Origin: a virus
DNA: 64,000 nucleotides
Direction: 5' to 3' (one strand)
Virus record (IMG/VR): IMGVR_UViG_3300046517_000603
Coordinates: 1-64,000 of that record
Below are positions 1-64,000 of this stretch, piece by piece. Made by a program: the position numbers and the translations under genes. Below the pieces are notes generated by a model, which saw only the letters and a program-made list of their open reading frames with translations, was not told the DNA's origin and did not search any database. Each line of letters begins with the position of its first letter. Positions within the stretch are counted from its first letter, which is position 1.

Positions 1-24
1 GATATCTACCCTTTAGGAGGGTAA

Positions 25-444
25 ATGTCCTTCAATCTCACCCCTAATCGCGTCGCCAAGATTACCGAAATGGCGGCGGCGGGTGCCGGTCATTCCGATA
101 TCTTCAAGGCGGTGACCGGCGGTAGGTGTATTTGGAGCGTAGTTGAGGTGGCGTATATCGCTCGTCGTGACGCGAATCTGATCCCTAATCGGGTCGGCCA
201 ATTCGAGTCCATCGAGGCGATTACTGCGACGGATATCCGGTCGCTTCATTCCGAGGCGCCTGAGCTCCGGTATTACGCCTACCCGATCGTGTACGGATTC
301 CGCCCGACCAAGGCGAATATCGACCGGCTTCAAAACCTGTCGAAGCCCGTTTCGGAGCGGTATTCCGGCCGCGGTCGTCATTCGGTAAAGGCTCAGGAAA
401 AGGCCGCCAAAAAGGCGTCCGCTAACCTGACCGCTACCGCGTAG
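25..444 (+). CDS. Hypothetical protein, 139 aa
   Basis: I do not recognise this family. The ATG at 25 follows a strong AGGAGGG site (15-21). The product is mixed alpha/beta with a basic, lysine- and alanine-rich tail (about residues 118-139), which suggests nucleic-acid or membrane-surface contact, but no motif decides this. Base use (many ATTCGG and GATATC-type words) differs from the genes after 1.2 kb and matches the far right end of the window. A clear intrinsic terminator follows seven bases after the stop codon, so this looks like the last gene of a transcript entering from the left. Confidence 0.75.
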   Translation: MSFNLTPNRVAKITEMAAAGAGHSDIFKAVTGGRCIWSVVEVAYIARRDANLIPNRVGQFESIEAITATDIRSLHSEAPELRYYAYPIVYGFRPTKANIDRLQNLSKPVSERYSGRGRHSVKAQEKAAKKASANLTATA

Positions 445-450
445 CGAATT

Positions 451-489
451 GCTCCCCGGAATTGGATCGTTGAATTTCGGGGAGCTTTT
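451..489 (+). terminator. Rho-independent terminator
   Basis: A 13-bp stem (451-463 with 473-485, one G-U pair) with a 9-base loop is followed by four Ts. It lies just after the stop codon of the first gene and ends that transcript. Confidence 0.85.
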
Positions 490-530
490 CGGTGCGGCAA
501 TACCGCTGTACCGCGTATAGGAGGGTCCAA

Positions 531-719
531 ATGAATCGTCCCGAATCTCGCCGGAATGAGATTGCGAAATTGCGATCGCGGCGGTATAATTGGGCAGTAA
601 AGGCCGACGAATTGGCCGTTGAGCGTTTTGAGCGGTATTGCGCCGCTCGCCGCGTATTTGGTCAGACAATTTTCGCGTCAGATTCTGACAAGAAATTCGT
701 CAAATTCAACGGCCGGTAG
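531..719 (+). CDS. Small basic hypothetical protein, 62 aa
   Basis: Start chosen at ATG 531 because an AGGAGGG site sits at 519-525; an upstream in-frame GTG (492) overlaps the terminator and has no site. The product is rich in Arg and Lys with an amphipathic helical core (residues 8-40) and no recognised motif. It is followed 10 bases later by a small membrane protein gene, so the two are probably co-transcribed. Base use is like the first gene. Confidence 0.65.
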   Translation: MNRPESRRNEIAKLRSRRYNWAVKADELAVERFERYCAARRVFGQTIFASDSDKKFVKFNGR

Positions 720-729
720 GACGGAATTC

Positions 730-837
730 ATGAACCGAATTCCGCGCTGGAATGACGCCTGGCCGATGTATTTGGTCGCGGCGCCGATCGTTGTAATTTG
801 TGCCGGAATTATCGCCAACATAGCGATGAGTTTGTAG
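730..837 (+). CDS. Small single-span membrane protein, 35 aa
   Basis: After a short polar N-terminus (MNRIPRWNDAWP) there is one hydrophobic segment from about residue 13 to 35 (YLVAAPIVVICAGIIANIAM), long enough to cross a membrane. The ribosome site is weak (GGTAGGACGG). Placed 10 bases after the previous stop, so it is likely translated from the same message. Phage membrane peptides of this size include superinfection-exclusion and lysis-related proteins, but nothing here points to one. Confidence 0.5.
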   Translation: MNRIPRWNDAWPMYLVAAPIVVICAGIIANIAMSL

Positions 838-924
838 TATTTCGGCCGTATTTAGTTGATATTTACAATGGAGGGTTTGAGATTCCGGAATTGATCTTCC
901 GTCATTGGCGCGAGCTCGTGGCGG

Positions 925-1179
925 ATGGGGAATTCCGGAATTCAGATTCCCGAATTCAGTTTCGGAGGCCACAACACCGGAATGTTTATACCCGATGAGC
1001 AATTCGGGTATTCAGGTTCGGGTCTGCGGTTCAAGGAATTGAAATTCGGGTTTTGGAATACCGGAATTGGGGTTCGGGTTTTGCGATTCGGGAATCCACA
1101 ATCCGGATTCAAGACTCGGGGATGTCAATTCCCGAAACATAAGCTACAAAAGCGTGCCCACAAAAATTGTGAAACATAA
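925..1179 (+). pseudogene. Repetitive reading frame, possible relic, 84 aa
   Basis: The translation has imperfect pentapeptide-like repeats (GNSGI, GHNTGMF, GYSGSGL, GFWNTGIG, FGNPQSGF), reminiscent of N-x-G-x-x repeats. No ribosome site precedes ATG 925. Its C-terminus (KHKLQKRAHK) is encoded by a sequence nearly identical to part of the gene at 4362-4583 (KHKLQERDAQ) in the same frame, so the end looks like a duplicated gene fragment. It could be a relic, or simply an effect of the GAATTC-rich composition keeping the frame open. Confidence 0.25.
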
Positions 1180-1187
1180 GCTACAAA
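1134..1187 (+). repeat. Two direct repeats of GAAACATAAGCTACAAA, 37 bp apart
   Basis: The 17-mer occurs at 1134-1150 and 1171-1187, and 16 bases of it recur at 4451-4466 inside a coding region. The pair lies directly upstream of the first AAGGAGG-led gene (1220), so it may be an operator or promoter element, or the remnant of a duplication. Confidence 0.7.
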
Positions 1188-1219
1188 ACCCTACCCACAC
1201 AACCAGAAGGAGGTGAGAA

Positions 1220-1495
1220 ATGGCAAAGCGACGCCCGCGTAACAAGAACAATGGGCCTGTAAACGTCAGGCGCAAAGGCGGCGGCGGTCGAGCAAGGGAT
1301 ACGTTCCAAGATGTCTGGTCAACAGGTGTACCGCAAGTTGACCGGGATTTGATGGACAATCCTACGTGTAACGTCCGCTATGAACCTCAGCCGAACAAGC
1401 GACCTGGACGTTTTGTAACATGTGGCGAGCCCGCTATAAGCACAAGGTTCGCCGCAGGCAAAACGATGAGAGTCTGCGTCAAGCATATGAGCTAG
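1220..1495 (+). CDS. Basic zinc-knuckle-like hypothetical protein, 91 aa
   Basis: Starts at ATG 1220 behind AAGGAGGTGA. The first 30 residues are very basic and glycine-rich (KRRPRNKNN, RRKGGGGRAR), typical of nucleic-acid binding. Three cysteines plus a terminal Cys-x-x-His (PTCNVRY, VTCGEP, VCVKH) could bind one zinc ion. It is the first gene of the small-gene region and is followed by a triple hairpin leader (1510-1574). Role unknown; a small host-transcription or nucleic-acid binding factor is one possibility. Confidence 0.75.
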   Translation: MAKRRPRNKNNGPVNVRRKGGGGRARDTFQDVWSTGVPQVDRDLMDNPTCNVRYEPQPNKRPGRFVTCGEPAISTRFAAGKTMRVCVKHMS

Positions 1496-1509
1496 TGTGG
1501 GTTCTGAAT

Positions 1510-1574
1510 CCCTGCCGACGGACAAACGGCAGGGGTTGAGCACCCCGCTCAAACCGCCCACAGATCAGGGCGGT
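1510..1574 (+). promoter_or_regulatory. Hairpin leader upstream of gene at 1594
   Basis: Three hairpins in a row: CCCTGCCG/CGGCAGGG (1510-1517, 1527-1534), GAGC/GCTC (1538-1550) and ACCGCCC/GGGCGGT (1553-1559, 1568-1574), then an AAGGAGGG site. There is no T-tract, so plain termination is unlikely. Confidence 0.7.
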
Positions 1575-1593
1575 TCCCGAAAAGGAGGGTCGA

Positions 1594-1944
1594 ATGACAC
1601 CCAAAGAGGCTCGATACCATGTCTTCGTGAATGGTGTTGAGAAACGAGTGACGGATGATCCCGACTCTGCCGAAGACTGGGCAGAGCTGTCCCGCGAGAA
1701 AGGTCGAGCTGAGGTACACGTCATCAAGACGATTCCTCACCAGGTCATTCTCGTTGACCACATCCCGTCGTGCAACTTCTGTCAGAGCCTGGGCGAGTAC
1801 GACTTCAAGACCGTCCATGGCCCTTGGGCCAACGGCTGCGAAGCGCATTGGCAGGCATACCGTGCCTACCCAAAGCTCGGCACAGGTTTTGGCCAGAAGT
1901 GGGTTCAGCGTCCGAAGAAGCTGACTGGTGGTGTCCACCAATGA
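1594..1944 (+). CDS. Putative zinc-binding hypothetical protein, 116 aa
   Basis: ATG 1594 follows AAAAGGAGGG. The N-terminal half is a small alpha/beta unit (YHVFVNGVEKRV... EVHVIKT). The second half has a likely zinc site: PSCNFCQ with a later Cys and His (NGCEAHWQ) around residues 64-90. The stop overlaps the next ATG (ATGA), so the two are translationally coupled. No named family recognised. Confidence 0.75.
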   Translation: MTPKEARYHVFVNGVEKRVTDDPDSAEDWAELSREKGRAEVHVIKTIPHQVILVDHIPSCNFCQSLGEYDFKTVHGPWANGCEAHWQAYRAYPKLGTGFGQKWVQRPKKLTGGVHQ

Positions 1945-2162
1945 GCCTCGCCAGCGTCAACCTCGATGAGTACGTCAGCGAGATCATCAAGTGCTTCAAG
2001 GAGAACGATGTTCCGCTTGACAAGAAAAGCGTCGCAGCCGAGATCATGGACACCTTGTATTCGCAAGGCGTCTTCGGCGATGACCCGTCGGAAGGTGAGC
2101 TGGATCTGGCTGAGAAGCAGATCATGGACAACCTCCCGTACTACGCACCGGAACTCAGGTAG
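1941..2162 (+). CDS. Acidic helical hypothetical protein, 73 aa
   Basis: Its ATG overlaps the previous stop (ATGA). The product is strongly acidic and almost wholly helical (VNLDEYVSEIIKCFKEND, then AAEIMDTLYSQGVF). The second part ends in a run of Asp/Glu-rich helix. There is no catalytic motif. Small acidic phage proteins often act by binding a host protein; that is inference only. Confidence 0.7.
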   Translation: MSLASVNLDEYVSEIIKCFKENDVPLDKKSVAAEIMDTLYSQGVFGDDPSEGELDLAEKQIMDNLPYYAPELR

Positions 2163-2172
2163 TATACAGCCG

Positions 2173-2370
2173 ATGTACTTCTGGTGGCCACCGATGATCG
2201 CAGGAATCATCCTAGCGTTCATTGTGGGCATCATGATCGGCATCTTGACGTCCGATAGTGCTCAGCAGCCGCCTTGGCATAACAGGCCAAGGTTGGCTGG
2301 TGTGCATCAATCGGCACCGCAACAACCGAAGGAGGGTCATGTCAGAAGAACAAAAGTTCTTCACAATTGA
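2173..2370 (+). CDS. Possible small membrane protein, 65 aa
   Basis: From ATG 2173 the first 27 residues hold a strong hydrophobic segment (IAGIILAFIVGIMIGIL), followed by a polar tail that reads through the hairpin leader and overlaps the next gene by 32 bases. No good ribosome site is visible, but the start is only 10 bases after the previous stop. The tail may not be selected as protein; a shorter membrane peptide or no gene at all is possible. Confidence 0.4.
   Translation: MYFWWPPMIAGIILAFIVGIMIGILTSDSAQQPPWHNRPRLAGVHQSAPQQPKEGHVRRTKVLHN
2272..2318 (+). promoter_or_regulatory. Double hairpin leader upstream of gene at 2339
   Basis: CCTTGGC/GCCAAGG (2272-2278, 2286-2292), then a weaker GGTGT/GCACC hairpin (2299-2318), then CCGAAGGAGGGTC and the ATG at 2339. 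Confidence 0.6.
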
Positions 2371-2611
2371 GGGGATCATCGTGGGCTATCTTATGCCTGA
2401 GATGGACGATCCCAAGTGGGATTTCATCGAGTGTCATGGCGAGATCCTGGTGGTGAGGACGAATCCGGGCCGCATCTACCTGCGATCCATCATCAACGAC
2501 GTGTACATGACGGACGGTGAGAACGAAGATCCGGAACTAAACTTCAAGATCGGTCAGCGTGTCACGTTCAGCACGAACATCGTAGAGCAGAGAAGCTACG
2601 GCTATGCCTAG
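2339..2611 (+). CDS. Hypothetical protein, 90 aa
   Basis: ATG 2339 is set by the GAAGGAGGG site right before it. The pattern of alternating hydrophobic strands (FTIEGIIVGYLM, GEILVVRTNPGRIYLRSI, KIGQRVTFSTNIV) suggests a small beta-barrel. The start of the next gene lies inside its last codons (2604), so they are coupled. I do not recognise the family. Confidence 0.75.
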   Translation: MSEEQKFFTIEGIIVGYLMPEMDDPKWDFIECHGEILVVRTNPGRIYLRSIINDVYMTDGENEDPELNFKIGQRVTFSTNIVEQRSYGYA

Positions 2612-2999
2612 CCCTAGCAACTACCCGCCAGGCGTCTCAGGGAATGAGCCTGAGATCACTGGTCAGTGGCCGGCCGATCCGCACAACCCATGGCAGGTCA
2701 CCTACGCCGGTGTTGGGCAGACGGAACGCTTCGCCGTTCAGCACATGGGCAGCGAAGAACTAGTGCTGCTCTACGATGACCTGGCGAGTGAAGGCGGCAT
2801 GGATCGCGATGCTGCTGAAGAGCTGGCCCGCCAGCTGAACGAGCTGACGGCTAAGCCGTACTGCTGCGTCAATGAACGTGGAACATGTCTGATCTGCGGT
2901 GACTACTCTGCTCATTCAGATTCTGACTACCCGTTCTTGAAGCCAGTGAAGAAAGCCAATGGTACGTATTACTGGCTTGCCAGCACATCCCTGGATTGA
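2604..2999 (+). CDS. Zinc-knuckle hypothetical protein, 131 aa
   Basis: Overlaps the previous gene by eight bases. A likely zinc site lies at about residues 94-106 (PYCCVNERGTCLICGDY). The middle is helical (DRDAAEELARQLNEL). Its stop codon sits in the loop of the first hairpin of the next leader, so the terminating ribosome would cover or unfold that hairpin. Function unknown. Confidence 0.75.
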   Translation: MPSPSNYPPGVSGNEPEITGQWPADPHNPWQVTYAGVGQTERFAVQHMGSEELVLLYDDLASEGGMDRDAAEELARQLNELTAKPYCCVNERGTCLICGDYSAHSDSDYPFLKPVKKANGTYYWLASTSLD

Positions 3000-3029
3000 T
3001 TCCAGGGGTGTCGTGGCAATTCAGCCACG
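2989..3029 (+). promoter_or_regulatory. Double hairpin leader upstream of gene at 3045
   Basis: CCCTGGA/TCCAGGG (2989-2995, 3001-3007) with the upstream gene's TGA stop at its loop, then CGTGGC/GCCACG (3012-3017, 3024-3029), then AAGAAGGAGGG. Confidence 0.7.
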
Positions 3030-3044
3030 GAAAGAAGGAGGGTC

Positions 3045-3362
3045 ATGAGAACACAGTTTGACTCGATGGAGAAAGCTCTCAACGACGCTGAGACTCACGA
3101 TCAACCGCGCATCGCTTGGACAGCAACGCCGTCAAGTGGAAGCACGGTTTTGATGTGGGTTGAGCACGATCGCGACGAGCACTCAATCGAGTACGATCTG
3201 CTCTGTGTGACCAAAGGTCATCAGCCGTTCGTCACCTACCGGCTCATCACCGGCGTCGAACAGATGAGCGACGGGAAGTACAGAGCGATTGTGCCGTACA
3301 CCATCTGGGGTCACTTCTTCGAGGGGCTCCAGGAAGCGATGGACGACTTCTGGGGCCGTTGA
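3045..3362 (+). CDS. Hypothetical protein, 105 aa
   Basis: ATG 3045 follows AAGAAGGAGGGTC. A mainly beta-strand sequence (RIAWTATP, STVLMWVEHDRD, HSIEYDLLCVTK, PFVTYRLITG) with a C-terminal helix ending in FWGR. No conserved catalytic residues are recognised. The next gene starts four bases after its stop, so the two form one unit. Confidence 0.75.
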   Translation: MRTQFDSMEKALNDAETHDQPRIAWTATPSSGSTVLMWVEHDRDEHSIEYDLLCVTKGHQPFVTYRLITGVEQMSDGKYRAIVPYTIWGHFFEGLQEAMDDFWGR

Positions 3363-3366
3363 CATC

Positions 3367-3657
3367 ATGCATGAAATGAGTCAAGAGCAATTCTACATTG
3401 ATCTCGTCGGCGTCGCAGAAACCATCGCCAAAGACATCAAGGGTGACTACCCTCACATTAACACAGAATCCGAGTGTTACGTGTACGAGATTGACGGAAG
3501 ACTCGTCGGCTACATCTACATGGGTGATGCCGGCGAGTGGGCTTTCATCGACAAGTTCGACCAGTTCGATACTTGTGATGAGGAAGGCACTCAGCTCCAC
3601 GAAGCGCATGAGTATCTGGAGCGCGCTAAGGCGCTGAGTCCGTACAAGAGCTGGTAA
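3367..3657 (+). CDS. Hypothetical protein, 96 aa
   Basis: Start at ATG 3367 (or the second ATG at 3376), immediately after the previous stop and without a strong site of its own, so it probably relies on coupled translation. An acidic alpha/beta protein: helix (YIDLVGVAETIAKDIKG), strands (CYVYEIDGRLVGYIYMG) and a C-terminal helix. This layout resembles small phage proteins of unknown role; no function assigned. Confidence 0.7.
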   Translation: MHEMSQEQFYIDLVGVAETIAKDIKGDYPHINTESECYVYEIDGRLVGYIYMGDAGEWAFIDKFDQFDTCDEEGTQLHEAHEYLERAKALSPYKSW

Positions 3658-3667
3658 CACAGCGATG

Positions 3668-3713
3668 GCTGCCCCCGTTGTCCGGGGCAGCTGTCGGTGG
3701 TTATCAACCATCG
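3668..3713 (+). promoter_or_regulatory. Double hairpin leader upstream of gene at 3737
   Basis: GCTGCCCC/GGGGCAGC (3668-3675, 3684-3691) and an 8-bp CGGTGGTT/AACCATCG stem with a 3-base loop (3695-3713, one G-U), then GAAGGAGGG. Confidence 0.75.
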
Positions 3714-3736
3714 AACATAAGCCGAAGGAGGGAATC

Positions 3737-4069
3737 ATGTCAGTAATCAAGTGCTTCGATTGCACGCAGACATTCACAACACAGGACGAGATGGAATACA
3801 CCACCGCGCTCTGTGGCGACTGCTGCATCAAGTGGGGTATCACGCCCGAGATCGCCGACAAGATCATGCGCATCGACAAGCAGTTCGGCAACCCAGCGAG
3901 CATCTGGGAAGCGAGTTCAGCCGAAGTCGTGGACTGGATGTGGGACTGCGCGAAATCCGGTGTGGACGCCTCTGAAACAAGCGAGGAGTCAGCCGACTGG
4001 ATCGCAGCCCGGCGACTCGTCCATGCGCACAACGTCCTGTGGTTCGGCTCCGAGATCCTACTGAGGTGA
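3737..4069 (+). CDS. Zinc-ribbon hypothetical protein, 110 aa
   Basis: ATG 3737 is fixed by CGAAGGAGGGAATC. The first 35 residues form a zinc ribbon: KCFDCTQTF, then LCGDCCIKW, i.e. two CxxC pairs about 20 residues apart. The rest is helical with several Trp residues. Its TGA overlaps the next GTG start (GTGA). A nucleic-acid or protein-binding adaptor is likely; the exact role is unknown. Confidence 0.8.
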   Translation: MSVIKCFDCTQTFTTQDEMEYTTALCGDCCIKWGITPEIADKIMRIDKQFGNPASIWEASSAEVVDWMWDCAKSGVDASETSEESADWIAARRLVHAHNVLWFGSEILLR

Positions 4070-4287
4070 GAGTGGCTACGTTTGAAATCAAGAGAGTGCT
4101 GCAAGGCAGCCGAAGCGGTTTGAGAAGAGTCGCAGTCGTGAATGCCCCGACGGCGATGCACGCGCTGCGTAAGTTCGCGGATAGGAGACAGGCAATCCTG
4201 CGCCCTGAGGACGACGGTAGGCTATGGCGAGCTACCATTCTCATGGACAACGGAACGCTCCGCGACTTTGTCGCATCGACGGACTGA
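4066..4287 (+). CDS. Basic hypothetical protein, 73 aa
   Basis: GTG 4066 overlaps the previous stop by four bases; a second in-frame GTG at 4072 is possible. Beta-alpha-beta pattern (FEIKRVLQGSRSGLRRVAVV, then helix ALRKFADRRQAIL, then strand LWRATILMDNG). It could be a small RNA- or DNA-binding fold given its charge, but no family is recognised. Confidence 0.65.
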   Translation: MRVATFEIKRVLQGSRSGLRRVAVVNAPTAMHALRKFADRRQAILRPEDDGRLWRATILMDNGTLRDFVASTD

Positions 4288-4293
4288 AACAGC

Positions 4294-4343
4294 CGGTCGC
4301 AGATGCCACCAGCTCTGCGGCCGAGTGTTCCAGCCGGAACGCT
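4294..4343 (+). promoter_or_regulatory. Double hairpin leader upstream of gene at 4362
   Basis: 9-bp CGGTCGCAG/CTGCGGCCG (4294-4302, 4315-4323) followed directly by 8-bp AGTGTTCC/GGAACGCT (4324-4331, 4336-4343), then CCGAAGGAGGG. The U-G pairs keep both stems intact in + strand RNA. Confidence 0.75.
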
Positions 4344-4361
4344 GAACCGAAGGAGGGTCAT

Positions 4362-4583
4362 ATGGGTTGGTTGATAGGGGTGGCGGCCATACCGTTTGTG
4401 CTAGCGTTTCTGTTTCAACTCTGCCTAGTTCATTACGCTCACATGGAACGGAAACATAAGCTACAAGAGCGGGATGCACAAATCAGAGAGAAGCTAAAAC
4501 CCCCGGACAATGTTGTTCCAATCACGAAGAAACTCGTGGACGACATTGTGACACTCGAAATCGAGCGAAAGATCAACCAATGA
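4362..4583 (+). CDS. Membrane-anchored coiled-coil protein, 73 aa
   Basis: ATG 4362 follows GAAGGAGGG. An N-terminal transmembrane helix (about residues 3-24, LIGVAAIPFVLAFLFQLCLV) leads into a charged, probably coiled-coil cytoplasmic tail (MERKHKLQERDAQIREKL and LVDDIVTLEIERKI). Codons 30-38 carry the third copy of the 16-base motif seen at 1134-1187. Overlaps the next gene by ATGA. Could be an inner-membrane effector; no specific role can be assigned. Confidence 0.75.
   Translation: MGWLIGVAAIPFVLAFLFQLCLVHYAHMERKHKLQERDAQIREKLKPPDNVVPITKKLVDDIVTLEIERKINQ
4451..4466 (+). repeat. Third copy of GAAACATAAGCTACAA
   Basis: Identical over 16 bases to the repeats at 1134 and 1171, and similar for about 15 bases beyond (AGCG-G-GCACAAA). 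Here it is coding (KHKLQ). Confidence 0.75.
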
Positions 4584-4810
4584 GTCTGCCACAGACGCTG
4601 TACGAATCACCCTCGGGCTTGGTACATCTGGCTGGCCTTTTGAAGGCCACGTCGTACAGCCCGAAGCGAGCTATCACTCGCTGTGGTCGGGAAGTGAATC
4701 TTGAGACCTGGAGCCGAATCCCCATGCTTGACGAGTGGATGTTCGGTAAGGGGCTCAGGGTGATCGCTGACAAGATCGAGCTGCCGAAGTGCGATCGTTG
4801 CTTCGAGTGA
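4580..4810 (+). CDS. Hypothetical protein with C-terminal CxxC, 76 aa
   Basis: ATGA-coupled to the membrane protein before it. It has a single Cys at about residue 35 (ITRCGREVNL) and PKCDRCFE at the very end, together enough for a three-Cys metal site. The middle is compact alpha/beta. Its transcript ends or continues into the next double hairpin leader 11 bases later. Unknown function. Confidence 0.7.
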   Translation: MSLPQTLYESPSGLVHLAGLLKATSYSPKRAITRCGREVNLETWSRIPMLDEWMFGKGLRVIADKIELPKCDRCFE

Positions 4811-4820
4811 GACAGCCTAT

Positions 4821-4867
4821 CCACTCCGCACTGCGGTCGGAGTGGGTGGGGTGCTCATAAGAGCACC
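4821..4867 (+). promoter_or_regulatory. Double hairpin leader upstream of gene at 4886
   Basis: CCACTCCG/CGGAGTGG (4821-4828, 4838-4845) then a perfect GGTGCTC-ATAA-GAGCACC hairpin (4850-4867), then GCGAAGGAGGG. The second hairpin is the clearest copy of a motif repeated at 5812 and 8454. Confidence 0.8.
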
Positions 4868-4885
4868 AAACCGCGAAGGAGGGTC

Positions 4886-5272
4886 ATGCCACTCAATATC
4901 TACGTCGAGCGGCGCGGCAAGAGACGCAAGGATCTCATTTGGGATCAGCAGATGCTTGACTTCTGCTACACCGTCGCGTACATGGACGAAGATCCTGACC
5001 GGGTGTACTCCGAGGGCAAGACGTTCGGAGGACTTGGAAAGTGGGTGTTCGATCCGGAGAACAAGTGCGAGACGAAGTGGGCAGGTCAAGAATTCGAGCA
5101 CTACGTCAGCTTCACGTTCGGCGTGTACTACATCGAAGGCGATTGCGGTCTTGTCAAAGAGGGCGAACAAGTCGTGAAGAAGAAGCATCGCTTCTTTCAC
5201 ACGGCTGCTGAGAAGCCAGTTGTGTTTCTGCCCGGAGACAAGATCGTTGCGTGGAGGTCACACAAGTCATGA
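4886..5272 (+). CDS. Hypothetical protein, 128 aa
   Basis: ATG 4886 behind GCGAAGGAGGG. It begins with a basic strand (LNIYVERRGKRRK), then aromatic-rich segments (FCYTVAYMDEDP, FTFGVYYIEG). No motif of a named enzyme is visible. Its stop overlaps the next ATG (ATGA). Three genes (4886, 5269, 5478) form one coupled block between two hairpin leaders. Confidence 0.75.
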   Translation: MPLNIYVERRGKRRKDLIWDQQMLDFCYTVAYMDEDPDRVYSEGKTFGGLGKWVFDPENKCETKWAGQEFEHYVSFTFGVYYIEGDCGLVKEGEQVVKKKHRFFHTAAEKPVVFLPGDKIVAWRSHKS

Positions 5273-5481
5273 CGATCAAAGACTACACCACCGATCAGCC
5301 TGGCGAAGGCGAGCAGACATGGACAACTGATGAGATGACCCGAGACTTTGAAGTCAAGGGTTTCTCAGCTCCGTACGTTGTCGTGATCCGAAAGTCAGAT
5401 CGCCAGCTCGGATCTCTACAGTTCACGCATAACCCGAGAGTGTACTTCAACTTCCAGCCTACTTCGGCGCGACCATCATGA
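5269..5481 (+). CDS. Hypothetical protein, 70 aa
   Basis: Start at ATG 5269, overlapping the upstream stop; an in-frame GTG at 5251 lacks a site. A short acidic protein whose second half forms strands (APYVVVIRKSDRQLGSLQF). The ATGA overlap with the next gene argues that it is translated. Unrecognised. Confidence 0.65.
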   Translation: MTIKDYTTDQPGEGEQTWTTDEMTRDFEVKGFSAPYVVVIRKSDRQLGSLQFTHNPRVYFNFQPTSARPS

Positions 5482-5711
5482 TCACGCTCAAACAGGCGAA
5501 GGAGCTGAAGCCCGGAGATATCCTCCACGATGACACGGTCAAGAGCGCCGACGGCTCCTGTATGCGCTGGCGTGTCAATGGCCATGTCAAAACGTGGAAG
5601 ACAATGCCGGATCGTATCAGAGTTCCGCTCAAGCATGGTCTGTACGACTACGGCCGCTTGACGGAAGCAGAGCTGCGAACAGTCCATCGCGAGATTGACT
5701 GCGAAGGCTGA
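5478..5711 (+). CDS. Hypothetical protein, 77 aa
   Basis: ATG 5478 overlaps the previous stop. The N-terminus (MITLKQAKELKPGDIL) resembles the opening strand-turn of small beta-barrel or SH3-like proteins found in actinophages, followed by RWRVNGHVKTWK. That comparison is by eye only. Last gene of its block; a double and then a very stable hairpin follow. Confidence 0.7.
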   Translation: MITLKQAKELKPGDILHDDTVKSADGSCMRWRVNGHVKTWKTMPDRIRVPLKHGLYDYGRLTEAELRTVHREIDCEG

Positions 5712-5716
5712 CCAGC

Positions 5717-5830
5717 CCATCCATCCCAACATCCTGGGGTGGGTGGAGTGGTCAACTTCATTGTGATCAGCGTGCCCCTGCTCGTTGTTGACCCTCCGCG
5801 AGCGGGGGCACGGTGCTCATGGTGAGTACC
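5717..5830 (+). promoter_or_regulatory. Triple hairpin leader upstream of gene at 5848
   Basis: 12-bp stem 5717-5728/5735-5746 (two U-G pairs), 13-bp GTGCCCCTGCTCG/CGAGCGGGGGCAC (5772-5784, 5799-5811), then GGTGCTCA/TGAGTACC with a 3-base loop (5812-5830), then CCGAAGGAGGG. The largest copy of the leader. Confidence 0.8.
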
Positions 5831-5847
5831 AATACCGAAGGAGGGTC

Positions 5848-6384
5848 ATGCCAAGAATGACAGCTCAGCTCGTGCTGGGGGAGTCCATCCTGGACATCAA
5901 AGCCGGACATTGGCTTTGTGGCGAGATCATGCAGGCGGCGGAAGCCAACGGAAACAAGAAGCCGGACGGCTGCGCAGTCGGCCTCGCAGTCATCAATGCG
6001 AAGCTCGCACCTATCGTCATCGAGGAGGACACCACGGGGCAGTTCGAGTCGGGCCTGTATGCGTATTGCCCGATCATCTTGAATCCATCGGAATACTTCA
6101 AAGGCGACGGGGAATACACCCAGGCTCAGCTGAAGGCACTGGAGAAGTCGATCATGGCGCTTGCTCTGGCCATCCCGATGGACTTCCGGGACGTCACAAC
6201 GATCGAGCATACAGGCGCAGACGGAGAGAGTTACTGGGAAGACATCCCACTCTCCAACGACGAGATCAAGGACTTCAGCATCAATCAGTTGGAGAAAATC
6301 GTCATCGAGTACAACGACTCCAGCATCAACGCTCACGAAGCGGAGCAGTGGTTTCAAGCAGCGTACGACAGCGTCAAGAGCTGA
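5848..6384 (+). CDS. Hypothetical protein, 178 aa
   Basis: ATG 5848 behind CCGAAGGAGGGTC. It begins MPRMTAQLVLGESIL and has long acidic helices in its second half (IKDFSINQLEKIVIEYND, NAHEAEQWFQAAYDSV). The sequence around residues 28-55 (AAEANGNKKPDGCAVGLAV) might be a nucleotide- or metal-contact loop, but I cannot match a family. Two bases separate it from the next gene. Confidence 0.75.
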   Translation: MPRMTAQLVLGESILDIKAGHWLCGEIMQAAEANGNKKPDGCAVGLAVINAKLAPIVIEEDTTGQFESGLYAYCPIILNPSEYFKGDGEYTQAQLKALEKSIMALALAIPMDFRDVTTIEHTGADGESYWEDIPLSNDEIKDFSINQLEKIVIEYNDSSINAHEAEQWFQAAYDSVKS

Positions 6385-6385
6385 A

Positions 6386-6613
6386 ATGCCAGTTCCTCTG
6401 ATCATCGGCTTGACATACGAGATCGAATATCGGCTCTCGTCTCAACGCAGACGTCATGTGTTGGTCGGAATGTACCTGGGTGTGGATACCAAGCATTGCC
6501 GAGTATTCAACACGAGAACAGACTGGGTATACGATCCGGCTGCCATGATCGTCATACCGGCCGAATCTGTCACATCGTATCGACGGATGACAGATCAGGA
6601 AGTGATGGGGTAG
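6386..6613 (+). CDS. Hypothetical protein, 75 aa
   Basis: ATG 6386, one base after the previous stop. Mostly beta: LIIGLTYEIEYRL, RRRHVLVGMYLGVD, HCRVFNTRTDWVYDP, AMIVIPAESVTSYRRM. This looks like a small barrel, similar in outline to SH3- or Tudor-like phage proteins, but no family is assigned. Ends 9 bases before an 11-bp hairpin. Confidence 0.7.
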   Translation: MPVPLIIGLTYEIEYRLSSQRRRHVLVGMYLGVDTKHCRVFNTRTDWVYDPAAMIVIPAESVTSYRRMTDQEVMG

Positions 6614-6621
6614 TGGGTTGC

Positions 6622-6664
6622 GAGCCTGTCCCACCGGGGCAGGCTCGGAGTTCATTCGGACTCC
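6622..6664 (+). promoter_or_regulatory. Double hairpin leader upstream of gene at 6684
   Basis: GAGCCTGTCCC/GGGGCAGGCTC with a 3-base loop (6622-6646) abutting GGAGTTC-ATTC-GGACTCC (6647-6653, 6658-6664), then CCGAAGGAGGG. Confidence 0.8.
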
Positions 6665-6683
6665 ATTAACCGAAGGAGGGTCA

Positions 6684-7214
6684 ATGGCTTCGACAGCCTG
6701 GACAGAGGATCCAGCATCGGAGGCTCAGCTCGCGTTCATACAAGACCTCTCACAGAAGCACGAGATGTCTGATGAGCAAGCTGAGTTCCTTGCCAGAGTC
6801 GGCATGGGTGGACGTAAGCTAAGCAAAGGCGAAGCGTCCAAGATCATCACGGCTCTCAAGGAGATGCCCCGGAAGGCACAGTCGCGAGACTGGCCTGATA
6901 TCCCTGCCGGTCGCTACGCCATTGTCGATCCGCTAGACGATGTCCTCAAGTTCTACCGCGTGGACAAGCCGACGGAAGGCAAGTGGCAGGGCTTCACGTT
7001 CCTGAGCGTGTACGCTTCAGATGAACAGTACCCAATCAAGAACAAGGAGCACAAGAAAGCGATCATGGATGAGATCGCCAAGAATCCCGAAGCTGCCATG
7101 TCTCGGTACGGTCTTGAGATCGGCAAGTGCGGGATCTGCGGACGAACGCTCACAGATGAAACCAGCAGGGCTCGGGGTATCGGCCCGATCTGCGCAGCCA
7201 AGGAAGGCTGGTGA
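6684..7214 (+). CDS. DUF6011-like zinc protein, 176 aa
   Basis: ATG 6684 follows CCGAAGGAGGGTCA. The C-terminus (about residues 149-176) has the signature GKCGICGRTLTDETSRARGI followed by GPICAAK, a zinc motif I associate with DUF6011 proteins of actinobacteria and their phages. The N-terminus (SEAQLAFIQDLSQKHEMS... LSKGEASKIITALKEM) matches the small helical module often found before such zinc knuckles. Probable nucleic-acid or protein-binding role; exact function unknown. The stop overlaps the next start. Confidence 0.8.
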   Translation: MASTAWTEDPASEAQLAFIQDLSQKHEMSDEQAEFLARVGMGGRKLSKGEASKIITALKEMPRKAQSRDWPDIPAGRYAIVDPLDDVLKFYRVDKPTEGKWQGFTFLSVYASDEQYPIKNKEHKKAIMDEIAKNPEAAMSRYGLEIGKCGICGRTLTDETSRARGIGPICAAKEGW

Positions 7215-7417
7215 TGGCTCAGCTGAACCTTCAAGTCACTCGCGCCGGCAACGTGATCACGGTGAAAACAGACACCAACACCGAGATTTTCAGCGCCGAG
7301 TACAAGAATCGAGGCGAGATCATCGACCATTGCCTCTGGCTAGCTCGAACAGGTAGAGTCAATGCCGATCGTCAAACGATCATCGACCTGCTGAAGAAGA
7401 ACGGTGTGATCACTTGA
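7214..7417 (+). CDS. Hypothetical protein, 67 aa
   Basis: ATG 7214 (or GTG 7211) overlaps the previous TGA. Two strands (LNLQVTRAGNVITVKTDTNTEIF) are followed by a helix (NRGEIIDHCLWLARTG) and a C-terminal helix (DRQTIIDLLKKNG). Member of a four-gene coupled block ending at 7757. Not recognised. Confidence 0.7.
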   Translation: MAQLNLQVTRAGNVITVKTDTNTEIFSAEYKNRGEIIDHCLWLARTGRVNADRQTIIDLLKKNGVIT

Positions 7418-7545
7418 ATGAGTTCCGGTGGTACATACGCCGACTCACTCTCGATGAGATCCTCGGCCTGGTCAGAACGCAGAACGTACCGAAAGCGTTC
7501 ATGCCGGCGATTCTCTCCGAGTTGAAACGAAGGAAGTACACATGA
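7414..7545 (+). CDS. Small basic hypothetical protein, 43 aa
   Basis: TTG 7414 overlaps the previous stop (TTGA) and its own TGA overlaps the next ATG, so it fills the gap exactly between two coupled genes. The product is helical and basic (FRWYIRRLTLDEILGLVR ... ILSELKRRKY), like a small helix-turn-helix or adaptor. No family assigned. Confidence 0.6.
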   Translation: MNEFRWYIRRLTLDEILGLVRTQNVPKAFMPAILSELKRRKYT

Positions 7546-7757
7546 TCAAGTGGCGTGAAGTCGAATCGAGCAACGTTGATAGCATCGGCTGGGATGACAA
7601 AGGCAATATGTACGTCCGGTACATCGGATCTGGTAAGACGTACATGTATGTTGGCGTTCCTCGTCAACGCGCCGTAGCTGCCTCGCGAGCTAAGAGCGTA
7701 GGAAGCTACATCGCGCGTCACATCAAAGGTCGGTACGAGCCAGTACACATCGGCTAG
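7542..7757 (+). CDS. KTSC-domain protein, 71 aa
   Basis: The whole protein matches the layout of the KTSC domain: an SSNVDSIGWD start, a strand (MYVRYIGSGKTYMYVGVP) and the AKSVGSYIARHIKGRYE ending, where family members have A-x-S-x-G-x-Y-x-x-x-x-I. KTSC domains occur alone or joined to lysyl-tRNA synthetase-like and nuclease proteins and probably bind nucleic acid. ATGA-coupled to the 43-residue gene; last gene of its block. Confidence 0.8.
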   Translation: MIKWREVESSNVDSIGWDDKGNMYVRYIGSGKTYMYVGVPRQRAVAASRAKSVGSYIARHIKGRYEPVHIG

Positions 7758-7761
7758 TAGT

Positions 7762-7806
7762 GGGTGTCTCAGATAGGCTCTGAGACGCCCGGTACCAGTC
7801 GGTGCC
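7762..7806 (+). promoter_or_regulatory. Double hairpin leader upstream of gene at 7837
   Basis: GGGTGTCTCAG/CTGAGACGCCC (7762-7772, 7780-7790) abutting GGTACC-AGTC-GGTGCC (7791-7806), then GAGAGGAGGGG. Confidence 0.8.
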
Positions 7807-7836
7807 GCAGCAATCCGAGAGGAGGGGCGTAGTGAA

Positions 7837-8088
7837 ATGACCAGAAAGCTGAAGGTCAGGTTAGAAGATCGAGGTCACGGGGACATGACAATCCATCTAC
7901 CGGCGTTACCGCCTGAAATGGATGGTGAGCACGACGTCATCTTCCACGACGGCGATCGAGTGATCTTCGGCTTGATGATCTACCGCTATGAGGACGGTCA
8001 CGTGAACGTCGGATTGTTCGACCCTCACGTGGCTGATCCGGTCTACGACCACGAGTTCAAGGAGACGCATGGGCAAAAAGAAGCCTGA
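7837..8088 (+). CDS. Acidic hypothetical protein, 83 aa
   Basis: ATG 7837 lies downstream of GAGAGGAGGGG with a longer than usual spacer. Strand-rich and acidic (LKVRLEDRGHGDMTIHLPAL, DVIFHDGDRVIFGLMIYRYE, VNVGLFDPHVADPVYDHEF), with many Asp and His. The next gene starts inside its last codons. Unknown function. Confidence 0.7.
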   Translation: MTRKLKVRLEDRGHGDMTIHLPALPPEMDGEHDVIFHDGDRVIFGLMIYRYEDGHVNVGLFDPHVADPVYDHEFKETHGQKEA

Positions 8089-8338
8089 GAACATCGTGCT
8101 CAAACACGTCGATGTGGTCAATCTTGACCATCCGGATGGAGACAACACATTCTCCATCCGAGACGGACATGTTGAGTTCTTCATGGACGAGCATGATCTC
8201 CAGTGGATCAAGTTCACGCCCTCCAACGGCTATCACGCCGGGCAGGAGCATTGTGTTCCACGCGAACGTATCATCGCCGTGGTCTACGAGAAACGAAAGT
8301 CTGAGCCAAAAGCGGTTCAGGAGATTCGCGTAACCTGA
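8069..8338 (+). CDS. Hypothetical protein, 89 aa
   Basis: Overlaps the previous gene by 20 bases. The central part (FSIRDGHVEFFMDEHDLQWI, then FTPSNGYHAGQEHCVPRERI) suggests a small beta-rich fold. No known motif. Confidence 0.65.
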   Translation: MGKKKPENIVLKHVDVVNLDHPDGDNTFSIRDGHVEFFMDEHDLQWIKFTPSNGYHAGQEHCVPRERIIAVVYEKRKSEPKAVQEIRVT

Positions 8339-8342
8339 GAAG

Positions 8343-8420
8343 ATGACGAAACCTCCAATCATATTCTCTCCTCGGTGGTTCCGCATCCTCTGGATGTTGA
8401 TCCAAGAGTCTAGAAAGTGA
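8343..8420 (+). CDS. Possible 25-aa peptide
   Basis: ATG 8343, four bases after the previous stop, reads MTKPPIIFSPRWFRILWMLI and five more residues. It is hydrophobic and could insert in a membrane. Its stop lies five bases before the next hairpin leader, so it fills the block neatly. The GAGAAG site is weak. Confidence 0.4.
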   Translation: MTKPPIIFSPRWFRILWMLIQESRK

Positions 8421-8425
8421 GTAGT

Positions 8426-8471
8426 GGCCCCACAGAGTAGCGTCTGTGGGGCCGGTGCTCATTCGAGTACC
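8426..8471 (+). promoter_or_regulatory. Double hairpin leader upstream of gene at 8485
   Basis: GGCCCCACAG/CTGTGGGGCC (8426-8435, 8444-8453) abutting GGTGCTC-ATTC-GAGTACC (8454-8471), then GAGAGGAGGG. Confidence 0.8.
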
Positions 8472-8484
8472 AGAGAGGAGGGTC

Positions 8485-8808
8485 ATGGCGAAAGAGAAGT
8501 CACGCTCGAAGCGGTGGCAGGAAGCCATCGACAAAGCCAAGGAGATGTTCGAGTTGATCCGAAACGCCGGTGATGAACTAGCGTCTGCGTGCTCCGAGCT
8601 ACACGAAATTCAACAGGAGTATCAGGACTGGCTCGACAACTTGCCCGAGAATCTGGAGAACAGTGCCCTGGGCGAGAAGCTCCAAGCTGTCTGCGACATC
8701 GACATCGAGAGCCTAGCGGATGATCCGTTGTCCGATTGGCCAAATCTGGAAAGCACACTCGAAGAAGCTGAGTCGACGGAACTGCCGATGGGCTTCGGGA
8801 GGGACTAA
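8485..8808 (+). CDS. Acidic helical hypothetical protein, 107 aa
   Basis: ATG 8485 behind GAGAGGAGGGTC. Long helices (KRWQEAIDKAKEMFELIRN, then CSELHEIQQEYQDWLDNL) make a probable helical bundle or coiled coil, with a very acidic C-terminal part. A GGGAGGGAC site for the next gene lies in its last codons. Unrecognised. Confidence 0.7.
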   Translation: MAKEKSRSKRWQEAIDKAKEMFELIRNAGDELASACSELHEIQQEYQDWLDNLPENLENSALGEKLQAVCDIDIESLADDPLSDWPNLESTLEEAESTELPMGFGRD

Positions 8809-8973
8809 ATGGACAAGCCAGCCAATTACGTCATCGTCAAGTGCGAGTCAGAAGACGAGGCTCAGAAGCTCCTCGACCACGTCGTGGATGAGTTCGAGTC
8901 GGCGACGGTCTGGCCGTACCTGGCATTTGATGACGGCTTCGGTCACTTCGTCCGGAAGGGCGAGGCCGAATAG
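8809..8973 (+). CDS. Small acidic hypothetical protein, 54 aa
   Basis: Starts directly after the previous TAA with GGGAGGG upstream. The ferredoxin-like pattern (YVIVKCESEDEAQKLLDHVV, then ATVWPYLAF) is a common small alpha/beta fold. No family assigned. Confidence 0.7.
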   Translation: MDKPANYVIVKCESEDEAQKLLDHVVDEFESATVWPYLAFDDGFGHFVRKGEAE

Positions 8974-8985
8974 TCTCAGCGCTGT

Positions 8986-9074
8986 GAGTCAGAATCCCTG
9001 CTAACACAAGGATTCTGGCTCAGAGTGGCTAAGGGACTAGCCATTCTACCGCCGATTAGGTATGATATCGGCGG
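8986..9074 (+). promoter_or_regulatory. Triple hairpin leader upstream of gene at 9108
   Basis: 12-bp stem 8986-8997/9010-9021, 10-bp AGAGTGGCTA/TAGCCATTCT (9022-9031, 9038-9047) and CCGCCGAT/ATCGGCGG (9049-9056, 9067-9074), then AGAAGGAGGG. Confidence 0.75.
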
Positions 9075-9107
9075 CCAGATTCACCACCACTACCAGAAGG
9101 AGGGATC

Positions 9108-9644
9108 ATGGCCAGAGTCCCAGTCGAGCTGGATCCAGCTCAAATCTCAGCTGCCGCAAAGGCAATTGGGAAGTTCGATGACGAGGATTCCGACAGCTCG
9201 AAGATCCAAGCTGTCGAGAAAGCCGTCAAGGGAGTTTCACCCATGATGGCTGCTCGTCTCGTGTACGCGGCAGAGGTCAAGCTCGACCCGTCGCTCAAGT
9301 TCAAGGCCACCGCGAAGAACATCGTGCAGGCACGTGAGCCTGTCGCGGAAGGTGGAATGGGCATGAGGTGGGAGCGCGTTGTGGCTCGCACCGGCTTGGC
9401 CTCCATAGGTGAGGTCAAGAACGTCCTCTTGGACGCCGGGGTTGACCCGGACGAGACGTATGTTGGTCGTGGCAAGAGAACAATCGCCAACGGCAACAGC
9501 TTCTCGCCCAAGGCCAAGAAGGCAGAGGCTGAGAAGCCGAAGCGTGGGCCTGGACGACCCAAGAAGTCCGAGACTGATGCGGACGCGACGGGAACCAAGG
9601 TGCGCAAGCGGCAGGCGTTGAAGCCGCGCCCTTCGCGCACGTAG
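9108..9644 (+). CDS. AT-hook DNA-binding protein, 178 aa
   Basis: ATG 9108 follows AGAAGGAGGGATC. Near residue 145 the sequence KRGPGRPKK is a classic AT-hook (GRP core), which binds the minor groove of AT-rich DNA. A basic tail follows (KVRKRQALKPRP). The N-terminal two thirds are helical with alternating charge. A second frame downstream (up to 9691) reads like protein that continues this gene in -1, so a frameshifted longer form is possible. Likely a chromatin-like or regulatory factor. Confidence 0.7.
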   Translation: MARVPVELDPAQISAAAKAIGKFDDEDSDSSKIQAVEKAVKGVSPMMAARLVYAAEVKLDPSLKFKATAKNIVQAREPVAEGGMGMRWERVVARTGLASIGEVKNVLLDAGVDPDETYVGRGKRTIANGNSFSPKAKKAEAEKPKRGPGRPKKSETDADATGTKVRKRQALKPRPSRT

Positions 9645-9691
9645 ATACGGATGTAGAATACATAGCCCTGCTGGAAGGTAGAACCTTCACT

Positions 9692-10024
9692 GTGAAGTCT
9701 GAACTGATGAACAACGACGGTGAAACGTCGATAACGGGCGTCAGTGATTATCACTGCGAGAAGTTTCTACGCTTTCTTCCAGCAGGGCAAACCGAAAAGG
9801 GATTCAGGGCAAGACCGTTGATCCAATTCTATCGCGACCGCTACACATATCGGGGTCGTGACGGATTTGGACACATGCATACGATCTGCCCTGATGACAT
9901 CATCCGTGTCAAGGGCTTCACCGAGGCGCAGATCAAGCAGCGGATCATCCAGATTCGGCGAGGATTGCCGGTTCAGGAGGAGAAGCCGCCGAAGGTGCGT
10001 CGTCGGAAGCAACTCAAGAAGTGA
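9692..10024 (+). CDS. Basic hypothetical protein, 110 aa
   Basis: Set from GTG 9692, the only standard start in this frame. Protein-like sequence extends further upstream (DVEYIALLEGRTFT) with no ATG, GTG or TTG, so the true beginning is uncertain. A GAAGGT-AGA-ACCTTC hairpin (9674-9688) sits just before the GTG. The C-terminal half is basic (QIKQRIIQIRRGLP, KVRRRKQLKK). Unrecognised; it may be the -1 extension of the AT-hook gene. Confidence 0.55.
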   Translation: MKSELMNNDGETSITGVSDYHCEKFLRFLPAGQTEKGFRARPLIQFYRDRYTYRGRDGFGHMHTICPDDIIRVKGFTEAQIKQRIIQIRRGLPVQEEKPPKVRRRKQLKK

Positions 10025-10029
10025 GCGGT

Positions 10030-10047
10030 GGGCGGGGGAACCCGCCC
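10030..10047 (+). promoter_or_regulatory. Hairpin with GNRA loop
   Basis: GGGCGGG-GGAA-CCCGCCC, a perfect 7-bp stem capped by a GGAA tetraloop, five bases after the stop of the preceding gene. It has no T-tract, so it is either a 3' stabilising hairpin or the first unit of another leader. Confidence 0.75.
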
Positions 10048-10053
10048 AACTGC

Positions 10054-10150
10054 TCTGCTGCACGAGGCGGGAGGATGGGCAATACGGCCGTAACGGGCGC
10101 TGCCTACTGACACTTAGGTGAACCCGTGTCCGCCCGCCTCGTGGAGCAGA
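10054..10150 (+). ncRNA. Large structured RNA element upstream of helicase
   Basis: A 17-bp closing stem (10055-10071 with 10133-10149, a single G-G mismatch, plus one more pair outside) encloses 61 bases that can form two further hairpins (GGCA/TGCC at 10078-10104 and GACAC/GTGTC at 10109-10130). The helicase ribosome site AAGGGAGGG begins about 15 bases later. It could be a leader that controls helicase translation, a processed small RNA, or a DNA element; sequence alone does not decide. Confidence 0.6.
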
Positions 10151-10178
10151 ACGCTCCAATCCCGAAGGGAGGGTTTCG

Positions 10179-12059
10179 ATGGGTAAGACCATCTATGCTG
10201 AAGTCGATGACTCCGGCCGCAGGATTTGGCTGAGATTCGACTACGACTACGGCATAAAGGAAAAGATCAAGCGCAAGGTGCCAAACAGCCGGTTTATAGC
10301 CCCGGACAAAGGTGGCCCCGCCTGGTCTGTGCCTCTAGACCTAATCGTCGCTCGCCAGTTGCGAGAGCTGTTCGGACAAAGCCTCCAGCTAGGCCCGAAA
10401 CTGCTCCAGTGGGGCAGGGACGAGGTTCAGCGGGAGCGTAATCTGAGCGGGCTCGCTCTGGCGGAAGACGCTGAGTTGGTCCACTGTCCGATTGATTTGC
10501 CCGAGATGTGCGATCTGATCAAGGGCGATGGGACTGAAGAACGTCCCGATCGGAAGTACCAGCGCGCCGACATTGCGTTCATGGCTGCGACTAACGCCGG
10601 CAACTTGAACCAGATGGGCCTCGGGAAGACAATTGAGGTTATCGGCGCAATCTACGAGGCAGAGCTAGCGAATGGACCACACTTGATTATCGCTCCGAAG
10701 ACAGCTCTGGAGACTGTGTGGCGATTCGAGCTTGAACGGTGGACTGACATCCCTGTCTTCACGCTCTACAGCGAGACGCCGAGCGCGGAGCGCAACGCTC
10801 TGCCTCAGCTGATTGCGAAAGCGATGGAAGATTGGGAAGCCTACGCATTCGTGACGACGGCGAGCATGCTCCGCTCTAAGAAGTGGCGCGAGATGTTCCT
10901 TGAACGCGAATGGAACACGTTCACCATCGATGAGTACCACAAGACGGGGCTCTGCGAGCCTACGTCACAGTTTGCTAAGCTAGCGAAGGCGATCAAAGCA
11001 GAACGGCGCATCCCGATGTCTGGGACGCCGATGGGCGGTAAGCCGGTTAAGCTGTGGAGTGCCTTGAACTTCATCGATCCCGACCGCTTCAGCTCGAAGT
11101 GGAAGTGGGCTGAGCAATGGTTGATCATCTCGTCCGGGTTTAGAGACCACAAGGTCATCGAAGGACTGAAGCCGGGCATCGAGTCCAAGTTCTACGAAGC
11201 TCATGCTCCGTATCTGGTACGTCGATTGAAGTCGGAAGTAGCGTCTCAGCTGCCTCCGAAACAGCACGTTGACGTGTGGTGCGAGATGACGCCAGCTCAG
11301 AACAAGCAGTATCGCGAGTTTGCGGCAGCTGCTGAGATCCGCATCGAGGAGAATCATCTGTCTGCGACTAACATCCTGACGGAATATCTCCGGCTGAAGC
11401 AGTTCTCAAACGCCGTCTGCCTCGTGCATGAATACACAGTCGATTGTAAGCACAATAAGAACGAAGGTGATAAGCTCGGCTGTGAAGATTGCATGGGGTC
11501 AGGAATCGTAGTCAAACAGAAGCTAATCCCTCAAGAGGACTCTGGTAAGCTACCACACCTACTTGAGAACCTCAACGAGCTAGGCATCGACCCAACAGAT
11601 CCCGAGGGCGACGCACAAACCGTGATCGCCTCGCAGTTCAGGGAGATGATCGAGATGGTCGCGCGCTGGCTAGAGAAGCAAGGAATCCCAGTTGCGTTGA
11701 TCACGGGCTCTGTCAAAGGCAAGGATCGTGTGCGGATTCAGCGCGAGTTTCAGGACGGAACTGGCCCGCGTGTCGTTTGTATGACGACGACTGCCGGTGG
11801 AGTATCAATCACACTTGACCGGGCCGATACCGTACACATTCTAGATGAGACTTGGAACCCCGATGACCAGGAACAGCTGGAGGATAGAATCCACCGGATT
11901 TCCAGGGTTCATCAAGTGACTTGCTACTACTATCGGAGTCGAAATACCGTTGAACAATACATTGCGGAAACGACGGCCGATAAAAGCAAGTTGAACGACA
12001 TCGTGTTGGATGTGCATCGTAAGGCGATGCGACAACTCAAAAATCACAAGAAATCATAG
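10179..12059 (+). CDS. SF2/Snf2-type DNA helicase, 626 aa
   Basis: ATP-driven DNA translocase or helicase for replication or recombination. Walker A is QMGLGKTIE (about residue 147), motif II is IDEYHKT (DEYH in place of the usual DEAH), motif III is MSGTPMGG, and the C-terminal half has the motif V/VI region (TTTAGGVSITLDRAD, DQEQLEDRIHRISR). A cysteine cluster around residue 425 (DCKHNKN then GCEDCMGSG) is likely a zinc site, as in related actinophage helicases. It stands alone as a transcription unit: structured leader before it and a strong terminator after it. Confidence 0.9.
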   Translation: MGKTIYAEVDDSGRRIWLRFDYDYGIKEKIKRKVPNSRFIAPDKGGPAWSVPLDLIVARQLRELFGQSLQLGPKLLQWGRDEVQRERNLSGLALAEDAELVHCPIDLPEMCDLIKGDGTEERPDRKYQRADIAFMAATNAGNLNQMGLGKTIEVIGAIYEAELANGPHLIIAPKTALETVWRFELERWTDIPVFTLYSETPSAERNALPQLIAKAMEDWEAYAFVTTASMLRSKKWREMFLEREWNTFTIDEYHKTGLCEPTSQFAKLAKAIKAERRIPMSGTPMGGKPVKLWSALNFIDPDRFSSKWKWAEQWLIISSGFRDHKVIEGLKPGIESKFYEAHAPYLVRRLKSEVASQLPPKQHVDVWCEMTPAQNKQYREFAAAAEIRIEENHLSATNILTEYLRLKQFSNAVCLVHEYTVDCKHNKNEGDKLGCEDCMGSGIVVKQKLIPQEDSGKLPHLLENLNELGIDPTDPEGDAQTVIASQFREMIEMVARWLEKQGIPVALITGSVKGKDRVRIQREFQDGTGPRVVCMTTTAGGVSITLDRADTVHILDETWNPDDQEQLEDRIHRISRVHQVTCYYYRSRNTVEQYIAETTADKSKLNDIVLDVHRKAMRQLKNHKKS

Positions 12060-12092
12060 CTGCCCGCCAAAGGGAGGGGAAATAAGCATAGT

Positions 12093-12181
12093 AAAAACCC
12101 CTGATTTCCAGGGCTTTTCAATACCACTTTGGAGCTCTCCGAAGTAGGTAATGTGAAAGTACCTGGAAATCGGGGGTTTTT
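12093..12181 (+). terminator. Large terminator hairpin after helicase
   Basis: A ~19-bp stem (12093-12112 with 12162-12181) with A-rich left and T8-rich right sides and a ~49-base loop. In + RNA it ends in a U-run; the A-run lets it work in the other direction too. The right arm contains TACCTGGAAATC, repeated at 63135-63146. Confidence 0.75.
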
Positions 12182-12496
12182 TTTGTGTGCTGAATTGGCC
12201 CAAACCCAAAAACACATTTATAGCGCGCGGGCGGGCGGGGAGGAAAAAAACCTCTAGTAGATCATCACTACTCCTACGCGCGTACACGAGCGCGAGTATG
12301 CGCGTAGGAGGAGCTGCCTCGCGCGTAAGGCGGGCGGGCGTCGCGCGCGTGCAATTCCCGAAGCTGAGCAGGGCTGAGAATCGGCCGTTTCCGGGGGTTT
12401 ATAAGTCATCATCGAATCGGCTTTACTTCTCAGGCGAGGTCGTATAGGCTCCCCGAGTCGGTTCGCCGCCGACAGGGATCGTGTCAAAGGAGGGAA
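12182..12496. other. Control region with alternating CG islands
   Basis: No gene. It holds GC-only islands (12222-12240, 12327-12352), a GAGG-A7-CCTC hairpin (12238-12252) and a 14-bp inverted repeat (12271-12310). TATA-like words (TTTATAAG near 12400, TATAGG near 12444) might belong to a promoter for the recombination genes, but no convincing -35 partner is seen. Confidence 0.5.
12271..12310. repeat. Inverted repeat CTCCTACGCGCGTA
   Basis: Arms 12271-12284 and 12297-12310 match over 13 of 14 positions around a 12-base spacer. The same CTCCTACGCGC word forms the arms of a larger inverted repeat at 62946-63075, so it is probably a protein-binding or origin-related site. Confidence 0.75.
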
Positions 12497-13513
12497 ATGC
12501 CGCAATCTCGCGTGACAATTCCGCGACTAAGAACGTCAGAAAGAGGAGCGTTTGAAAGGTGCCACTTTCAGTGGTACCTTGCCTACGTTCTAAAACGCCG
12601 ACCGAATATTGAGCGGCCGCCATTGCGGTTCGGGACTCTCATCCACGCAGCTCTGGCGGCGTACTACATTCCCGGTCAAAAACGCGGGCCTCATCCAGCC
12701 AGAACCTTCAAACAGCTCTACAAACAGGACGCAGAAGCCGCAGGCGAATTCGGCTTCAAGGTCTGGGAGGATGAGATCTGGGCTGACGCTGAAACGCTCG
12801 GCCCGGACATGCTGGAGCATTACGTTGACTACTACGGGAGGGACGACGACTGGAATGTTCTGGTTACCGAGCATCCATTCACCATCAAAGTTCGACACGA
12901 CGTTCCTTTTGTCTACACAGGAGTGCTCGATCTCGTTGCGCGCCACCGCCCGACCAATAAGCTCTGGATGTGGGATCATAAGTCAGCGGCGGGCATTGAG
13001 CGCGACCCGAAGTGGCTGCTCTTGGACGATCAAGCGGGCGCGTATTGGACATTCGGCCTGGAGTGGTTGTACCGGCAAGGATTCCTAAAGCGCAAGGATA
13101 AGCTCGCCGGGATCATGTTCAATTTCCTCCGGAAGCAGTACCGGGATGATCGCCCGAAGAACGACGCCGGATTGAGCCTGAACCAGGACGGCTCTGTCAG
13201 TGGGAAGCAGCCCGCGCCCTACTTTGACCGCAAAATGGTCTTCCGCGATGAGGATGACCGGAGATCGGTCTATGAGCGCGTACAGAAGCAGTGGCCCCAG
13301 ATCCACGCCGCCACTCAGAGCGCCTCCACGTTCGGCGACGCGAGCGATCTCATCTACAAGAACGCGAACAAGTTCAATTGTCAAAGCTGCGGGATGTTCG
13401 ATATCTGCGAGCTACACGAAATGAGGAAGGACTGGCGCGAGTTAATGGAAGCTACAACTCAGACCTGGAATCCGTACGCGGAGCACGAGATCAGAGCGGC
13501 AGAGCAAAAATGA
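12497..13513 (+). CDS. PD-(D/E)XK nuclease, Cas4/RecB-like, 338 aa
   Basis: Likely a DNA exonuclease that makes single-stranded ends for recombination. Motifs: an N-terminal FERCHFQWYL with the first iron-sulphur cysteine, FGTLIHAALAAYY, VLDLVARH ending in the catalytic W-DHKSA (D-x-K), and a C-terminal cysteine cluster CQSCGMFDIC. One plus three cysteines is the Fe-S arrangement of Cas4 and AddB-type enzymes. ATG 12497 follows AAAGGAGGG. Its stop overlaps the next gene, and a Sak4-like ATPase and SSB-like gene follow, making a recombination cassette. Confidence 0.85.
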   Translation: MPQSRVTIPRLRTSERGAFERCHFQWYLAYVLKRRPNIERPPLRFGTLIHAALAAYYIPGQKRGPHPARTFKQLYKQDAEAAGEFGFKVWEDEIWADAETLGPDMLEHYVDYYGRDDDWNVLVTEHPFTIKVRHDVPFVYTGVLDLVARHRPTNKLWMWDHKSAAGIERDPKWLLLDDQAGAYWTFGLEWLYRQGFLKRKDKLAGIMFNFLRKQYRDDRPKNDAGLSLNQDGSVSGKQPAPYFDRKMVFRDEDDRRSVYERVQKQWPQIHAATQSASTFGDASDLIYKNANKFNCQSCGMFDICELHEMRKDWRELMEATTQTWNPYAEHEIRAAEQK

Positions 13514-14283
13514 CGCTCTACGTCCCTAGCCGCCGCCGACCGCAACTCATGGCGAGGATTCTTCCCGCGCTCCAGGCGACTGGTCTGCCCGTAACTGTGG
13601 TGATTGAGCGCGAAGATCTGGACGACTACCGTGGGGTCATCGGGTCATCCTTTCAGATGTACGTGCTCCCCAGAAGCGGTCAAGGTATCTCCTACGCACG
13701 GCGCCAGATCCTACGCATCGCGGCGCGTCGGGACGAGAACGAGATCATTATGTGCGACGATGACGTTGAGCCTCCCCCGAACGTTCAGAAACTCACGCTA
13801 TTCCTGGGCAGGCGCCGCAAAATAGCGGGAGTCGGTTGCTGGTTTCCGATCTATCAGCACTTTGGCGGATACGAGCCGAACACTGGCCCTCAGGTTCATA
13901 GTGGTGCGATGGGGAAGCGGCTAATCGCTATTCGGCCCAGACGAGCGCTGGAACTTGGATGCTATTCAACTCCTCTCCAGGCGAACGACGACAACGACCT
14001 GGTGATGCGCCACTTACGCGCTGGTTACGTCCCTTGGTACATTCATACTGACGTTCAGGGGAATTCTCTGGCGCTCCGTTCCGCTCCGGGAGGAATTGAG
14101 TCCATGCCCGGAACGATGGAGGAGAAGAACGCTCACGACCTTGATCTCATAACGCGCGAATTCGGGGCAGGCTTGGCCTCGTACTCAAAGCGCGGCGGTA
14201 TTCGCTTCAGCTGGAAGAAGATGTATCAGCAATGGCATCCGAAGATTGAGTACAGTCAGCTCTCTCCGAAAGGGAAGCTATGA
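13510..14283 (+). CDS. GT-A fold glycosyltransferase-like protein, 257 aa
   Basis: Likely transfers a sugar from a nucleotide-sugar donor. MTLYVPSRRRPQLMARILPA is a typical opening of GT-A enzymes, and IIMCDDDVEPPP around residue 80 is the metal-binding DDD motif. The NDDNDLVMRHL segment near residue 160 fits the later acidic motif. Being ATGA-coupled inside a DNA recombination and replication cluster suggests the acceptor may be DNA (compare glycosyltransferases found next to TET/JBP genes), but no TET/JBP gene is in this window and a cell-surface or protein acceptor cannot be excluded. Confidence 0.75.
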   Translation: MTLYVPSRRRPQLMARILPALQATGLPVTVVIEREDLDDYRGVIGSSFQMYVLPRSGQGISYARRQILRIAARRDENEIIMCDDDVEPPPNVQKLTLFLGRRRKIAGVGCWFPIYQHFGGYEPNTGPQVHSGAMGKRLIAIRPRRALELGCYSTPLQANDDNDLVMRHLRAGYVPWYIHTDVQGNSLALRSAPGGIESMPGTMEEKNAHDLDLITREFGAGLASYSKRGGIRFSWKKMYQQWHPKIEYSQLSPKGKL

Positions 14284-14429
14284 CGTACTATGTCGATTGT
14301 CCGAGCTGCGCGAAGCTACGCCCGTGGGCCAAGAGGCCCGAGCTAGTCGTGAAGGGTGAGAAGAAGTGTCGTTATTGCGGCACGAGAGTGATTCGGAAAA
14401 TCCGACGGAAAAACCCCCGAATTGCTTAG
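14280..14429 (+). CDS. Zinc-ribbon protein, 49 aa
   Basis: ATG 14280 overlaps the glycosyltransferase stop. Two CxxC knuckles (VDCPSCAKL and KKCRYCGTR) make a complete zinc ribbon; the tail is very basic (IRKIRRKNPR). A small nucleic-acid-binding protein is likely. Too small to be sure of a partner, but the coupling suggests it serves with the nuclease or ATPase around it. Confidence 0.75.
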   Translation: MTYYVDCPSCAKLRPWAKRPELVVKGEKKCRYCGTRVIRKIRRKNPRIA

Positions 14430-14474
14430 GTGTGGAAAATTGGTTTTTAGTTGCATCGAATTGGGAGGTCGGAC

Positions 14475-15269
14475 GTGGCGAAACCAGACGCAATAAAACC
14501 GATCGAGTCTAGTAAGCATATCAACATTCTGCTCTACGGCGATCCGGGTGCGCGCAAAACGACGTTCGCCGGTAGCGGGGGCGCAGGGACTCTGATCCTC
14601 CATCCGCACGTCGAGCATATGGATCCGATCGTCAACTCGGGAGCGGATCACTGGCTCATCCACGACTGGTCTGAGATGCAAGAAGCTCTCTCCTGGGCTC
14701 GACACGAGGGCGATGCGTACCGATGGATCTGGCTCGACTCGATCTCTTGCTGGCAAGACGTGGGCCTTGACGACATCTTCGCGGTCGCGAAGGAACGCAA
14801 TCCGCGTCGCGCGACGGCGTTCTGGGACAAAGGCGACTACGGCGTCAACATGGGTCGGATCGCGGAGTGGGTTCGGTTCATGATGGGGTGCGACCTGTTC
14901 AACTTCGGTATCACCGCCCATCAGTTCTGGGTGGAAGTTCAGGAGGGCGAGCCGGATACCCACGGCCCGAATTACATCGAGCGCATGATGCCGTGGATTC
15001 AGGGGAAAGGCATGCCTCAAAGGATTGCCGGCTATATGCAGATGGTCGGCTACAGCACCGTCCACGAATCAAAGAAACGGAAAGGAGAGCAGTATGTAAA
15101 GACTCGGTTCCGAGGCAACGTCAACTTCTACGCGAAGGATCAGTTCCATGCCTTCCCGAGCGGACAGGTCATTGACCTGACAGTTCCTAAGCTAGAAGCT
15201 GCGGTTGCTGCTGCGAAGAAGACCAAGTCCACCACTACCGGAAGAAGGAGCAAAGTTGCCAACAATTAG
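14475..15269 (+). CDS. RecA-like ATPase, Sak4/AAA_24 type, 264 aa
   Basis: Single-strand annealing or strand-exchange ATPase of phage recombination. Start is GTG 14475, chosen for the TTGGGAGG site. Walker A is YGDPGARKTTFA (about residues 24-35) and Walker B is YRWIWLDSISCW. The length fits Sak4-like proteins. The coding end overlaps the SSB-like gene, its usual partner. A basic, Ala/Lys-rich tail follows the ATPase core. Confidence 0.8.
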   Translation: MAKPDAIKPIESSKHINILLYGDPGARKTTFAGSGGAGTLILHPHVEHMDPIVNSGADHWLIHDWSEMQEALSWARHEGDAYRWIWLDSISCWQDVGLDDIFAVAKERNPRRATAFWDKGDYGVNMGRIAEWVRFMMGCDLFNFGITAHQFWVEVQEGEPDTHGPNYIERMMPWIQGKGMPQRIAGYMQMVGYSTVHESKKRKGEQYVKTRFRGNVNFYAKDQFHAFPSGQVIDLTVPKLEAAVAAAKKTKSTTTGRRSKVANN

Positions 15270-16035
15270 GTACGACGTCAGCGGAGTTGAGGGTGGCGGT
15301 GGAGAGCAGCCGCAGCCTGGAACATACAACGCTGAAATCACGGAAGTCGAGCATCGCACCGAGCGAGCCGACGGCACGAAGATCGACGGCAAAGGCGACA
15401 TTCACGTCGTACTGAACGTCGGGAGCGACTACGCGCGGCTCCATACATACGTCGGCATGTACGACGCGACGGCGTGGAAACTCCGGGAGTTCATCGACGC
15501 TCTCGATATGGGAGAGAAGGGCTCCCTCAACACGACTAAGCTTGTCGGCCAGAAGCTCCGTGTCCTGATCGCCAAGGACGAGTACGAAGGAGCATACAAG
15601 GCTCGCGTCAAGACCTTCCTCAAGGCCAAGGACGGAGATGAGGCAGACGAGGAGGAGGAGACTGACGAGGAGGAGCCAGAAGAGGAGGAGGTTGAAGAAG
15701 ACGAGGAGGAAGAAGAAGATGAAGTTGAAGAGGAGGAGGAGCCAGAAGAGGATGAGGCTGATCCCCTCGACGACATGGATCGCTCCGAGCTGAAGAAGCA
15801 CATCAAGTCGGAAGGGATCGAAGTCAAGGTCACGACGAAGATGTCCGACGACGACATTCGCGAGGCGATCCGCGCGCAATCAAGCGACGACGGCGACGAC
15901 TACGATGAGTGGTCGCTCGCGGAGCTGAAGGAGCAGTTCGAGCAACGCGACCTGAAGCTCAAGAAGGGTGACAAGGCAACCAAGGCCGCACTCATCGCGG
16001 CCCTGCGCGCCGACGACGCAGAAGAGCCATTCTGA
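15256..16035 (+). CDS. SSB-like protein with SAP-like domains, 259 aa
   Basis: Probable single-stranded DNA-binding partner of the Sak4-like ATPase. TTG 15256 follows AAGGAGC and overlaps the previous gene by 14 bases. Residues 1-125 are beta-rich and resemble DUF669-type OB proteins (PGTYNAEITEVEHRT, then KLVGQKLRVLIAKDEYEG). Then comes a ~60-residue run made almost only of Glu/Asp, then two SAP-like helix pairs (SELKKHIKSEGIEVK, LAELKEQFEQRDLK). It ends in DDAEEPF, which looks like the acidic, Phe-ending tip by which SSBs recruit partners. Confidence 0.75.
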   Translation: MPTIRYDVSGVEGGGGEQPQPGTYNAEITEVEHRTERADGTKIDGKGDIHVVLNVGSDYARLHTYVGMYDATAWKLREFIDALDMGEKGSLNTTKLVGQKLRVLIAKDEYEGAYKARVKTFLKAKDGDEADEEEETDEEEPEEEEVEEDEEEEEDEVEEEEEPEEDEADPLDDMDRSELKKHIKSEGIEVKVTTKMSDDDIREAIRAQSSDDGDDYDEWSLAELKEQFEQRDLKLKKGDKATKAALIAALRADDAEEPF

Positions 16036-16044
16036 GGAGGCATC

Positions 16045-16407
16045 TTGTTCTACGAATGGTTTGACAGAGTCGAGGGAAAGATCAACTCGATCAACAAGAA
16101 GCTCAACCACATTCTAAGGGAGGTACGACACTTGTCAGTCGATCAAGCCACATTCGATCAGCACCTTCAGGATCTATCTCAGGGCATCGAGGATCTGGTC
16201 TCGGCCGTCCAGGCGAAGCTGTCCGCAATTCCAGCGGCAGACTTCACCGAGGAAGACGCGGTGCTCCAGGCTGCATCTCAGAAGGTGAAGGACGCTATGG
16301 ACACGATCAACCCGAACGTGCCCGACCCGGCACCCGCCGACGGTGGCGATGTTCCGCCGCCTGACACGGCCCCGACCGGCGATGAGCCGCAGGTGAATCC
16401 CCTGTAG
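16045..16407 (+). CDS. Coiled-coil hypothetical protein, 120 aa
   Basis: TTG 16045 follows GAGGAGG. A coiled coil (about residues 8-60, VEGKINSINKKLNHILREVR then FDQHLQDLSQGIEDLVSAVQ) leads into a Pro/Asp/Ala-rich disordered tail. Phage proteins with this plan can be structural or linkers; its place directly before the primase-helicase suggests a replication accessory role, which is inference. Confidence 0.65.
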   Translation: MFYEWFDRVEGKINSINKKLNHILREVRHLSVDQATFDQHLQDLSQGIEDLVSAVQAKLSAIPAADFTEEDAVLQAASQKVKDAMDTINPNVPDPAPADGGDVPPPDTAPTGDEPQVNPL

Positions 16408-16408
16408 C

Positions 16409-19195
16409 ATGCCGATCACGAACCGGCAGATTCGGGCGTTGCGTGACTACTGGGTCAGCGACGGGCCGCGCGATGACGGCGAGTGGTACTTGCTCTGTCC
16501 GCTACACGAGGATACCAAGCGGTCGGCGTCGATCAACGTGTACTCTGCCGAGTTCTACTGCCATGCGGGTTGCGGCGGAAGCACCGTGAAGGATCTGATC
16601 AAAGCGAAGTCTCGCTGGATCGCTCCGGAACGGGGAGCCGCAACCCGCTCAGGCGGGTCAACGATCAAGCACTCTCACCCAGAGGAGACTATCAATATGG
16701 CGATGGTCGATGCCTGGGCTGCGAACCTGATGGATGACGAAGCCGCGCGAGACGAGCTAATTGGTCTACGCGGCCTCACGTCCGATACGCTACGCCGGTA
16801 CAAAATCGGCTGGGACAGGGATAGACGAGTCTTTACGATCCCTGTCTTCGGGGCTGAGGGGGAGCTGTACAACGTCCGGAGGTACACCCCGCGTCCGAAG
16901 GGGGACACCAAGATCTGGGGCGTTACCGGACTCAACACTCCCAGACTCTACCCGATCGACCAACTAGAGAACGATACCGTTGTCGTCTGTGAAGGAGAAT
17001 GGGATGCCCTCGCGACCATCCAGGCAGGCTACGCCGCCATCACAAAAACTGGAGCAGCGAAGATTTGGAAGCCAGAATGGAATCATCTCTTTGCTGGAAA
17101 GCGCGTGTATCTGTGTCATGACAGGGATGACACTGGCGTGGATGCTAACCGCGTGGTGGGACGAAATCTTGGCAACAGTAGTGACTGTTACGTGGTTAAT
17201 CTGCCGTATCCTCTTGACGAGAAACATGGGAAGGATCTAACCGACTTCTGGTTGGAGCATGACAACGGAACATTCGAGCGCCTACTCCGCGAGGCTCAGC
17301 CCTGGAACGGACATAAGCCGCGTGAGCCGCTTGAATCAGAGCCAGAAACTATCTCGGTGCTGGACAGCTTTGACGCTAACCGAATCGCCAAGGCTGTCAA
17401 TCTCATCGTAACCATCAAGGGCAAAAGAGAGCCGGGTTACACCGTGCCGCGCACGGCTCAGCTTACGTGTACGCGTGACGCTGGCCTCAAGTGCAGCTTC
17501 TGCCCGATGAAGGCCCACGGGTCTACCACGATTGAGATAAACGGCGACAGCCCGACAATTCTGGCTCTGATTGACGCGACTCAGGCCCAGCTCTGGGACG
17601 CACTTCGTCTGGAGTACGGCGCGCAGAAGTGTAATAAGCTCACCATTGAGCCCAAGGATTATCAGGCCGTAGAGATTCTCTACGCCAGACCGAGCATCGA
17701 TCATGTTGAGTCAACGGAAGCTGGCTCGTACAAAACTATGAGGATTATCTCGGTCGGGCGGCATGATACTCTGCCTAACAATACCTTCAGTATAACAGGC
17801 GCGCTCCACCCGAACCCAAAGGATCAAAGCAACGAGTTTCTTTCCTGGGAGCTAGCGCCCGTCTCAACCTCGCTCGATAACTTTGAACTGGATCCGGCTA
17901 TGGGGAAGCAGCTACGCATCTTCCAGCCACGCCCGAACCAGCGACCCGCTCGTAAATTGCGACAGCTCGCGGAGGCGCTGAGTGACCAAGTCACTCGCAT
18001 CACCGGCAGATGGGAGATGCATGCGGTCTTTGATCTCACGCTACATTCTGTACTGGCGTTCAAATTCAACGAGAAAGAAATCGGTCGCGGATGGATCCAG
18101 AGTTGCGTGTATGGTGACACTCGAACTGGTAAATCCGAAGCAGCAAGGAATCTCATCCGTCATTACGGTGCAGGTGAGATCATCGGCGGTGAATCAGCGT
18201 CTTATGCAGGAGTTGTTGGTGGTTTGCAGCAGCTTGGCGGAAAGGAATGGGTGGTCACATGGGGTGTCCTTCCGCTCAACGATCGTCGGGCGGTTGTGAT
18301 AGACGAAATCTCCGCGCTGTCCTACGAGGATATCGGTCATATGTCCGATCTGCGCTCGGATGGAGTGGTGAGGATCTCGAAGATCCAGCAGGAAGCTACG
18401 CATGCGCGGACGAGAATGATATGGCTGGGGAATCCTCGGAATGGCGGGAACATGGGGCAGTTCACGTACGGGGTTGACGCGCTCCGGCCGCTGATCGGCG
18501 CGATGGAGGATATCGCTCGCTTCGATATGGCCATGGCCGTTACGATGCACGACATCCCTGTCGAGACATACAACACTCAACACGAGAGTACCGCGACCCG
18601 CTACTCGTCTGAGCTTTGTCACAACCTCATCTTGTGGGCTTGGACACGCCGGCCAGAGCACGTCGTCTGGACGCAAGGCGCTGAGAAGGCAGCCCTGGAT
18701 CTAGCCACAAAGGTCGGTAGAAGCTACATCGAGGATCCACCACTCGTCCAGGCAGCTGATATCCGCGAGAAGATTGCTCGTGTGAGTACCGCTCTCGCGG
18801 CGAGGGTCTTCAGCACGGACGAAACCTACGAGAAGCTCATCGTCAGACACGAGCACGTTCACGACGCCGTAGCGTTTCTCAACCACATATACTCGATGCC
18901 AACGTTCGGCTACCGCGACCGCTCGGATGAGGTCTTCGCCGACCGGCAGGAAGCAGAGCAGAACCGTGACTTGATGCGCAACTATCTTCTGACGACCGAT
19001 AACCGGCCGCTAGGAAAATTCCTGCGCTCAAATGCGACGTTCCGGCGCCAGGATCTAGAGGAGATCCTCAACATATCCCGAGAGGAGGCCAACGCCAAGA
19101 TCAACAAATTGTGGAGTATGAGGATGGTTCGTAAGGACGCTGGTGATATCAGGGTGGAGCCTACCTTACACACTATCTTGAGGGAGCTGAAGTAG
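16409..19195 (+). CDS. Primase fused to MCM-like AAA+ helicase, 928 aa
   Basis: Probable replicative primase-helicase. Domains in order: CHC2-type zinc finger (CPLHEDTKRSASINVY ... FYCHAGCGG, residues 30-56), TOPRIM (VVCEGEWDALAT and VYLCHDRDDTGVD, residues 190-250), a second Cys cluster (TCTRDAGLKCSFCPM, about residue 352) in a beta-rich region, then an AAA+ core with Walker A YGDTRTGKSEA and Walker B AVVIDEISALS, and an arginine/sensor region (MIWLGNPRNGG). A winged-helix-like C-terminus follows (RRQDLEEILNISREEA). Zinc OB, AAA+ and winged helix is the order of MCM helicases; most phages use RecA-fold DnaB-like helicases instead. Confidence 0.8.
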   Translation: MPITNRQIRALRDYWVSDGPRDDGEWYLLCPLHEDTKRSASINVYSAEFYCHAGCGGSTVKDLIKAKSRWIAPERGAATRSGGSTIKHSHPEETINMAMVDAWAANLMDDEAARDELIGLRGLTSDTLRRYKIGWDRDRRVFTIPVFGAEGELYNVRRYTPRPKGDTKIWGVTGLNTPRLYPIDQLENDTVVVCEGEWDALATIQAGYAAITKTGAAKIWKPEWNHLFAGKRVYLCHDRDDTGVDANRVVGRNLGNSSDCYVVNLPYPLDEKHGKDLTDFWLEHDNGTFERLLREAQPWNGHKPREPLESEPETISVLDSFDANRIAKAVNLIVTIKGKREPGYTVPRTAQLTCTRDAGLKCSFCPMKAHGSTTIEINGDSPTILALIDATQAQLWDALRLEYGAQKCNKLTIEPKDYQAVEILYARPSIDHVESTEAGSYKTMRIISVGRHDTLPNNTFSITGALHPNPKDQSNEFLSWELAPVSTSLDNFELDPAMGKQLRIFQPRPNQRPARKLRQLAEALSDQVTRITGRWEMHAVFDLTLHSVLAFKFNEKEIGRGWIQSCVYGDTRTGKSEAARNLIRHYGAGEIIGGESASYAGVVGGLQQLGGKEWVVTWGVLPLNDRRAVVIDEISALSYEDIGHMSDLRSDGVVRISKIQQEATHARTRMIWLGNPRNGGNMGQFTYGVDALRPLIGAMEDIARFDMAMAVTMHDIPVETYNTQHESTATRYSSELCHNLILWAWTRRPEHVVWTQGAEKAALDLATKVGRSYIEDPPLVQAADIREKIARVSTALAARVFSTDETYEKLIVRHEHVHDAVAFLNHIYSMPTFGYRDRSDEVFADRQEAEQNRDLMRNYLLTTDNRPLGKFLRSNATFRRQDLEEILNISREEANAKINKLWSMRMVRKDAGDIRVEPTLHTILRELK

Positions 19196-19498
19196 ATGAT
19201 GAAACATGGTCACTGGGCTGGACATCAAATGACTCCTACTTACCGATCGTGGATGGCGATGAAATCTAGATGTCTCAATCCAAACCGACGCGACTACGAT
19301 CGTTATGGCGGTCGAGGGATAACAGTCTGTGACGATTGGCTGGGTTTCGAGAACTTCCTAGCTGACATGGGTATCAGGCCGGAGGGGATGACACTAGATC
19401 GGATCGACCCTAATGGTGACTATGAGCCCAGCAATGTCCGCTGGGCTACTGCGAAGCAACAGGGCCGGAATCAACGACGAAATAAGAGGGTGAAATGA
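19196..19498 (+). CDS. HNH homing endonuclease-like protein, 100 aa
   Basis: Follows the primase stop directly. The sequence matches small free-standing HNH endonucleases: TPTYRSWMAMKSRC, YGGRGITVCDDW, FLADMGIRPEGMTLDRID, then NVRWAT. The DRIDPNGDYEPSN part is the metal-binding region, in which the second and third HNH residues lie. Such genes are mobile and cut DNA near their insertion site. Whether it is active, or serves packaging or recombination, cannot be told. Confidence 0.8.
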   Translation: MMKHGHWAGHQMTPTYRSWMAMKSRCLNPNRRDYDRYGGRGITVCDDWLGFENFLADMGIRPEGMTLDRIDPNGDYEPSNVRWATAKQQGRNQRRNKRVK

Positions 19499-19767
19499 TC
19501 AACGCAGAAGCTCTAGCTCGGGCAGAGACTGTGCTCCAGGTGGCGTACGCGGGCGCGCCGGACTACGGGAGGCAGTTGAGCGCCTTGGAGGTAGAGCGAG
19601 AGGCGTTCGACAACCTACTCCAGCGGCGGGTGGGTCACGTCAAGCGAGAGTACCCAGCCTGGAAGACAATGGATCCGAAGATCGAGCCCGCAATCAATAC
19701 GCTGTTCATGCACTTCTTTCTGGTCGGACTTATCGCCGGGAGGCACCAAGCGAGGGAGTTGGTATAA
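19495..19767 (+). CDS. Hypothetical protein, 90 aa
   Basis: ATGA-coupled to the HNH gene. All-helical (ALARAETVLQVAYAGAP, then AFDNLLQRRVGHVKREY) with a hydrophobic C-terminal helix (NTLFMHFFLVGLIAG) that could pack in a bundle or touch a membrane. Family not recognised. Confidence 0.65.
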   Translation: MINAEALARAETVLQVAYAGAPDYGRQLSALEVEREAFDNLLQRRVGHVKREYPAWKTMDPKIEPAINTLFMHFFLVGLIAGRHQARELV

Positions 19768-20124
19768 ATGAAGAGTCAGAAGAAAGGTCGCGTCATATTC
19801 GAGTCAGACACCGAGGCCACGGCTACCGATCAGCTAGCCGAGCAGATGGAGGCTGCATTGAGTATCGTATTCGCTCAGGGGAAGAAGATCGGTTCATGCC
19901 AGATCGTAAACAACAGGATCGTTATCAGGTTCGATGACGGCACTGGGCTGCTCATCTCCGGCCAGCATCTTCGAGTGGAAGAGCTGGAGATTGAAGATGT
20001 TCCCGGCTTCGAGGAGTGGGCTCCTGAGACTCTTGAGACGCCGGAGCAGAGGCTGGCCAGAGCCGAGCGAACGGCACTCCCACCCGCGTCTTCACCACCG
20101 CCGCTTCCGCGAGTCGACGAATGA
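19768..20124 (+). CDS. Hypothetical protein, 118 aa
   Basis: Begins directly after the previous stop. The N-terminal half has a helix (TDQLAEQMEAALSIVF) then strands (GSCQIVNNRIVIRFDDG); the C-terminal third is acidic and proline-rich (PASSPPPLPRVDE), likely disordered. ATGA overlap with the FAD gene places it in the same translated unit. Unknown role. Confidence 0.65.
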   Translation: MKSQKKGRVIFESDTEATATDQLAEQMEAALSIVFAQGKKIGSCQIVNNRIVIRFDDGTGLLISGQHLRVEELEIEDVPGFEEWAPETLETPEQRLARAERTALPPASSPPPLPRVDE

Positions 20125-20879
20125 CTATCGCAATCATAGGTAGCGGGCCATCGGGACTACTCGCGGCGCATGCCGTACAGCGGCTTGGAATTCGTTCATT
20201 GATCTACGCTCTGGATAAGCAGCCATCGAAGCTCTGGGGAGCCATGTATCTCCACGAGCCGATCGAAGGGTTGACGGGAGAGAAGCCGGATGGCACTCTT
20301 GTCATCATGAAGGACGGAACGGCCGAGGGCTACGCCAAGAAGGTGTATGGCGACGAGAGCCACCCCGTCAGCTGGCATCATTTCGAGGAGGGCGAGACTC
20401 CAATGTGGAGCCTGAGGCTCGCGTACGAGAGGCTCTGGATGTCGTACCGATCTCAGATCCGAGCGCGCGAGATCAATCATATCGGTCTCCACGAGTTGAC
20501 GCAGGAGTTCGACACCGTCATCTGTACCGCGCCTAAGCCTCGATTCTGCCTCAATCCAGATAAGCATACGTTCACCGCGCAACCCATCTGGATCCGAGTC
20601 GTGACGTCCGCCCATCCGATGCAAGGGAACGTCATGGCGTATAACGGTCGAGAGGAGACACCTTGGTACCGGATGAGTCACATCGACAATATCCTGAGCT
20701 TCGAGTACGCGACGAAGCCTCCATTTTCGGGACTGTTGGAGGGGAAGAAACCCATCGAGAACAACTGCGACTGCTGGCCGACGGTCACCTGGACGGGCAG
20801 ATTCGGCTCTTGGACGAAGGGTGTTTTGACCCACCACGTCTACGCCATGGTTCATGATGCTTTGTACGCGCTGCTCTAG
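20121..20879 (+). CDS. FAD/NAD(P)-binding oxidoreductase-like protein, 252 aa
   Basis: The N-terminus is a clear Rossmann dinucleotide-binding motif: MTIAIIGSGPSGLLAAHAV (GxGxxG plus the downstream small residues), so it binds FAD. It is shorter than typical two-domain flavoprotein monooxygenases (~400 residues) and has no second Rossmann motif that I can see. Grouped with a HAD phosphatase, an Nmad1-like protein and a methyltransferase-like protein, it could take part in nucleotide or base modification; a flavin-dependent step of that kind is known in some thymidine-hypermodifying phages. Substrate unknown. Confidence 0.7.
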   Translation: MTIAIIGSGPSGLLAAHAVQRLGIRSLIYALDKQPSKLWGAMYLHEPIEGLTGEKPDGTLVIMKDGTAEGYAKKVYGDESHPVSWHHFEEGETPMWSLRLAYERLWMSYRSQIRAREINHIGLHELTQEFDTVICTAPKPRFCLNPDKHTFTAQPIWIRVVTSAHPMQGNVMAYNGREETPWYRMSHIDNILSFEYATKPPFSGLLEGKKPIENNCDCWPTVTWTGRFGSWTKGVLTHHVYAMVHDALYALL

Positions 20880-21510
20880 CCCAGTCAAACCGATCGCTGT
20901 CTTCGACATCGACGGCACGATGGGCGACTACCATCAGCACTTCATCAACTTTGCCACGGAGTACCTCGGCAGCGAGGGCTGGCAGGATTGGTGGAAGTAT
21001 TCCGGCAATGAAGGATTCCGTGACTGGTTCTGTGAAGCGTTCGACATCGAGCACGCCACCTGGTACGACATCAAGCTTGCGTACCGGCAGGGAGCGCAGA
21101 AAAGGTCAATGCCACCGTACGACGGAATGATCGACGTAGCTCGCGCGGCCTACAAGGTAGACTGCGAAATCTGGATCGCGACGACGCGGCCGTATCTGCG
21201 GCTCGACAACATTGATCCGGATACTCGCGAGTGGTTGAGCAGGAACCACGTCCCGTATGATGGCCTACTCTTTGATGAGCATAAATACTACCGGCTCGCT
21301 GAGATAGTTGAACCGGAACGAGTGGTCGTAGTCTATGAGGATCTCGCTGAGATGTATGATGAAGCCGAGATTATCTTCTCTGAGAATGTGCCCTTCCTGG
21401 TTAAGACATCCTGGAACCGATCCTGGGATCGCCAGAACCAGGGCACGTCTGAGAAAGCCCTCGTCCACCTCAACGATCAACTTCGAGCGTGGAGGCGTAA
21501 TGGAAGCTGA
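20854..21510 (+). CDS. HAD-superfamily phosphatase, 218 aa
   Basis: Probable phosphatase, possibly a 5'-nucleotidase. Motif I is AVFDIDGTMGD (nucleophile and acid/base Asp), motif II is IWIATTRPY, and VVVVYEDLAEMYDEAE supplies the later acidic motif. A CTRC-type pair at the N-terminus (residues 4-7) comes from the overlap with the FAD gene; a later start near the strand VKPIAVFD is possible. Context suggests dNMP processing for the phage's nucleotide pool or modified bases. Confidence 0.75.
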   Translation: MMLCTRCSSPVKPIAVFDIDGTMGDYHQHFINFATEYLGSEGWQDWWKYSGNEGFRDWFCEAFDIEHATWYDIKLAYRQGAQKRSMPPYDGMIDVARAAYKVDCEIWIATTRPYLRLDNIDPDTREWLSRNHVPYDGLLFDEHKYYRLAEIVEPERVVVVYEDLAEMYDEAEIIFSENVPFLVKTSWNRSWDRQNQGTSEKALVHLNDQLRAWRRNGS

Positions 21511-21697
21511 GAATATGGAGTGGCCTCGTGTCCTCGCCGTTCACACCGACGAGGTCATCTGGTATCCCAACGGAGGAGAAGTCATCTGGTTCAAGGACGC
21601 AATGGGGACTGTCTGGTGTAAGTTCGGCGCCATGGAAGAGGAAGGGATCACCTGTATCCCGCAGCTCTACATCACAAGGGTCGAACTGGAATGTTGA
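21500..21697 (+). CDS. Hypothetical protein, 65 aa
   Basis: ATG 21500 lies inside the end of the HAD gene, behind GGAGGC. A small beta-sheet protein (VLAVHTDEVIWYPNGGEVIW, then TVWCKFGAMEE). The next gene starts seven bases before its end. No family assigned. Confidence 0.65.
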   Translation: MEAENMEWPRVLAVHTDEVIWYPNGGEVIWFKDAMGTVWCKFGAMEEEGITCIPQLYITRVELEC

Positions 21698-21978
21698 CGA
21701 CAGAAGATCAGTGGGAGCACTACATCGATGAAGCGAGGCTCATACTCCAGAAACGCCAGGGAGTCCGTCAGGATCTTTGGCGTGGCATCGGAGCGCGCGG
21801 TCAAGTGGTCATGCTCCATGGCAAGTCAGAGCGTGTCTTCCGCAATCTCATGTCGACTCAACCATCCAAAACAGAAGCTATGAAAGAGATCCCAGACATT
21901 ATCAACTATGCTGTCTTCTGCGCGATTCTCGCGGACGAGGAAGACTGGAACGGAAAATGGCCATGGCCATCAGTATGA
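21691..21978 (+). CDS. Nmad1/DUF1599-like nucleotide-associated protein, 95 aa
   Basis: Helical protein whose pattern GARGQVVMLHGKSERVFRNL ... SKTEAMKEIPDIINYAVFCA resembles nucleotide-modification-associated domain 1 (DUF1599), in which a Lys/Arg-rich helix pairs with a D-x-x-x-YA helix. Members are found near thymidylate synthases and base-modifying enzymes of phages; this one sits among FAD, HAD and methyltransferase-like genes and the genome has ThyX. The match is by eye and short, so treat it as suggestive. Confidence 0.5.
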   Translation: MLTTEDQWEHYIDEARLILQKRQGVRQDLWRGIGARGQVVMLHGKSERVFRNLMSTQPSKTEAMKEIPDIINYAVFCAILADEEDWNGKWPWPSV

Positions 21979-22499
21979 AAGTACACCAGATCCCGTACTC
22001 CCTCATCAGTCTGTTTGAAGTCGGGATGGATCGGCAGCTACCGCTCTACCACAGGATCAGCGAGAATGATCCGCTCATCCTCAATCTTGGAGCCGGTTAT
22101 AAGCACATAACCGGGACGGCTAGGCTGAGCCTAGAGATGGGCTGGTCAGCGCCTCGTCTCAAAAGCTACAAGAACGAGTCTGTGGATGGCATCTTCGCGC
22201 TTCACTTCTTTGAGCATCTGGAGAAGTGGGATCTCCTAGCGATGCTTCGCGAGTGCGAGCGAGTAATGAAGCAGGGGGCGTCGCTAAATGTGGTTGTCCC
22301 CTGGTACGGTTCTCAAATGGCCTTCCAGGATCTCGACCACAAATCGTTCTGGACAGTTGATACCTGGAAGGAACTCTTCAACAATCCATACTACGACACC
22401 ACGATACCGCAGGATTGGAAGCTCCGCGAGAACTTCAGCATCATCATGGGGCTAAACGATCGGAACCTCGCCGTGGTATCGCAGCTCTTGAAGACATGA
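21957..22499 (+). CDS. Class I SAM methyltransferase-like protein, 180 aa
   Basis: Likely binds S-adenosylmethionine: LILNLGAGYKHITGT is motif I, and VDGIFALHFFEHLEKWDLLA with ECERVMKQGASLNVVVPW is the motif IV/V region of class I enzymes, in the 'type 11' style. There is no DPPY or PC motif, so it is not a standard DNA base methylase. The target may be a small molecule, a nucleotide or a glycan. The start could be ATG 21957, 21963 or 21975; all overlap or abut the previous gene. Confidence 0.7.
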   Translation: MAMAISMKVHQIPYSLISLFEVGMDRQLPLYHRISENDPLILNLGAGYKHITGTARLSLEMGWSAPRLKSYKNESVDGIFALHFFEHLEKWDLLAMLRECERVMKQGASLNVVVPWYGSQMAFQDLDHKSFWTVDTWKELFNNPYYDTTIPQDWKLRENFSIIMGLNDRNLAVVSQLLKT

Positions 22500-22783
22500 C
22501 CAAACGCGAATTCCGCCAGCAACTTGATCTCTACTTCTCGCTCACTCATCACGACCGGCCATGCAGGGTGCTCGCCGAGAGATACGCGACTATCGACCAT
22601 GAGGAGAAGACCGGCATTGCCCTCATCATCTACCAGCCAGAGGATCGGGAATGGAGGAACATGGACGATGGGACAGGGATCGAGCGAGTCTCATACCACG
22701 GAGAGATCCGCTACATGGTCGTTGTGGACGGCAAGACGCGAGAGGATGGGATCGTAGACAGTTGGGTGAAATATGCCGAGTAA
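22496..22783 (+). CDS. Hypothetical protein, 95 aa
   Basis: ATGA-coupled to the methyltransferase-like gene. Alpha/beta with clear strands (TGIALIIYQPEDREW, IRYMVVVDGK). Unrecognised. The polymerase frame opens inside its last codons. Confidence 0.65.
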   Translation: MTKREFRQQLDLYFSLTHHDRPCRVLAERYATIDHEEKTGIALIIYQPEDREWRNMDDGTGIERVSYHGEIRYMVVVDGKTREDGIVDSWVKYAE

Positions 22784-25700
22784 GGACTTCAGAAGCAGTC
22801 TTGACGATTCAGGTATCTCTGCCTTCAGTGGCCGGGATCAGAAGGAGTGTGACCATGAGCAGCCAGCTCTCGTCCGGCGGGACAAGCGGACCAACCGTGT
22901 ACATCGGACTATGCGGCCGATGCGATTTAGTAGTCTCCATCATCATTCCACCTACAGCTTCCTGGACGGATATGCGTTGCCCGAGGCGCACGTGCGGCGT
23001 GCCTCTGAGCTTGGGATGGGTTCGCTCGCTCTCACCGAGCACGGCAATGTCTTCTCTCATGCTAAGTTTGAACAAGCTGCCGTTAAAGAGGGCATCAAAC
23101 CGATCTTTGGATGCGAGTTCTACTGCGGGGCAATAGACGAAGGGCATAGACAGCAGACCAAGAACCACCTCACGATCCTGGCCGAGACGCAGAAGGGCTA
23201 TCGGAACATCCTACGACTCGTGACGGAGGCGAATGATGCAGGATTCTACTACCACCCAACCATTTCCGGGTCTATGCTTGGGAAGCGCAACGATGGAATC
23301 ATTGTCCTCTCGGGATGCCAGAGTAGTCTGCTCTTTACCTCGCTCATGGGCGGCAAGGGCATTTCTCCCGCGAAGGCAGGTTTTGCTCGCGCTAAGGCTG
23401 TCGCACGAAGATTTGCTCGTACATTTGGAGATCGGTATTACATCGAAGTCCAAGCGTTCCCTGAACTGGAGGAGACCTGTGCCGCTAACCCTGCTCTGGC
23501 TGAGATCGCGCGCCAGCTCAATGTTCCGCTCGTCGCGACGATGGATTGCCACTATACCCTCCCGACTGAGCAAGAGATCCAGAAAGTCCTCCACAATGTC
23601 CGAGCCGGAGGAAGGCAGACCCTCGAAGAACAATCCCGAGCCTGGGGATATACAGCAGACCTCTGTCCACCCCTCAACGACAACACCCTCATCCGACGAC
23701 TTGTGGGCACCGGACTGGACAGGAGAATGGCCCGAGCCGCCGTTCTCGCCTCGGAGGAGATTGCGTCGCGCTGCTCAGTTGATCTCCCTAAGCTCCCCAT
23801 GGTTCGATACAAGTCGGCCGATACCACCGCCACATGGCGTGAATGGCTGCGAGATGGCTGGCGATTGCGGAAGTGTGATCATCTTCCTACCGCAGAACGG
23901 CGACGATACGCGGAGCGCCTGAGATATGAGATGTCCATCATCGAGGAAAAGGATTTTGTTGACTATTTCCTCATTGTTAGCGACGCTCTACGCTGGGCGA
24001 AGGATCGCGGAATTGCGGTTGGCCCGGCACGCGGATCTGCCGCCGCCTCACTGGCGTGTTGGCTACTCCGCATCACTGAGGTCAATCCAATGCTCTTTGA
24101 GCATCTTGTATTTGAGAGGTTCATCGACATCTCGCGGCAGGATCTACCTGACATCGACGTGGACTTCGAGTCAGAGAGACGAGATGAAGTTGTGGACTAC
24201 CTCGTCGCCCGCTACGGTCGGGATAATGTGTCAGACGTTGGGACGTTTACAATGTATAAGAGCAAGCTGGCCCTCGACGATGTCGCCCGTGTCCATCACA
24301 TCCCCTCCTTTGAAGTAGAGAAGGTGAAAGATGTCCTTATTGAACGTAGCAGCGGTGATCTCCGCTCCTCGGCAACCATCGAGGATACTTTTGATCAGTT
24401 TGAGCAAGCGGCGGAAGTTCGCAAGGCGTTTCCTAAGATCGAAGAAGCCACCCGTCTGGAAGGGAACGCCAAGGGCTTTGGTGTTCACGCAGCTGGTGTG
24501 GTTGTTTCCAATGGACCAATCACTGACGTATGTTCCGTCATTACAAGAGTCGTTGATGGCCGAACACGTAAAGTCGTCGGGATCGACAAATACGATTCTG
24601 AGTATCTGGGTCTGCTCAAACTAGACTTCCTGCGCCTCTCCGCGATGGATCGGCTCGCGGGCTGCTGTCGGGATATCGACGTGCCTGTCACCTACCTATA
24701 CGATATCCCGACGGAGGATAAAGCGGTCATTGATCTTTTCCAACGTAACGACGTCACGGGGGTGTTTCAGTATGAAGGCCGAGCTGTCCGTAGCATCAAC
24801 GGTGCCCTCAAACCGGATAACTTCGAGGAAGTCTGTCACATTACCGCTCTGGCCAGACCTGGCCCTCTACATAACGGGAGTGCTCAATCGTACATTGATA
24901 TCAAAAGAGGCGTTCTTAAGCCTACGGTTAGTCACCCCGCGCTCGCAGCGATCACTGCGGGTACATTTTATCAGATCATCTACCAGGAGCAGATCCTCCG
25001 GATCGTCCGCGAGATCGGCAACTTCGACTGGACGCACGCCGCCCACATCCGCCGCATCATCTCAAGAAAGCTAGGCGATCAGGAGTTCATGCGTCAGTGG
25101 GGCCGCTTCTGGGAAGGAGCACAAACCATCCATGAGCGCCTAGAGGTTCCGGAGATGGACGAGGCTACGGCGAAAGCAATCTGGGGCGATTGCATCACCG
25201 CCGGTTCCTACGCATTTAACGCCGCGCACTCAGTCGCGTACGGCTACATCTCCTGGATGGACGCCCACTTCAAGACTCACCACCCAGGGATCTTCTACAA
25301 GCATTTGCTTCGGAAAGCGAGCGCGCGTAGCTCCGCGAACACTTCCGGCTCAAGAGGGAATACGAAAGCGTCGGCGGTATCTAAGGCGAGGATTGACCCA
25401 GAGACTGTCGCGCTCCGAGACGCGCTGACACACGGCTTCCAGATCGAGCCGCCGGAGTTTACAGGAGCTACAACGACCTGGGAGCTAGTCGATCGAACGC
25501 TTCACGCCGGGCTGCTTCAGATCCCCGGCATCGGCGACAAGAAAGCCAAAGCACTTATCGAGGGGAGAGATGCTCTTGGTATCACTGAGTGGGGTGAAAT
25601 AGAACGCATTAACGGTTTTGGGCCGAAGACAGCGGCCTCAATCCAAGACTGGGTCAGCCATCCGGATCCATTCCGCATCTACGAGCTGGACGATAAGATC

Positions 25701-26108
25701 CAGCGCGTCAAGGCGGATCTGCCCAACCTGGGCTTGCCGGAGCCGACCCATACCGCGCTGGAAGTTCCATATGAGCGCGGGCGTGACGAGGAAGTCACGT
25801 GGCTAGGAGTCATCGTCCAGCGTAACCTTCGGGATCTGTACGAAATAAACAAAGCGCGTGGGGTCGAACTTGATCTGGAGAAGTTAGACCGTCCAGATCT
25901 CAACGAGTGGATGATCCTGGCAGGCTACGACGGCACGGAGTTAGTCTCAATCCGTGTAGACCGCTACAAGTATCCAGGCTTCAAAAAGGCCATCTGGGGC
26001 CTGCGACTGAACGGGGATATCGTAGTCGTTCAAGGCGTTAAGCCTGGGTTCAGGGCTGCGCGCGAGGTCAAAGCGAGCAAGATGTGGGTGATTGACCCCG
26101 ATGCGTAG
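22773..26108 (+). CDS. dnaE: DNA polymerase III alpha subunit (DnaE-like), 1111 aa
   Basis: Replicative C-family DNA polymerase. The N-terminal PHP domain begins at HHHSTYSFLDG with LTEHGN soon after; the palm has PDIDVDFESERRDEVVDYL (catalytic aspartates); a C-terminal helix-hairpin-helix pair binds DNA (IPGIGDKKAKALIEG, INGFGPKTAASI). The PHP metal residues look intact, so proofreading-like activity is possible. Slightly shorter than bacterial DnaE; the OB and C-terminal tau-binding parts are reduced. The start is uncertain: ATG 22773 adds 47 residues before the PHP core; ATG 22914 would start at the core. Confidence 0.92.
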   Translation: MPSKDFRSSLDDSGISAFSGRDQKECDHEQPALVRRDKRTNRVHRTMRPMRFSSLHHHSTYSFLDGYALPEAHVRRASELGMGSLALTEHGNVFSHAKFEQAAVKEGIKPIFGCEFYCGAIDEGHRQQTKNHLTILAETQKGYRNILRLVTEANDAGFYYHPTISGSMLGKRNDGIIVLSGCQSSLLFTSLMGGKGISPAKAGFARAKAVARRFARTFGDRYYIEVQAFPELEETCAANPALAEIARQLNVPLVATMDCHYTLPTEQEIQKVLHNVRAGGRQTLEEQSRAWGYTADLCPPLNDNTLIRRLVGTGLDRRMARAAVLASEEIASRCSVDLPKLPMVRYKSADTTATWREWLRDGWRLRKCDHLPTAERRRYAERLRYEMSIIEEKDFVDYFLIVSDALRWAKDRGIAVGPARGSAAASLACWLLRITEVNPMLFEHLVFERFIDISRQDLPDIDVDFESERRDEVVDYLVARYGRDNVSDVGTFTMYKSKLALDDVARVHHIPSFEVEKVKDVLIERSSGDLRSSATIEDTFDQFEQAAEVRKAFPKIEEATRLEGNAKGFGVHAAGVVVSNGPITDVCSVITRVVDGRTRKVVGIDKYDSEYLGLLKLDFLRLSAMDRLAGCCRDIDVPVTYLYDIPTEDKAVIDLFQRNDVTGVFQYEGRAVRSINGALKPDNFEEVCHITALARPGPLHNGSAQSYIDIKRGVLKPTVSHPALAAITAGTFYQIIYQEQILRIVREIGNFDWTHAAHIRRIISRKLGDQEFMRQWGRFWEGAQTIHERLEVPEMDEATAKAIWGDCITAGSYAFNAAHSVAYGYISWMDAHFKTHHPGIFYKHLLRKASARSSANTSGSRGNTKASAVSKARIDPETVALRDALTHGFQIEPPEFTGATTTWELVDRTLHAGLLQIPGIGDKKAKALIEGRDALGITEWGEIERINGFGPKTAASIQDWVSHPDPFRIYELDDKIQRVKADLPNLGLPEPTHTALEVPYERGRDEEVTWLGVIVQRNLRDLYEINKARGVELDLEKLDRPDLNEWMILAGYDGTELVSIRVDRYKYPGFKKAIWGLRLNGDIVVVQGVKPGFRAAREVKASKMWVIDPDA

Positions 26109-26131
26109 CGACCCCCAACGTTGGGAGGTTA

Positions 26132-26476
26132 ATGAGGCGACTCGCCGCCATGATCATCGTGGGGTTCGCCCTCACGACAGTCGCAACAGCGAGCACGTTC
26201 AGAGTACCCCAGCGTCCGCGATGGCTGCCAAAGCTGTACTGGTCAGTCGGGATGTGCGAGACGCAGCTGAACTGGAGGCACAACAGCGGAACGTACCAAG
26301 GTGCCTTCGGTTTCGCAGTCGGAGCCTGGGATCAATACAGGTATCCCGGCTACCCATCCGAGGCGTACAACGCTACGCCTTGGCAGCAATATCGCGTCAT
26401 CCGGCGTATAGGTCTAGGAGGGAATGGCTGCTACATACACGGCGGCTATCTCTACTGGATGGGCCGGGCACCCTAG
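26132..26476 (+). CDS. Secreted Rpf-like transglycosylase, 114 aa
   Basis: Cleaves peptidoglycan outside the membrane. A signal peptide (MRRLAAMIIVGFALTTVATA) precedes a compact resuscitation-promoting-factor/lysozyme fold: the GMCETQLNW segment carries the expected catalytic Glu, and GTYQGAFGFAVGAWDQY plus PWQQYRVIRRI fit the Rpf core. Rpf domains are characteristic of Actinobacteria. ATG 26132 follows TTGGGAGG. It lies in the early/replication arm, away from the lysis genes, so it may aid host wall remodelling or superinfection control rather than lysis. Confidence 0.75.
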   Translation: MRRLAAMIIVGFALTTVATASTFRVPQRPRWLPKLYWSVGMCETQLNWRHNSGTYQGAFGFAVGAWDQYRYPGYPSEAYNATPWQQYRVIRRIGLGGNGCYIHGGYLYWMGRAP

Positions 26477-26497
26477 AAGCAACGAGAAGGGAGCGCA

Positions 26498-26887
26498 ATG
26501 CTACGAAGAACCGAGATCGCGGCACAGATCGAGGAGCTGACCGGAATCAAGCCCAACCTGACGAAGTCAGTTCTGGACGCTCTGGCCGAGATCGCCGCCG
26601 ACGAGATCGCAGCGGGTGAGGACTTCACCGTTCCAGGGATCGCTCGCCTCAGCTGGCGTTACAAGGCAGCTCGCAAGAAGGGCGAGGGGTACAAGAAGGG
26701 TGAAACCTACATGACCCCCGGCGGTGAAAAGGTCGCCGAAGCCGACAGCCCAGCCCGCAAGGCTAGCGTCCGGCTCGCAGCAGCACCTACCGGCGAAGTC
26801 GGCAGGGTACGTCCCAAGCGAGCCGAGATGGGTCGGTTCCTCACTACCAAGGCCGGGAAGAACATCGCCGGTCGAAGCAAGGGGTAA
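26498..26887 (+). CDS. HU/IHF-like DNA-binding protein, 129 aa
   Basis: DNA-bending protein. Residues 1-60 match the HU helical body (RRTEIAAQIEELTGIKPNLT ... LDALAEIAADEIAAGEDFTV) and PGIARLSWRYKAARKKG leads to the arm; the DNA-binding beta arm carries an unusual KKGETYMTPGGEKV insert. A ~35-residue basic tail (RPKRAEMGRFLTTKAGKN) extends beyond normal HU (~90 residues), as in mycobacterial HU and some phage HU. ATG 26498 follows AGAAGGGAG. Probably organises replicating DNA. Confidence 0.8.
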   Translation: MLRRTEIAAQIEELTGIKPNLTKSVLDALAEIAADEIAAGEDFTVPGIARLSWRYKAARKKGEGYKKGETYMTPGGEKVAEADSPARKASVRLAAAPTGEVGRVRPKRAEMGRFLTTKAGKNIAGRSKG

Positions 26888-26891
26888 GAAC

Positions 26892-27788
26892 ATGCCTCTC
26901 ATCTTCATCGAGAACATCGACGGTGAGTTCACCGAGTATGAGACTAGCCGGGAGTCGGGCGACTTTACCGAGCACGACCTGACCAGGGACGTGGCGTTCA
27001 ATCGTCACTCGAAGAATCAGGACGGCCAGCATAACAGCCCGTCGAACAACGGCAAAATCTCTATCGGTACGGATGAGATCAAAGTTCGACTCATCCAAGG
27101 AGTCAACGAGGCCGATTTTAAGCTCGTGAACAGTAAGGCACTACGAGCTACGACCGGCCTCAACGTCGGCGAAGATGAGATGGCGGACTGGGATGAAATG
27201 CTCCGGGGAGGCCTGCAAGCCTCCCTGGAGACCCAGGTTGTCGTCTTTGAAATCTCCGGCGTAAGCCGATGTTGTACTCATCAGCTCGTCCGAACGCGCA
27301 AGGCAGGGTTCCACCAGCAGTCTCAACGAGCTACCTGGTACGGGACTCAGCCGGACATCCGAATGCCAGAGTCAGTATGGCGACAGCCGGTTGTCCGGAA
27401 TGCCTTCATGGAAGCGATCGCGGCGGCGCACGAGGCGTACCGGGTCGCCTGCGCTCACGACGTCAGCTACCAGGACGCCCGCTACATCCTGCCGGAAGGA
27501 ACGACCAACTACATCCTCTGCGAGTACCCGCTCCGGGAGTTCATTGCGACCTACGCTTACCGGGCGTGTACGATGTTCCAGCACGAGATCGTCTACTGCT
27601 TCCGAGAGATGGGCCGGCAACTCATCGAAGCCCACCCCTGGCTAGATCCGTACATCAAGATCACCTGCGAGAAAACCAAGATGTGCGAGTTCCAGGGCTG
27701 GGAGCAAGTTGAGGGTCAATGTAGCTTCCCCTACGCCATCGAGGAGAATCGGCGCTTCAAGCCGAAGAAGGAGCTAAAGATCGTCTGA
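26892..27788 (+). CDS. thyX: Flavin-dependent thymidylate synthase ThyX, 298 aa
   Basis: Makes dTMP from dUMP using FAD and methylene-tetrahydrofolate. The core motif reads RTRKAGFHQQSQR (about residues 137-149), a variant of the ThyX RHR-x7-S signature in which the central His is Thr. Supporting parts are SRCCTHQLVR before it, RYILPEG and the aromatic C-terminal half. Longer than many ThyX (~230-250), mainly at the N-terminus. Sits four bases after the HU-like gene and supports phage DNA synthesis in the nucleotide-metabolism block. The Thr substitution may alter activity or substrate. Confidence 0.88.
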   Translation: MPLIFIENIDGEFTEYETSRESGDFTEHDLTRDVAFNRHSKNQDGQHNSPSNNGKISIGTDEIKVRLIQGVNEADFKLVNSKALRATTGLNVGEDEMADWDEMLRGGLQASLETQVVVFEISGVSRCCTHQLVRTRKAGFHQQSQRATWYGTQPDIRMPESVWRQPVVRNAFMEAIAAAHEAYRVACAHDVSYQDARYILPEGTTNYILCEYPLREFIATYAYRACTMFQHEIVYCFREMGRQLIEAHPWLDPYIKITCEKTKMCEFQGWEQVEGQCSFPYAIEENRRFKPKKELKIV

Positions 27789-27866
27789 GAGAGCCGTTTC
27801 AGACGAGGAAGACCGTGAGAGAGAATTGTACAAGGGCCGTACAACTCGTCGGAGAACTTTTCCGAC
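27781..27866 (+). promoter_or_regulatory. Triple hairpin after thyX, before gene at 27914
   Basis: TCGTCTGA/TCAGACGA (27781-27788, 27799-27806) with the thyX stop in its arm, TTGTAC/GTACAA (27826-27831, 27839-27844) and GTCGGA/TCCGAC (27848-27853, 27861-27866). This is the same arrangement as the leaders at 1.5-9 kb, but the next gene lacks the AAGGAGGG site. Confidence 0.65.
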
Positions 27867-27913
27867 CCGTTCTACGTCCGGAAAATCTACGGATTGTACG
27901 GGGCTGATAGACA

Positions 27914-28375
27914 ATGTACCTGGAGGAGTTCTACAACAAGCGTCTCAAGATCGACTCGAAGATCACGAGTGCTGAGATTGCGACGGCAGAGATCGCGAGG
28001 ATTCAGACCCAGGCCTGTATGTTGCTCGTCGCGATCGAAATGCCCCGTAGGATCGGCTCGGATGCCACGAAGGCAGAACTGGCGCTAGAGAAGCGTCGAT
28101 GTCGTCGTGTCCTCTGGGTTCTCAAGCAGCAGCTAGCCGCCTGGGCCGAGAAGGATGATAAGAATATCGAGTGGCGGCCCATCAACGACCAGGATCGGCA
28201 GGACGGAGCTGCCCTTCTTTGGGACAAGTGGTGGGCCGCCCATCGTAAGTATCTGGATCAAAGACGATCCTGGATCGCGACCTGGGGACTCAAGAAGCCC
28301 GACCCCGACTTCGCTAACAAAGCTGTGAACCGGATTAACCAGGAACTACAGCACATGGAGTACGCGCTACGTTGA
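27914..28375 (+). CDS. Helical hypothetical protein, 153 aa
   Basis: Last gene of the left arm. Nearly all helix (YNKRLKIDSKITSAEIATAE, RVLWVLKQQLAAWAEK) with many Trp residues. ATG 27914 has only a weak site. It ends nine bases inside the converging LuxR-type gene on the other strand. No family recognised. Confidence 0.65.
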   Translation: MYLEEFYNKRLKIDSKITSAEIATAEIARIQTQACMLLVAIEMPRRIGSDATKAELALEKRRCRRVLWVLKQQLAAWAEKDDKNIEWRPINDQDRQDGAALLWDKWWAAHRKYLDQRRSWIATWGLKKPDPDFANKAVNRINQELQHMEYALR

Positions 28376-28585
28376 TTCTTCTTCGCGCCAAGCTATGATC
28401 GCGGGCGTGGCCTTGTAGACCGCTTCGATCATGTTGGCAGCGGAGAGTTTCTTTATGATCTGCTTCTTGCGAGAACGGACTGTGTGGCTACTGAGGTGGA
28501 GCGCATTTGCGATCTCGTTTGAGGTCATACCATCAGCGACTAGCGACAGGACTTCTAAATCCCTCTCATTGAGGGCTATGTCCAT
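28367..28585 (-). CDS. LuxR/GerE-type HTH regulator, 72 aa
   Basis: A stand-alone GerE DNA-binding domain: LNERDLEVLSLVADGMTSNE, IANALHLSSHTVRSRKKQII and KKLSAANMIEAV match the helix-turn-helix of LuxR-family activators, with no receiver or ligand domain. Located where the two arms of the genome converge, at the far 3' end of the late operon. It could activate phage or host promoters; the small size resembles WhiB/GerE-type phage regulators. Confidence 0.82.
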   Translation of the reverse strand: MDIALNERDLEVLSLVADGMTSNEIANALHLSSHTVRSRKKQIIKKLSAANMIEAVYKATPAIIAWREEEST

Positions 28586-28781
28586 TGGAGCGACTCTTGT
28601 TGTAGAGCGGCTTCGCTCCCGCGATCCGAAGTAGCAGTCGCATATCCTGGGATGTTAGCTCGTCGCCATACTCGCGCTTCTTGGTAGCTCGTTCGACAGC
28701 CCCGCCGATTGTCTTACCGATGGTCGGGATCGGCGTACTAGGATCGGGCAGCGGACGATCCGTTCTATTGCCCTGACTCAT
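28566..28781 (-). CDS. Hypothetical protein, 71 aa
   Basis: ATG 28781 overlaps the stop of the holin-like gene (ATGA). Proline-rich N-terminus (RTDRPLPDPSTPIPTIG) then a helical, basic part (ERATKKREYGDELTSQDM). It overlaps the start of the LuxR-type gene by 20 bases. Unknown. Confidence 0.65.
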   Translation of the reverse strand: MSQGNRTDRPLPDPSTPIPTIGKTIGGAVERATKKREYGDELTSQDMRLLLRIAGAKPLYNKSRSNGHSPQ

Positions 28782-29023
28782 TTCTTGTCTCCGTTCGCCC
28801 CACGCCACAATTTGACGGCTAGACCTCGGATGCCGTTCCTACCGAGAGCAGCGGAGGCGATGATGATGAAGGTTGTTATTGTCGCCGTAGCTGCGGGTGG
28901 AAGCTCAGCACCAAACAGAGACGCGACCCAGACGGTCAGGATACCGATTCCACCACCACTAGCCGCGTCAGTTGCACGCTGTACTCTGTTTGGATGATCC
29001 TCCGGGATTTGAACGTCGTTCAC
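28778..29023 (-). CDS. Holin-like membrane protein, 81 aa
   Basis: GTG 29023 overlaps the tail fibre stop by four bases. After a polar N-terminus there are two hydrophobic segments (GIGILTVWVASLFGAEL and TATITTFIIIASAALGR) joined by a short turn, then a charged tail (LWRGANGDKK). Two membrane spans with a basic C-terminus fit class II holins, which make the membrane permeable at lysis. The endolysin gene is 27 kb away, so the call rests on topology only. Confidence 0.55.
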   Translation of the reverse strand: MNDVQIPEDHPNRVQRATDAASGGGIGILTVWVASLFGAELPPAATATITTFIIIASAALGRNGIRGLAVKLWRGANGDKK

Positions 29024-30240
29024 GAAAGCCTCAGGGGGAACGCCTTCATCCATGCCTTGATGATGTTCACCGGCGCTCCCGGATCGGCCGGACTTGTGAC
29101 CCCGTAAGCGTAAGCCGCTGCTGACTGCCCAGTAGTGGACGGGGCATAGTCGTTGGCGATCTCGACCGTCTGCGCCGTGTGGCCGCCGGTAGCGTCCAGC
29201 CAACCCTCGCCTTGGATCCCTGCGATGCCGCCGATCCCGGTGCCGAGGTTGAGATGCGTCCCGGAGTTGGAAGCTGCCGCCCGGTCGAAGACGCCGCCTG
29301 CCTCCAAGCGATACTCACCCGAGCGCGGCAGCTGAACCTGGCAGACTGCTATAGCTGAGGCCGACAGAGGAATCGAGCCGGACGAGTTTGCGTACATCGG
29401 CTCTTGCCGTCCGATACACTTCCATTTGTACTGAGTCGGTTCGGCTGCCTCGTAGCGGACATGCCAGACGGTTCGAGCGTCGATCTTGAGGTATAGCTCT
29501 TGGCCGTCTGCTGGAGAGCTAGGTGGGAAACTCGCGATCGGCATGTATGTTGGACCAGCGAGTGAGTGCTGAACGACCCGGTACCAGGCAGTCCCATCGC
29601 TGTAGTAGAGATCCTGAGTGTCTGTCTCGTACCAGAACAACCCTGGCGCCGTGTTCGCTGTCCGAGCGATGCGCTGGTTGTTGGTTCCGAATAGGTTGAC
29701 CTTGGTGTAGTCGATCGGATCGACGCCACCATTGTAAGTGGGCTGGTGGTAAGGGCTGTGAATTCCCGCCGCTGCCTGTCCAGGGCCATAGCCGAGAGCG
29801 CGCAGAGCTTCTGTTGAAGACGCTGCTCCTCCTGACGGCTTCAAACTTGTGTGAACCTTCGGGCCGGTGACGGAGTTGTCGAGCGGAGTCCGCTGATCGC
29901 TAAGCCGGGGATCGTCGCCAGCGCAAGCTTGCTGGTGTCCCGTCCCGAGCGTACGCAGACCTGGAACCGTCTGGTCGGGATCCACCGGCGCGGACATCGT
30001 AACCTGATCCCAGCCGAGACCATTGTCTCGATAGAGGATCGTCTGGTCAGTGGCCCAGTAGTACCGTCCTTTGATGCCTGGAGTCCCTGGCGTACTGACC
30101 GGCCGCGCCGAGAACGCACCCTGGTCGTCAATGGCCGCTCTGTCGAGCGCAACCGCGAGTGCTTGGAACGAGGCAGGGCCGTCGGCTACGTCGGTGAGCG
30201 CCGGATAGGGCAGGCTGAGTCTCGGTGTCAGTGAACCCAT
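29020..30240 (-). CDS. Tail fibre / receptor-binding protein, 406 aa
   Basis: Last virion gene of the late operon, directly after the tail protein I. ATG 30240 is preceded by GGAGGAGC; the upstream in-frame TTG is not needed. The N-terminal part (SLPYPALTDVADGPASFQAL) looks like the start of baseplate-attached fibres; repeated FWYETDTQDLYYSDGTAWYRV-type segments (split: WYETDTQDLYYSDGTAWY) and a beta-rich C-terminus (ELYLKIDARTVWHVRY ... LPRSGEYRLEAGGVF) fit a trimeric fibre tip. Likely contacts the host surface. Confidence 0.72.
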   Translation of the reverse strand: MGSLTPRLSLPYPALTDVADGPASFQALAVALDRAAIDDQGAFSARPVSTPGTPGIKGRYYWATDQTILYRDNGLGWDQVTMSAPVDPDQTVPGLRTLGTGHQQACAGDDPRLSDQRTPLDNSVTGPKVHTSLKPSGGAASSTEALRALGYGPGQAAAGIHSPYHQPTYNGGVDPIDYTKVNLFGTNNQRIARTANTAPGLFWYETDTQDLYYSDGTAWYRVVQHSLAGPTYMPIASFPPSSPADGQELYLKIDARTVWHVRYEAAEPTQYKWKCIGRQEPMYANSSGSIPLSASAIAVCQVQLPRSGEYRLEAGGVFDRAAASNSGTHLNLGTGIGGIAGIQGEGWLDATGGHTAQTVEIANDYAPSTTGQSAAAYAYGVTSPADPGAPVNIIKAWMKAFPLRLS

Positions 30241-30248
30241 TGCTCCTC

Positions 30249-31808
30249 CTAGTAGTAGGTCACGTCGCGAACGTGCTCCCAATCAGCGTAGTCAGCCTTG
30301 GCGTTCGACCATAGCCGTTGAGTCGTCGGTGGGTAGTGATCGCGTAGCCACTGCCAGATCTGACCCGAGCGAGAGAGTAGCGTCAGCTGGAGCCCAGCGG
30401 GCTTGGCAGCTATAAGCGCCGCGAGCGTCTTGGCCTGATCTGGAGTCTGAGACAAGTATGTGATGAACGTGATATGGTAGGCCCGATCCTGTCCGGGGAA
30501 GTTGGTGTCGTACCGCTCGTAGACGATCACCGTCTTGTTGCCGGTGAGCGTGAACTGGGCAGCTTTGATCATTGACTGTAGCGTCCCACGCTTCCAGCCG
30601 GGGGCGTCGTGGATCATCGCTCGCTTGTCGGGATTGGAGAGATTCGTGAAGGAAAGAACTGGAATCCCGACGACCTGCGCTAGCCAGTCTAGGAATTTGG
30701 ACGGAACATCGTCCACGTTGAGGATTAGCTCCCACCCCGGATCGACGGCCAGTGCGTACGGCTCGTGGACGATGTAGCAAATCGACTTGAAGAAGTTGAG
30801 CATCGGCCAGCCCGTGAACTCGTCGGCCCACGCGAGCGGCAGCATCGCGTTGTAGAGGATGTAGGTGAACGGCCCATCGATGGCCGGTACATCTCGCGGG
30901 TCTGGCGGTGGAGCCGGTGGCGGAGGAGTCGGTGGTGGGATGGGAGGGAAGACCGGAACATCGGTATGGCCAACCGCTGGAGCTGCCGTTGAGGTAGAGA
31001 TCCCTGGCGGAGCTGCCGAGGCCCGCATTGTACTGACTCCGGCCATCGCTACCGCTGTCGAGAGCGCGACGACTGTCAATGCTGCCATCTTGGAGTTACC
31101 GGCGGGAGCTGAAGCCGTGGCCGTCGCTGGAGCGCAGATCCCTTGGAGCGACTTCATGCTCCCAGCGGGGAGCGCCGAGGCCGTTGCTATAGCTGGTGTC
31201 GCGTTACCCTTCTTGCCGAGAGAGCCGCCACCCAGGTTGTCCAGAGCGACAGACTGCGATCCTGAGATCCGTAGACCAAAGTACTGACTCGCGACGACAC
31301 CAAAGTAAGTATCGGTGTAGTTGCATTGCAGAACCCAAGCGCCACCTGTCCACGCATAGCACCAAATCTGCATGCCGGTTGTACCGGACGGCTCGAAGTA
31401 CACCCAGAGTCTCGTGCAGTTTGCGGTTGCTCCGCTGTTCGATGCGAGCGTTGTGTCTGCCCCGGCGACCATTCGGTTCAGCCGGTAGATGTCATTCGCC
31501 TGATCACAGACGAAGCGCCATCCGTAGCCTACCGCCGTAAGTCCGAAGATCAGCTGGAAGTTCTGGCCTCCGCTGAAACTCGCCAAGTCGATGTAGCACT
31601 CGGCGCCACCGGAAGCATCGAATAGCGTGTTAAAGTAACTAGAGGCGGGGATGTTCTGCCCGACGTAGGCGACAGCGTTATTGCCACCAATCTTGAGAGA
31701 ACTCTCTCCGGACAGGGCGGGAGAAGACCAAGCCGACCCGAGTGACCCAGAGTCCGCGCGATTGAAGTTGTCGAGACTTCCGGTTTGTGGGTTAGCTCCC
31801 GGAGGCAT
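30249..31808 (-). CDS. Tail protein I fused to lectin-like module, 519 aa
   Basis: Baseplate wedge component joined to a carbohydrate-binding-like head. Residues 10-200 form a beta-sandwich (LDNFNRADSGSLGSAW ... SVALDNLGGG) similar to the first part of the giant protein at 46743-48947. Residues 205-290 are Ala/Pro/Ser-rich repeats (ATASAPAG, MRASAAPPG). The C-terminal 210 residues resemble P2 gpI-type tail proteins (LPLAWADEFTGWPMLNFFKS, SNPDKRAMIHDAPGWKRG). ATG 31808 overlaps the baseplate J stop (TAATG). Gene order J-I-fibre is as in P2-like phages. Confidence 0.78.
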   Translation of the reverse strand: MPPGANPQTGSLDNFNRADSGSLGSAWSSPALSGESSLKIGGNNAVAYVGQNIPASSYFNTLFDASGGAECYIDLASFSGGQNFQLIFGLTAVGYGWRFVCDQANDIYRLNRMVAGADTTLASNSGATANCTRLWVYFEPSGTTGMQIWCYAWTGGAWVLQCNYTDTYFGVVASQYFGLRISGSQSVALDNLGGGSLGKKGNATPAIATASALPAGSMKSLQGICAPATATASAPAGNSKMAALTVVALSTAVAMAGVSTMRASAAPPGISTSTAAPAVGHTDVPVFPPIPPPTPPPPAPPPDPRDVPAIDGPFTYILYNAMLPLAWADEFTGWPMLNFFKSICYIVHEPYALAVDPGWELILNVDDVPSKFLDWLAQVVGIPVLSFTNLSNPDKRAMIHDAPGWKRGTLQSMIKAAQFTLTGNKTVIVYERYDTNFPGQDRAYHITFITYLSQTPDQAKTLAALIAAKPAGLQLTLLSRSGQIWQWLRDHYPPTTQRLWSNAKADYADWEHVRDVTYY

Positions 31809-33286
31809 TAGTCCACCGTCACCACGATCGAGCCCGCCGTCGGGAGAGCCACATCACCCAACATCTGGATATCGGTCACGTTCGGTGAACCATTGTGGAT
31901 CGCCGTCGTCATGCTGACGATGTAACGGACACCGAACACGTTGTTGACAACCTGGGCTACTTCCAAGAATCGAAGCTTGGTGTCATTAACCCATTCCGTC
32001 AGGTCTGAAAACGGAACGCCCCAGAGCGCCGGGTTGAGATAGTTCTGGAGCGACGAGATGACTGCCGACTGGAGCGCCACCTTGTCTGTCCCTGGGTTCG
32101 CTGTAAGCTCGACTTGAACATCAATCTGAGTGTAAGTCGGATCGGCGATGGGGACGACAAAGTTGACCTCGCGGAGCGACTCCATGTAAGCAGAGAGCGT
32201 AGCCTTCAACCCGGCAGAGATCGGCTGGCCGAATTCGTCAACCGGGAAGACAGTTGTATACCGTTCGGTATTGTACGCCGTAGGGCTTCCATTCTTGACA
32301 GTTGTGACAGTTGCGGTGTGAGCCGAGCCGGTAAGCAAGGTAGCGTTAGTCGTCATAGCTGCCTGGTTAGTGGCTCCGCGCGCTCCGACGAAAGTAATGA
32401 GGTACGGCGTTGTACCGCCAGCTCCACCCGGCCCGCCGGTGACTACGACGTTCCCCGAGCCGATCGTGCTGAGCCCCTGTAGCGCGGTTGAGAGCGCCGC
32501 CGGTGAGATGTTGAACGCGAGAGCAGCTGTCGTCCCCGCGCCAAATGTGACTGTGAAGGTGCCGGCCGTCGCGTCCACGGCGATCTGTTGGACTTCGTTC
32601 ACCGAAGGAACCAGACCGTCATACGCATACGCTCTGAAGACGCCCGCGATGTTCTTGGCCATAGCTGCGAAGTCAGCTGGCAGGATCGGACGCGGGGCCA
32701 TAAGCTGGAGCTGCTCGACCAGATGATCGAGATACTCGTCATCAGTCTGCGCGTCCTGGCCTCCTGTCGTCTGACCCTCAACTACCACGCTTTGAACAAA
32801 GGCCAAAACGTCTAGGGTGTCTACTGTGCCGCTGAGCCCTGAACCATCTACGCCCTCAAAGACCGCCGTGATAAGAACCCCGCCCGTATCAGTCACAGTG
32901 TTGCCCGTAGGGACGATCACGTCAACACTCGTAACGAAGGGGTGCTCGTTCCCGGCGTTGTCGAGCATGACGACCTGAGTGCCCGCAGGGATCGTGTAGC
33001 CTGAGTCATCCACCATAGTCCATGTTGTGTAGCCGGTCGCCGGTGTAGCCTCGATCGGCACAATGCCCATGAGGGTCATTCCGAAGTATTTGAAGATGGC
33101 GGTAGGGACGAGGCTCGTGATGTCGCGCAGCTCTGCGATTAGTCGCGAGAGAGCTTCGATCAGCCAGACCTCAAAGTTGCCCTCGTTCGGAAGCCAGCCG
33201 GGGTACTCAGTCTGGAGAAAGTTGAAGCACTCCTCGGCGAGGATATCCGGATCAGTCTCAATTGGTGGAGCCAGATAGCTAGGCAC
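31808..33286 (-). CDS. Baseplate J-like protein (Mu gp47/P2 gpJ), 492 aa
   Basis: Baseplate wedge protein. The N-terminus (YPGWLPNEGNFEVWLIEALS) and the segment GYTIPAGTQVVMLDNAGNEH (a hallmark 'PAGT' turn of baseplate J) identify the family, as does the C-terminal YTQIDVQVELTANPG domain. A middle insert (FTVTFGAGTTAALAFNIS... VVVTGGPGGAGG) resembles a small beta domain. GTG 33286 follows GGAGGC and overlaps the gp25-like stop by eight bases. Confidence 0.9.
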   Translation of the reverse strand: MPSYLAPPIETDPDILAEECFNFLQTEYPGWLPNEGNFEVWLIEALSRLIAELRDITSLVPTAIFKYFGMTLMGIVPIEATPATGYTTWTMVDDSGYTIPAGTQVVMLDNAGNEHPFVTSVDVIVPTGNTVTDTGGVLITAVFEGVDGSGLSGTVDTLDVLAFVQSVVVEGQTTGGQDAQTDDEYLDHLVEQLQLMAPRPILPADFAAMAKNIAGVFRAYAYDGLVPSVNEVQQIAVDATAGTFTVTFGAGTTAALAFNISPAALSTALQGLSTIGSGNVVVTGGPGGAGGTTPYLITFVGARGATNQAAMTTNATLLTGSAHTATVTTVKNGSPTAYNTERYTTVFPVDEFGQPISAGLKATLSAYMESLREVNFVVPIADPTYTQIDVQVELTANPGTDKVALQSAVISSLQNYLNPALWGVPFSDLTEWVNDTKLRFLEVAQVVNNVFGVRYIVSMTTAIHNGSPNVTDIQMLGDVALPTAGSIVVTVD

Positions 33287-33638
33287 TCACGCCTCCGATC
33301 GTGGTGGAGAGTTTAGCGACTCTCACTTTGACAAGGTCGTCGAGCAGCATCGGGCCGCTGAGCGTCTGCTCGTAGAGAGCGTCGGAGCGCGACTCCCAGG
33401 TTGCGACCTTATCCGCGATCAGACTGAGGTCAATCTCATCCTCGGCGAATGTCTGGTCAGTGATCCCGAAACCAGGCAGCTCTGGCCGCCAGCCCTCGGG
33501 GCAGCGAATGATGGCCTGTACGCAGTCATAGATGTCATCGAGCGTATCCTGCTCGTTGACGTCCATGCCTCCAGCGCCGCCGCCCAGGAACGTGAGAGGG
33601 ATAGCGATGTGTGGGATGAGTACGTCTTTCGATCTCAC
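33279..33638 (-). CDS. Baseplate wedge protein, gp25-like (W), 119 aa
   Basis: Small wedge protein between the hub genes and baseplate J, where gp25/W normally lies. HIAIPLTFLGGG, EQDTLDDIYDCVQAIIRCPEG and the R-P-E-L-P-x-F-G-I-x-D pattern (RPELPGFGITDQTF) match gp25-like proteins. It seeds sheath assembly on the baseplate. Coupled to its neighbours at both ends. Confidence 0.88.
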   Translation of the reverse strand: MRSKDVLIPHIAIPLTFLGGGAGGMDVNEQDTLDDIYDCVQAIIRCPEGWRPELPGFGITDQTFAEDEIDLSLIADKVATWESRSDALYEQTLSGPMLLDDLVKVRVAKLSTTIGGVSA

Positions 33639-34519
33639 ATGTAATCACTCCAAGGGAAGCCTGTACCCGGATCGGCGTGGTCGTTGTCAGGAACGTCATT
33701 GTGTCCGAACCATCCAGCGTTCGCCCAGTTTACTCCACGGTTCGCTGGATTCCCCTGATACGTCATCGGGACTCCGACGCCTCCCATCAAGCCCTGGAGT
33801 GCATCACTGATCGGTTTTAGCCAGGTACGCCAGTCACCTTTAGTGTAACCGACCGCTGCGCCGGACGGTGCGATGATCTCGATTTGGCACCAGATCTCGA
33901 AGTCGTGGGCTACTGTCGCGTCGGCGGATGTCCCGAGCGGATAGAACTGAGTGATCCGTGGCCGGCCGGCATCGACGCCGATCGCGAAGTGAGGCGGATA
34001 GTTGGCGGCAATGAAGTCGATCTGGCCTTGGTAGTCACCAGCGCCCTCGGTGTCGTGGATGACGCCTCGCTTCGTTGTCGTCGTCACCGGGACACCACCA
34101 CCATCCCCCAGGCCTGCTCCATTATGTACCGTCACTGTCTTCTGATCGACGTGAATACCACCGATCGAATTCACCTTGCCGGTTACAGCGTCTACCTTTG
34201 GCGGGTACTTGGACTTCGGAGGAGGCAGAGTCGTCTCTCCGGTATTGTCGGTGAACGGCCACCAGGCGATCAGCCAGAGGTTCCGACGGTTATCAAAGAC
34301 CACGATCCCCAGATCGTCCTTCTGAGGTAGGGTCTGGGCATCCCTGCTCTGCCAGCCACATGGGCCCCAGTAATGCGTAGGGGAAGCGTCCGGGATGACG
34401 ACCCAGACGGGCTGGTTGAAATCCGCGACATCATAAGCTATGGTCGCGAACCAGGCCCCGTCGTAGTCATCTATCTCAGGATTCTGGAGAAGGTTGGTAA
34501 GTATGCTGGTTTGGGTCAT
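33635..34519 (-). CDS. Baseplate spike/hub protein with amidase domain, 294 aa
   Basis: The N-terminal ~110 residues look like an OB/gp45-type spike base (PVWVVIPDASPTHYWGPCGW, IVVFDNRRNLWLIAWWP). The C-terminal part has the pattern of a type 2 N-acetylmuramoyl-L-alanine amidase/PGRP: RGVIHDTEGAGDYQGQIDFI (first zinc His), HFAIGVD, and FGHNDVPDNDHADPGTGFPW (late His and Asp motifs). It probably opens peptidoglycan during DNA injection. Position between gp25 and the NlpC-containing hub agrees. Confidence 0.78.
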   Translation of the reverse strand: MTQTSILTNLLQNPEIDDYDGAWFATIAYDVADFNQPVWVVIPDASPTHYWGPCGWQSRDAQTLPQKDDLGIVVFDNRRNLWLIAWWPFTDNTGETTLPPPKSKYPPKVDAVTGKVNSIGGIHVDQKTVTVHNGAGLGDGGGVPVTTTTKRGVIHDTEGAGDYQGQIDFIAANYPPHFAIGVDAGRPRITQFYPLGTSADATVAHDFEIWCQIEIIAPSGAAVGYTKGDWRTWLKPISDALQGLMGGVGVPMTYQGNPANRGVNWANAGWFGHNDVPDNDHADPGTGFPWSDYM

Positions 34520-36726
34520 TAGTCTATGTAGTTGAAGAAGGTTGGGTTAGCCCCTCTGGATACGTGATAACGGTTCTCATCCTTAAAGCTGATGATGGAG
34601 GGCCCAGGCGAACTTCCCCCATGACTCACCATCTCAGTATCCTCACCGTTCCAGTCCTGTACGAAGACAGCTGTGTGCTCAGCGTTGCCGCCAACGGCAG
34701 GGATCGAGGCGCTCCAGATAACGACATCGGCCACCTGAGCTGCCCCTTGCTGAATCGTTCTACCGTTACCGGACATCGAGGCAGTATTTCCATCCGACCA
34801 GTTGTTCTGGTTCGGGTCATACTGCTCAACGAAGTTAGACCCCCAGGCGAAGCACTGAACTACGAAGTCAGAGCAGTCCATCCGCTCCGGCCAGTTCCCC
34901 ATCTTGCCCTTGTAGCCGCCGCTGTAATCTCCATAGTACGGCGGTGGGCCTTTTGCACCAGAACGAGCCCAAGCGCCGATCTTCGCGCGAATGTTACGAA
35001 CCTTGACGGGGCTGGTCGCTTTGGGGTACTTCTTGCTGGGATCAGTTATACCGCCGCCGAAGTTCGGCTGCTGAGTTGGAGCGCCGATAGCCTGAGCCTC
35101 AGTGAGCTTCGGCTTCGGCTTGACGGCTGTGACGGTGACCTCGTGAGAGAACAGACTGCGCTCGTAGCTGCTGACGAGCCACTGGCCGTCCCAGATCCCC
35201 ATGTCTTCAAGAATAATAACGTTCCCTGGATCTACCGGCCACTCATTCATACGAGTGTGGATCGTTACCGATCCGTTCTTCTTGTTGACGTCGTAGTCGC
35301 CGTCGATGTATCCGACTCCTGTCTCAAACTCCTTGAACTTGAAGGTGTTAGGCTTATCGAACAGCCAGTCACCCGGAGCGAACACTACATAGTCACCAAG
35401 CATGAAAGCGTACCAGTTGACCTCTTGCGCCATCCGCTGGATACAGCCCCAAGTGTTCTCCGTCTCCCAGCGATGAACACCCTTCTTCTTCTTTGGACTG
35501 CCTCGATGCCATTGAGTGTTCGTTCCACCACCGGCCGTGCCCGGATTGAATCCGGGAGGAATGATGATCGGAGGTACGTCAGTCTGGCTGCCAGCGGCCT
35601 TGCTGGTATCACTCGGATTCGGAACCTTGCTCCGGATGTCGCCACCCGACCAGCCCCAGGCAGTTACGATGCGCTCGGCCTCGACACGGAACAGACCGCC
35701 AGAACCGCCGAAGAAATAGTTAGTTCCTCCACCAGGATACTGAACCTGGTTCGCTATCTGATTGACACTCCAGTTCGGCTCCTGATGATCAACCATGTTC
35801 GCTCTCTTGACGAATCCGTCGTGAGTTCCGTCACCGATAGCGTCAGTCTTCACGTTACCACTCGCGGGCCAGAAGCGTGGATCCTGCTGCCAGACGCCTC
35901 GATGACCTACTCGCCCGAGAGGGAATAGAGGATTGTCGTAGCCAGGAGCATCCGAGAGAGGCGACTGCGCGAAGGTGAGGTTGCGGATGCTGGACTCGTG
36001 AATCCCCACCATGATTGCGCAGACCGCGACTTTCCGCCGGACGTTCATCCCGGAACAGACATCCATAATGGTGTTGATGTTATCTAGCTGTTCGTTCGTC
36101 GGAGCAGCAGTGTCGATCTTGATTTTGATCTTGCCCTTTGGCTCCTGCGATACGAATGGATCTCTGATGTAAGGAGACGGGGGCTCCTTAAGCCCGAGCA
36201 CCATGTCCACGAGCTTCGTGGGAATCTGCTTCCCAACGCAGGGAGCTTCAAAGTTGAGAGTCCTATCCGTCGCGGCTGCCTCCAGCACGAGGCGCCAGAC
36301 GAACTGGCAGCGACTGCCCCAGCTCTTAGGCGTGGAGATGAACTTCCCGTACGTTCTCATGTTGGCGACGTGAGAATCCTCGAAGGTGAGATCGAGCTGA
36401 TCGCCGTTCTTGGTTCCCTGCACGAGCGTCCACCAACGATCCTGAACGAAGATCTGAGACTTGTGACGTATGATGTTCTTGCCTCGAAGGATCTTCCGGT
36501 TGTAGTCGTCCAGGCTGACTGTCACCGTGCTCGCGCCGTCGATCGTCAGCTTGATCTTGCAGCCGTCTGCGATCACGCGCTCTCGAACGTTCTCGACTTT
36601 GTTCCCCTCGACGTAGATCCATAGCTCCTTGAGATCCGCGCCGGTGCCATAGCTCTCGTCTGGCCGGTGACCAGCAGACTTATTGACGGGCGGCTCTGGC
36701 TTGGTTGGCTGCTTAGGCTTTGGCAT
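34519..36726 (-). CDS. Baseplate hub with NlpC/P60 peptidase, 735 aa
   Basis: Tail-associated cell wall hydrolase. Residues 25-130 resemble late-control gpD/gp27-like hub sheets (KLTIDGASTVTVSLDDYNRK). Residues ~215-360 have lysozyme/transglycosylase features (AVCAIMVGIHESSIRNLTFA with a likely catalytic Glu). After a hub-like part, the C-terminal 150 residues are an NlpC/P60 domain: catalytic Cys in MDCSDFVVQC, His in AEHTAVFV, third residue in MVSHGGS. It would process the wall during infection. Confidence 0.8.
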   Translation of the reverse strand: MPKPKQPTKPEPPVNKSAGHRPDESYGTGADLKELWIYVEGNKVENVRERVIADGCKIKLTIDGASTVTVSLDDYNRKILRGKNIIRHKSQIFVQDRWWTLVQGTKNGDQLDLTFEDSHVANMRTYGKFISTPKSWGSRCQFVWRLVLEAAATDRTLNFEAPCVGKQIPTKLVDMVLGLKEPPSPYIRDPFVSQEPKGKIKIKIDTAAPTNEQLDNINTIMDVCSGMNVRRKVAVCAIMVGIHESSIRNLTFAQSPLSDAPGYDNPLFPLGRVGHRGVWQQDPRFWPASGNVKTDAIGDGTHDGFVKRANMVDHQEPNWSVNQIANQVQYPGGGTNYFFGGSGGLFRVEAERIVTAWGWSGGDIRSKVPNPSDTSKAAGSQTDVPPIIIPPGFNPGTAGGGTNTQWHRGSPKKKKGVHRWETENTWGCIQRMAQEVNWYAFMLGDYVVFAPGDWLFDKPNTFKFKEFETGVGYIDGDYDVNKKNGSVTIHTRMNEWPVDPGNVIILEDMGIWDGQWLVSSYERSLFSHEVTVTAVKPKPKLTEAQAIGAPTQQPNFGGGITDPSKKYPKATSPVKVRNIRAKIGAWARSGAKGPPPYYGDYSGGYKGKMGNWPERMDCSDFVVQCFAWGSNFVEQYDPNQNNWSDGNTASMSGNGRTIQQGAAQVADVVIWSASIPAVGGNAEHTAVFVQDWNGEDTEMVSHGGSSPGPSIISFKDENRYHVSRGANPTFFNYID

Positions 36727-37451
36727 TAGTTCACTGGCACCTTAAGACGTTGCCCGAAGGGGAGAGGCAGAAACGGAACCACGACGTTGTTGAGGTCAGA
36801 TAGTTCCTTCCATCTCTGCCAGTCGCCTAGCTCCCTTGCCGCGATCCCATCGAGTGTCTCACCTACGTGGGTAGTATAGATGGTCGTCGCTGTCGCGTTC
36901 GCAGTCGGGTCGGGCTGATAGCTATGCTTTGATGCAGTGAAGCTCCGAGTGCTCTTGCCCTTCTCCTGAGTCGTCTTCGTCTTCGCCTTGGCCTTGGCGG
37001 TACTAGCTGGTGACTTCGTGACGATATCGGCCGGGACAAACTGCCAGAGCGTCACGGACATCTTCTGCCGGACGAGTTCCCCCTTGTCGTTACGCATCGA
37101 CTCTCCCCAGGCAATTGAGGAGATGACCCAGGACAGATCGGTGTGAGGAACGAATCCATATAGCTTAACTATTGGAGGTTTAGTAACTCCGTCGCCAGGG
37201 AGCGCCATAGCTTCCAGGCGCTTCACCTGCGGCATGACACCAAAGTCTTCTTTGAGTCCATCGAAGACGATTCCAACCGTCATCTTGAGAGCAGGCTTTC
37301 CAGGCCAGTCCACGTAGCTCGTCCGGCGCGCTCGGTCTACTTCCTTCCAACCGCCGTAACCATCAGTGACCGTTGGAGTCGTTTCATCCAGGAGCGCAGC
37401 CACGTTATCGTTGGCAGTCTTGAACTGGAGATAATACTTAGGAGCTGGCAT
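36726..37451 (-). CDS. LysM-containing tail/baseplate protein, 241 aa
   Basis: An N-terminal beta domain (KYYLQFKTANDNVAALLDET, then YVDWPGKPALKMTVGIVF), a Lys/Thr-rich linker, and a C-terminal LysM domain (YTTHVGETLDGIAARELGDW, then LNNVVVPFLPLPFGQRLKVP). This is the plan of the myovirus protein that follows the tape measure (XkdP/gp53-like) and joins the hub to the tail tube. Coupled to the tape measure and hub genes. Confidence 0.82.
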   Translation of the reverse strand: MPAPKYYLQFKTANDNVAALLDETTPTVTDGYGGWKEVDRARRTSYVDWPGKPALKMTVGIVFDGLKEDFGVMPQVKRLEAMALPGDGVTKPPIVKLYGFVPHTDLSWVISSIAWGESMRNDKGELVRQKMSVTLWQFVPADIVTKSPASTAKAKAKTKTTQEKGKSTRSFTASKHSYQPDPTANATATTIYTTHVGETLDGIAARELGDWQRWKELSDLNNVVVPFLPLPFGQRLKVPVN

Positions 37452-39667
37452 TAAGCCCTCGCCATATGATCGAGCATCACAGCGGCGTTCGCCTCGGCGA
37501 TCGCATTACCGTGAATGTTGACAGGGACGTGAATATGGATCGCTCCGTTGCCTCCATACGGCTGGATCGGTTGATACTTGGGGTCACTTACCCGAGACAT
37601 GGGCGAGATGTTGGTTCCCTTGGGCATCCAGATTAGCTCTGGGCCTTTCTCACCTACCACTCCATATCCCCCTTGAGAGAGCACTCCACCATCAGCATTG
37701 AGGAATGGAGAGGCGAACGGGATCGCGAACTTCAACGCATCCTTCCATCCGAAGTGCACTTTGCCCTTGCCTCCGATGACGCTCCCCGTCCCGAACGGCA
37801 GCCAGTTGCGGGGATCTAGCGCGTCCTGGGCCATCTTCTTGACCTTATCCCAGAGCCCCTGGAACGTCGTTTCGATCCAGTGGATAGCGTTCCAGAACAT
37901 CTGCTTGATCCAATTCCAGGCATTCGTGAGCCCGGCGACCATTGGATCCCAGAAGTGATACAGGATGTTGCCGGCTCCAAACGTGGTCAGAAATAGAACG
38001 AGATCGAGCCAGTGACTCTTAACGAAGTTGACGACATACACAAACACATCCTTGAACTGCTTCCAGTAGCCGATGATCATCAAGATGACAGCTACTACCT
38101 GGAGCCCAGGGATGAACATCAAAATGGCCCAGCCGAAGTGTAGCATGAACTCGCGGAACGCCTTCACCTTCACCATCAGAATCACGAAGGCAACGTAGAG
38201 AGCTATGACCGCTAGGATGACCCAGGTGAGAGGGTTGGACAGAAGAGCGACGGTGAAAGTCCAGACGGCACCAGCAGCACTGGTGGCAGCTCCTGTGACC
38301 GCTTCGTACGCTCCGACCAGACCCCATGTGACCCCGAGCGAGTAGAGCGCATAGATGATCCCATCCTCGCGAGCGACGTTAAGAAACGATTGTGCGATGA
38401 ATGCGGCAACAGTCGCTACCTGTAGCGCCCAGAGAGCTGCCTCGTACAGCCAAGTTGCGATCGCCGCGATCTTTGTCCAGATAGCCGCGTAGACCATGTA
38501 GATTCCCCAAACATACATCAACCCGACAAGTGGGTACAAAACGTAGTAGAGATAGTCCGATCGAGTCCCCAGCCATTCAACCCCTTTGATTACTAGGAAC
38601 AACGGAGCGAACAGGTAAAACAGGACGGACGAGACATCCTTGAAGATCGTGTAGATGTTCCGAGCAGCGAACCACATATATTTGAGGGTGGAGACGAGCA
38701 GATCGAATCCAAATGACAACTTGCCACCCAGACCCAGCATCGAGTCGAGCTGATTAATGAAGGCTGTAATGCCCTTATTCTGGGCAGTCTTAGTAAGCGT
38801 CACCAGAGCGTCGTTCACCTTGCCCAGCGTCTTCGTGGATCTGTTGAATAGACCTAGCTCCAGAGTCCCCATAAGCTGCGAGATGTAGTCCTTGAACGTC
38901 GAGGCCTCGCCCTGGAACGTCTTGGACTGAATCGCAGCCATCCCGCCGAACCTTTGCTGGAGGTACTTCATGATGGCCGGAATGCCGTACTGGCTCGGGA
39001 TGACGAGCTGGCCCTTCATGAATTGCTCGATCTGCTTCTGAGTCAGGCCCAGCTCCTTACGCAGAGCCGGGAAGACAGGGATGCCTGCCTGCTCCAGCTG
39101 CCTCATGTCCTGACCGAGCAGACGACCGGACTGGTGGATCTGCCCGAAGACGACTGCGAGATGCGAGATCTGCTCTCCGCTCAGACCGAACGCGCTAACG
39201 GTATCGCCTAGAACGTTCAGATACTTGTTGGTATCTTGAAGTGTGAAGCCGAACGCCAAGAACTGACGAGCGGTCGCCGTGACGTTCTGGAACGTGAACG
39301 GGGTCTTCGCCGCTATGTTGAACAGCGTGGTGATTTCCTGGCGCGCCAAGCCCGCGTTGCCCAGCAGGCTCGTGAACGCTAACGTACTCTGCTGCCTGAA
39401 AGAGTCAAACTGCCACCCCATCGCTACCAGGCTGACGACCGTAGCACTCGCGGCTAGCGTGAATCCGTACAAGTAGCGACGAGCTGTGAAGAGAGCCTGG
39501 TTGAATAGCCAGGAACGCTGCTTCGTCTCATCCAGCTTCTTCCCGGTTAGCGAAGCAGCTTCACCAATGCCCAGGATCGCATCGCGCTCGGCTTTAGCGC
39601 CAGCAACGACCTGGCCCACATCGACGAGCGTGATCTTAATGCTGGCCTGGTCAGTCGAGAATGGCAT
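37451..39667 (-). CDS. Tape measure protein, 738 aa
   Basis: Sets tail length and is later injected. A helical N-terminal part (TLFNIAAKTPFTFQNVTATARQ split here: NIAAKTPFTFQNV, LRKELGLTQKQIEQFM) is typical of tape measure proteins; the middle holds several hydrophobic segments (LLSNPLTWVILAVIALYVAF), and the end has a conserved GGYGVVGEKGPELIWMP motif seen in many tape measures. Length implies a tail of roughly 110 nm by the usual 1.5 Å per residue rule. It follows the chaperone genes as expected. Confidence 0.9.
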   Translation of the reverse strand: MPFSTDQASIKITLVDVGQVVAGAKAERDAILGIGEAASLTGKKLDETKQRSWLFNQALFTARRYLYGFTLAASATVVSLVAMGWQFDSFRQQSTLAFTSLLGNAGLARQEITTLFNIAAKTPFTFQNVTATARQFLAFGFTLQDTNKYLNVLGDTVSAFGLSGEQISHLAVVFGQIHQSGRLLGQDMRQLEQAGIPVFPALRKELGLTQKQIEQFMKGQLVIPSQYGIPAIMKYLQQRFGGMAAIQSKTFQGEASTFKDYISQLMGTLELGLFNRSTKTLGKVNDALVTLTKTAQNKGITAFINQLDSMLGLGGKLSFGFDLLVSTLKYMWFAARNIYTIFKDVSSVLFYLFAPLFLVIKGVEWLGTRSDYLYYVLYPLVGLMYVWGIYMVYAAIWTKIAAIATWLYEAALWALQVATVAAFIAQSFLNVAREDGIIYALYSLGVTWGLVGAYEAVTGAATSAAGAVWTFTVALLSNPLTWVILAVIALYVAFVILMVKVKAFREFMLHFGWAILMFIPGLQVVAVILMIIGYWKQFKDVFVYVVNFVKSHWLDLVLFLTTFGAGNILYHFWDPMVAGLTNAWNWIKQMFWNAIHWIETTFQGLWDKVKKMAQDALDPRNWLPFGTGSVIGGKGKVHFGWKDALKFAIPFASPFLNADGGVLSQGGYGVVGEKGPELIWMPKGTNISPMSRVSDPKYQPIQPYGGNGAIHIHVPVNIHGNAIAEANAAVMLDHMARA

Positions 39668-39849
39668 TATCGCCTGAAGCTCCTAGCGACAGCTGACGCG
39701 ATTCTTCGCGCCAGGTTCTCAAACAGGATCTCATCCTGCATCTTCAATGCCTTGACCGCGACTAGGTACATGATGTTGGCCTCCACCGCGTCGTCGGTGT
39801 TAAGCCACTGTAGGGGATCTCCGCCAGCGAGGAGTATTTGCGCGGCCAT
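39667..39849 (-). CDS. Tail assembly chaperone, frameshifted part (T), 60 aa as open frame
   Basis: Helical segment (EANIMYLVAVKALKMQDEIL). Read upstream, its frame continues as GIEASDEIT without a stop into the end of the preceding gene, in the -1 frame, across a G5 run (39875-39879). It is therefore best seen as the extension of a fusion spanning 39667-40442 rather than as a separate gene from ATG 39849. The fusion helps the tape measure protein assemble. Confidence 0.75.
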   Translation of the reverse strand: MAAQILLAGGDPLQWLNTDDAVEANIMYLVAVKALKMQDEILFENLARRIASAVARSFRR

Positions 39850-39869
39850 GGTGATCTCATCGCTGGCTT

Positions 39870-39881
39870 CTATTCCCCCAG
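39870..39881 (-). other. Programmed -1 frameshift site
   Basis: The upstream gene ends CTG GGG GAA TAG. Slipping back one base on GGG at the G5 run moves the ribosome into the downstream open frame just before the stop. Gene order (tube, chaperone, tape measure) is where such a shift is conserved in tailed phages. Confidence 0.7.
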
Positions 39882-40442
39882 GAATGTCTCATCTACATCC
39901 TTGGACGTGTCTTCGTACCAACGGTTAAGTTTGAGACCGTGAGCGAGCAGAGACATCTCGTTGAACTGGAAGACTCCGAGTAGTGATCCACGCGCCGTCT
40001 CCGAATCAAAGCCGAAGTATTCGGCTGTCCTTGGATCCCCATACGTCAGAGGATCTCCGGAATTATCCGGGTCGATGTGGGTGAGGCTGTTGTCCTCCTC
40101 CACGTAATAGAGTCCCTGATTGGCCCGGATAAGAATGTCCATGATCGCATTGATCTGCCGATCACCGTCATCCTTGTACTGACGCTGGATCTTCCGGCCG
40201 ATCATGGTCATCTCGGTCGAGTCCAGGACGCTGTACTCTGCCTTCATGAGCCCCTTGTACCCAGGCACCGTGATGAAGCAAGTGACGTCTTGTGTCTGGG
40301 CATCACGCTGGGCCCGAAGCCGATCCATGATCGTGCGCTGCTCGTTACTGGTCGGCTCCGGGCCGTTCTCGCTCGACTCCTCAACATCAGGCGCAACAGG
40401 TGGGAACACCTGGGTCACCTTCTCTTCATCTGGCAATGGCAT
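39870..40442 (-). CDS. Tail assembly chaperone (G), 190 aa
   Basis: ATG 40442 follows GGAGGGAGCG; longer upstream frames overlap the tube gene and lack a site. An acidic N-terminus (DVEESSENGPEPTSNEQ), a beta part (DVTCFITVPGYKGLMKAEYS) and a helical C-terminus match tail chaperones of actinophages. It keeps the tape measure soluble during tail assembly, together with its -1 frameshifted longer form. Confidence 0.82.
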   Translation of the reverse strand: MPLPDEEKVTQVFPPVAPDVEESSENGPEPTSNEQRTIMDRLRAQRDAQTQDVTCFITVPGYKGLMKAEYSVLDSTEMTMIGRKIQRQYKDDGDRQINAIMDILIRANQGLYYVEEDNSLTHIDPDNSGDPLTYGDPRTAEYFGFDSETARGSLLGVFQFNEMSLLAHGLKLNRWYEDTSKDVDETFLGE

Positions 40443-40465
40443 TTCGCTCCCTCCCTGACCTGGGT

Positions 40466-40921
40466 TTAGCCCTTCACCACCGGGACGCCATACGGAGTGA
40501 ACTCCAGCTCCAGCATGCCCGGATCTGACGACTCGGAATCGACTTCTGGTACCGTGACGCGCTTGAGGGTGCCCGTCCAAACGATTGGTGATCCATCGTA
40601 GACGTTACCCTCGATGTCCATCGGCTGGCGCGTGATCGTTCCCGTCTCCTTGCCGACGGCCTGGTACAACTTCTGCACCATGTCGTGATCACGCTGAAGC
40701 CGGTAGATCCGAGAGACTACAACGTTGGACGGATTGACCTTGCCTCCGAGGGAGATCGGATCGACCATCCCTCCAGGGTAATACTTGAACTCGTCCGAGT
40801 CCAGATCCCCGCCGGTCATCTTGTCGAACACTCCAGCCTTGAGAGGAGTGTTATCGACGGAGACCATGACCGTGTAGGTGTCCTTCCTGGTCGGCCCGCC
40901 CTTCGATGACTTCACTGGCAA
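40466..40921 (-). CDS. Tail tube protein, 151 aa
   Basis: Forms the inner tube of the contractile tail. TTG 40921 follows AAGGGGGTG; a GTG at 40915 is also possible. Typical myovirus tube size, with a compact beta-sheet pattern (YTVMVSVDNTPLKAGVFDKM, VVVSRIYRLQRDHD, LELEFTPYGVPVVKG). It lies directly after the sheath gene, the conserved order sheath-tube-chaperone. Confidence 0.85.
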   Translation of the reverse strand: MPVKSSKGGPTRKDTYTVMVSVDNTPLKAGVFDKMTGGDLDSDEFKYYPGGMVDPISLGGKVNPSNVVVSRIYRLQRDHDMVQKLYQAVGKETGTITRQPMDIEGNVYDGSPIVWTGTLKRVTVPEVDSESSDPGMLELEFTPYGVPVVKG

Positions 40922-40934
40922 CTACTTCACCCCC

Positions 40935-42383
40935 TTAGACGTTTTGAGTGACGAGCTTCTTGACGATGTCGATGTGCACCAGCTCTCCGAACGGAGACAT
41001 CCGGATGCGCAACACCGCATGGATCTCCAGGTTCGCGATCGACTCTGGAGTGTTGACCGTCGAGCCGGTGTCTACGATGAACGCCTCGTCCGGCGTCGCG
41101 CCGTAGAGCGAGCCCTCGTTGTAGTAGCCGTTGAGCATGCTGGCCAGCTCGCCACCCATGGCCTTGAACACCAGCCCCTTGCCGTCGATCTCCGCGAACA
41201 CGAATGTCTCAGCAATCGCGTCGGCGTCGGCGTAGATCGCCATGTAGAGCCGCGAGTTGCTGAACGCGATCCAGTTGGGATCTCCAGCGGGCTGCACCAG
41301 AGTGCGGAATCCATACGCCATGATCCCGTTGAATAGAGCGCGAACGACGTTCACCGATGATGCGTTCAGATCCTGTCGATCGGAGTCGATGAAGGGTGGC
41401 TGGCTGAGTCCGATCGCGTAGACAGACTGGCCATTCTGAAGACCAGCAGCTGCGGTGTTCGGGGAAAGATGCGCATCATTACGAGAGATGATACCGGCCT
41501 CGATGGCGCTCCAAGGCACCGTGCGAGTTGTACCAGCAACAATTCCCGGAACGATAGCCCAGGGTGCAAACAGGGCAGCATGGCGATTTCCTGGTACCGC
41601 CCCCTGGAGGGCGGCGGCGGCGGATTTGAGCGTGGCCTTGGAGCCGGAGTCCACACAGTCCACGAGAGCAACTCGGTTGTTGGCGTCCGCGTGGGCCAGG
41701 AGCGCCGTCTGTCCCGCCAGCGTTGTATGGCCCGGAGCGGCGACCTGACCAGGCCCGAGATCCTTGCTGAGGAAAGAAAGTGCATTCGTCCAGTTCTGCT
41801 CCACGATGTTGGTGTTGTCATCCGTGCCGCCGAGGAGAGCAGAAGCAGCGATCACGGCTGGATCCTGAACGCTTCCCGCCTGATCCACCAGCGTGATGTA
41901 GTCCGAGGATTGAGCCCAGACTAGAGCTGCCGGCTTGTCGAGCAGATCGCCGGAGTTCTCCAGGATCGTAGCGCCGGTAGCAACTTGGATCTGGAAGTAC
42001 CCACCCACCGTTCCTGCGAGGATCTGAACAGTGAGAGCGTTGGCCCATGATCCAGGACTGTTGGCTAGAACCTGAAGGCAGCTCGCATTCGACGCATCCT
42101 TCAACATGAAAGATGCAGCTACAGGTGCCGGGCCAACGACGCGCTGGATGTAAGCTCGACTCCCGCCCTCCTTGAAGTAGCAGTCGATCGCGTCGTACAG
42201 GTAGCTGTAGGTCACGCGCTGACCAAACAGCGTCGTGAACTCCGACATGCTGCGAATGAACTGCGGAGTGTTAGCCGAGCCCTTCTGTGCCGGGCCAATC
42301 GCAAGGAATACGCCCGTGTCAGTCGGAGGAGTTCTTGAAGGCGGCTCCTCCAACAGGGCAATCTCGACTCCTGGCCTGCTCAT
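40935..42383 (-). CDS. Tail sheath protein, 482 aa
   Basis: Contractile tail sheath subunit. Start MSRPGVEIALLEEPPSRTPP and then TGVFLAIGPAQKGSANTP are the family opening; SEFTTLFGQRVTYSYLYDAI and the C-terminal RFVN-like part (LVHIDIVKKLVTQNV) fit the inner-tube contact. Length is typical of short-form sheaths. The N-terminal and C-terminal strands expected for sheath donor-strand mesh are present by position. Confidence 0.92.
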   Translation of the reverse strand: MSRPGVEIALLEEPPSRTPPTDTGVFLAIGPAQKGSANTPQFIRSMSEFTTLFGQRVTYSYLYDAIDCYFKEGGSRAYIQRVVGPAPVAASFMLKDASNASCLQVLANSPGSWANALTVQILAGTVGGYFQIQVATGATILENSGDLLDKPAALVWAQSSDYITLVDQAGSVQDPAVIAASALLGGTDDNTNIVEQNWTNALSFLSKDLGPGQVAAPGHTTLAGQTALLAHADANNRVALVDCVDSGSKATLKSAAAALQGAVPGNRHAALFAPWAIVPGIVAGTTRTVPWSAIEAGIISRNDAHLSPNTAAAGLQNGQSVYAIGLSQPPFIDSDRQDLNASSVNVVRALFNGIMAYGFRTLVQPAGDPNWIAFSNSRLYMAIYADADAIAETFVFAEIDGKGLVFKAMGGELASMLNGYYNEGSLYGATPDEAFIVDTGSTVNTPESIANLEIHAVLRIRMSPFGELVHIDIVKKLVTQNV

Positions 42384-42583
42384 TTGTCACCACCCTTCTT
42401 CGTTGTGGCCTTTGGCTCCTCCTCGATGACGGCGGTCGTATCCACGATCCGTCCTTCTTCGATGAGACGGGCATTGTACGGATCTGCCTGAGCCTCCGCG
42501 TCCAGCTCCTTCGCCTCTCCTGGCGCCAGGATACTCCCATCGGCCAGGTCGGTGAGAGCGCCGACGTTCCTGAACTCAGTCAT
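42380..42583 (-). CDS. Hypothetical structural accessory, 67 aa
   Basis: ATGA-coupled to the sheath gene. Sequence MTEFRNVGALTDLADGSILA with a lysine-rich tail (PKATTKKGGDK) resembles the tiny proteins found before sheath genes in Mu-like phages, whose role is unknown. Mainly charged and flexible. Confidence 0.7.
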   Translation of the reverse strand: MTEFRNVGALTDLADGSILAPGEAKELDAEAQADPYNARLIEEGRIVDTTAVIEEEPKATTKKGGDK

Positions 42584-43245
42584 TAATTCACCCCTTCCGA
42601 TTCTACGTCAACGATCACGTCCTGGGCCTCTGGCCATTGGCTGCCAGGTTGCGTCTCCGGGTCAGGATCTTCGATGAACGGATACGTGCGTGGCCCTCCC
42701 CTCTTGTCGAGAACGGAATCAACTGCTACCTCGAAGAACCCAACTCCGGTAGAGATGGTTCGCTCGTCCTCTGGAATAAAGATGTCGTCGTAGCTCTCGT
42801 CCATCCACTCTGTGTGGAACGCGACGCCGCCGCAGTCCGGCTTCTGAAGGATGATTCCACGCACGGCTGCCGCGTACACCTTCGCGAGCTGGTTCGTTGA
42901 GTTCTGATCTCTAGCCGAGACGAACGCAGCCACCCCGATGTTCCAGATCGCGGTGAAGGTTCCGTCGCCCTCCATCGTCGGTTTGCGGGCAAGTCCAGGC
43001 GAGAAGACGAGCAGCCCCGGCAATTGCTGCTCATCGAAGCGGTCGATTCTGCTGAAGGTTGTGAACGAGCGAATCGCCGGTAGATGTTGGTCAGCTGGAT
43101 AGCCGAGTTGAAGTTCCATCTCGCGCAGATAGACCGGCATCCAATCGTGAAGATGTCGAAGGATGGACTCCTCGATGGAAGCTCCATCGACTATCGGCCC
43201 GAAGATGTCACTGACTACCGCTGATGGGGTAGACATACCCTCCAT
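42583..43245 (-). CDS. Tail terminator-like protein, 220 aa
   Basis: Probably caps the tail tube and binds the head connector. The sequence has a helix (SIEESILRHLHDWMPVYLRE) and a beta core (QQLPGLLVFSPGLARKP, FTAIWNIGVAAFVSA) consistent with terminator folds. The start is unclear: ATG 43245 or 43236, both near GAGAGG/GGAGGG. Placement between the Mu-gpG-like protein and the sheath is where terminators lie. Confidence 0.65.
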   Translation of the reverse strand: MEGMSTPSAVVSDIFGPIVDGASIEESILRHLHDWMPVYLREMELQLGYPADQHLPAIRSFTTFSRIDRFDEQQLPGLLVFSPGLARKPTMEGDGTFTAIWNIGVAAFVSARDQNSTNQLAKVYAAAVRGIILQKPDCGGVAFHTEWMDESYDDIFIPEDERTISTGVGFFEVAVDSVLDKRGGPRTYPFIEDPDPETQPGSQWPEAQDVIVDVESEGVN

Positions 43246-43894
43246 ATCCTCTCGTCCGCTTAGCTCCGCTGACTCCACCAAACCACTGCTCGTACACGTA
43301 ATCCTCAATGATCTGCATCATCCGGATGCGATCTGCCTGAGTGATCAGCAGATAGTCGCGCCCTGGGATCTTGTTCTTTCCGCCGCCGAACCGTTGGACT
43401 TGAGCGTAAGGAATGCCCTCGACTCCGACGATGACATGCCTCGCGCCGATCTCTCCAACGCTCTCATCTGTATGCCCCACCGCAGCGTTGTAGAGCCGAT
43501 CGGTTAGACGTACCGGCTCGAAGACATGCTTGGGGACGCCCTTGCGGTTGACGGGATGTAGCGTCGGGCCGAACTTGTTGCCCCTCTTGGTCGTGAATCC
43601 TCCGTGAGGATTTGATCCGGTGATAGTGAGGCCCGAGGTTCCAGCGACCAGCCTCATCTTCTTCCTGATGGTAGCAGGCTTCAGAGCTGCCCAGCTTCCT
43701 CCCCGGCGGCGACCCTCGGACTCGAAGTTGGCCCTGATCAGATCTTTGATATGCCGACCGATCAGTCGCATCGCGGGTTCCATATGCTCAGCGCGATCAA
43801 TGGTGAGGTTGTACTTCTCCAGGATCGGCTGCATATTCTCGACAGTAACGCTGAACCCCGTGAATTGTTTGTCGATCACCAGCGGGTACTCCAT
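43208..43894 (-). CDS. Phage virion morphogenesis protein (Mu gpG/P2 gpS-like), 228 aa
   Basis: Tail completion protein. The sequence ESEGRRRGGSWAALKPATIR, then LTDRLYNAAVG, then QVQRFGGGKNKIPGRDYLLI follows the family pattern W-x-x-L-x-x-x-T ... LxxTGxL ... R-x-F-x-G. Basic overall. It overlaps the next upstream gene by 19 bases and the terminator-like gene by up to 38. Confidence 0.8.
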   Translation of the reverse strand: MEYPLVIDKQFTGFSVTVENMQPILEKYNLTIDRAEHMEPAMRLIGRHIKDLIRANFESEGRRRGGSWAALKPATIRKKMRLVAGTSGLTITGSNPHGGFTTKRGNKFGPTLHPVNRKGVPKHVFEPVRLTDRLYNAAVGHTDESVGEIGARHVIVGVEGIPYAQVQRFGGGKNKIPGRDYLLITQADRIRMMQIIEDYVYEQWFGGVSGAKRTRGYGGYVYPISGSQ

Positions 43895-44610
43895 CCAACA
43901 AGAATGCTGGTGTCGGGGAAGGTATAGGCCGCCATCCCAGGGCTGAGTGCATCTTCGCCGGTGATCAGCTCTCCCTGCTCGCGCTCGATCGCTTTCTCCA
44001 GGTTCAGCATGAAGTTGTCGAACATCGCGGCGTACTGAGGGTATGGGGAGCGGCCGGTGTTGATTTGCTCCGGCCAGTAGCCTAGCTCGACCAGCATGGC
44101 GGTGCGGTAAATGATCGCTTGCTTGGCGTAGCGGTAGGCACCCGGAGGGATGTCTACGTCGAAACCCGCCATCACGTCGTCAGCCGCCTGAACGATGAGC
44201 CGGTTGACTTCCTCGCCGGTCGGTCGAGTGTCCTCGTTGAACGTTCCGACCTCATCCCCCATGACGGTTACGGTACGCGCTCTCATGAGAGCCCCGATGT
44301 CCGCCAGAGTCGGCAGATACGGCATTGTCTCGCTGGGGATGTTCTGGATCGGAACGGTTGGAACTGCCGTGGAGGCGGCAGGATCGTGGAAGATGATCTG
44401 ATACCAGCCGTTCGGTAGCGTCGCCTGGTCAGTCGTGAAGGCGCGCGCCATCGGCTCCGTTGGGTTGGAATCGAGCGGGCTTAGGGGCTGGACGTCAATT
44501 TCCGTCCAAGGCCCGCTCGAACCAATCGACTCCTCGATGTGGATCGAGTTCCAGGGGATGCCGTCGAACTTTGGAGGCGGAGTAAAGTCTTCAAATGTGA
44601 CGACGTACAT
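43876..44610 (-). CDS. Head-tail connector/adaptor-like protein, 244 aa
   Basis: The N-terminal ~100 residues are a beta-sandwich (YVVTFEDFTPPPKFDG, IHIEESIGSSGPWTEIDVQP) and the C-terminal part is helical (IGALMRARTVTVMGDEVG, QAADDVMAGFDVDIPPGAYR) like gp6/gp15-type adaptors that bind the portal. The two-part build is unusual for adaptors, which are normally only the helical part. ATG overlaps the upstream giant protein's stop. Confidence 0.65.
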   Translation of the reverse strand: MYVVTFEDFTPPPKFDGIPWNSIHIEESIGSSGPWTEIDVQPLSPLDSNPTEPMARAFTTDQATLPNGWYQIIFHDPAASTAVPTVPIQNIPSETMPYLPTLADIGALMRARTVTVMGDEVGTFNEDTRPTGEEVNRLIVQAADDVMAGFDVDIPPGAYRYAKQAIIYRTAMLVELGYWPEQINTGRSPYPQYAAMFDNFMLNLEKAIEREQGELITGEDALSPGMAAYTFPDTSILVGWSTRW

Positions 44611-46742
44611 CAGAACCTTTCGTAGGATTGAACGATCCGTCCCGTCTTAGGCACTATCATGTCTCCGTCCGGAGCCTGCCAGACCACTCCTGGGGTATAA
44701 GTATAGCTCATCCCGGAACCTACGATGACTACTCGGGATTTCAGTCCATCGAAGATCGCCTGAGTAGGTACGGCATAGACGTAAACAAACGATCCAAAGC
44801 TTGGGGTCACAGTATTGAATACGGATGCTGCCGCCGGGGCATCCAGCCGGATAGCGACCAGGGGAGAGCCAACAGTCGCCTGCCAAGCACCGGCTGGTGC
44901 CCCAACGATTGCTCCCGTCAAGAATGACGGAGCCACAGCCGAGAAGGTGGAGGTCGCCACAGGAGTCACGAGTAGCTTGGAGACTACGAAGCTCGGCGCT
45001 AGCGCGCTCATAGTCATCGTTGCCGGCGGGATGACGACACTACTCGACTCTAGTAGGATCGGCGCGCTCGATGCGTAGCTCGCTGTCGCAGGCGGTACAA
45101 CGACGAGTACCCCCGACCCGGCGAGAATCCCCGGAGCGGTACTCGCGAACGTTGCAGAGGCCGGAGGCATTGTGACAGTAGCCGTCCGCGTCACCACCGG
45201 CGCCAGAGTGCTGAAGGTTGAGGTCGCGACCGGAGCCACCACAGTAGCTCCAGCACCCGTGACGAACGTCGGAGCTACAGAGCTAGATGTGAAGATACCC
45301 GGAGGAGCGACAACTGTCCCACTTTGCTGGATCCCAGGAGCGACAGAGCTAGCCGAGAAAGCAGCCGGTGGTACCGCTATCGTGATCCCGGCCCCAGTCT
45401 GAATGGCTGGTGTGGGCGCTGTGAAGGTTGCGAGGGCAGGAGGCGAAGGATAGAACGAATGGAGGAAGATGAATGGCCCGACTGCGGCTGCCGTCCAGAT
45501 CCCTGGCGGAACAGTCAAGGTATTGATCTGAACAGGAGCCACCGAAGTCGCCGTCCAGATCGCAACCGTCGCAGTCAAAGAGATAGACGTTTGGATCGGA
45601 GGCGCCACCGAACTGAAAGTCGCCAGGGCCGCGCTGGGGGCTATGCTCCCGCCGCGCGAGAGCCCAGCCGAGACAGCCGAGAAGGTCGTCACTCCTGGTG
45701 GAGCTACAACAAGGTTGGTGAACGTGACGGGCGGCGCGACCGATGAGAACGTCGTCAGCGCGGCGCTAGGCGCCATCAATCTGCCTAGTCCTGGCGAGAT
45801 GGAAGATGCCGTAAATACAGCGACAGGCGATATAATGAGCAGAAGCAGATTGGGCGCTACAGTCGAAGCTGTGAAGATCCCTGGCGGCGACGTCAGCAGA
45901 ATTGACTTCGTTAGTACGGGTGCGACCGAACTGCCAGAGAAGGTGGCAGGTGGCGCAACTACCGTCTTCGATATGGCGATGGATACTGTCGGAGCTACGG
46001 ACGACGCCGAGAAGGTACCGGGTGGAGTGATGACTCCACCGCCCAATCCTGGTGCTACCGAGCTAGCGGTCAAGACTGCCGGCGGAGCTACAACCGTCGC
46101 ATCTCTCGCTATCACCGGAGCGACAGAACTGCCTGTGAATGTCGCTGGTGGCGCGACTATTGTGTTCGAGACAACACTGAGCGGGTAGTCCGCCGCCGTC
46201 TGAGACACTTGCACCAGATCGCAGTTAAGGGTGACGAACACCGAGAACCCAGTTGTGTGCCCGAGATAGATCCCGTTGACTGTTGAGGCAGCAACAGCAT
46301 AGGTGATCTGTGTCTGGGGAACACCGTCGATCTGCCAGTCGATCACCCACGGATTCGCAGACTGGTTAATACGGAACTCAAAGAGATACCATTGTCCAGC
46401 TACCGGCGTAACATTGGACAGGCGATCCATCGCCTGTGCTGTCCCATTGATCCACCCGAACTTGTTTGACGCTATGTCGTAACCGAAACGAGGGCCACCG
46501 TTCAAAGTCATCAATTCGATGCCCTGGCTCGGAATAGCCGCAAGACAGATCCAAGCTTTGAACACAGTGATGGGGCCAGAAGTCCAAGTGTGGAGTCCAT
46601 AAGCAGGATCACCATTGAACCTGGCCGATTTGGCTCCAGTTTTGAAGACAACGGTGTCAATCGAGGCATTCGAGTTCCCGCCAGGAAAGATCGTGGCAAT
46701 CGTGTTCGTCTCGAAATCCTCGTTCCAGATTAGGGTTGCCAC
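44610..46742 (-). CDS. Giant repeat protein A with lectin-like N-terminus, 710 aa
   Basis: Unrecognised structural protein. GTG 46742 follows GGGAGC. Residues 1-190 form a LamG/concanavalin-like sandwich (WNEDFETNTIATIFPGGNSN, KAWICLAAIPSQGIE). Then come about 21 imperfect repeats of ~21 residues built as I/V-APPA-x-F-TASSVAP-x5 (for example VVAPPATFSGSSVAPVL). The end is a distinct ~50-residue beta tail (YTYTPGVVWQAPDGDMIVPK). Repeats are nearly free of charged residues. Position between neck genes suggests a virion fibre or decoration rather than a baseplate part. Confidence 0.7.
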   Translation of the reverse strand: MATLIWNEDFETNTIATIFPGGNSNASIDTVVFKTGAKSARFNGDPAYGLHTWTSGPITVFKAWICLAAIPSQGIELMTLNGGPRFGYDIASNKFGWINGTAQAMDRLSNVTPVAGQWYLFEFRINQSANPWVIDWQIDGVPQTQITYAVAASTVNGIYLGHTTGFSVFVTLNCDLVQVSQTAADYPLSVVSNTIVAPPATFTGSSVAPVIARDATVVAPPAVLTASSVAPGLGGGVITPPGTFSASSVAPTVSIAISKTVVAPPATFSGSSVAPVLTKSILLTSPPGIFTASTVAPNLLLLIISPVAVFTASSISPGLGRLMAPSAALTTFSSVAPPVTFTNLVVAPPGVTTFSAVSAGLSRGGSIAPSAALATFSSVAPPIQTSISLTATVAIWTATSVAPVQINTLTVPPGIWTAAAVGPFIFLHSFYPSPPALATFTAPTPAIQTGAGITIAVPPAAFSASSVAPGIQQSGTVVAPPGIFTSSSVAPTFVTGAGATVVAPVATSTFSTLAPVVTRTATVTMPPASATFASTAPGILAGSGVLVVVPPATASYASSAPILLESSSVVIPPATMTMSALAPSFVVSKLLVTPVATSTFSAVAPSFLTGAIVGAPAGAWQATVGSPLVAIRLDAPAAASVFNTVTPSFGSFVYVYAVPTQAIFDGLKSRVVIVGSGMSYTYTPGVVWQAPDGDMIVPKTGRIVQSYERF

Positions 46743-48947
46743 CTACGCTCCCACATGATCAGGCCAGGAATTAGAGTCCACGATGTCTCCGGGCGGGTAG
46801 GTGTAGATGGCAGGGGAGCTGAAGGTATGAGGGGCTGGGACAGGCGCGCTGAACGTAGTCTCGGCTGGGACGGCGCTCGTTCCTCGATTGAGTCCGATCG
46901 CCGTTGTGTTCGCCGTGAACGTCGCCGGTGGCGAGAACAGACGCAACATAGGGGCTGGATCCAAAGCGCCGAACAAAACGCGAGCAGCATCATCGAGCAC
47001 GACTGTCTTCTGAAGTCCGAGCGTCGGCGCTGATGCCCTCACTGTGAAGACCCCGACCGGAACCGGAACAGTCAATGCGAGCTGCGGCATAGACACGCTC
47101 GCAATCCAAATCCCGGCCGGGGAATTGACCGCCATCCCGAGCCCTGGCACGCTCGCGGAGAACGTCGCCCGAGATGGCGGAGCGGAGAGCTGAACAATCA
47201 AAGCCGGAACAAATACAGTCGCAGTGAAGATCCCTGGCGTTGGAAACAACCTCTGCCCAGGAATAGGCGAAGTTCCTCCGGCAATAAACTGAGCAGCTGG
47301 AATCGGAAGATCGAGGGAGAGCTTGACCGCTCCAGCTCCGAACGTCGCCGTAGACGGTGGCGCAATCGTGAGCGGACTCTGGATCGTCAGCGGAGCGCCG
47401 GAGGATGCCGTCCAGAACGCCGGTGGAATGAACTGTGTCAGGGCTGGAACTGGAACGGCGCTCGACGCCGTGAACGTAGCGGGCGGCACGCTCGACGCAG
47501 TTGAGTATCCAGGCGGAACGACCGAAGCCGAGAAGATTGCGGCCGGAACCGCAAGCGCGAATCCAGACCCGGCGACGAAAGATGGAGCAGCTGCGCTAGC
47601 CGTCCAGATCCCTGCCGTGACAACCGTCTGAAGTTTCAGTCCTGGGCCGACTCCCGAGAACGATGAGACTGCCGCTGCCGGGATCAGAGCCAGGCGAGGG
47701 CTCGGAGCAACGCTCGTGGCCGTGAACGCCGCAGCAGGCGGCAAGAACCTCTCGACCAGAAGAGGGTTCATTGCGTTCGCCGTAAGGAGCGCGACCGGCG
47801 AGAAGACAAGCACGCCGACGAACGGATTGGGCACCGGCGCGCTGAAGTTAGTGATCGCAGGCGGCACCACCATCAAGAGACTCAATGTCGGCGCGACCGT
47901 CGAGGCAGTCATGATCGCGGGCGGTGAAACGATTGAGGCGCTCACAATTACTAGCGGAGCCACCGCGCTCATGGTAAAAACAGGAGGGACTCCGAAAATC
48001 CGCTGCCCCAGTCCGGGCGCGACCGCTCCGAAGGTAGAGAGCGCAGGAGGCGTCACTGTGATGGGGGAGATAATGAATGATGGACTGAGAGAGTTCGCGA
48101 TGAGAAGCGCCGCTGGTGCTATCACGAGCGCCGTTCCAGAAACAATCGGCGCCACCGCGTTCCCCGCGAAAGAAGCAGCAGGCGCTACAATTGTCTTCGG
48201 AATACTAACAACCGGCGCTATTGGAGCTGCGGTGAAGACGGCTGGAGGCGCTACAACTGAGTCGTCTATCCGAGGCACTGGCGCGACCGAAGACATCGTT
48301 GCGCTCGCTGGCGGAGCTACGACAGTTTTGGATACTGCGGTCGCGCCGCCGCCAAAGTTATCGATGAAGGAGTTAAAGGTTTGACTAGATCCTAGACGGA
48401 CACCGATGTAACCAGAAGTCCTGAGCAAGGTAGTGTCCGTGGTGACGGGAAACGCTTGCGTCCAAGCCCCGGCATGCGAGTTACGATACATGCAATAGAT
48501 GTCGAGCCCTGGGCCGCTTGGCGTCGGCTCGACCCACATCCACATCTGGCCACCACCAGATACGTTTACGCCATCAGACTGATGAACGTTGGTATCAACC
48601 CCGGCCTGACAGACGACTAAGCGCAGTCTACCGTTGACCGCATCACTGACGAAGCGGTAGTGGTAACCAACAGCATACATATATCCAATAACCTGGACGC
48701 TGTACGCTGCTGACAAGACAATATCCAGATAGCTTTCGACCGCGCCAGCGGTAAAGTCGAAGACTGTTGCGTTCCAATAATCAGATGAAGGCTGCAACTG
48801 AGACCCCATCTGATTGCTGGAAATTGCACAACCGATATCAGCTGACACGGCAGCCGGAAAACTCCAGTTCGGGCCCATGGCTCCGTTCGCCCTGTTGAAG
48901 GCATCAATTACTGGAGTGCTAGGGCCAGTGGTCAAATTTGGTGGCAT
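46743..48947 (-). CDS. Giant repeat protein B with lectin-like N-terminus, 734 aa
   Basis: Partner and distant paralogue of the gene after it. Residues 1-200 form a lectin-like sandwich of the same kind as in the tail protein I fusion (VIDAFNRANGAMGPNW ... NSFIDNFGGG). About 24 imperfect repeats of ~20-22 residues follow (VVAPPAVFTAAPIAPVV, VPPATFTASSAVPVPAL). It ends with a short YTYPPGDIVD tail close to the tail of protein A. Its leader carries a 15-bp hairpin. Role unknown; a long, thin, host-binding fibre is likely. Confidence 0.7.
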   Translation of the reverse strand: MPPNLTTGPSTPVIDAFNRANGAMGPNWSFPAAVSADIGCAISSNQMGSQLQPSSDYWNATVFDFTAGAVESYLDIVLSAAYSVQVIGYMYAVGYHYRFVSDAVNGRLRLVVCQAGVDTNVHQSDGVNVSGGGQMWMWVEPTPSGPGLDIYCMYRNSHAGAWTQAFPVTTDTTLLRTSGYIGVRLGSSQTFNSFIDNFGGGATAVSKTVVAPPASATMSSVAPVPRIDDSVVAPPAVFTAAPIAPVVSIPKTIVAPAASFAGNAVAPIVSGTALVIAPAALLIANSLSPSFIISPITVTPPALSTFGAVAPGLGQRIFGVPPVFTMSAVAPLVIVSASIVSPPAIMTASTVAPTLSLLMVVPPAITNFSAPVPNPFVGVLVFSPVALLTANAMNPLLVERFLPPAAAFTATSVAPSPRLALIPAAAVSSFSGVGPGLKLQTVVTAGIWTASAAAPSFVAGSGFALAVPAAIFSASVVPPGYSTASSVPPATFTASSAVPVPALTQFIPPAFWTASSGAPLTIQSPLTIAPPSTATFGAGAVKLSLDLPIPAAQFIAGGTSPIPGQRLFPTPGIFTATVFVPALIVQLSAPPSRATFSASVPGLGMAVNSPAGIWIASVSMPQLALTVPVPVGVFTVRASAPTLGLQKTVVLDDAARVLFGALDPAPMLRLFSPPATFTANTTAIGLNRGTSAVPAETTFSAPVPAPHTFSSPAIYTYPPGDIVDSNSWPDHVGA

Positions 48948-48955
48948 AGGCTACA

Positions 48956-48989
48956 GGGATGACTCCCGCGTTGCCGCGAAAGTCACCCC
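48956..48989 (-). promoter_or_regulatory. 15-bp hairpin with GCAA loop before giant protein B
   Basis: In - strand RNA, GGGGTGACTTTCGCG-GCAA-CGCGGGAGTCATCCC pairs over 15 bp, using three G-U pairs that would be A-C mismatches in + strand RNA. The stem therefore belongs to the late transcript. It lies between the preceding stop and the giant gene's start. Confidence 0.75.
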
Positions 48990-49021
48990 TGCCTCCCACC
49001 CGGTCAGCAAACTCCGACGCA

Positions 49022-49345
49022 TCACGCCTCCGGAGTTGACTCCGTCGGTGCCGTCGCTGGTGCGTCTTCGCTCTCGATCGACTTGATCTGCCACTGGCGA
49101 GCCAGAACTGCCTCCATGGAGGCGTCCGGGTCGTCAGTGTGCTCTCCTGATTGAGCGACTTCCTGAGTCGCGATGTCGAACGCTTGCCGCTCACAAACGA
49201 TCCGAGCGGCGTTCTCGCTCCCGGCCTGAAGGGTGATATCCCGCAGATATGGACGCTCGAAATCCTCGTCGATCGCGTCGTTGTGATCCGTGAAGGTCTG
49301 CGGTTGACCATCCGGCGGAACCATAATCACTCTGAAGATACTCAA
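49022..49345 (-). CDS. Hypothetical protein, 107 aa
   Basis: TTG 49345 follows GGAGGAG and overlaps the upstream stop (TTGA). Starts SIFRVIMVPPDGQPQTFTDH; a helical acidic middle and a Thr/Glu/Pro tail. Lies between a coiled-coil gene and giant protein B in the virion operon. Not recognised. Confidence 0.6.
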   Translation of the reverse strand: MSIFRVIMVPPDGQPQTFTDHNDAIDEDFERPYLRDITLQAGSENAARIVCERQAFDIATQEVAQSGEHTDDPDASMEAVLARQWQIKSIESEDAPATAPTESTPEA

Positions 49346-49749
49346 GAGTCTCCTCCGATCATGATGTCGGGTGACTTCTCCAGGAATCTGCCGAAGACCG
49401 GCCCCGCATTTCCTTCCTGCCATTCGGCGATCTGGATTTCCGCCCCCTTGAACTTTTCGAACAGCTCGCGATCCAAAGACACCACATCCTCTCCCGTATG
49501 AAGCAGGATCACATGCATACAGCAGATACAGAAGCGCGTGATCGTATGGGTCGCGATCTTGTGGATTTCCATTGCTTTCTTAAGCTCCCGAATCTCTGCC
49601 GCCTGCATCGCGATGATGTCTTGTGGCGTGACTTCGGCGGAAATTGAATCGAGAGCCCTTCTCCGAGTCGGATCTGGCCAGATAGCAGCTGGGGCGTAGA
49701 CCGTGAGATCTGGCCCCAGCCGCTCAACGCTACCGACCTTCTTGTTCAC
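49342..49749 (-). CDS. Hypothetical coiled-coil protein with Cys cluster, 135 aa
   Basis: GTG 49749 overlaps the upstream stop (GTGA). The centre has a helix (DIIAMQAAEIRELKKAMEIH) leading to a Cys/His cluster (HTITRFCICCMHVILLH), then an acidic C-terminal part. The FCICC motif could bind metal or form disulphides. Virion operon gene of unknown role. Confidence 0.6.
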   Translation of the reverse strand: MNKKVGSVERLGPDLTVYAPAAIWPDPTRRRALDSISAEVTPQDIIAMQAAEIRELKKAMEIHKIATHTITRFCICCMHVILLHTGEDVVSLDRELFEKFKGAEIQIAEWQEGNAGPVFGRFLEKSPDIMIGGDS

Positions 49750-50204
49750 GCCGCTGTACCCTTGAGGACGCCAGTAGCGTCCCACTGGATCGTGAACGTA
49801 CCCGAGGAGACTGACTGAGCAGCCCCCATGTCCACGAATCCCTGCAAGGGAGACGTAGTGGTCGTGCCCGTGTACTTGTAGATAACGGCAACCTGACAGG
49901 TGAACGTCGCGGATGCCCAGGATGCGTTCGCCGCCCCCAGACGCGACTCATTCGATGCGGTGTCGTAGGTACATGTCTTGGTTCCGAGTACGACGCCGCC
50001 AGACGTGTAGCCGCCTGCGGTAGCCAGCTCATTGGTGACTACGCTATAGAACTCATCGGTGTCCTGGTTGTAAGCGTAGGCCGCAGTGGTGAGAGCGACC
50101 TTGATGTTGGCGTCGGTGATCCAGTTGACGGGAACGGTTGCGCCGGTCGGGCCACCCCACTGATCTCTGATGGCCAGGCCGTACCACTTTGCAACAACTG
50201 CCAT
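49746..50204 (-). CDS. Structural paralogue 1, 152 aa
   Basis: ATG 50204 has TAGGAGG upstream. Beta-rich protein (NIKVALTTAAYAYNQDT, SGTFTIQWDATGVL) that aligns by eye along its whole length with the next gene (50215-50655): KWY near the start, W-I/V-x-D-x-x-IKV-x-L-x-T-x-AY, ELAT-x-x-GY, and SGT-Y/F-T at the end. A tandem duplication of a capsid- or neck-decorating protein is likely. The family is frequent near capsid genes of actinophages, function unknown. Confidence 0.7.
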   Translation of the reverse strand: MAVVAKWYGLAIRDQWGGPTGATVPVNWITDANIKVALTTAAYAYNQDTDEFYSVVTNELATAGGYTSGGVVLGTKTCTYDTASNESRLGAANASWASATFTCQVAVIYKYTGTTTTSPLQGFVDMGAAQSVSSGTFTIQWDATGVLKGTAA

Positions 50205-50214
50205 TTATAACCTC

Positions 50215-50655
50215 CTACGAAACTACGTCCTTGAGCCAGCCAGTAGCATCTCCGACTAGCGTGTACGTGCCTGACGAGATTGACTGATCCGTGGTCATGT
50301 CTCCGTATCCGAGTAGTGGAGACGTAGTGGGCGTACCCGTGTCCTTGCGAAGCACGTAGTACCGGAACGTGAACGTTGCCGTTGTCCACTGGGGGTCATC
50401 AGCATCGAGCCTGATCTCACTCCCAGAGATGGTGAGCGTCTTGTTGACCAACGTGTAGCCACCGGCGAAGTAGCCCGAGCCAGTCGCTAGCTCAGCCGCC
50501 AGATCGCTGTAGTAGGTGTGGGTGAACTGTAGCGGGGTGTATGCGCTGGTATGGAGCGATACCTTGATGGTATCGTTCACCCAGTCCACGCGACGGGCAG
50601 CCGTGCCGCTCCATTGGCCAAGAACTCCGTTGGAATACCACTTAGCGGATGCCAT
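50215..50655 (-). CDS. Structural paralogue 2, 146 aa
   Basis: Paralogue of the gene after it, sharing the same strand order (DTIKVSLHTSAYTPLQFTHT, ELATGSGYFAGGYTLVN, SGTYTLVGDATGWLKD). Probably a virion surface or head-tail protein. Begins the block after the 50679-50704 hairpin. Confidence 0.7.
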   Translation of the reverse strand: MASAKWYSNGVLGQWSGTAARRVDWVNDTIKVSLHTSAYTPLQFTHTYYSDLAAELATGSGYFAGGYTLVNKTLTISGSEIRLDADDPQWTTATFTFRYYVLRKDTGTPTTSPLLGYGDMTTDQSISSGTYTLVGDATGWLKDVVS

Positions 50656-50678
50656 CTGTTGTTTCTAGTGGAGTGGGT

Positions 50679-50704
50679 GAGGGCGGGCTGTTGACCCGCC
50701 CCTC
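50679..50704 (-). promoter_or_regulatory. Hairpin between capsid block and paralogue block
   Basis: GGGCGGG/CCCGCCC (7 bp, 7-base loop, extended by one bulge) in the gap between the genes at 50713-51249 and 50215-50655. No U-tract. It may tune downstream expression after the capsid genes. Confidence 0.6.
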
Positions 50705-50712
50705 GCCACCGA

Positions 50713-51249
50713 CTAGCCCTCTCCGATGATCGCGGTCAGGCCTTTGGTAACTCCCGACCGTGGATCACCACCCGTCGCGATGCCCTCTGCCTCCAATACA
50801 CGGGCGGCGGCTTCCGGATCGCCCTTTGCCAAAGCGATGGTGTCGTCCACGTTCGGATGGTTCTGCTCGATGTACTCCGTCAGCTCGTGGACTCCCATCT
50901 CGTCGCTAGCCGATCCAGCTTCGAGCTGAGCAACCTCGCCCTCCACCGGCGCCGGGCCTGCTTCCAAAGCCTTCAGCTCTTTGTCGGTGTAGAACGAGCC
51001 GAGACGCTCGCCACGCTCCAGCGCGAGCGGACCCAGCTCCTCAGTAGTGATCGTGTCTCCCTGCGACAGTGTCCTTTCCTTCAGTACCGGCCCCGCGTCC
51101 GGCATTGAAGGGTTCGGCGACTCAACGAGGAAGGGGAACATGAGATGCTTGACGGTACGGCTGTCGCCCTGATCTGTGTAGTCTTCGGACGACTCGTAAC
51201 CCGCCAGATCGGACGAAGTTGTATCCTTACCGTAGATTGATTCCGACAT
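50713..51249 (-). CDS. Head-associated hypothetical protein, 178 aa
   Basis: ATG 51249 chosen; a GGGAGGGGG site lies about 10 bases before it. The C-terminal third holds HELTEYIEQNHPNVDDTIAL with AARVLEAE, resembling the short C-terminal 'e-e-b-like' helices of actinophage head proteins (often annotated head-tail connector or head fibre). N-terminal half is extended and acidic. Directly follows the major capsid gene. Confidence 0.65.
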   Translation of the reverse strand: MSESIYGKDTTSSDLAGYESSEDYTDQGDSRTVKHLMFPFLVESPNPSMPDAGPVLKERTLSQGDTITTEELGPLALERGERLGSFYTDKELKALEAGPAPVEGEVAQLEAGSASDEMGVHELTEYIEQNHPNVDDTIALAKGDPEAAARVLEAEGIATGGDPRSGVTKGLTAIIGEG

Positions 51250-51267
51250 GTAATTCACCCCCTCCCT

Positions 51268-52227
51268 TTAGCCTGCGAGTCCGGTGATCTTGACGACGGC
51301 GTACGGCTGGTTGACAAACCACATCGGCCGAACGCTGCTCTGCGTCCAGTACCGCTGCGTCTCCTGCTCGTACCAGGCCTCGGTCATGAGAGGCTGCTCG
51401 ACTCGCATCTCTCCGACCTGACCCTGTGCGACGACGTACGCCACGCCGGGAGCGACCCTGTTGGTCACGAACAAGTCGTAACCCGTGCTGGCGAGCAGAT
51501 CGCTGAGGTAGTTGCCGTAAACGGTGGCGAGGTTGAAATACTCCTGCGGATTCATGATCCACAGGTCGTACGTGTATCCCAGCTCGTCCAGCTCTGCCAT
51601 CTGCGTAACGCGAGCGAAGTCACGCGCAGGCCAGAGAGTTGCGTTCGACGCGGACGAGCCGGTGGTGACCACCGTCGTCCAGTTGTTCCCAGTCGTGGTT
51701 CGAGAGAACGCCGTGATCGCAGCCTCCAACGTATCCACCGCGCGCTGATTGATCTTGCGAACCAGCGTGTTCGCCATCTGGCGAACTTGCTGCGTGTACG
51801 TGGAGATCTGGTTGCGGTCACGAGCCTCGGCCGTGATGTAGAACTTGGCGCCCCACTTCTCTACCTGCGCCACGCGCGGAGCGACCCGCTGAGACGTCAC
51901 GATCGGGAACTCTGCTCCCGGAGCGATCATCTCGAAGTCGCGTGTGAGGTAGAGCTGGTTCAGGAGCAGAACGTCATAGATGACCGCGCCGCCTGTCACG
52001 CCGCCCGCGTTGGTGAACACGCGATCGGCGAAGAACCGTTGGAGAGTCAGATCCATGAGTGTCTGCGTGACGCGTGTAGGGTTGTTGAGCGCCCAGTCCA
52101 CAGTGTAGGTCGTCCCTGAGAGCGTTGGCGGCCCGAGAGGGTGAGCGACTATGTTGGGGAAATACGATGCTTTGATCTCATCCTCCATGAGGAGGACGGC
52201 CCCGTTCGGTAGAACGTGATGCTTCAT
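51268..52227 (-). CDS. Major capsid protein, 319 aa
   Basis: HK97-fold capsid subunit judged by place, size and pattern: an N-arm (KHHVLPNGAVLLMEDEIKAS), long spine-like helix region (QQVRQMANTLVRKINQRAVD), and P-domain strands (YDLWIMNPQEYFNLATVYGN). Upstream are the decoration, protease and portal genes; downstream, the head accessory genes. Start either ATG 52227 or GTG 52239; the GGAGGGGG site sits closer to the GTG, so the shorter form is a mild preference only. Confidence 0.85.
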   Translation of the reverse strand: MKHHVLPNGAVLLMEDEIKASYFPNIVAHPLGPPTLSGTTYTVDWALNNPTRVTQTLMDLTLQRFFADRVFTNAGGVTGGAVIYDVLLLNQLYLTRDFEMIAPGAEFPIVTSQRVAPRVAQVEKWGAKFYITAEARDRNQISTYTQQVRQMANTLVRKINQRAVDTLEAAITAFSRTTTGNNWTTVVTTGSSASNATLWPARDFARVTQMAELDELGYTYDLWIMNPQEYFNLATVYGNYLSDLLASTGYDLFVTNRVAPGVAYVVAQGQVGEMRVEQPLMTEAWYEQETQRYWTQSSVRPMWFVNQPYAVVKITGLAG

Positions 52228-52245
52228 GTGTGTCTTCACCCCCTC

Positions 52246-52704
52246 CTATGCCTCGTAGAGTAGAACTTCTGCGTCGTTGCCGACAGTTGCCTGGTCGGCC
52301 ATGGCCATACCGACCTTGGCATTGACCATGTTCGCTGCGAAGATCCAGGGAGTTACACGGCCCTGGGTGTCGTTCATCAGTTCCTGGCCGGCCGTGATTG
52401 CTGCTCCGGCCGTGACGGGAACGATACCCGTCCGGATGACGTTGACCATCTGACCGGACGCGGCATCGAACGCGGCTACGCCGAGCCCGCGCTGGCCGAG
52501 AGTTGCGACCTGCTTCACTCGGTAGACGTTGGACTTGTCGACAGAAGCGTCCGCCACCAGGCCCGCACCCTGACCAGTCGCCTGAAACGTCGATGTCCTG
52601 GTTCCGGAGACGTACACGAACCGCTTGCCCGTGACAGGCGCAGCATCCGCTTCACAGGTAATATGGTCGCCGTCCTCCTTGAACTTGATGCAGTCGTTGG
52701 CCAT
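52246..52704 (-). CDS. Capsid decoration protein-like (DUF2190), 152 aa
   Basis: Starts MANDCIKFKEDGDHITCEAD and continues AAPVTGKRFVYVSGTRT, then GLGVAAFDAASGQMVNVI and PVTAGAAITAGQELMND. These features (control of glycine-rich turns, 'VTAGAAI-AG-L') match DUF2190/capsid-cement proteins placed between protease and capsid genes. It likely stabilises the head. Confidence 0.78.
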   Translation of the reverse strand: MANDCIKFKEDGDHITCEADAAPVTGKRFVYVSGTRTSTFQATGQGAGLVADASVDKSNVYRVKQVATLGQRGLGVAAFDAASGQMVNVIRTGIVPVTAGAAITAGQELMNDTQGRVTPWIFAANMVNAKVGMAMADQATVGNDAEVLLYEA

Positions 52705-54209
52705 TAGTTGACTCCCGCCTTGAGGTTCTCAGTGCCGGAGCGGTCGGCGTACTTGCCGTCGGCCTGAACTGTGCTACCGGAAGCCGCCGCGAGCTTCTGC
52801 GCGCGTGCGCGATCCCTCGCGAACCACGGCAGACCCTCGTTGACTTCGTTCTCGACTTCGTCACCCGCAGCCGAGCTACCGATGGAATTGACAGGAACGA
52901 CGCCTGCCTCCAGCTCCTTGATCCACTTGACTGCGGACTCGCGAGTTGCTGGATTTTCGAGCTGCTTGCGAACGGACGCGGCGACGGCCGGAGCAAACTT
53001 GCCCACCCGCACCGCTTCCTTGACGATCGTGTCGTTTTCGAGCGTGACGTTCTGGTTGTGCATCTGCCGCGCGAGTGCGGCATCGGACTTCATCTGCTCG
53101 AAGACGGATGCTTCGACTTGAACTGTTCGGGGTAGACCAGCGCTGACTTCTTCCTCCACACTGGCTTCCTCCTCGTTGCTCTCCTCCTCGTCGTTATCCT
53201 CGCTGTCATCCTCGGGCTGCTCCTCCTCGCCCGTGGAGGCAACGATGACACCATCTGCTGTGAGCTTCTCTCGGACTTCTTCGTCCGTTGCGGACTCGGC
53301 CAGTCCGAGAGAGGCACAGAGCGCAGCACGGTTCATCTGTCCTCCTTCTGTTGACTCCGGGCGGGATTCCGCCCTACTCGCGAACAGGACAGCGGCATCC
53401 TGCTCCTGGCGGCGACCGATGATCGCTTCGGTCGTAATGCCCGCCGCCACTTCCTCGGGAACGTCCTTGTAATCCACGATCACCTGGACTGGATCCCCGA
53501 ACTCGACAACGTCGCCATCGACCGTGAACGGAACACGGAACAGATGGCCACCATCGTCGTCCACGACCAGCTCGTTGGGTTCGAGCCGCATGCCTCGGAT
53601 CCACCACCAGTAGTAATCCGAGCCCTGATCATTGAGGTGATCGTAGTATTCTGTGCGAACGTCCTCGATATTCATGGCGGCTTTAACTGTCACCCCCTCA
53701 CCAGTAGAAAGCAGTTGGAGATCATCTAGCGTAGAACAACCAGGCCAGGTGATACCGAGCAGAGCTACGCCTGTCAGCACCATCCGGTATTTCTTGCCGG
53801 TGACAGTCTCGTGGTTCTCTACCCACATCGGCTGTACACCAGATCCTGCCTCGACGGAGCGGTTGGGGTAGGCGAGTGGGATCAACTGAGCCAGCCAGTC
53901 GAAGGTGACATAGTCACCATAAACAGTCTGTCCGTTATCGCTCAGTGAGAGATTCTCGATCCTGCCCACCGCAGGCTCTCCGTCAAACTCGGGGCTATCG
54001 AAGCGAGGATCGTCATGCCCCAGCTTCATTCGAGGCTCCACGATCGCTGGATCGTCCATGGCCGCTACTACATCCGCCAGCATCTCCTCCGAGATCGTGA
54101 AGCCCTGAGGATGCGTCGAGATGGAATAGTCGATCCCTGTGCCCACCAACGGCGCGCCCTTGAGGCGCGTGTAAGGCGTGCCCTCTATCTTCTCAAGTAC
54201 CCAGGTCAT
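52704..54209 (-). CDS. Prohead protease with scaffold region (Mu gpI-like), 501 aa
   Basis: Residues 1-170 carry the protease-like unit (GIDYSISTHPQGFTISEEML, MKLGHDDP, YPNRSVEAGSG with a probable nucleophile Ser, LTGVALLGITWPG). The following ~330 residues include an acidic Glu/Asp run (about residues 330-355) and helical scaffold-like parts (SDAALARQMHNQNVTLENDT). Mu I proteins combine protease and scaffold in the same way. Cleaves itself and the capsid during maturation. ATG 54209 lies one base upstream of the previous stop. Confidence 0.8.
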   Translation of the reverse strand: MTWVLEKIEGTPYTRLKGAPLVGTGIDYSISTHPQGFTISEEMLADVVAAMDDPAIVEPRMKLGHDDPRFDSPEFDGEPAVGRIENLSLSDNGQTVYGDYVTFDWLAQLIPLAYPNRSVEAGSGVQPMWVENHETVTGKKYRMVLTGVALLGITWPGCSTLDDLQLLSTGEGVTVKAAMNIEDVRTEYYDHLNDQGSDYYWWWIRGMRLEPNELVVDDDGGHLFRVPFTVDGDVVEFGDPVQVIVDYKDVPEEVAAGITTEAIIGRRQEQDAAVLFASRAESRPESTEGGQMNRAALCASLGLAESATDEEVREKLTADGVIVASTGEEEQPEDDSEDNDEEESNEEEASVEEEVSAGLPRTVQVEASVFEQMKSDAALARQMHNQNVTLENDTIVKEAVRVGKFAPAVAASVRKQLENPATRESAVKWIKELEAGVVPVNSIGSSAAGDEVENEVNEGLPWFARDRARAQKLAAASGSTVQADGKYADRSGTENLKAGVN

Positions 54210-54404
54210 TTACGGAACCTTGAGACCCGTGCCCCTCGATTTGGCGTACTCCTTCTTGAGCATAGCGCCCGCGAAGGCAGCTCCTGCCGTCTCCGGCCTG
54301 AACTTGACGTTCTGAACTTCCCACATCGATGTGGGAATGTTACCAGTCTTCGGGCCACCCTGCCCGAAGTTCTTGCCTGTAGCTCCACTGATCTTACCGG
54401 CCAT
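54210..54404 (-). CDS. Hypothetical protein, 64 aa
   Basis: ATG 54404 follows AAAGGAGGCC. A Gly/Lys-rich protein (GKISGATGKNFGQGGPKTGN) with a basic helix (FAGAMLKKEYAKSRG). Small basic proteins between portal and protease genes in such phages have no known role. Separated from the portal gene by a long hairpin. Confidence 0.7.
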   Translation of the reverse strand: MAGKISGATGKNFGQGGPKTGNIPTSMWEVQNVKFRPETAGAAFAGAMLKKEYAKSRGTGLKVP

Positions 54405-54425
54405 TTGGCCTCCTTTGAGTAACGA

Positions 54426-54486
54426 GCAGGGCCGTGACGGGAGGGAGCGCCCCCATCCGGAGGTTGAGCGACCTCATCGGCCCTGC
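54426..54486 (-). promoter_or_regulatory. Structured leader between portal and next gene
   Basis: An outer GCAGGGCCG/CGGCCCTGC stem (54426-54434, 54478-54486) encloses AGGT/ACCT and GGGG-CCCC inner hairpins. The portal stop (54474-54476) lies next to the outer stem's inner end. Same design as the + strand leaders: stop codon in the hairpin, then AAAGGAGG before the next ATG. Confidence 0.6.
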
Positions 54487-55892
54487 CCACCTGTTGGTTC
54501 ATTACCAGATCCGGGGGTTTCCTGACCCGGCTTATTCCCGAACCCACCACCACTACCGGAAGAAGGAGGAGGTTTCAGAGGAACCGGGTCAGGCGACCCC
54601 ACTTGCTTCGGGGGTAGCCCTGTCTCACGCCTCAGGGCGTCTTCCAACTCGCGATCCACGACGATAGCTCCTGTCGTGATCAGGCCTGAGATCTCACTCA
54701 ATGCCAGGTCGATGTCAGGCTCGTATCCGAGGAGAGGTACTTGATCGACTCCCTCGCCATAGTTCCAGTCCACCCAGTCTTCGATCATGAATGGATTGAA
54801 CACCTCACAGAACCAGTCAGCGATCGCTGCCTGTCCTGTGGCAAAGAAGTCATGGAACGTCCGGCCGAGCGCGCGAGAGCCGCTGGTGGTCATTCCGAGC
54901 TGCATCATCATCAGCAGCCATTGACGTGCCATCGACTCGTCGTGGTACTTGATAGATCCGACGACATCGGTATTCCCCGCCCGAGCGATGTCAAGCTTCG
55001 CTCCAAACGGAACGGCACCGCCGCTAGCCTCTCCGATCTTGAAGTCACGAGCTAGATTGTGAAGCTGCTCGATCTCGCCGCCTGTCGCTCCGGGCTGCGC
55101 GGTGACGTACGGTACGCCGCCCGCGCGCTCGTGGTTGATAGCGTCGATCCTGATCAGCCGATCTTTGACGAGCCAGTTCTTGTAACAATCCCTCAAAGCA
55201 GAGCGCCCGACCCAGCTACCGTCTTCCTGCTCCCAGACGTACGCGACGAGACGATCGACAGGGATCTCAGGTGGCATCATATAGCCGGGGGTTCCAAACC
55301 CGGTGAGCCTGCTCAGGTTCTGGCGAATTGAGATCAGACCGCCCTGGTCGTTTACGAGAATCTGATCAATCGTCTTCTGAGGGCGCTCGCCTAGCTTCCT
55401 TAGAACCCAACGGCCGTCCGGGAATCCAGGGGTTGGAGTGATATCACCTAGCTGCTCGAAGTAGGCGTAGCCGAACAAGAGCGCCCGCATCGCTAGGCGC
55501 ATATGCTCCTTGAATGCGAACCTGTTCTTGGATCGACCACGCTTCGGCTCCAGCGAGAGCTTCTCGCCCTCGATTGGAATATTGAGATCCTTCTGCAGCT
55601 CGGTCACCATGGCGTCGTCGGCCCCGTTCGGGATTATGTGCCAATCCCACCGCCGAATCGGTAGGGTTGTCCCCTTGAACAGGGCCGACAACTGTGAATC
55701 CGTCCTCATCTGGTTGTACACCGCCACCGACAGAGGCCACTTCAAGTCCGGCACGTACTCAGACGTGTCGTACCATTGCGACCACGGCGCCATGCCTACC
55801 GGGCTAAGTGTACCCTGGAGTACCGCGCCGAGTGGATCGGTGGGCGGTGGGCCGATGCGATCGCCGAGCTTCTGTGGAGGCGTCATTGCCAT
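54474..55892 (-). CDS. Portal protein, Mu gp29/DUF935-like, 472 aa
   Basis: Forms the ring at the head vertex through which DNA passes. Sequences DLKWPLSVAVYNQMRTDSQL, LPIRRWDWHII, LPYRFAFKEHMRLAMRALLF (here RFAFKEHMRLAMRALLFGYA), GGEIEQLHNLARDFKIGEAS and FNPFMIEDWVDWNYGE follow Mu gp29-type portals. Glycine/proline tail. Length typical. Confidence 0.87.
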   Translation of the reverse strand: MAMTPPQKLGDRIGPPPTDPLGAVLQGTLSPVGMAPWSQWYDTSEYVPDLKWPLSVAVYNQMRTDSQLSALFKGTTLPIRRWDWHIIPNGADDAMVTELQKDLNIPIEGEKLSLEPKRGRSKNRFAFKEHMRLAMRALLFGYAYFEQLGDITPTPGFPDGRWVLRKLGERPQKTIDQILVNDQGGLISIRQNLSRLTGFGTPGYMMPPEIPVDRLVAYVWEQEDGSWVGRSALRDCYKNWLVKDRLIRIDAINHERAGGVPYVTAQPGATGGEIEQLHNLARDFKIGEASGGAVPFGAKLDIARAGNTDVVGSIKYHDESMARQWLLMMMQLGMTTSGSRALGRTFHDFFATGQAAIADWFCEVFNPFMIEDWVDWNYGEGVDQVPLLGYEPDIDLALSEISGLITTGAIVVDRELEDALRRETGLPPKQVGSPDPVPLKPPPSSGSGGGFGNKPGQETPGSGNEPTGGQGR

Positions 55893-56140
55893 CAGGCGAA
55901 CTCGATCTCGCCCTCGTCCAGGACTGTGCCGTCCTCGTGCTCGATCTTGACGCTGTCGGTGCCCTCGTAGCCGTAAGCGACAGAAACGTCGAGCGTCCCG
56001 TCGTCAACGACTCGCTTGCTGGACTTGTCGCCGTTCGCCTGGTTGTGGAACTTGGCCGTGACCAGTCCGGCGCCAGTCGAGTTGTCGTAGCTGACCTCGT
56101 AGATGTCCCGGTCGTCGAGCTTCCGTGCCGTGATTGTCAT
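55892..56140 (-). CDS. Hypothetical protein, 82 aa
   Basis: ATGA-coupled to the gene upstream and the portal downstream. Beta-sheet pattern with acidic end (YEVSYDNSTGAGLVTAKFHN, SVKIEHEDGTVLDEGEIEF). Unknown; may bind the portal. Confidence 0.7.
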   Translation of the reverse strand: MTITARKLDDRDIYEVSYDNSTGAGLVTAKFHNQANGDKSSKRVVDDGTLDVSVAYGYEGTDSVKIEHEDGTVLDEGEIEFA

Positions 56141-56277
56141 CGTTTCCGCGCTCCTGCCTTCATGCTGCCTTTCCGGTTCCCAGAACCCCCGCGCTTGGTT
56201 CCCTGGTACTGAGCCGTGTTGACCGGCGGGGCAACCTTCCCCGCTACGTGCGCGCCACCTTTCCTACGAGTCGGCAT
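56137..56277 (-). CDS. Small very basic protein, 46 aa
   Basis: ATG 56277 follows AGAGGAGGG, and its TGA overlaps the next ATG. Sequence MPTRRKGGAHVAGKVAPPVN and RKGSMKAGARKR; about a quarter of residues are Arg or Lys. Possibly packaged with DNA or bound to nucleic acid. Resembles in composition the 62474-62680 product. Confidence 0.7.
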   Translation of the reverse strand: MPTRRKGGAHVAGKVAPPVNTAQYQGTKRGGSGNRKGSMKAGARKR

Positions 56278-56289
56278 CCTTCCCTCCTC

Positions 56290-57102
56290 TCAGACTACAG
56301 CGTGTGCTCGGATTGAAGCGATCGCTCCAGGCCCCTGATGAATCGACGACCACCAATCCGGGGCATTCTCGTTCCCCATCGAGGCAACTCGCGAAGGGCT
56401 CTTGATCGCTGAGACATGGTGCGTGTTGTAAATGTTGGAGCCGTAATAGACTCCAAGGTAGTAGTTCTCGCAAAACTTCGGAATCTCGCTCTCTCGGATG
56501 GACGTGCCGTTCCTGACGAGAGAGTCGGTATTGCCGTAGCCGCTGAAACCGTAAGCGACATCAGGTGACTTCGCACCGGCGAGAAACGCCGCGTAAATGA
56601 ACGTCGAGGAGCAATCCTCGGAGTACGGCAGAATCGGCGGGCTGTGATGGCGAGCCAGCTGAGTCATCGGCCTCATCTGCGAGTAGTGGATCGACCGCTG
56701 ACGAGCGATCATCCAGTCCCACCACTTGAAGATGTTTACGACCAGATCCTTGGCTCTAGCCGCCGGAGCATAGCTGCCCGTGTAGAGCGCCTGGGAGTGC
56801 GCGTCCCAGATGTACTCGCCGGCATGTGGAATGCCTCGCGGAACGCGATGAGGGAGGGACACCTTGTGCGTGGCCGGGCCGTAAACTCCATCAGCCGTTA
56901 CCTTGAGAGCCTTCTGAAGCCCGCGCACACCGCTCATGGCTTTCGTCCTGCCCTTGCCCATCATGAATTCCTTGTGGGCTATGTTGTCGAACTCGGCCCA
57001 GGGCCAGAAACCTGCACGACTCGTGATGATCTTCAGCGCCTTGACATCATCACCAGTCATGTTGGTTTTGATGATGCGATTAAACTTGACGTTCGGCGGC
57101 AT
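56290..57102 (-). CDS. Endolysin: peptidoglycan-binding plus NlpC/P60-like domain, 270 aa
   Basis: Likely the lysis enzyme. ATG 57102 overlaps the stop of a 29-residue membrane peptide (TAATG), which fixes the start. Residues 15-80 are a peptidoglycan-binding type 1 domain (GDDVKALKIITSRAGFWPW, LQKALKVTADGVYGPATHK). The C-terminal catalytic domain has the Cys in PYSEDCSSTFIYAAFLAG and the His in YNTHHVSAIK, typical of Cys/His peptidases. No signal peptide, so it needs a holin. Confidence 0.8.
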   Translation of the reverse strand: MPPNVKFNRIIKTNMTGDDVKALKIITSRAGFWPWAEFDNIAHKEFMMGKGRTKAMSGVRGLQKALKVTADGVYGPATHKVSLPHRVPRGIPHAGEYIWDAHSQALYTGSYAPAARAKDLVVNIFKWWDWMIARQRSIHYSQMRPMTQLARHHSPPILPYSEDCSSTFIYAAFLAGAKSPDVAYGFSGYGNTDSLVRNGTSIRESEIPKFCENYYLGVYYGSNIYNTHHVSAIKSPSRVASMGNENAPDWWSSIHQGPGAIASIRAHAVV

Positions 57103-57191
57103 TACGGCCGCTTCCCGATCCATTGGATGAAGAGCACAAATGCGATGATCCCGACTTCGACCAACAGGATCCAGGATTGTGTATCGGTCAT
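57102..57191 (-). CDS. Tiny membrane protein, 29 aa (holin candidate)
   Basis: ATG 57191 follows GGAGGAGGAT, a very strong site. The peptide MTDTQSWILLVEVGIIAFVL then FIQWIGKRP has one membrane span and a basic end, N-out/C-in by charge. Its stop overlaps the endolysin start. Position and topology fit a pinholin-like or holin-regulator role, though a single 17-residue span is shorter than most holins. Confidence 0.65.
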   Translation of the reverse strand: MTDTQSWILLVEVGIIAFVLFIQWIGKRP

Positions 57192-57200
57192 ATCCTCCTC

Positions 57201-58685
57201 CTACATCGCCGCTGTCAGAAGATCGCCAGCGATCGAGTCAGAGTTGTACTTCAGAACCGTTCCAGCCTGCACGCAGCACATTGCGCACGCATCCGCGTGG
57301 TTAGGAGATTGAACGCCTCGTTTCTTGGCATCCTCCTTCGTCTCGATACAGATGCGACCTGAAAGGTCAACGTACCACTTAATCTGTTGAAGCTCCTCGG
57401 CGAGAATGGAGTCTTCCGGATCTAGGTCGATCATTCCATCCTCCATCATGTTCCGGAACGTCCACCACATCTCCGAGCGCCGGTTGTTGAACTTTGTCGG
57501 GCTAAGTGCCTTGGCCGAGCCCTCGAAGTTGCCTACCTCGCAGCCGAGCTGCTTCAAACGGTCGTACACGCCGGCACCTAAGCCGATCGAGTCCACGTTC
57601 ATGGGCACCATGCGCGGGAAGTGACGACTGAGATACCTGAAAGCACGATCGGCGCTATCCATGGTGTTCCGCTTCGCCCAGGAGTCAACCTTGCGGATCT
57701 GACCGCCCCGGTTGCGGTAAATGACGGTCATATCCTCGCCCATGCGGGATACGTCCATCCCGTAACGCCCGTACTCGAATCCGGGCAGATCTGTGGTGTG
57801 AGCCCTCACGATCATGCTCGGAGTGATGAGATAGTCGTCGCTGATGTCCGGGAATTCACCCTCGACCTTTGAGATCCACAGGTTCGACCCTTCGCCCCAG
57901 TCCCGGCGGCGCTCATCGACCCAGTCCTTGGTCGTAAGCTGCTTCAGCACCTGCTGGGGACATTCCTCGCCGGTGAACGCGGGAGTATCGAACGCGGATA
58001 TGCGAATGACGTGCCAGTCGGTGCCCGGCTTGCAGTTCTGCGCGAATTCCGACCCAGGGTCATCCGGGTTGCCGATAGCGAGTACGCGGGACTCGTCGTT
58101 GGTTACTAGGGACTTGATGGCGTCCCAGAGCTGCTTCGGGATGCCACACGCCTCATCGGCAATAACTAGCACGTACTCGGCGTGGATGCCCTGAAACGCC
58201 TGCTCGTCGTAGTCCTGCGGCTTGCGGCCCATGGCCACGATCTCTTCACCCGATCGACCCTCGCCCATATGCCACATACACTCCAGCGTGATTCTCCCGA
58301 ACAAGTTGGCTTGACGGTGAGTGCGGCGTATCTCACGCCAGAGGATCGCCTGTACCTGTGGCCAGCTAGGCGCGGTAGTGACAACGAACGCAGAACCGAT
58401 CGGGTGAACAGACGGGTCAAGCCACCAAGACGCGAGTTTGCCAGCGATGAAACTCTTGCCTGGCCCGTGACATGCTTTCACTCCCGTGTACTTGTTGACC
58501 ACGACAGATTCGCAGATCTCCTCCTGCTTGCTCCAAACGTGAGCCTGACAACGCTCTCGAATCCAAAGGGCAGGCTCCGTCCGGTAAACACTCGGAGGAG
58601 GCCAGCAGTATCGCATGACAGCGTCAGCCGTCCCGTGCGGAAGTGAGACTATCCCCAAATCCGACGGGTTCATCAGCTCCATCAT
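57201..58685 (-). CDS. Terminase large subunit, 494 aa
   Basis: Packaging motor ATPase and nuclease. Walker A is KACHGPGKSFIAG (about residue 70), Walker B is YVLVIADEACGIP, and the nuclease acidic residues lie in YGMDVSRMGEDMTV, NVDSIGLGAGVYD and NHADACAMC. The coupling motif region is RVLAIGNPDDPGSEF. ATG 58685 overlaps the small subunit stop. Size and motif spacing are normal. Confidence 0.93.
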   Translation of the reverse strand: MMELMNPSDLGIVSLPHGTADAVMRYCWPPPSVYRTEPALWIRERCQAHVWSKQEEICESVVVNKYTGVKACHGPGKSFIAGKLASWWLDPSVHPIGSAFVVTTAPSWPQVQAILWREIRRTHRQANLFGRITLECMWHMGEGRSGEEIVAMGRKPQDYDEQAFQGIHAEYVLVIADEACGIPKQLWDAIKSLVTNDESRVLAIGNPDDPGSEFAQNCKPGTDWHVIRISAFDTPAFTGEECPQQVLKQLTTKDWVDERRRDWGEGSNLWISKVEGEFPDISDDYLITPSMIVRAHTTDLPGFEYGRYGMDVSRMGEDMTVIYRNRGGQIRKVDSWAKRNTMDSADRAFRYLSRHFPRMVPMNVDSIGLGAGVYDRLKQLGCEVGNFEGSAKALSPTKFNNRRSEMWWTFRNMMEDGMIDLDPEDSILAEELQQIKWYVDLSGRICIETKEDAKKRGVQSPNHADACAMCCVQAGTVLKYNSDSIAGDLLTAAM

Positions 58686-59560
58686 GCTGTTATCGCGAAT
58701 GATTCAACCTCCTCGACTTGAGCATCTTCGATCGCTTCCTCGATGACCTTGCCAGGGTCAACCGACTTCCGGCCCTCCAGAATCACCAAGTGCTTACGAA
58801 CGACTTGAGGCGCCATCTGCGCCTGCTCCGGTGTCAGTTGGAGATCGTCCAGCACACCCATGATGAACCTGGAGAGCGCGATTCCGTACATCTCTGCCAT
58901 CTTGATGGCGCGCTCCGCTAGACCGAGCTTGAGCGCGTCGTTGCCCATCCGGTACAAGAGCGCCACCCGGTCGCGTCTCTCGCGCACATACAGGTGGAAC
59001 TGTTTGCCGACAATTGTGTTCTCGATGCCTTCCTTCTCGTCAAGCTCAGCAATCTTCTCGGAAAGCCACTTGACCTCGCCAGCCGTGATGCGGATTGACC
59101 AGATAATGGCCTCGATGGGGTTCATATCAATCGGAGCGCCCATAAGCTGGGCCCGCTCCTGGACTGCATGGCCGAATCCGACCCTAGTTGAGCCGCCGTG
59201 GTACTTACAGCGGCCGAGGCCCGGATGATCCGTCCCGAACCCAGCAGCCTGTTGACATTTTCCACCGGCTCTCGTCTTCGCCGCGCACTTTCCGGCATAA
59301 GCCAGTTGAGCCTGGCCTGGGATGCCTTCCTTGATCTTCAGCTTCTTCGGTGGGTTGAATCTATGTTTGGGAGCGCCACCCAGCCGTTCGGCCTTGGCAG
59401 CTCCTTTGCGTGGCACCTTCGCGCCGGGTGGCTTGTTCTTGTTCAGATCGGCTCGTCTCTTGGTGCGAACATGAAGCCTCTTCAATTGTTCGACCGAGGC
59501 ATCCGTCATTTGGCCATTCTGGCGCTTGTGGACGTAGTTCTTTGGTGTAGCCACTACCAT
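58682..59560 (-). CDS. Terminase small subunit-like, zinc-knuckle, 292 aa
   Basis: DNA-recognition partner of the large subunit. N-terminus basic (RTKRRADLNKNKPPG ... KHRFNPPKKLKIK). A zinc motif (CAAKTRAGGKCQQAAG ... GRCKYHGG) around residues 92-122 is a common feature of such small subunits. The helical C-terminal half (WSIRITAGEVKWLSEKIAEL, LALYRMGN-type helices) fits oligomerisation. Larger than most small subunits (~150-200). Confidence 0.75.
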   Translation of the reverse strand: MVVATPKNYVHKRQNGQMTDASVEQLKRLHVRTKRRADLNKNKPPGAKVPRKGAAKAERLGGAPKHRFNPPKKLKIKEGIPGQAQLAYAGKCAAKTRAGGKCQQAAGFGTDHPGLGRCKYHGGSTRVGFGHAVQERAQLMGAPIDMNPIEAIIWSIRITAGEVKWLSEKIAELDEKEGIENTIVGKQFHLYVRERRDRVALLYRMGNDALKLGLAERAIKMAEMYGIALSRFIMGVLDDLQLTPEQAQMAPQVVRKHLVILEGRKSVDPGKVIEEAIEDAQVEEVESFAITA

Positions 59561-59757
59561 GGCCTCTCTGGAGGCTTGGCCGTGTACTTGATCGAGCTGA
59601 CTTGGCGAAAGTCATTCCACCAGTCCAAGTCTCGGCTCCACTCGTACGTCATTGGGAGGGAGTAGAGCTGATCGGCTCCCAGTTCTATGGGTTCCCAATC
59701 GACCGCACGGATAGCGACCGGCGGGAGCGGATCGGGCAGCATGTACGGGACTGACAC
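59554..59757 (-). CDS. Hypothetical protein, 67 aa
   Basis: GTG 59757 or ATG 59742; neither has a strong site. Proline-rich start (MLPDPLPPVAIRAVDWEPIE), then aromatic-rich (YEWSRDLDWWNDFR). Overlaps the terminase small gene by seven bases. Unknown. Confidence 0.55.
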   Translation of the reverse strand: MSVPYMLPDPLPPVAIRAVDWEPIELGADQLYSLPMTYEWSRDLDWWNDFRQVSSIKYTAKPPERPW

Positions 59758-59831
59758 CGGGCGGGATCGTACCTATGATTCGGCGCTCGCGCTAGTAGCC
59801 GCTCAGAAACGGCTTGAACAAAGGGATTTGA

Positions 59832-59880
59832 GGCGTTACGCGAGCGCGCGTGCGGTCGCGCGTACGCGCGAGGCGCGAGA
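59832..59880. repeat. Alternating CG-rich island
   Basis: GCGTTACGCGAGCGCGCGTG and GCGCGTACGCGCGAGGCGCG: alternating purine-pyrimidine runs like those at 12327-12352 and 62951-63063. It encodes the Arg/Ala tail of the RuvC-like protein. Confidence 0.6.
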
Positions 59881-60417
59881 GCTTTGCTGAATCAAAGCGA
59901 CTCTCAAAGCTACATGCTTCCACGCAGACCGCTCGTGTTGGTGGCCTCTCACCCAGACGCCCCAATCTTTGAGGCGCTCGGCCCGAGCGAAGGAGCTGGC
60001 TTGAGCCGGAGTCTGCCAATAGACGAAGACCGGCGGGACTTCACCGCAGTTCCAACGCTCGTGTTCGTGAGCCGAACCCAGCCGGTAGTAGTAAACACCC
60101 TGGCCAATGTTGACTGCCCGTAATGGGGCCTTGCCGCTAGGAGTCTTCGGGCCCAGAACAAAAGACTCGATCACCATATAGCAGTCATGGGGCGGAATCC
60201 CCATCCCCATGACCCATGTCTTGTAGAGGGTGCGCCATCTCCGGCAGATCATTGTGACCTGGTTCCGGTCGCTGTCCTCTATCGTCAACTGTCCAGGAGC
60301 GAGCTTGGTCTCGATCGCTTCCTTGACAGTCTGAGCTTCCTTGTGAAAGGTTGCCCAGGCGAGCCCCGTAGACCCGCCTGGGTCAACCGCGAATATCGAG
60401 TACAGATTTTCCACCAT
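59836..60417 (-). CDS. RuvC-like Holliday junction nuclease, 193 aa
   Basis: RNase H-fold nuclease. Catalytic candidates: Asp in IFAVDPGGSTGLAWA, Glu in CYMVIESFVLG, and the late His/Asp region RGHQHERSAWKHVALRVALI. ATG 60417 follows GGGAGCGC. It sits before the terminase genes, so it likely resolves branched DNA before packaging. The last ~12 residues (RASRVRATARALA) come from a CG-alternating island and may be non-essential. Confidence 0.75.
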   Translation of the reverse strand: MVENLYSIFAVDPGGSTGLAWATFHKEAQTVKEAIETKLAPGQLTIEDSDRNQVTMICRRWRTLYKTWVMGMGIPPHDCYMVIESFVLGPKTPSGKAPLRAVNIGQGVYYYRLGSAHEHERWNCGEVPPVFVYWQTPAQASSFARAERLKDWGVWVRGHQHERSAWKHVALRVALIQQSSRASRVRATARALA

Positions 60418-60440
60418 GCGCTCCCATGGTAGTGGTTTGG

Positions 60441-61100
60441 CTACGGAGCCTTCACCAGATGGATGATGATCTCGTCCTGACCCGTGCAGCTATGGGGAGG
60501 ACTGACGTGTAGCTCGCCGGACGACGTATTTTCGCAAACAGGCAGAATAGTGAAGTTGTCGTCGTCGTCCTTCCCGCCTGGGCCAGTTGGTCCAGTCGGG
60601 CCACGCTGACCCGTGCCGGTTGGGCCTCGCGGGCCAGTAGCACCTTTTGGCCCAGTTGGGCCCTTGGGCCCTGGCGGCCCAGTGTCGCCCTTGTCGCCCT
60701 TTGGCCCGGTTGGGCCCTTTGGTCCAGTAGCACCCTTCGGCCCCGGAGCGCCGGTAGCGCCCTTTGGACCTGGAGGTCCAGTTGCTCCCTTGGGCCCGGT
60801 TGTCCCCTTCGGGCCTTTCGGGCCGGTGGCGCCTTTGGGCCCTGGCGGGCCAGGTGGGCCCGTGGCTCCCTTGGGGCCTGTTGCTCCACGCTGATTCCAG
60901 TTGAGTGGGATCTCGTAGAACTGGCACTGCGCCGTCGGCGCGTTGATGACGCGAAGAACGCCGGCAGTCTGCTGGGGCGTCCCGGTCTTGGCGTAGCAAC
61001 CGTGGATCACGCCATTCGCGTCAGGAATGCTAGCGTTGACAGCGGTGGCGACCCCGAACGTGGCTCCAGCCACAACCAAAGCCACTATGAGTCTCTTCAT
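60441..61100 (-). CDS. Secreted collagen-like protein, 219 aa
   Basis: ATG 61100 follows GGGAGGGAG. Signal peptide [20 protein letters not shown]; then a small N-terminal block ([35 protein letters not shown]) very like secreted proteins of soil Actinobacteria; then ~32 Gly-X-Y triplets rich in GATGPKG and GPPGPKG (residues 72-175); then a Cys-containing C-terminal domain. In virions such repeats form a triple helix; a signal peptide is odd for a virion part and suggests host origin or export to the cell surface. Confidence 0.82.
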
Positions 61101-61109
61101 CTCCCTCCC

Positions 61110-61349
61110 TCACGTCGATGTAACCCCGGCGACTTCAATCCTCGTGGTGCCGGGGATAATTGTCGGCTCTATGCTCCACTCCTCCATGATCGCGGACGCA
61201 TCCACGAGTATAAGCCACTCGTAGTCCGCCATATGCGGCCCGATGTGGCGTACGTTGTGGTTTGGACAGATCGGCAGCTCGTTGAAGATTTCAACAGCGG
61301 CCCGGATCGTGTCCCGCTGGTAGTCCGTGAGCGGTAGTGAGTGGTTCAT
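61110..61349 (-). CDS. Hypothetical protein, 79 aa
   Basis: ATG 61349 chosen because a GGGTGGCGG/CCGCCACCC hairpin (61357-61390) occupies the upstream region, matching the leader design elsewhere; a GTG at 61388 would place the hairpin inside the gene. Two helices and His/Cys residues (AAVEIFNELPICPNHNVRHI) could bind metal. Unknown. Confidence 0.6.
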   Translation of the reverse strand: MNHSLPLTDYQRDTIRAAVEIFNELPICPNHNVRHIGPHMADYEWLILVDASAIMEEWSIEPTIIPGTTRIEVAGVTST

Positions 61350-61356
61350 ATCCGGC

Positions 61357-61390
61357 GGGTGGCGGCAGATCCGGAAATCCACCGCCACCC
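61357..61390 (-). promoter_or_regulatory. 9-bp hairpin leader before gene at 61349
   Basis: GGGTGGCGG (61357-61365) pairs with CCGCCACCC (61382-61390), 16-base loop, seven bases before the ATG in - RNA. Confidence 0.65.
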
Positions 61391-61420
61391 GTTACCACGA
61401 GGGATCATGCACGAGGGAGT

Positions 61421-61573
61421 CTAGCAGGGATCGCCGCGTACGTCTAGCTTAGGCAACCCACAGTACGGGCAGCTCTCTCCGGTGCATTGTACTAGGATGG
61501 TCCGGCCGGGGTAGAGGAGCATGTGGTTGTGCTTGATAGGGGTGCGGCGTCGCCTGAAGGTGGGCAGTTTCAT
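61421..61573 (-). CDS. Small zinc-knuckle protein, 50 aa
   Basis: ATGA-coupled to the gene upstream. Basic N-terminus (KLPTFRRRRTPIKHNH) and a CTGESCPYCGLPK cluster plus a terminal Cys. Nucleic-acid or host-protein contact likely; no family. Confidence 0.7.
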   Translation of the reverse strand: MKLPTFRRRRTPIKHNHMLLYPGRTILVQCTGESCPYCGLPKLDVRGDPC

Positions 61574-62469
61574 TGGAACCTCACAGTGGCTCGGAGTCTG
61601 ATCGGAACGCGGGGCCAGGGCCGGAAGGTGTTCCAGCAATCCGGAGCTCCATAGCCACCCTCCCACCCGTGGATGGCAAGTCCACAAAGATCGTCCTTCC
61701 CCCACCGAGGAATCTCCGTTTGGTTCTTGAGGCGGCCATCAGGGGCGAGGCAATACTTCGGAGCGGGTTTGATGGAGCCGTCATAGCCCATTGAGAGGTT
61801 TGAGAGCGGTTCGGCCGCATTTGCGGGCTTTAACCACGGATTCCAGTCGATTTGGCTAAATCTGATCGTTAATTGGGGGAATTGAGTCGCTTTCGGCCGA
61901 AGGACGTATCGGAAGCGCGTTTTGTGCGGAATTTGGCAAGTTTTCCGGACGGGGTTGGTGAATTTGGTCAAATCGTACGTTTGGAGCTTCTTTCCGTGAA
62001 TATCAAAGACGTCACACGTCTTATAGCCCAAAAGTCCATTAAAACAGAGCTTGGGCTCCTTGTACCAGATGTCATCACGGAATTGAGGGGTGGCGGTGAC
62101 TACGGCCGAGAGCTGATTCATGTTCTGGGAGAACTCATATTCCCATTTGACGCGTAGGCAGGGGGTTGTCTCGGCCGGCAGAATGAACATCCCTTCAGTT
62201 TTGTCGGGGTCTGCCTGCGCTAGGGTGCGGCTGGTGAATTCCCAAACATGGTTCCAGAACTCGGCCTTGTCGTGCGGAATCGGTGGCCTGGCGATGATCA
62301 TCCCGAAAGCGAACAGGCCACCGTAGCGAGGGTCGTTGATGGTCCGGGTTTGTTTCTCGGTATCATCCTTCACCAGTGGGGCTTTCGGGTTGGCGCGCGG
62401 GTGAACCCGAGAATAGGTAGCCGCGTCCCGGAGCCACGTGTAAGTATTTGTGGTTTGAAGGGCTGTCAT
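61570..62469 (-). CDS. Hypothetical protein, 299 aa
   Basis: ATG 62469 chosen; the longer upstream frame overlaps the basic protein gene in another frame and has low-complexity Arg/Ser. Sequence includes many Trp, Tyr and Pro (TYTWLRDAATYSRVHPRANP, FAFGMIIARPPIPHDKAEFW) and a beta-rich centre, suggesting a virion or secreted surface protein. Not recognised. Its base use (many AATTC, TTTG) shifts toward the AT-rich end. Confidence 0.7.
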   Translation of the reverse strand: MTALQTTNTYTWLRDAATYSRVHPRANPKAPLVKDDTEKQTRTINDPRYGGLFAFGMIIARPPIPHDKAEFWNHVWEFTSRTLAQADPDKTEGMFILPAETTPCLRVKWEYEFSQNMNQLSAVVTATPQFRDDIWYKEPKLCFNGLLGYKTCDVFDIHGKKLQTYDLTKFTNPVRKTCQIPHKTRFRYVLRPKATQFPQLTIRFSQIDWNPWLKPANAAEPLSNLSMGYDGSIKPAPKYCLAPDGRLKNQTEIPRWGKDDLCGLAIHGWEGGYGAPDCWNTFRPWPRVPIRLRATVRFQ

Positions 62470-62473
62470 GGCG

Positions 62474-62680
62474 TCACTTGCGTTTCTTCGGCTTCTGTGG
62501 CCGGCGGAGCTTGGCGCCCTTGCCGTAAGTGGACTTGACCTTCCGGGTTGTTGATGTTCCGCGCTTCCCGTACTTGTTCGCCTTGGCGTAGAAGACACTC
62601 GCGCCCTTTTTAGCGCCATAACGCTTCTTCATCGCTCGGAGGGCTTTGTTTCCGCCCCGGCCGTAGGCACGTTTGGGCAT
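62474..62680 (-). CDS. Small very basic protein, 68 aa
   Basis: Over one third Arg and Lys: MPKRAYGRGGNKALRAMKKR, ANKYGKRGTSTTRKVKSTYG, RRPQKPKKRK. Similar tiny proteins (often starting MPKxAY and containing VFYAKANKYGK) recur in actinophages. Likely binds DNA or RNA. Starts one base after the previous stop. Confidence 0.78.
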   Translation of the reverse strand: MPKRAYGRGGNKALRAMKKRYGAKKGASVFYAKANKYGKRGTSTTRKVKSTYGKGAKLRRPQKPKKRK

Positions 62681-62681
62681 A

Positions 62682-62888
62682 TCAGACCCTCGCCCGGTTG
62701 AGGCTGCCGAGCTTCGTGTAGGTGTCATCGGTGAAGCAGTGGCAGTCGCCGGTATGGCCCTTGGGGAGCTGACAGAGGTGGTTGCCGTTGAGGGAAGGGG
62801 TGTTGGTCGTACAACCAGGCCCCCACATGAAGTTGCAAACGCCTTTGTCGCCTAAACTGCTGCCTGGGTCTTGGTCGGTGGTTGACAT
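62682..62888 (-). CDS. Cys/His-rich small protein, 68 aa
   Basis: First gene of the - strand operon. ATG 62888 follows AAAGGAGTGATCC. Cysteines at NFMWGPGCTTNT, HLCQLPKGHTGDCHCFTD and GVCNF could coordinate zinc; the LCQLPKGHTGDCH pattern is a known small metal-binding motif in actinophage proteins. Because it is first, it may be expressed early from the adjacent control region. Confidence 0.72.
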   Translation of the reverse strand: MSTTDQDPGSSLGDKGVCNFMWGPGCTTNTPSLNGNHLCQLPKGHTGDCHCFTDDTYTKLGSLNRARV

Positions 62889-62945
62889 GGATCACTCCTT
62901 TCGGATCGGGCCTCGGATTCTAGCGGGACTAGGCGCGTGCGGCTC

Positions 62946-63075
62946 CTCCTACGCGCAAGTACGCGCGCGCGTATGCGCCCCTGCGCGCACGCGCGCGCGC
63001 GCTGTACTTAGATATATATAAGAGTTGGTAGTATGTAGGCGCGCGCAAGTACGCGCGTATACGTGCGCGTAGGAG
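62946..63075. repeat. Large inverted repeat with CTCCTACGCGCA arms
   Basis: Perfect 12-bp arms at 62946-62957 and 63064-63075 enclose alternating CG tracts, two direct copies of GCGCAAGTACGCGCG (62953-62967 and 63044-63058) and an AT core (63011-63022). Same arm word as at 12271-12310. Confidence 0.8.
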
Positions 63076-63134
63076 TACGAAAATCTGCTAAGACCAGCTA
63101 GCTCGCGGGCGAAGTGTAGTTGGAAATTGGAATT

Positions 63135-63146
63135 TACCTGGAAATC
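63135..63146 (+). repeat. TACCTGGAAATC, second copy
   Basis: Identical 12-mer to 12160-12171 in the terminator arm near the other CG inverted repeat; both lie within about 110 bases of a CTCCTACGCGC repeat. Confidence 0.6.
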
Positions 63147-63217
63147 ACACTATTTTTTGTATAGTTTGGCGTTTTCTGGCTAGGCGACTGGTCAAAAGGC
63201 CTGGAAAAGTGGGTTTT

Positions 63218-63246
63218 TTGTGTTTTCTAGTTGAATTGCTTAGAAT
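63218..63246 (+). promoter_or_regulatory. Candidate sigma70-like promoter
   Basis: TTGTGT, 17-base spacer, TAGAAT, reading rightward. Score is modest at -35 but spacing is ideal, and the region is AT-rich. It would drive rightward transcription toward the window end. Confidence 0.4.
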
Positions 63247-63631
63247 GTGAATTTGGTTTTTAATGCAGACCTATAGGTCCACAGCCGGAGTCCCTTCTGT
63301 ATAATTTTCGCCTCCAAAGTAGTGGCGTTTATACCGCTGAAACATTTGATTTCACATTTGATTCCACCAACTCAATTGCGGGTAGTCCGATCCCCCTATT
63401 GATACTGGAAAGTGTGGTATTAGCAGGGATTTTCCACCCCCGATCGAATCACGACCCCTGGCGGTATCCCCTCCCCTACCTCTAGCTCGACCCGTAATTA
63501 GTTCCACTATCAATTACCCTCCCCACCCCCTTATCCCCTCGGAATAGAGCTCATTAATTCATATCGGTCAATTATTACACGATTTTCAATATTCCATTCC
63601 CGATAGGCTTAACTCGCGAGAGCGAGGCGCT

Positions 63632-63847
63632 ATGGCGCCGCCCCTCCGCGAGGTTGAGCTTCTGAATCGACTTCGCTACTCGGATTGTTCCCGGTATTCG
63701 GGGCGCCGAATTTTCCCCCGGATTCCCAATCCGAACGGTTCATTGGAGGCGGATATCGGACGCAAATTGCCTAGCCGGATTTGCGCCTCGGATATCGGTT
63801 ACTTCGATGAATACGCGGGTAATTGGGAGGGACGCAATTATGCGTAG
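63632..63847 (+). CDS. Doubtful small protein, 71 aa
   Basis: ATG 63632 has no good ribosome site. The product is Arg-rich (LLNRLRYSDCSRYSGRRIFP) with no motif. Base use matches the GAATTC-rich first kilobase, where frames stay open by composition. Kept because the length is above chance for this AT/CG-mixed stretch, but likely not real. Confidence 0.25.
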   Translation: MAPPLREVELLNRLRYSDCSRYSGRRIFPRIPNPNGSLEADIGRKLPSRICASDIGYFDEYAGNWEGRNYA

Positions 63848-64000
63848 ATTCCGTGAGCCCCGCCCGTCGGGGAGGGGGAATTGAGAGTCGATACCGCGCC
63901 AAATTCTTCTTCCGAATTTTGAGGGGATTACGAGCGAGGGGTCGTTACTCAAAATCCAATTCGGCCGCCGATTGTTTGGTAGCGAATTTTGACGCTAATA
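63848..64000. other. End of window, nothing called
   Basis: A GGGAGGG (63828-63834) and GGGGAGGGGGAA (63869-63880) look like ribosome sites, but only frames of under 20 codons follow. Composition equals that of 1-1130, so coding may resume beyond the window or, if the genome is circular, at position 25. Confidence 0.4.

Follow-up and report, generated by a model that had tools for sequence, protein, structure and literature searches.

Adjacent phage genes for candidate adhesion fibres with lectin-like heads and a repeat stalk of even spacing

The window analyzed here is the whole stretch of 64,000 nucleotides that forms positions 1 to 64,000 of the IMG/VR record IMGVR_UViG_3300046517_000603. 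It belongs to a soil-type phage, a myophage whose terminase and sheath indicate a distant relationship to cultured Arthrobacter and Gordonia phages. On the minus strand of the window, two open reading frames, called P2 and P1, abut each other and the next gene, and each encodes an N-terminal head, a stalk of repeats and a short C-terminal tail (Table 1). The preliminary description had presented them as two adjacent giant proteins; the adjacency and the coordinates are exact, but with 710-734 residues the products are large rather than giant. The gene that follows, for a likely head-tail adaptor, overlaps the stop of P1 by one base, and its product has an apparent extra N-terminal beta-rich domain of about 95 residues (MYVVTFEDFTPPPKFDG...) that is kept in relatives and is a possible docking site for a neck fibre. 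Two small conserved genes of unknown function lie just upstream of P2 on the minus strand (49022-49423 and 49342-49785); the second product has a heptad-like helix (MQAAEIRELKKAMEIHK) and might serve as the base of a fibre or as a chaperone. The window also encodes, upstream of the terminase gene, a collagen-like protein (60441-61100, minus strand; Pfam Collagen, E 2.5e-15) with a putative N-terminal signal peptide, recognized by reading, and with DNA that forms a tandem repeat.

Table 1. Features of the P2-P1 locus and of the gpI-like baseplate gene in the window.
Feature	Position	Strand	Remarks
Tail completion / Neck1	43208..43894	minus	phrog_26, E 3e-15
Likely head-tail adaptor, directly downstream of P1	43876..44610	minus	assigned by position and sequence, without family match
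P1	44610-46742	minus	710 aa; head and tail flank 20 detected repeats
P1 C-terminal tail, aa 675-710	44613..44720	minus	ends ...YTYTPGVVWQAPDGDMIVPKTGRIVQSYERF
P1 repeat stalk, about aa 195-674	44721..46160	minus	position-specific matrix
P1 head, aa 1-190	46173..46742	minus	LamG/ConA-like (tentative); apparently a recently exchanged cassette, dS 0.09 to G1b
P2	46743-48947	minus	734 aa; head and tail flank 23 detected repeats
P2 C-terminal tail, aa 707-734	46746..46829	minus	ends ...YTYPPGDIVDSNSWPDHVGA
P2 repeat stalk, about aa 209-706	46830..48323	minus	spacings 20/22/24; position-specific matrix
P2 head, aa 1-203	48339..48947	minus	predicted FNRAN-type concanavalin-A-like beta-sandwich; predicted structure and Foldseek
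Two small paralogous phrog_644 proteins, between capsid gene and P2	49746..50655	minus	PHROGs match
Major capsid protein, upstream flank	51268..52239	minus	phrog_1650, E 1e-73
gpI-like baseplate protein	30249..31808	minus	Pfam Tail_P2_I at residues 360-418
gpI N-terminal P2-type head	31224-31808	minus	36-43% identical to P2 head (three gpI proteins compared)
gpI segment of about 84 aa homologous to four repeats	about 30972-31223	minus	homology to L053 and L054; Pro-rich linker also present

The repeat, PPA-x-F-T-x-S-S-V-A-P, was located with a position-specific matrix for its 12-residue core PPAxFTASSVAP, refined over 12 related proteins. The matrix detects 43 units in total, which bears out the more than 40 copies reported earlier, and corrects the separate counts from about 21 and 24 to 20 in P1 and 23 in P2. 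Residue-shuffled versions of the two proteins gave a mean of 0.4-0.5 units and a maximum of 2 in the same scan. Of the residues in the repeat regions, only 2.9% (P1) and 4.6% (P2) are charged and none is cysteine, in agreement with the view of the repeats as nearly charge-free. Searches with both proteins and their profiles gave no match for the repeat in Pfam, PHROGs, NCBIfam or PDB sequences, so that it could still not be placed in a known family, and neither P1 nor P2 matched a known decoration family in PHROGs, Pfam, NCBIfam or PDB sequences. A link to surface-layer or cellulosome linkers, named beforehand as a finding that would speak against a phage fibre, was looked for as well: the repeat has no such match in Pfam or NCBIfam, and no relative of it or of the P1 C-terminal segment was found in the GTDB species genomes scanned. 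A tblastn search of 50,697 phage records gave no match for P1, P2, the P2 head or the stalk of contig L063.

The repeat was found only in related phages: apart from the window phage, it occurs in the two halves of contig G001, in contigs matching those halves, and in four further contigs (L063/L074, L072, L075 and L076). Contig G001 (IMGVR_UViG_3300046533_000294, positions 1-129757, 129.8 kb) holds two complete related phage genomes head to tail, with blocks that are mostly 72-89% identical and offset almost uniformly by about 65 kb, and is either an assembly chimera or a real dimer.

Both proteins had been said to start with a lectin-like sandwich. For P2 this is supported by the AlphaFold2 model of the head, which reaches a pLDDT of about 72-89 over residues 60-180 and resembles a concanavalin-A-like two-sheet jelly-roll sandwich. 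Its best match among solved structures is the carbohydrate-binding module CBM66 (4b1l, Foldseek E 1.2e-4), followed by galectins, legume lectins and a baseplate chain of mycobacteriophage Douge, and among the BFVD viral models many of its nearest named matches are minor tail and tail fibre proteins of actinophages. At the level of sequence, the P2 head has no match in Pfam or PDB. The assignment of the P1 head as LamG/ConA-like is more weakly supported: the low-confidence model of the window P1 head has no match better than E 3.5e-3, its hits being sialidase, laminin-G and galectin domains, and Pfam Laminin_G_3 is detected in one distant P1-type member (E 1.2e-4). The heads probably bind a glycan of the host surface or of the surroundings, although concanavalin-A-like domains may also bind proteins or serve structure alone, which counts against a glycan-binding reading. 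FNRAN-type heads also occur in seven unrelated viral contigs (L055, L057, L059, L061, L065, L067 and L068), joined there to other low-complexity repeats (SGTDSNGTTTESA, AGTITPAGVLAKSLAR, TGSGDLAIPALTLAGTGTF, STTALTDTVTTAGSRKTF and SPSASVSPSSS), and a family of proteins with a concanavalin-A-like head and a short-period stalk may be widespread.

The genomic position of the pair is conserved. In all relatives with flanking sequence, P2 and P1 follow the capsid and phrog_644 genes and precede the adaptor and Neck1 genes, near the capsid gene and within the head module, as expected for genes of head fibres or decoration proteins. In the more distant contig L036 the same interval holds a P1-type head together with a collagen-like fibre, and L042 encodes a P1-type head attached to other repeats, flanked by the genes for the portal and for a phrog_240 head protein. 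In the cultured Gordonia phage Chidiebere the gene in the interval matches phrog_2647, 'head decoration' (E 7.5e-108), and in Arthrobacter phage Bumble the interval holds small genes only. The capsid-to-adaptor interval thus seems to behave as a slot for fibre genes. In L075 an extra gene with matches to tail fibre PHROGs (6027-7790, plus strand; E 3.5e-10) lies between P2 and P1, which means that the interval can collect other fibre genes.

A head of the P2 type is also found at the N-terminus of the gpI-like baseplate protein, followed by a segment of about 84 residues related to the stalk repeats and by a Pro-rich linker. In the gpI proteins of L053 and L054 this segment contains two and four repeat units, spaced 22 and 22-20-20, respectively (p below 0.001). 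Direct detection of repeats in the gpI of the window was not significant with the matrix scan (p 0.2), and the presence of a repeat segment there is claimed because it is homologous to those of L053 and L054, where detection is significant. The preliminary description had set P1 and P2 apart from the baseplate fibres. This holds for their genes, which are in the head/neck block, but the occurrence of a P2-type head on gpI means that the head type is not confined to that block.

These observations bear on whether P1 and P2 could be side fibres of the tail or baseplate, encoded in the head block by chance and carrying tail-borne receptor-binding domains as heads. The fusion of a P2-type head to gpI, the tail proteins among the nearest BFVD matches and the tail-fibre-like gene of L075 all point that way. 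Nonetheless, the position of the pair between the capsid/phrog_644 and the adaptor/Neck1 genes is conserved, P1-type heads also occur in the head blocks of distant phages, the corresponding gene of Chidiebere encodes a protein of a 'head decoration' family, and no tail-docking domain was recognized in P1 or P2. A location on the tail is therefore rather unlikely, and a head or neck fibre, as first proposed, is still the best reading of the head-block position and the lectin-like heads. On the other side, gene position suggests a site rather than fixing it, and the head type of gpI works at the baseplate too.

Comparison between relatives indicates that the heads behave as cassettes swapped between phages by recombination. 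The DNA of P1 is 92-100% identical to that of the close relative G1b from the start codon to about residue 265-275 and only 46-80% beyond, and in the comparison with G1a the high identity stops at about residue 190-200, where the head ends. The synonymous divergence (dS) of the P1 head is 0.09 to G1b and 0.28 to G1a, compared with values of 0.69-1.9 to G1a in the capsid, protease/scaffold, phrog_644, adaptor and sheath genes. An unrelated domain takes the place of the P1 head in L063 and L075 (L063:10973-11611 and L075:8194-8810); it is of the sequence type VGNYIFVCVAW / AGNLLVAACV and has no Pfam, PHROG or NCBIfam match, and stalk and tail are retained. The head of gpI appears to be exchanged as well, given that it is 86% identical to that of G1a and 45% to that of G1b, with the gpI body at 68% in both. 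Domains are also found inside the stalk: a CBM_4_9 domain in P1 of G1a (E 6e-9), a CBM/LamG-like sequence below the Pfam cut-off in L076, and, in P2 of L063 and L075, a large domain whose sequence, on reading, looks like that of the replacement P1 head.

The tails were described as similar and short, with beta character, and P1 and P2 do have the motif Y-x-Y-x-P-G in common at this end. Over its last 36 residues P1 shares 64-86% identity with four distant orthologues, the stalks of which are only 38-46% identical. Conservation of the P2 tail amounts to 44-61% only, and G1a and G1b carry a divergent allele of the P1 tail (47-58% identical), which is a caveat to anchoring by the C-terminus. Neither the exchange of heads nor the conservation of this end had been noticed in the preliminary description. 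The simplest reading of a conserved tail combined with exchanged heads is that the C-terminus is the anchor and the N-terminus the tip. The opposite polarity, with the N-terminal concanavalin-A-like domain as capsid-binding base and the C-terminal tail as distal tip, would agree with the N-terminal anchor of most phage fibres (tail fibres, PMC10684548; neck fibres, PMC6669499) and with the very high conservation of the heads between the window and G1a. However, this high identity is explained by recent exchange (dS 0.09-0.58), in L063 and L075 the swap of the head left stalk and tail in place, and gpI has its head at the N-terminus and the virion-docking baseplate domain at the C-terminus. Together these points make an N-terminal base improbable and favour the C-terminal anchor.

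The spacing of the repeats provides information on the stalk itself. Instead of the period of about 21 residues suggested at first, both the spacing counts and the autocorrelation show periods of 20, 22 and 24, with a weaker half-period peak at 11 in the autocorrelation of P1 and P2. Across the 12 proteins, neighbouring cores are 20 (n=88), 22 (n=130) or 24 (n=25) residues apart and six distances are odd, so that spacing is even in 243 of 249 cases (range 19-24). These distances are not fully independent, because orthologues share the order of their units, but the window alone already obeys the rule, with all 19 spacings of P1 and all 20 of those in P2 within the range 20-24 being even. In addition, 235 of the 279 units carry an aromatic residue at exactly one of the core positions 4 and 6, and no unit has one at both (p 1e-38), as expected for a single aromatic slot shifted by two residues on one face of a strand. 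Steps of two residues keep a side chain on the same face of a beta-strand. Even spacing and the strand-face rule make a strand-based fibre the natural reading, and these patterns point to a stalk built of beta-strands.

AlphaFold2 models of the repeats, based on 10-12 homologous rows, are all-beta with about two predicted strands per repeat, mostly at pLDDT <50. Structure prediction of the repeats had been recommended as a check on the long solenoid or stalk; the stalk-like region stands, but models of this confidence do not argue for a solenoid, and even steps suit a beta-strand fibre at least as well. Foldseek matches of the stalk, such as coronavirus spikes, were discarded as low-confidence noise, and Foldseek was read for the heads only. 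Tandem Repeats Finder detected no DNA tandem array at the repeat regions, which indicates repeats of old origin that have since diverged. A recent tandem duplication is rejected for want of an array and because orthologues align unit by unit. For the same reason it is very improbable that even spacing merely records DNA slippage in 6-base steps: 20, 22 and 24 residues do differ by multiples of 6 bases, but the DNA repeats are gone, parity persists across strongly diverged proteins, and the aromatic slot also shifts by exactly two residues, exclusively.

Taken together, we consider it probable, at roughly 60%, that P2 and P1 are paired adhesion fibres of the virion, anchored by their C-termini, most likely on the capsid or neck, and equipped with swappable glycan-binding heads. 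The sequences themselves show the repeats and their even spacing, the swapped heads, the conserved tails and gene position and the module on gpI, and modelling supports the fold of the P2 head; we infer the site on the virion, the oligomeric state, the fold of the stalk, the anchoring end and the binding of glycans. The short conserved tail would anchor each fibre on capsid or neck, the stalk, some 20-35 repeats that each span 20, 22 or 24 residues, would extend as beta-strands, and the concanavalin-A-like head would be presented outward. Recombination between phages would exchange the heads, breaking at the start of the gene and within the stalk, and further carbohydrate-binding domains would be inserted into the stalk. 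Grafting of a head-plus-stalk module onto gpI could give one virion such heads at both ends, with P1 and P2 as accessory adhesion fibres. That the two are instead secreted or cell-surface proteins of infection is hardly credible: their low charge and Thr/Ser/Pro/Ala-rich sequence recall some surface linkers, but no signal peptide is apparent by reading at either N-terminus, the genes abut structural genes in one late block, and a paralogous head sits on a baseplate protein. More speculatively than the fibre reading itself, the repeat might represent a new viral beta-fibre fold that serves as a plug-in stalk, with uncharged repeats of 20, 22 or 24 residues lengthened two residues at a time, lectin or CBM domains within it, recombined heads, and use at both head/neck and baseplate.

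Several known systems follow related strategies. The neck passage structure (NPS) of lactococcal 936 and P335 phages consists of collar fibres with exchangeable carbohydrate-binding modules (PMC6669499), and the likeness lies in head- or neck-associated fibres that end in such modules, the site of P1 and P2 being deduced from their genes. In the NPS, a helical coiled-coil shaft links an N-terminal BppU-like ring domain to a C-terminal CBM (PMC6669499), whereas in P1 and P2 the head is N-terminal, the shaft is a repeat of predicted beta type and a ring domain was not recognized; where the NPS has its ring, the P2 N-terminus models as concanavalin-A-like, and the repeats model as all-beta at low confidence. 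T4 Hoc, T5 pb10, SPP1 gp12 and phi29 gp8.5 are accessory head proteins thought to aid contact with cell-surface carbohydrates (PMC7602432), but their folds differ (Ig-like, helical coiled coil and others) and no sequence relation to P1 or P2 was found. In mycobacteriophage Douge, glycan-binding domains cover capsid and tail (PMC13033339; PDB 8zdo). One baseplate chain of this phage of actinobacteria matches the fold of the P2 head, but the repeat stalk was not found there by sequence. CBM66 (PDB 4b1l, 4azz), although the best fold match of the P2 head, is only about 11% identical to it.

The triple beta-spiral shafts of adenovirus fibre and reovirus sigma1, which are attached to the capsid, have two short strands per repeat and Pro/Gly turns (PMC7565637). 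The stalks of P1 and P2 may resemble them, with about two strands predicted per repeat, mostly at pLDDT <50, but the spiral repeats are shorter, and neither P2 nor the P1 profile matched any PDB sequence. For a stalk of 480 residues, the published rises of 15 angstroms per 17 residues in a triple beta-spiral and per 31 in a triple beta-helix (PMC7565637) give an estimated length of about 42 nm or 23 nm, respectively. Domain shuffling is established in receptor-binding and neck proteins (PMC10684548), and the idea of a lectin-tipped phage fibre is already known; what is new here is the repeat family and its length rule, which is unusually strict and predicts a definite fold. The locus also offers a clear natural record of how phage fibres swap sugar-binding-type heads, among them swaps between the head block and the baseplate. 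These proteins differ from those of known phages with related strategies in their repeat, in a polarity that is probably reversed and in the second use of the module on the baseplate, and the stalk, if its fold is new, would add to the few viral beta-fibre types known.
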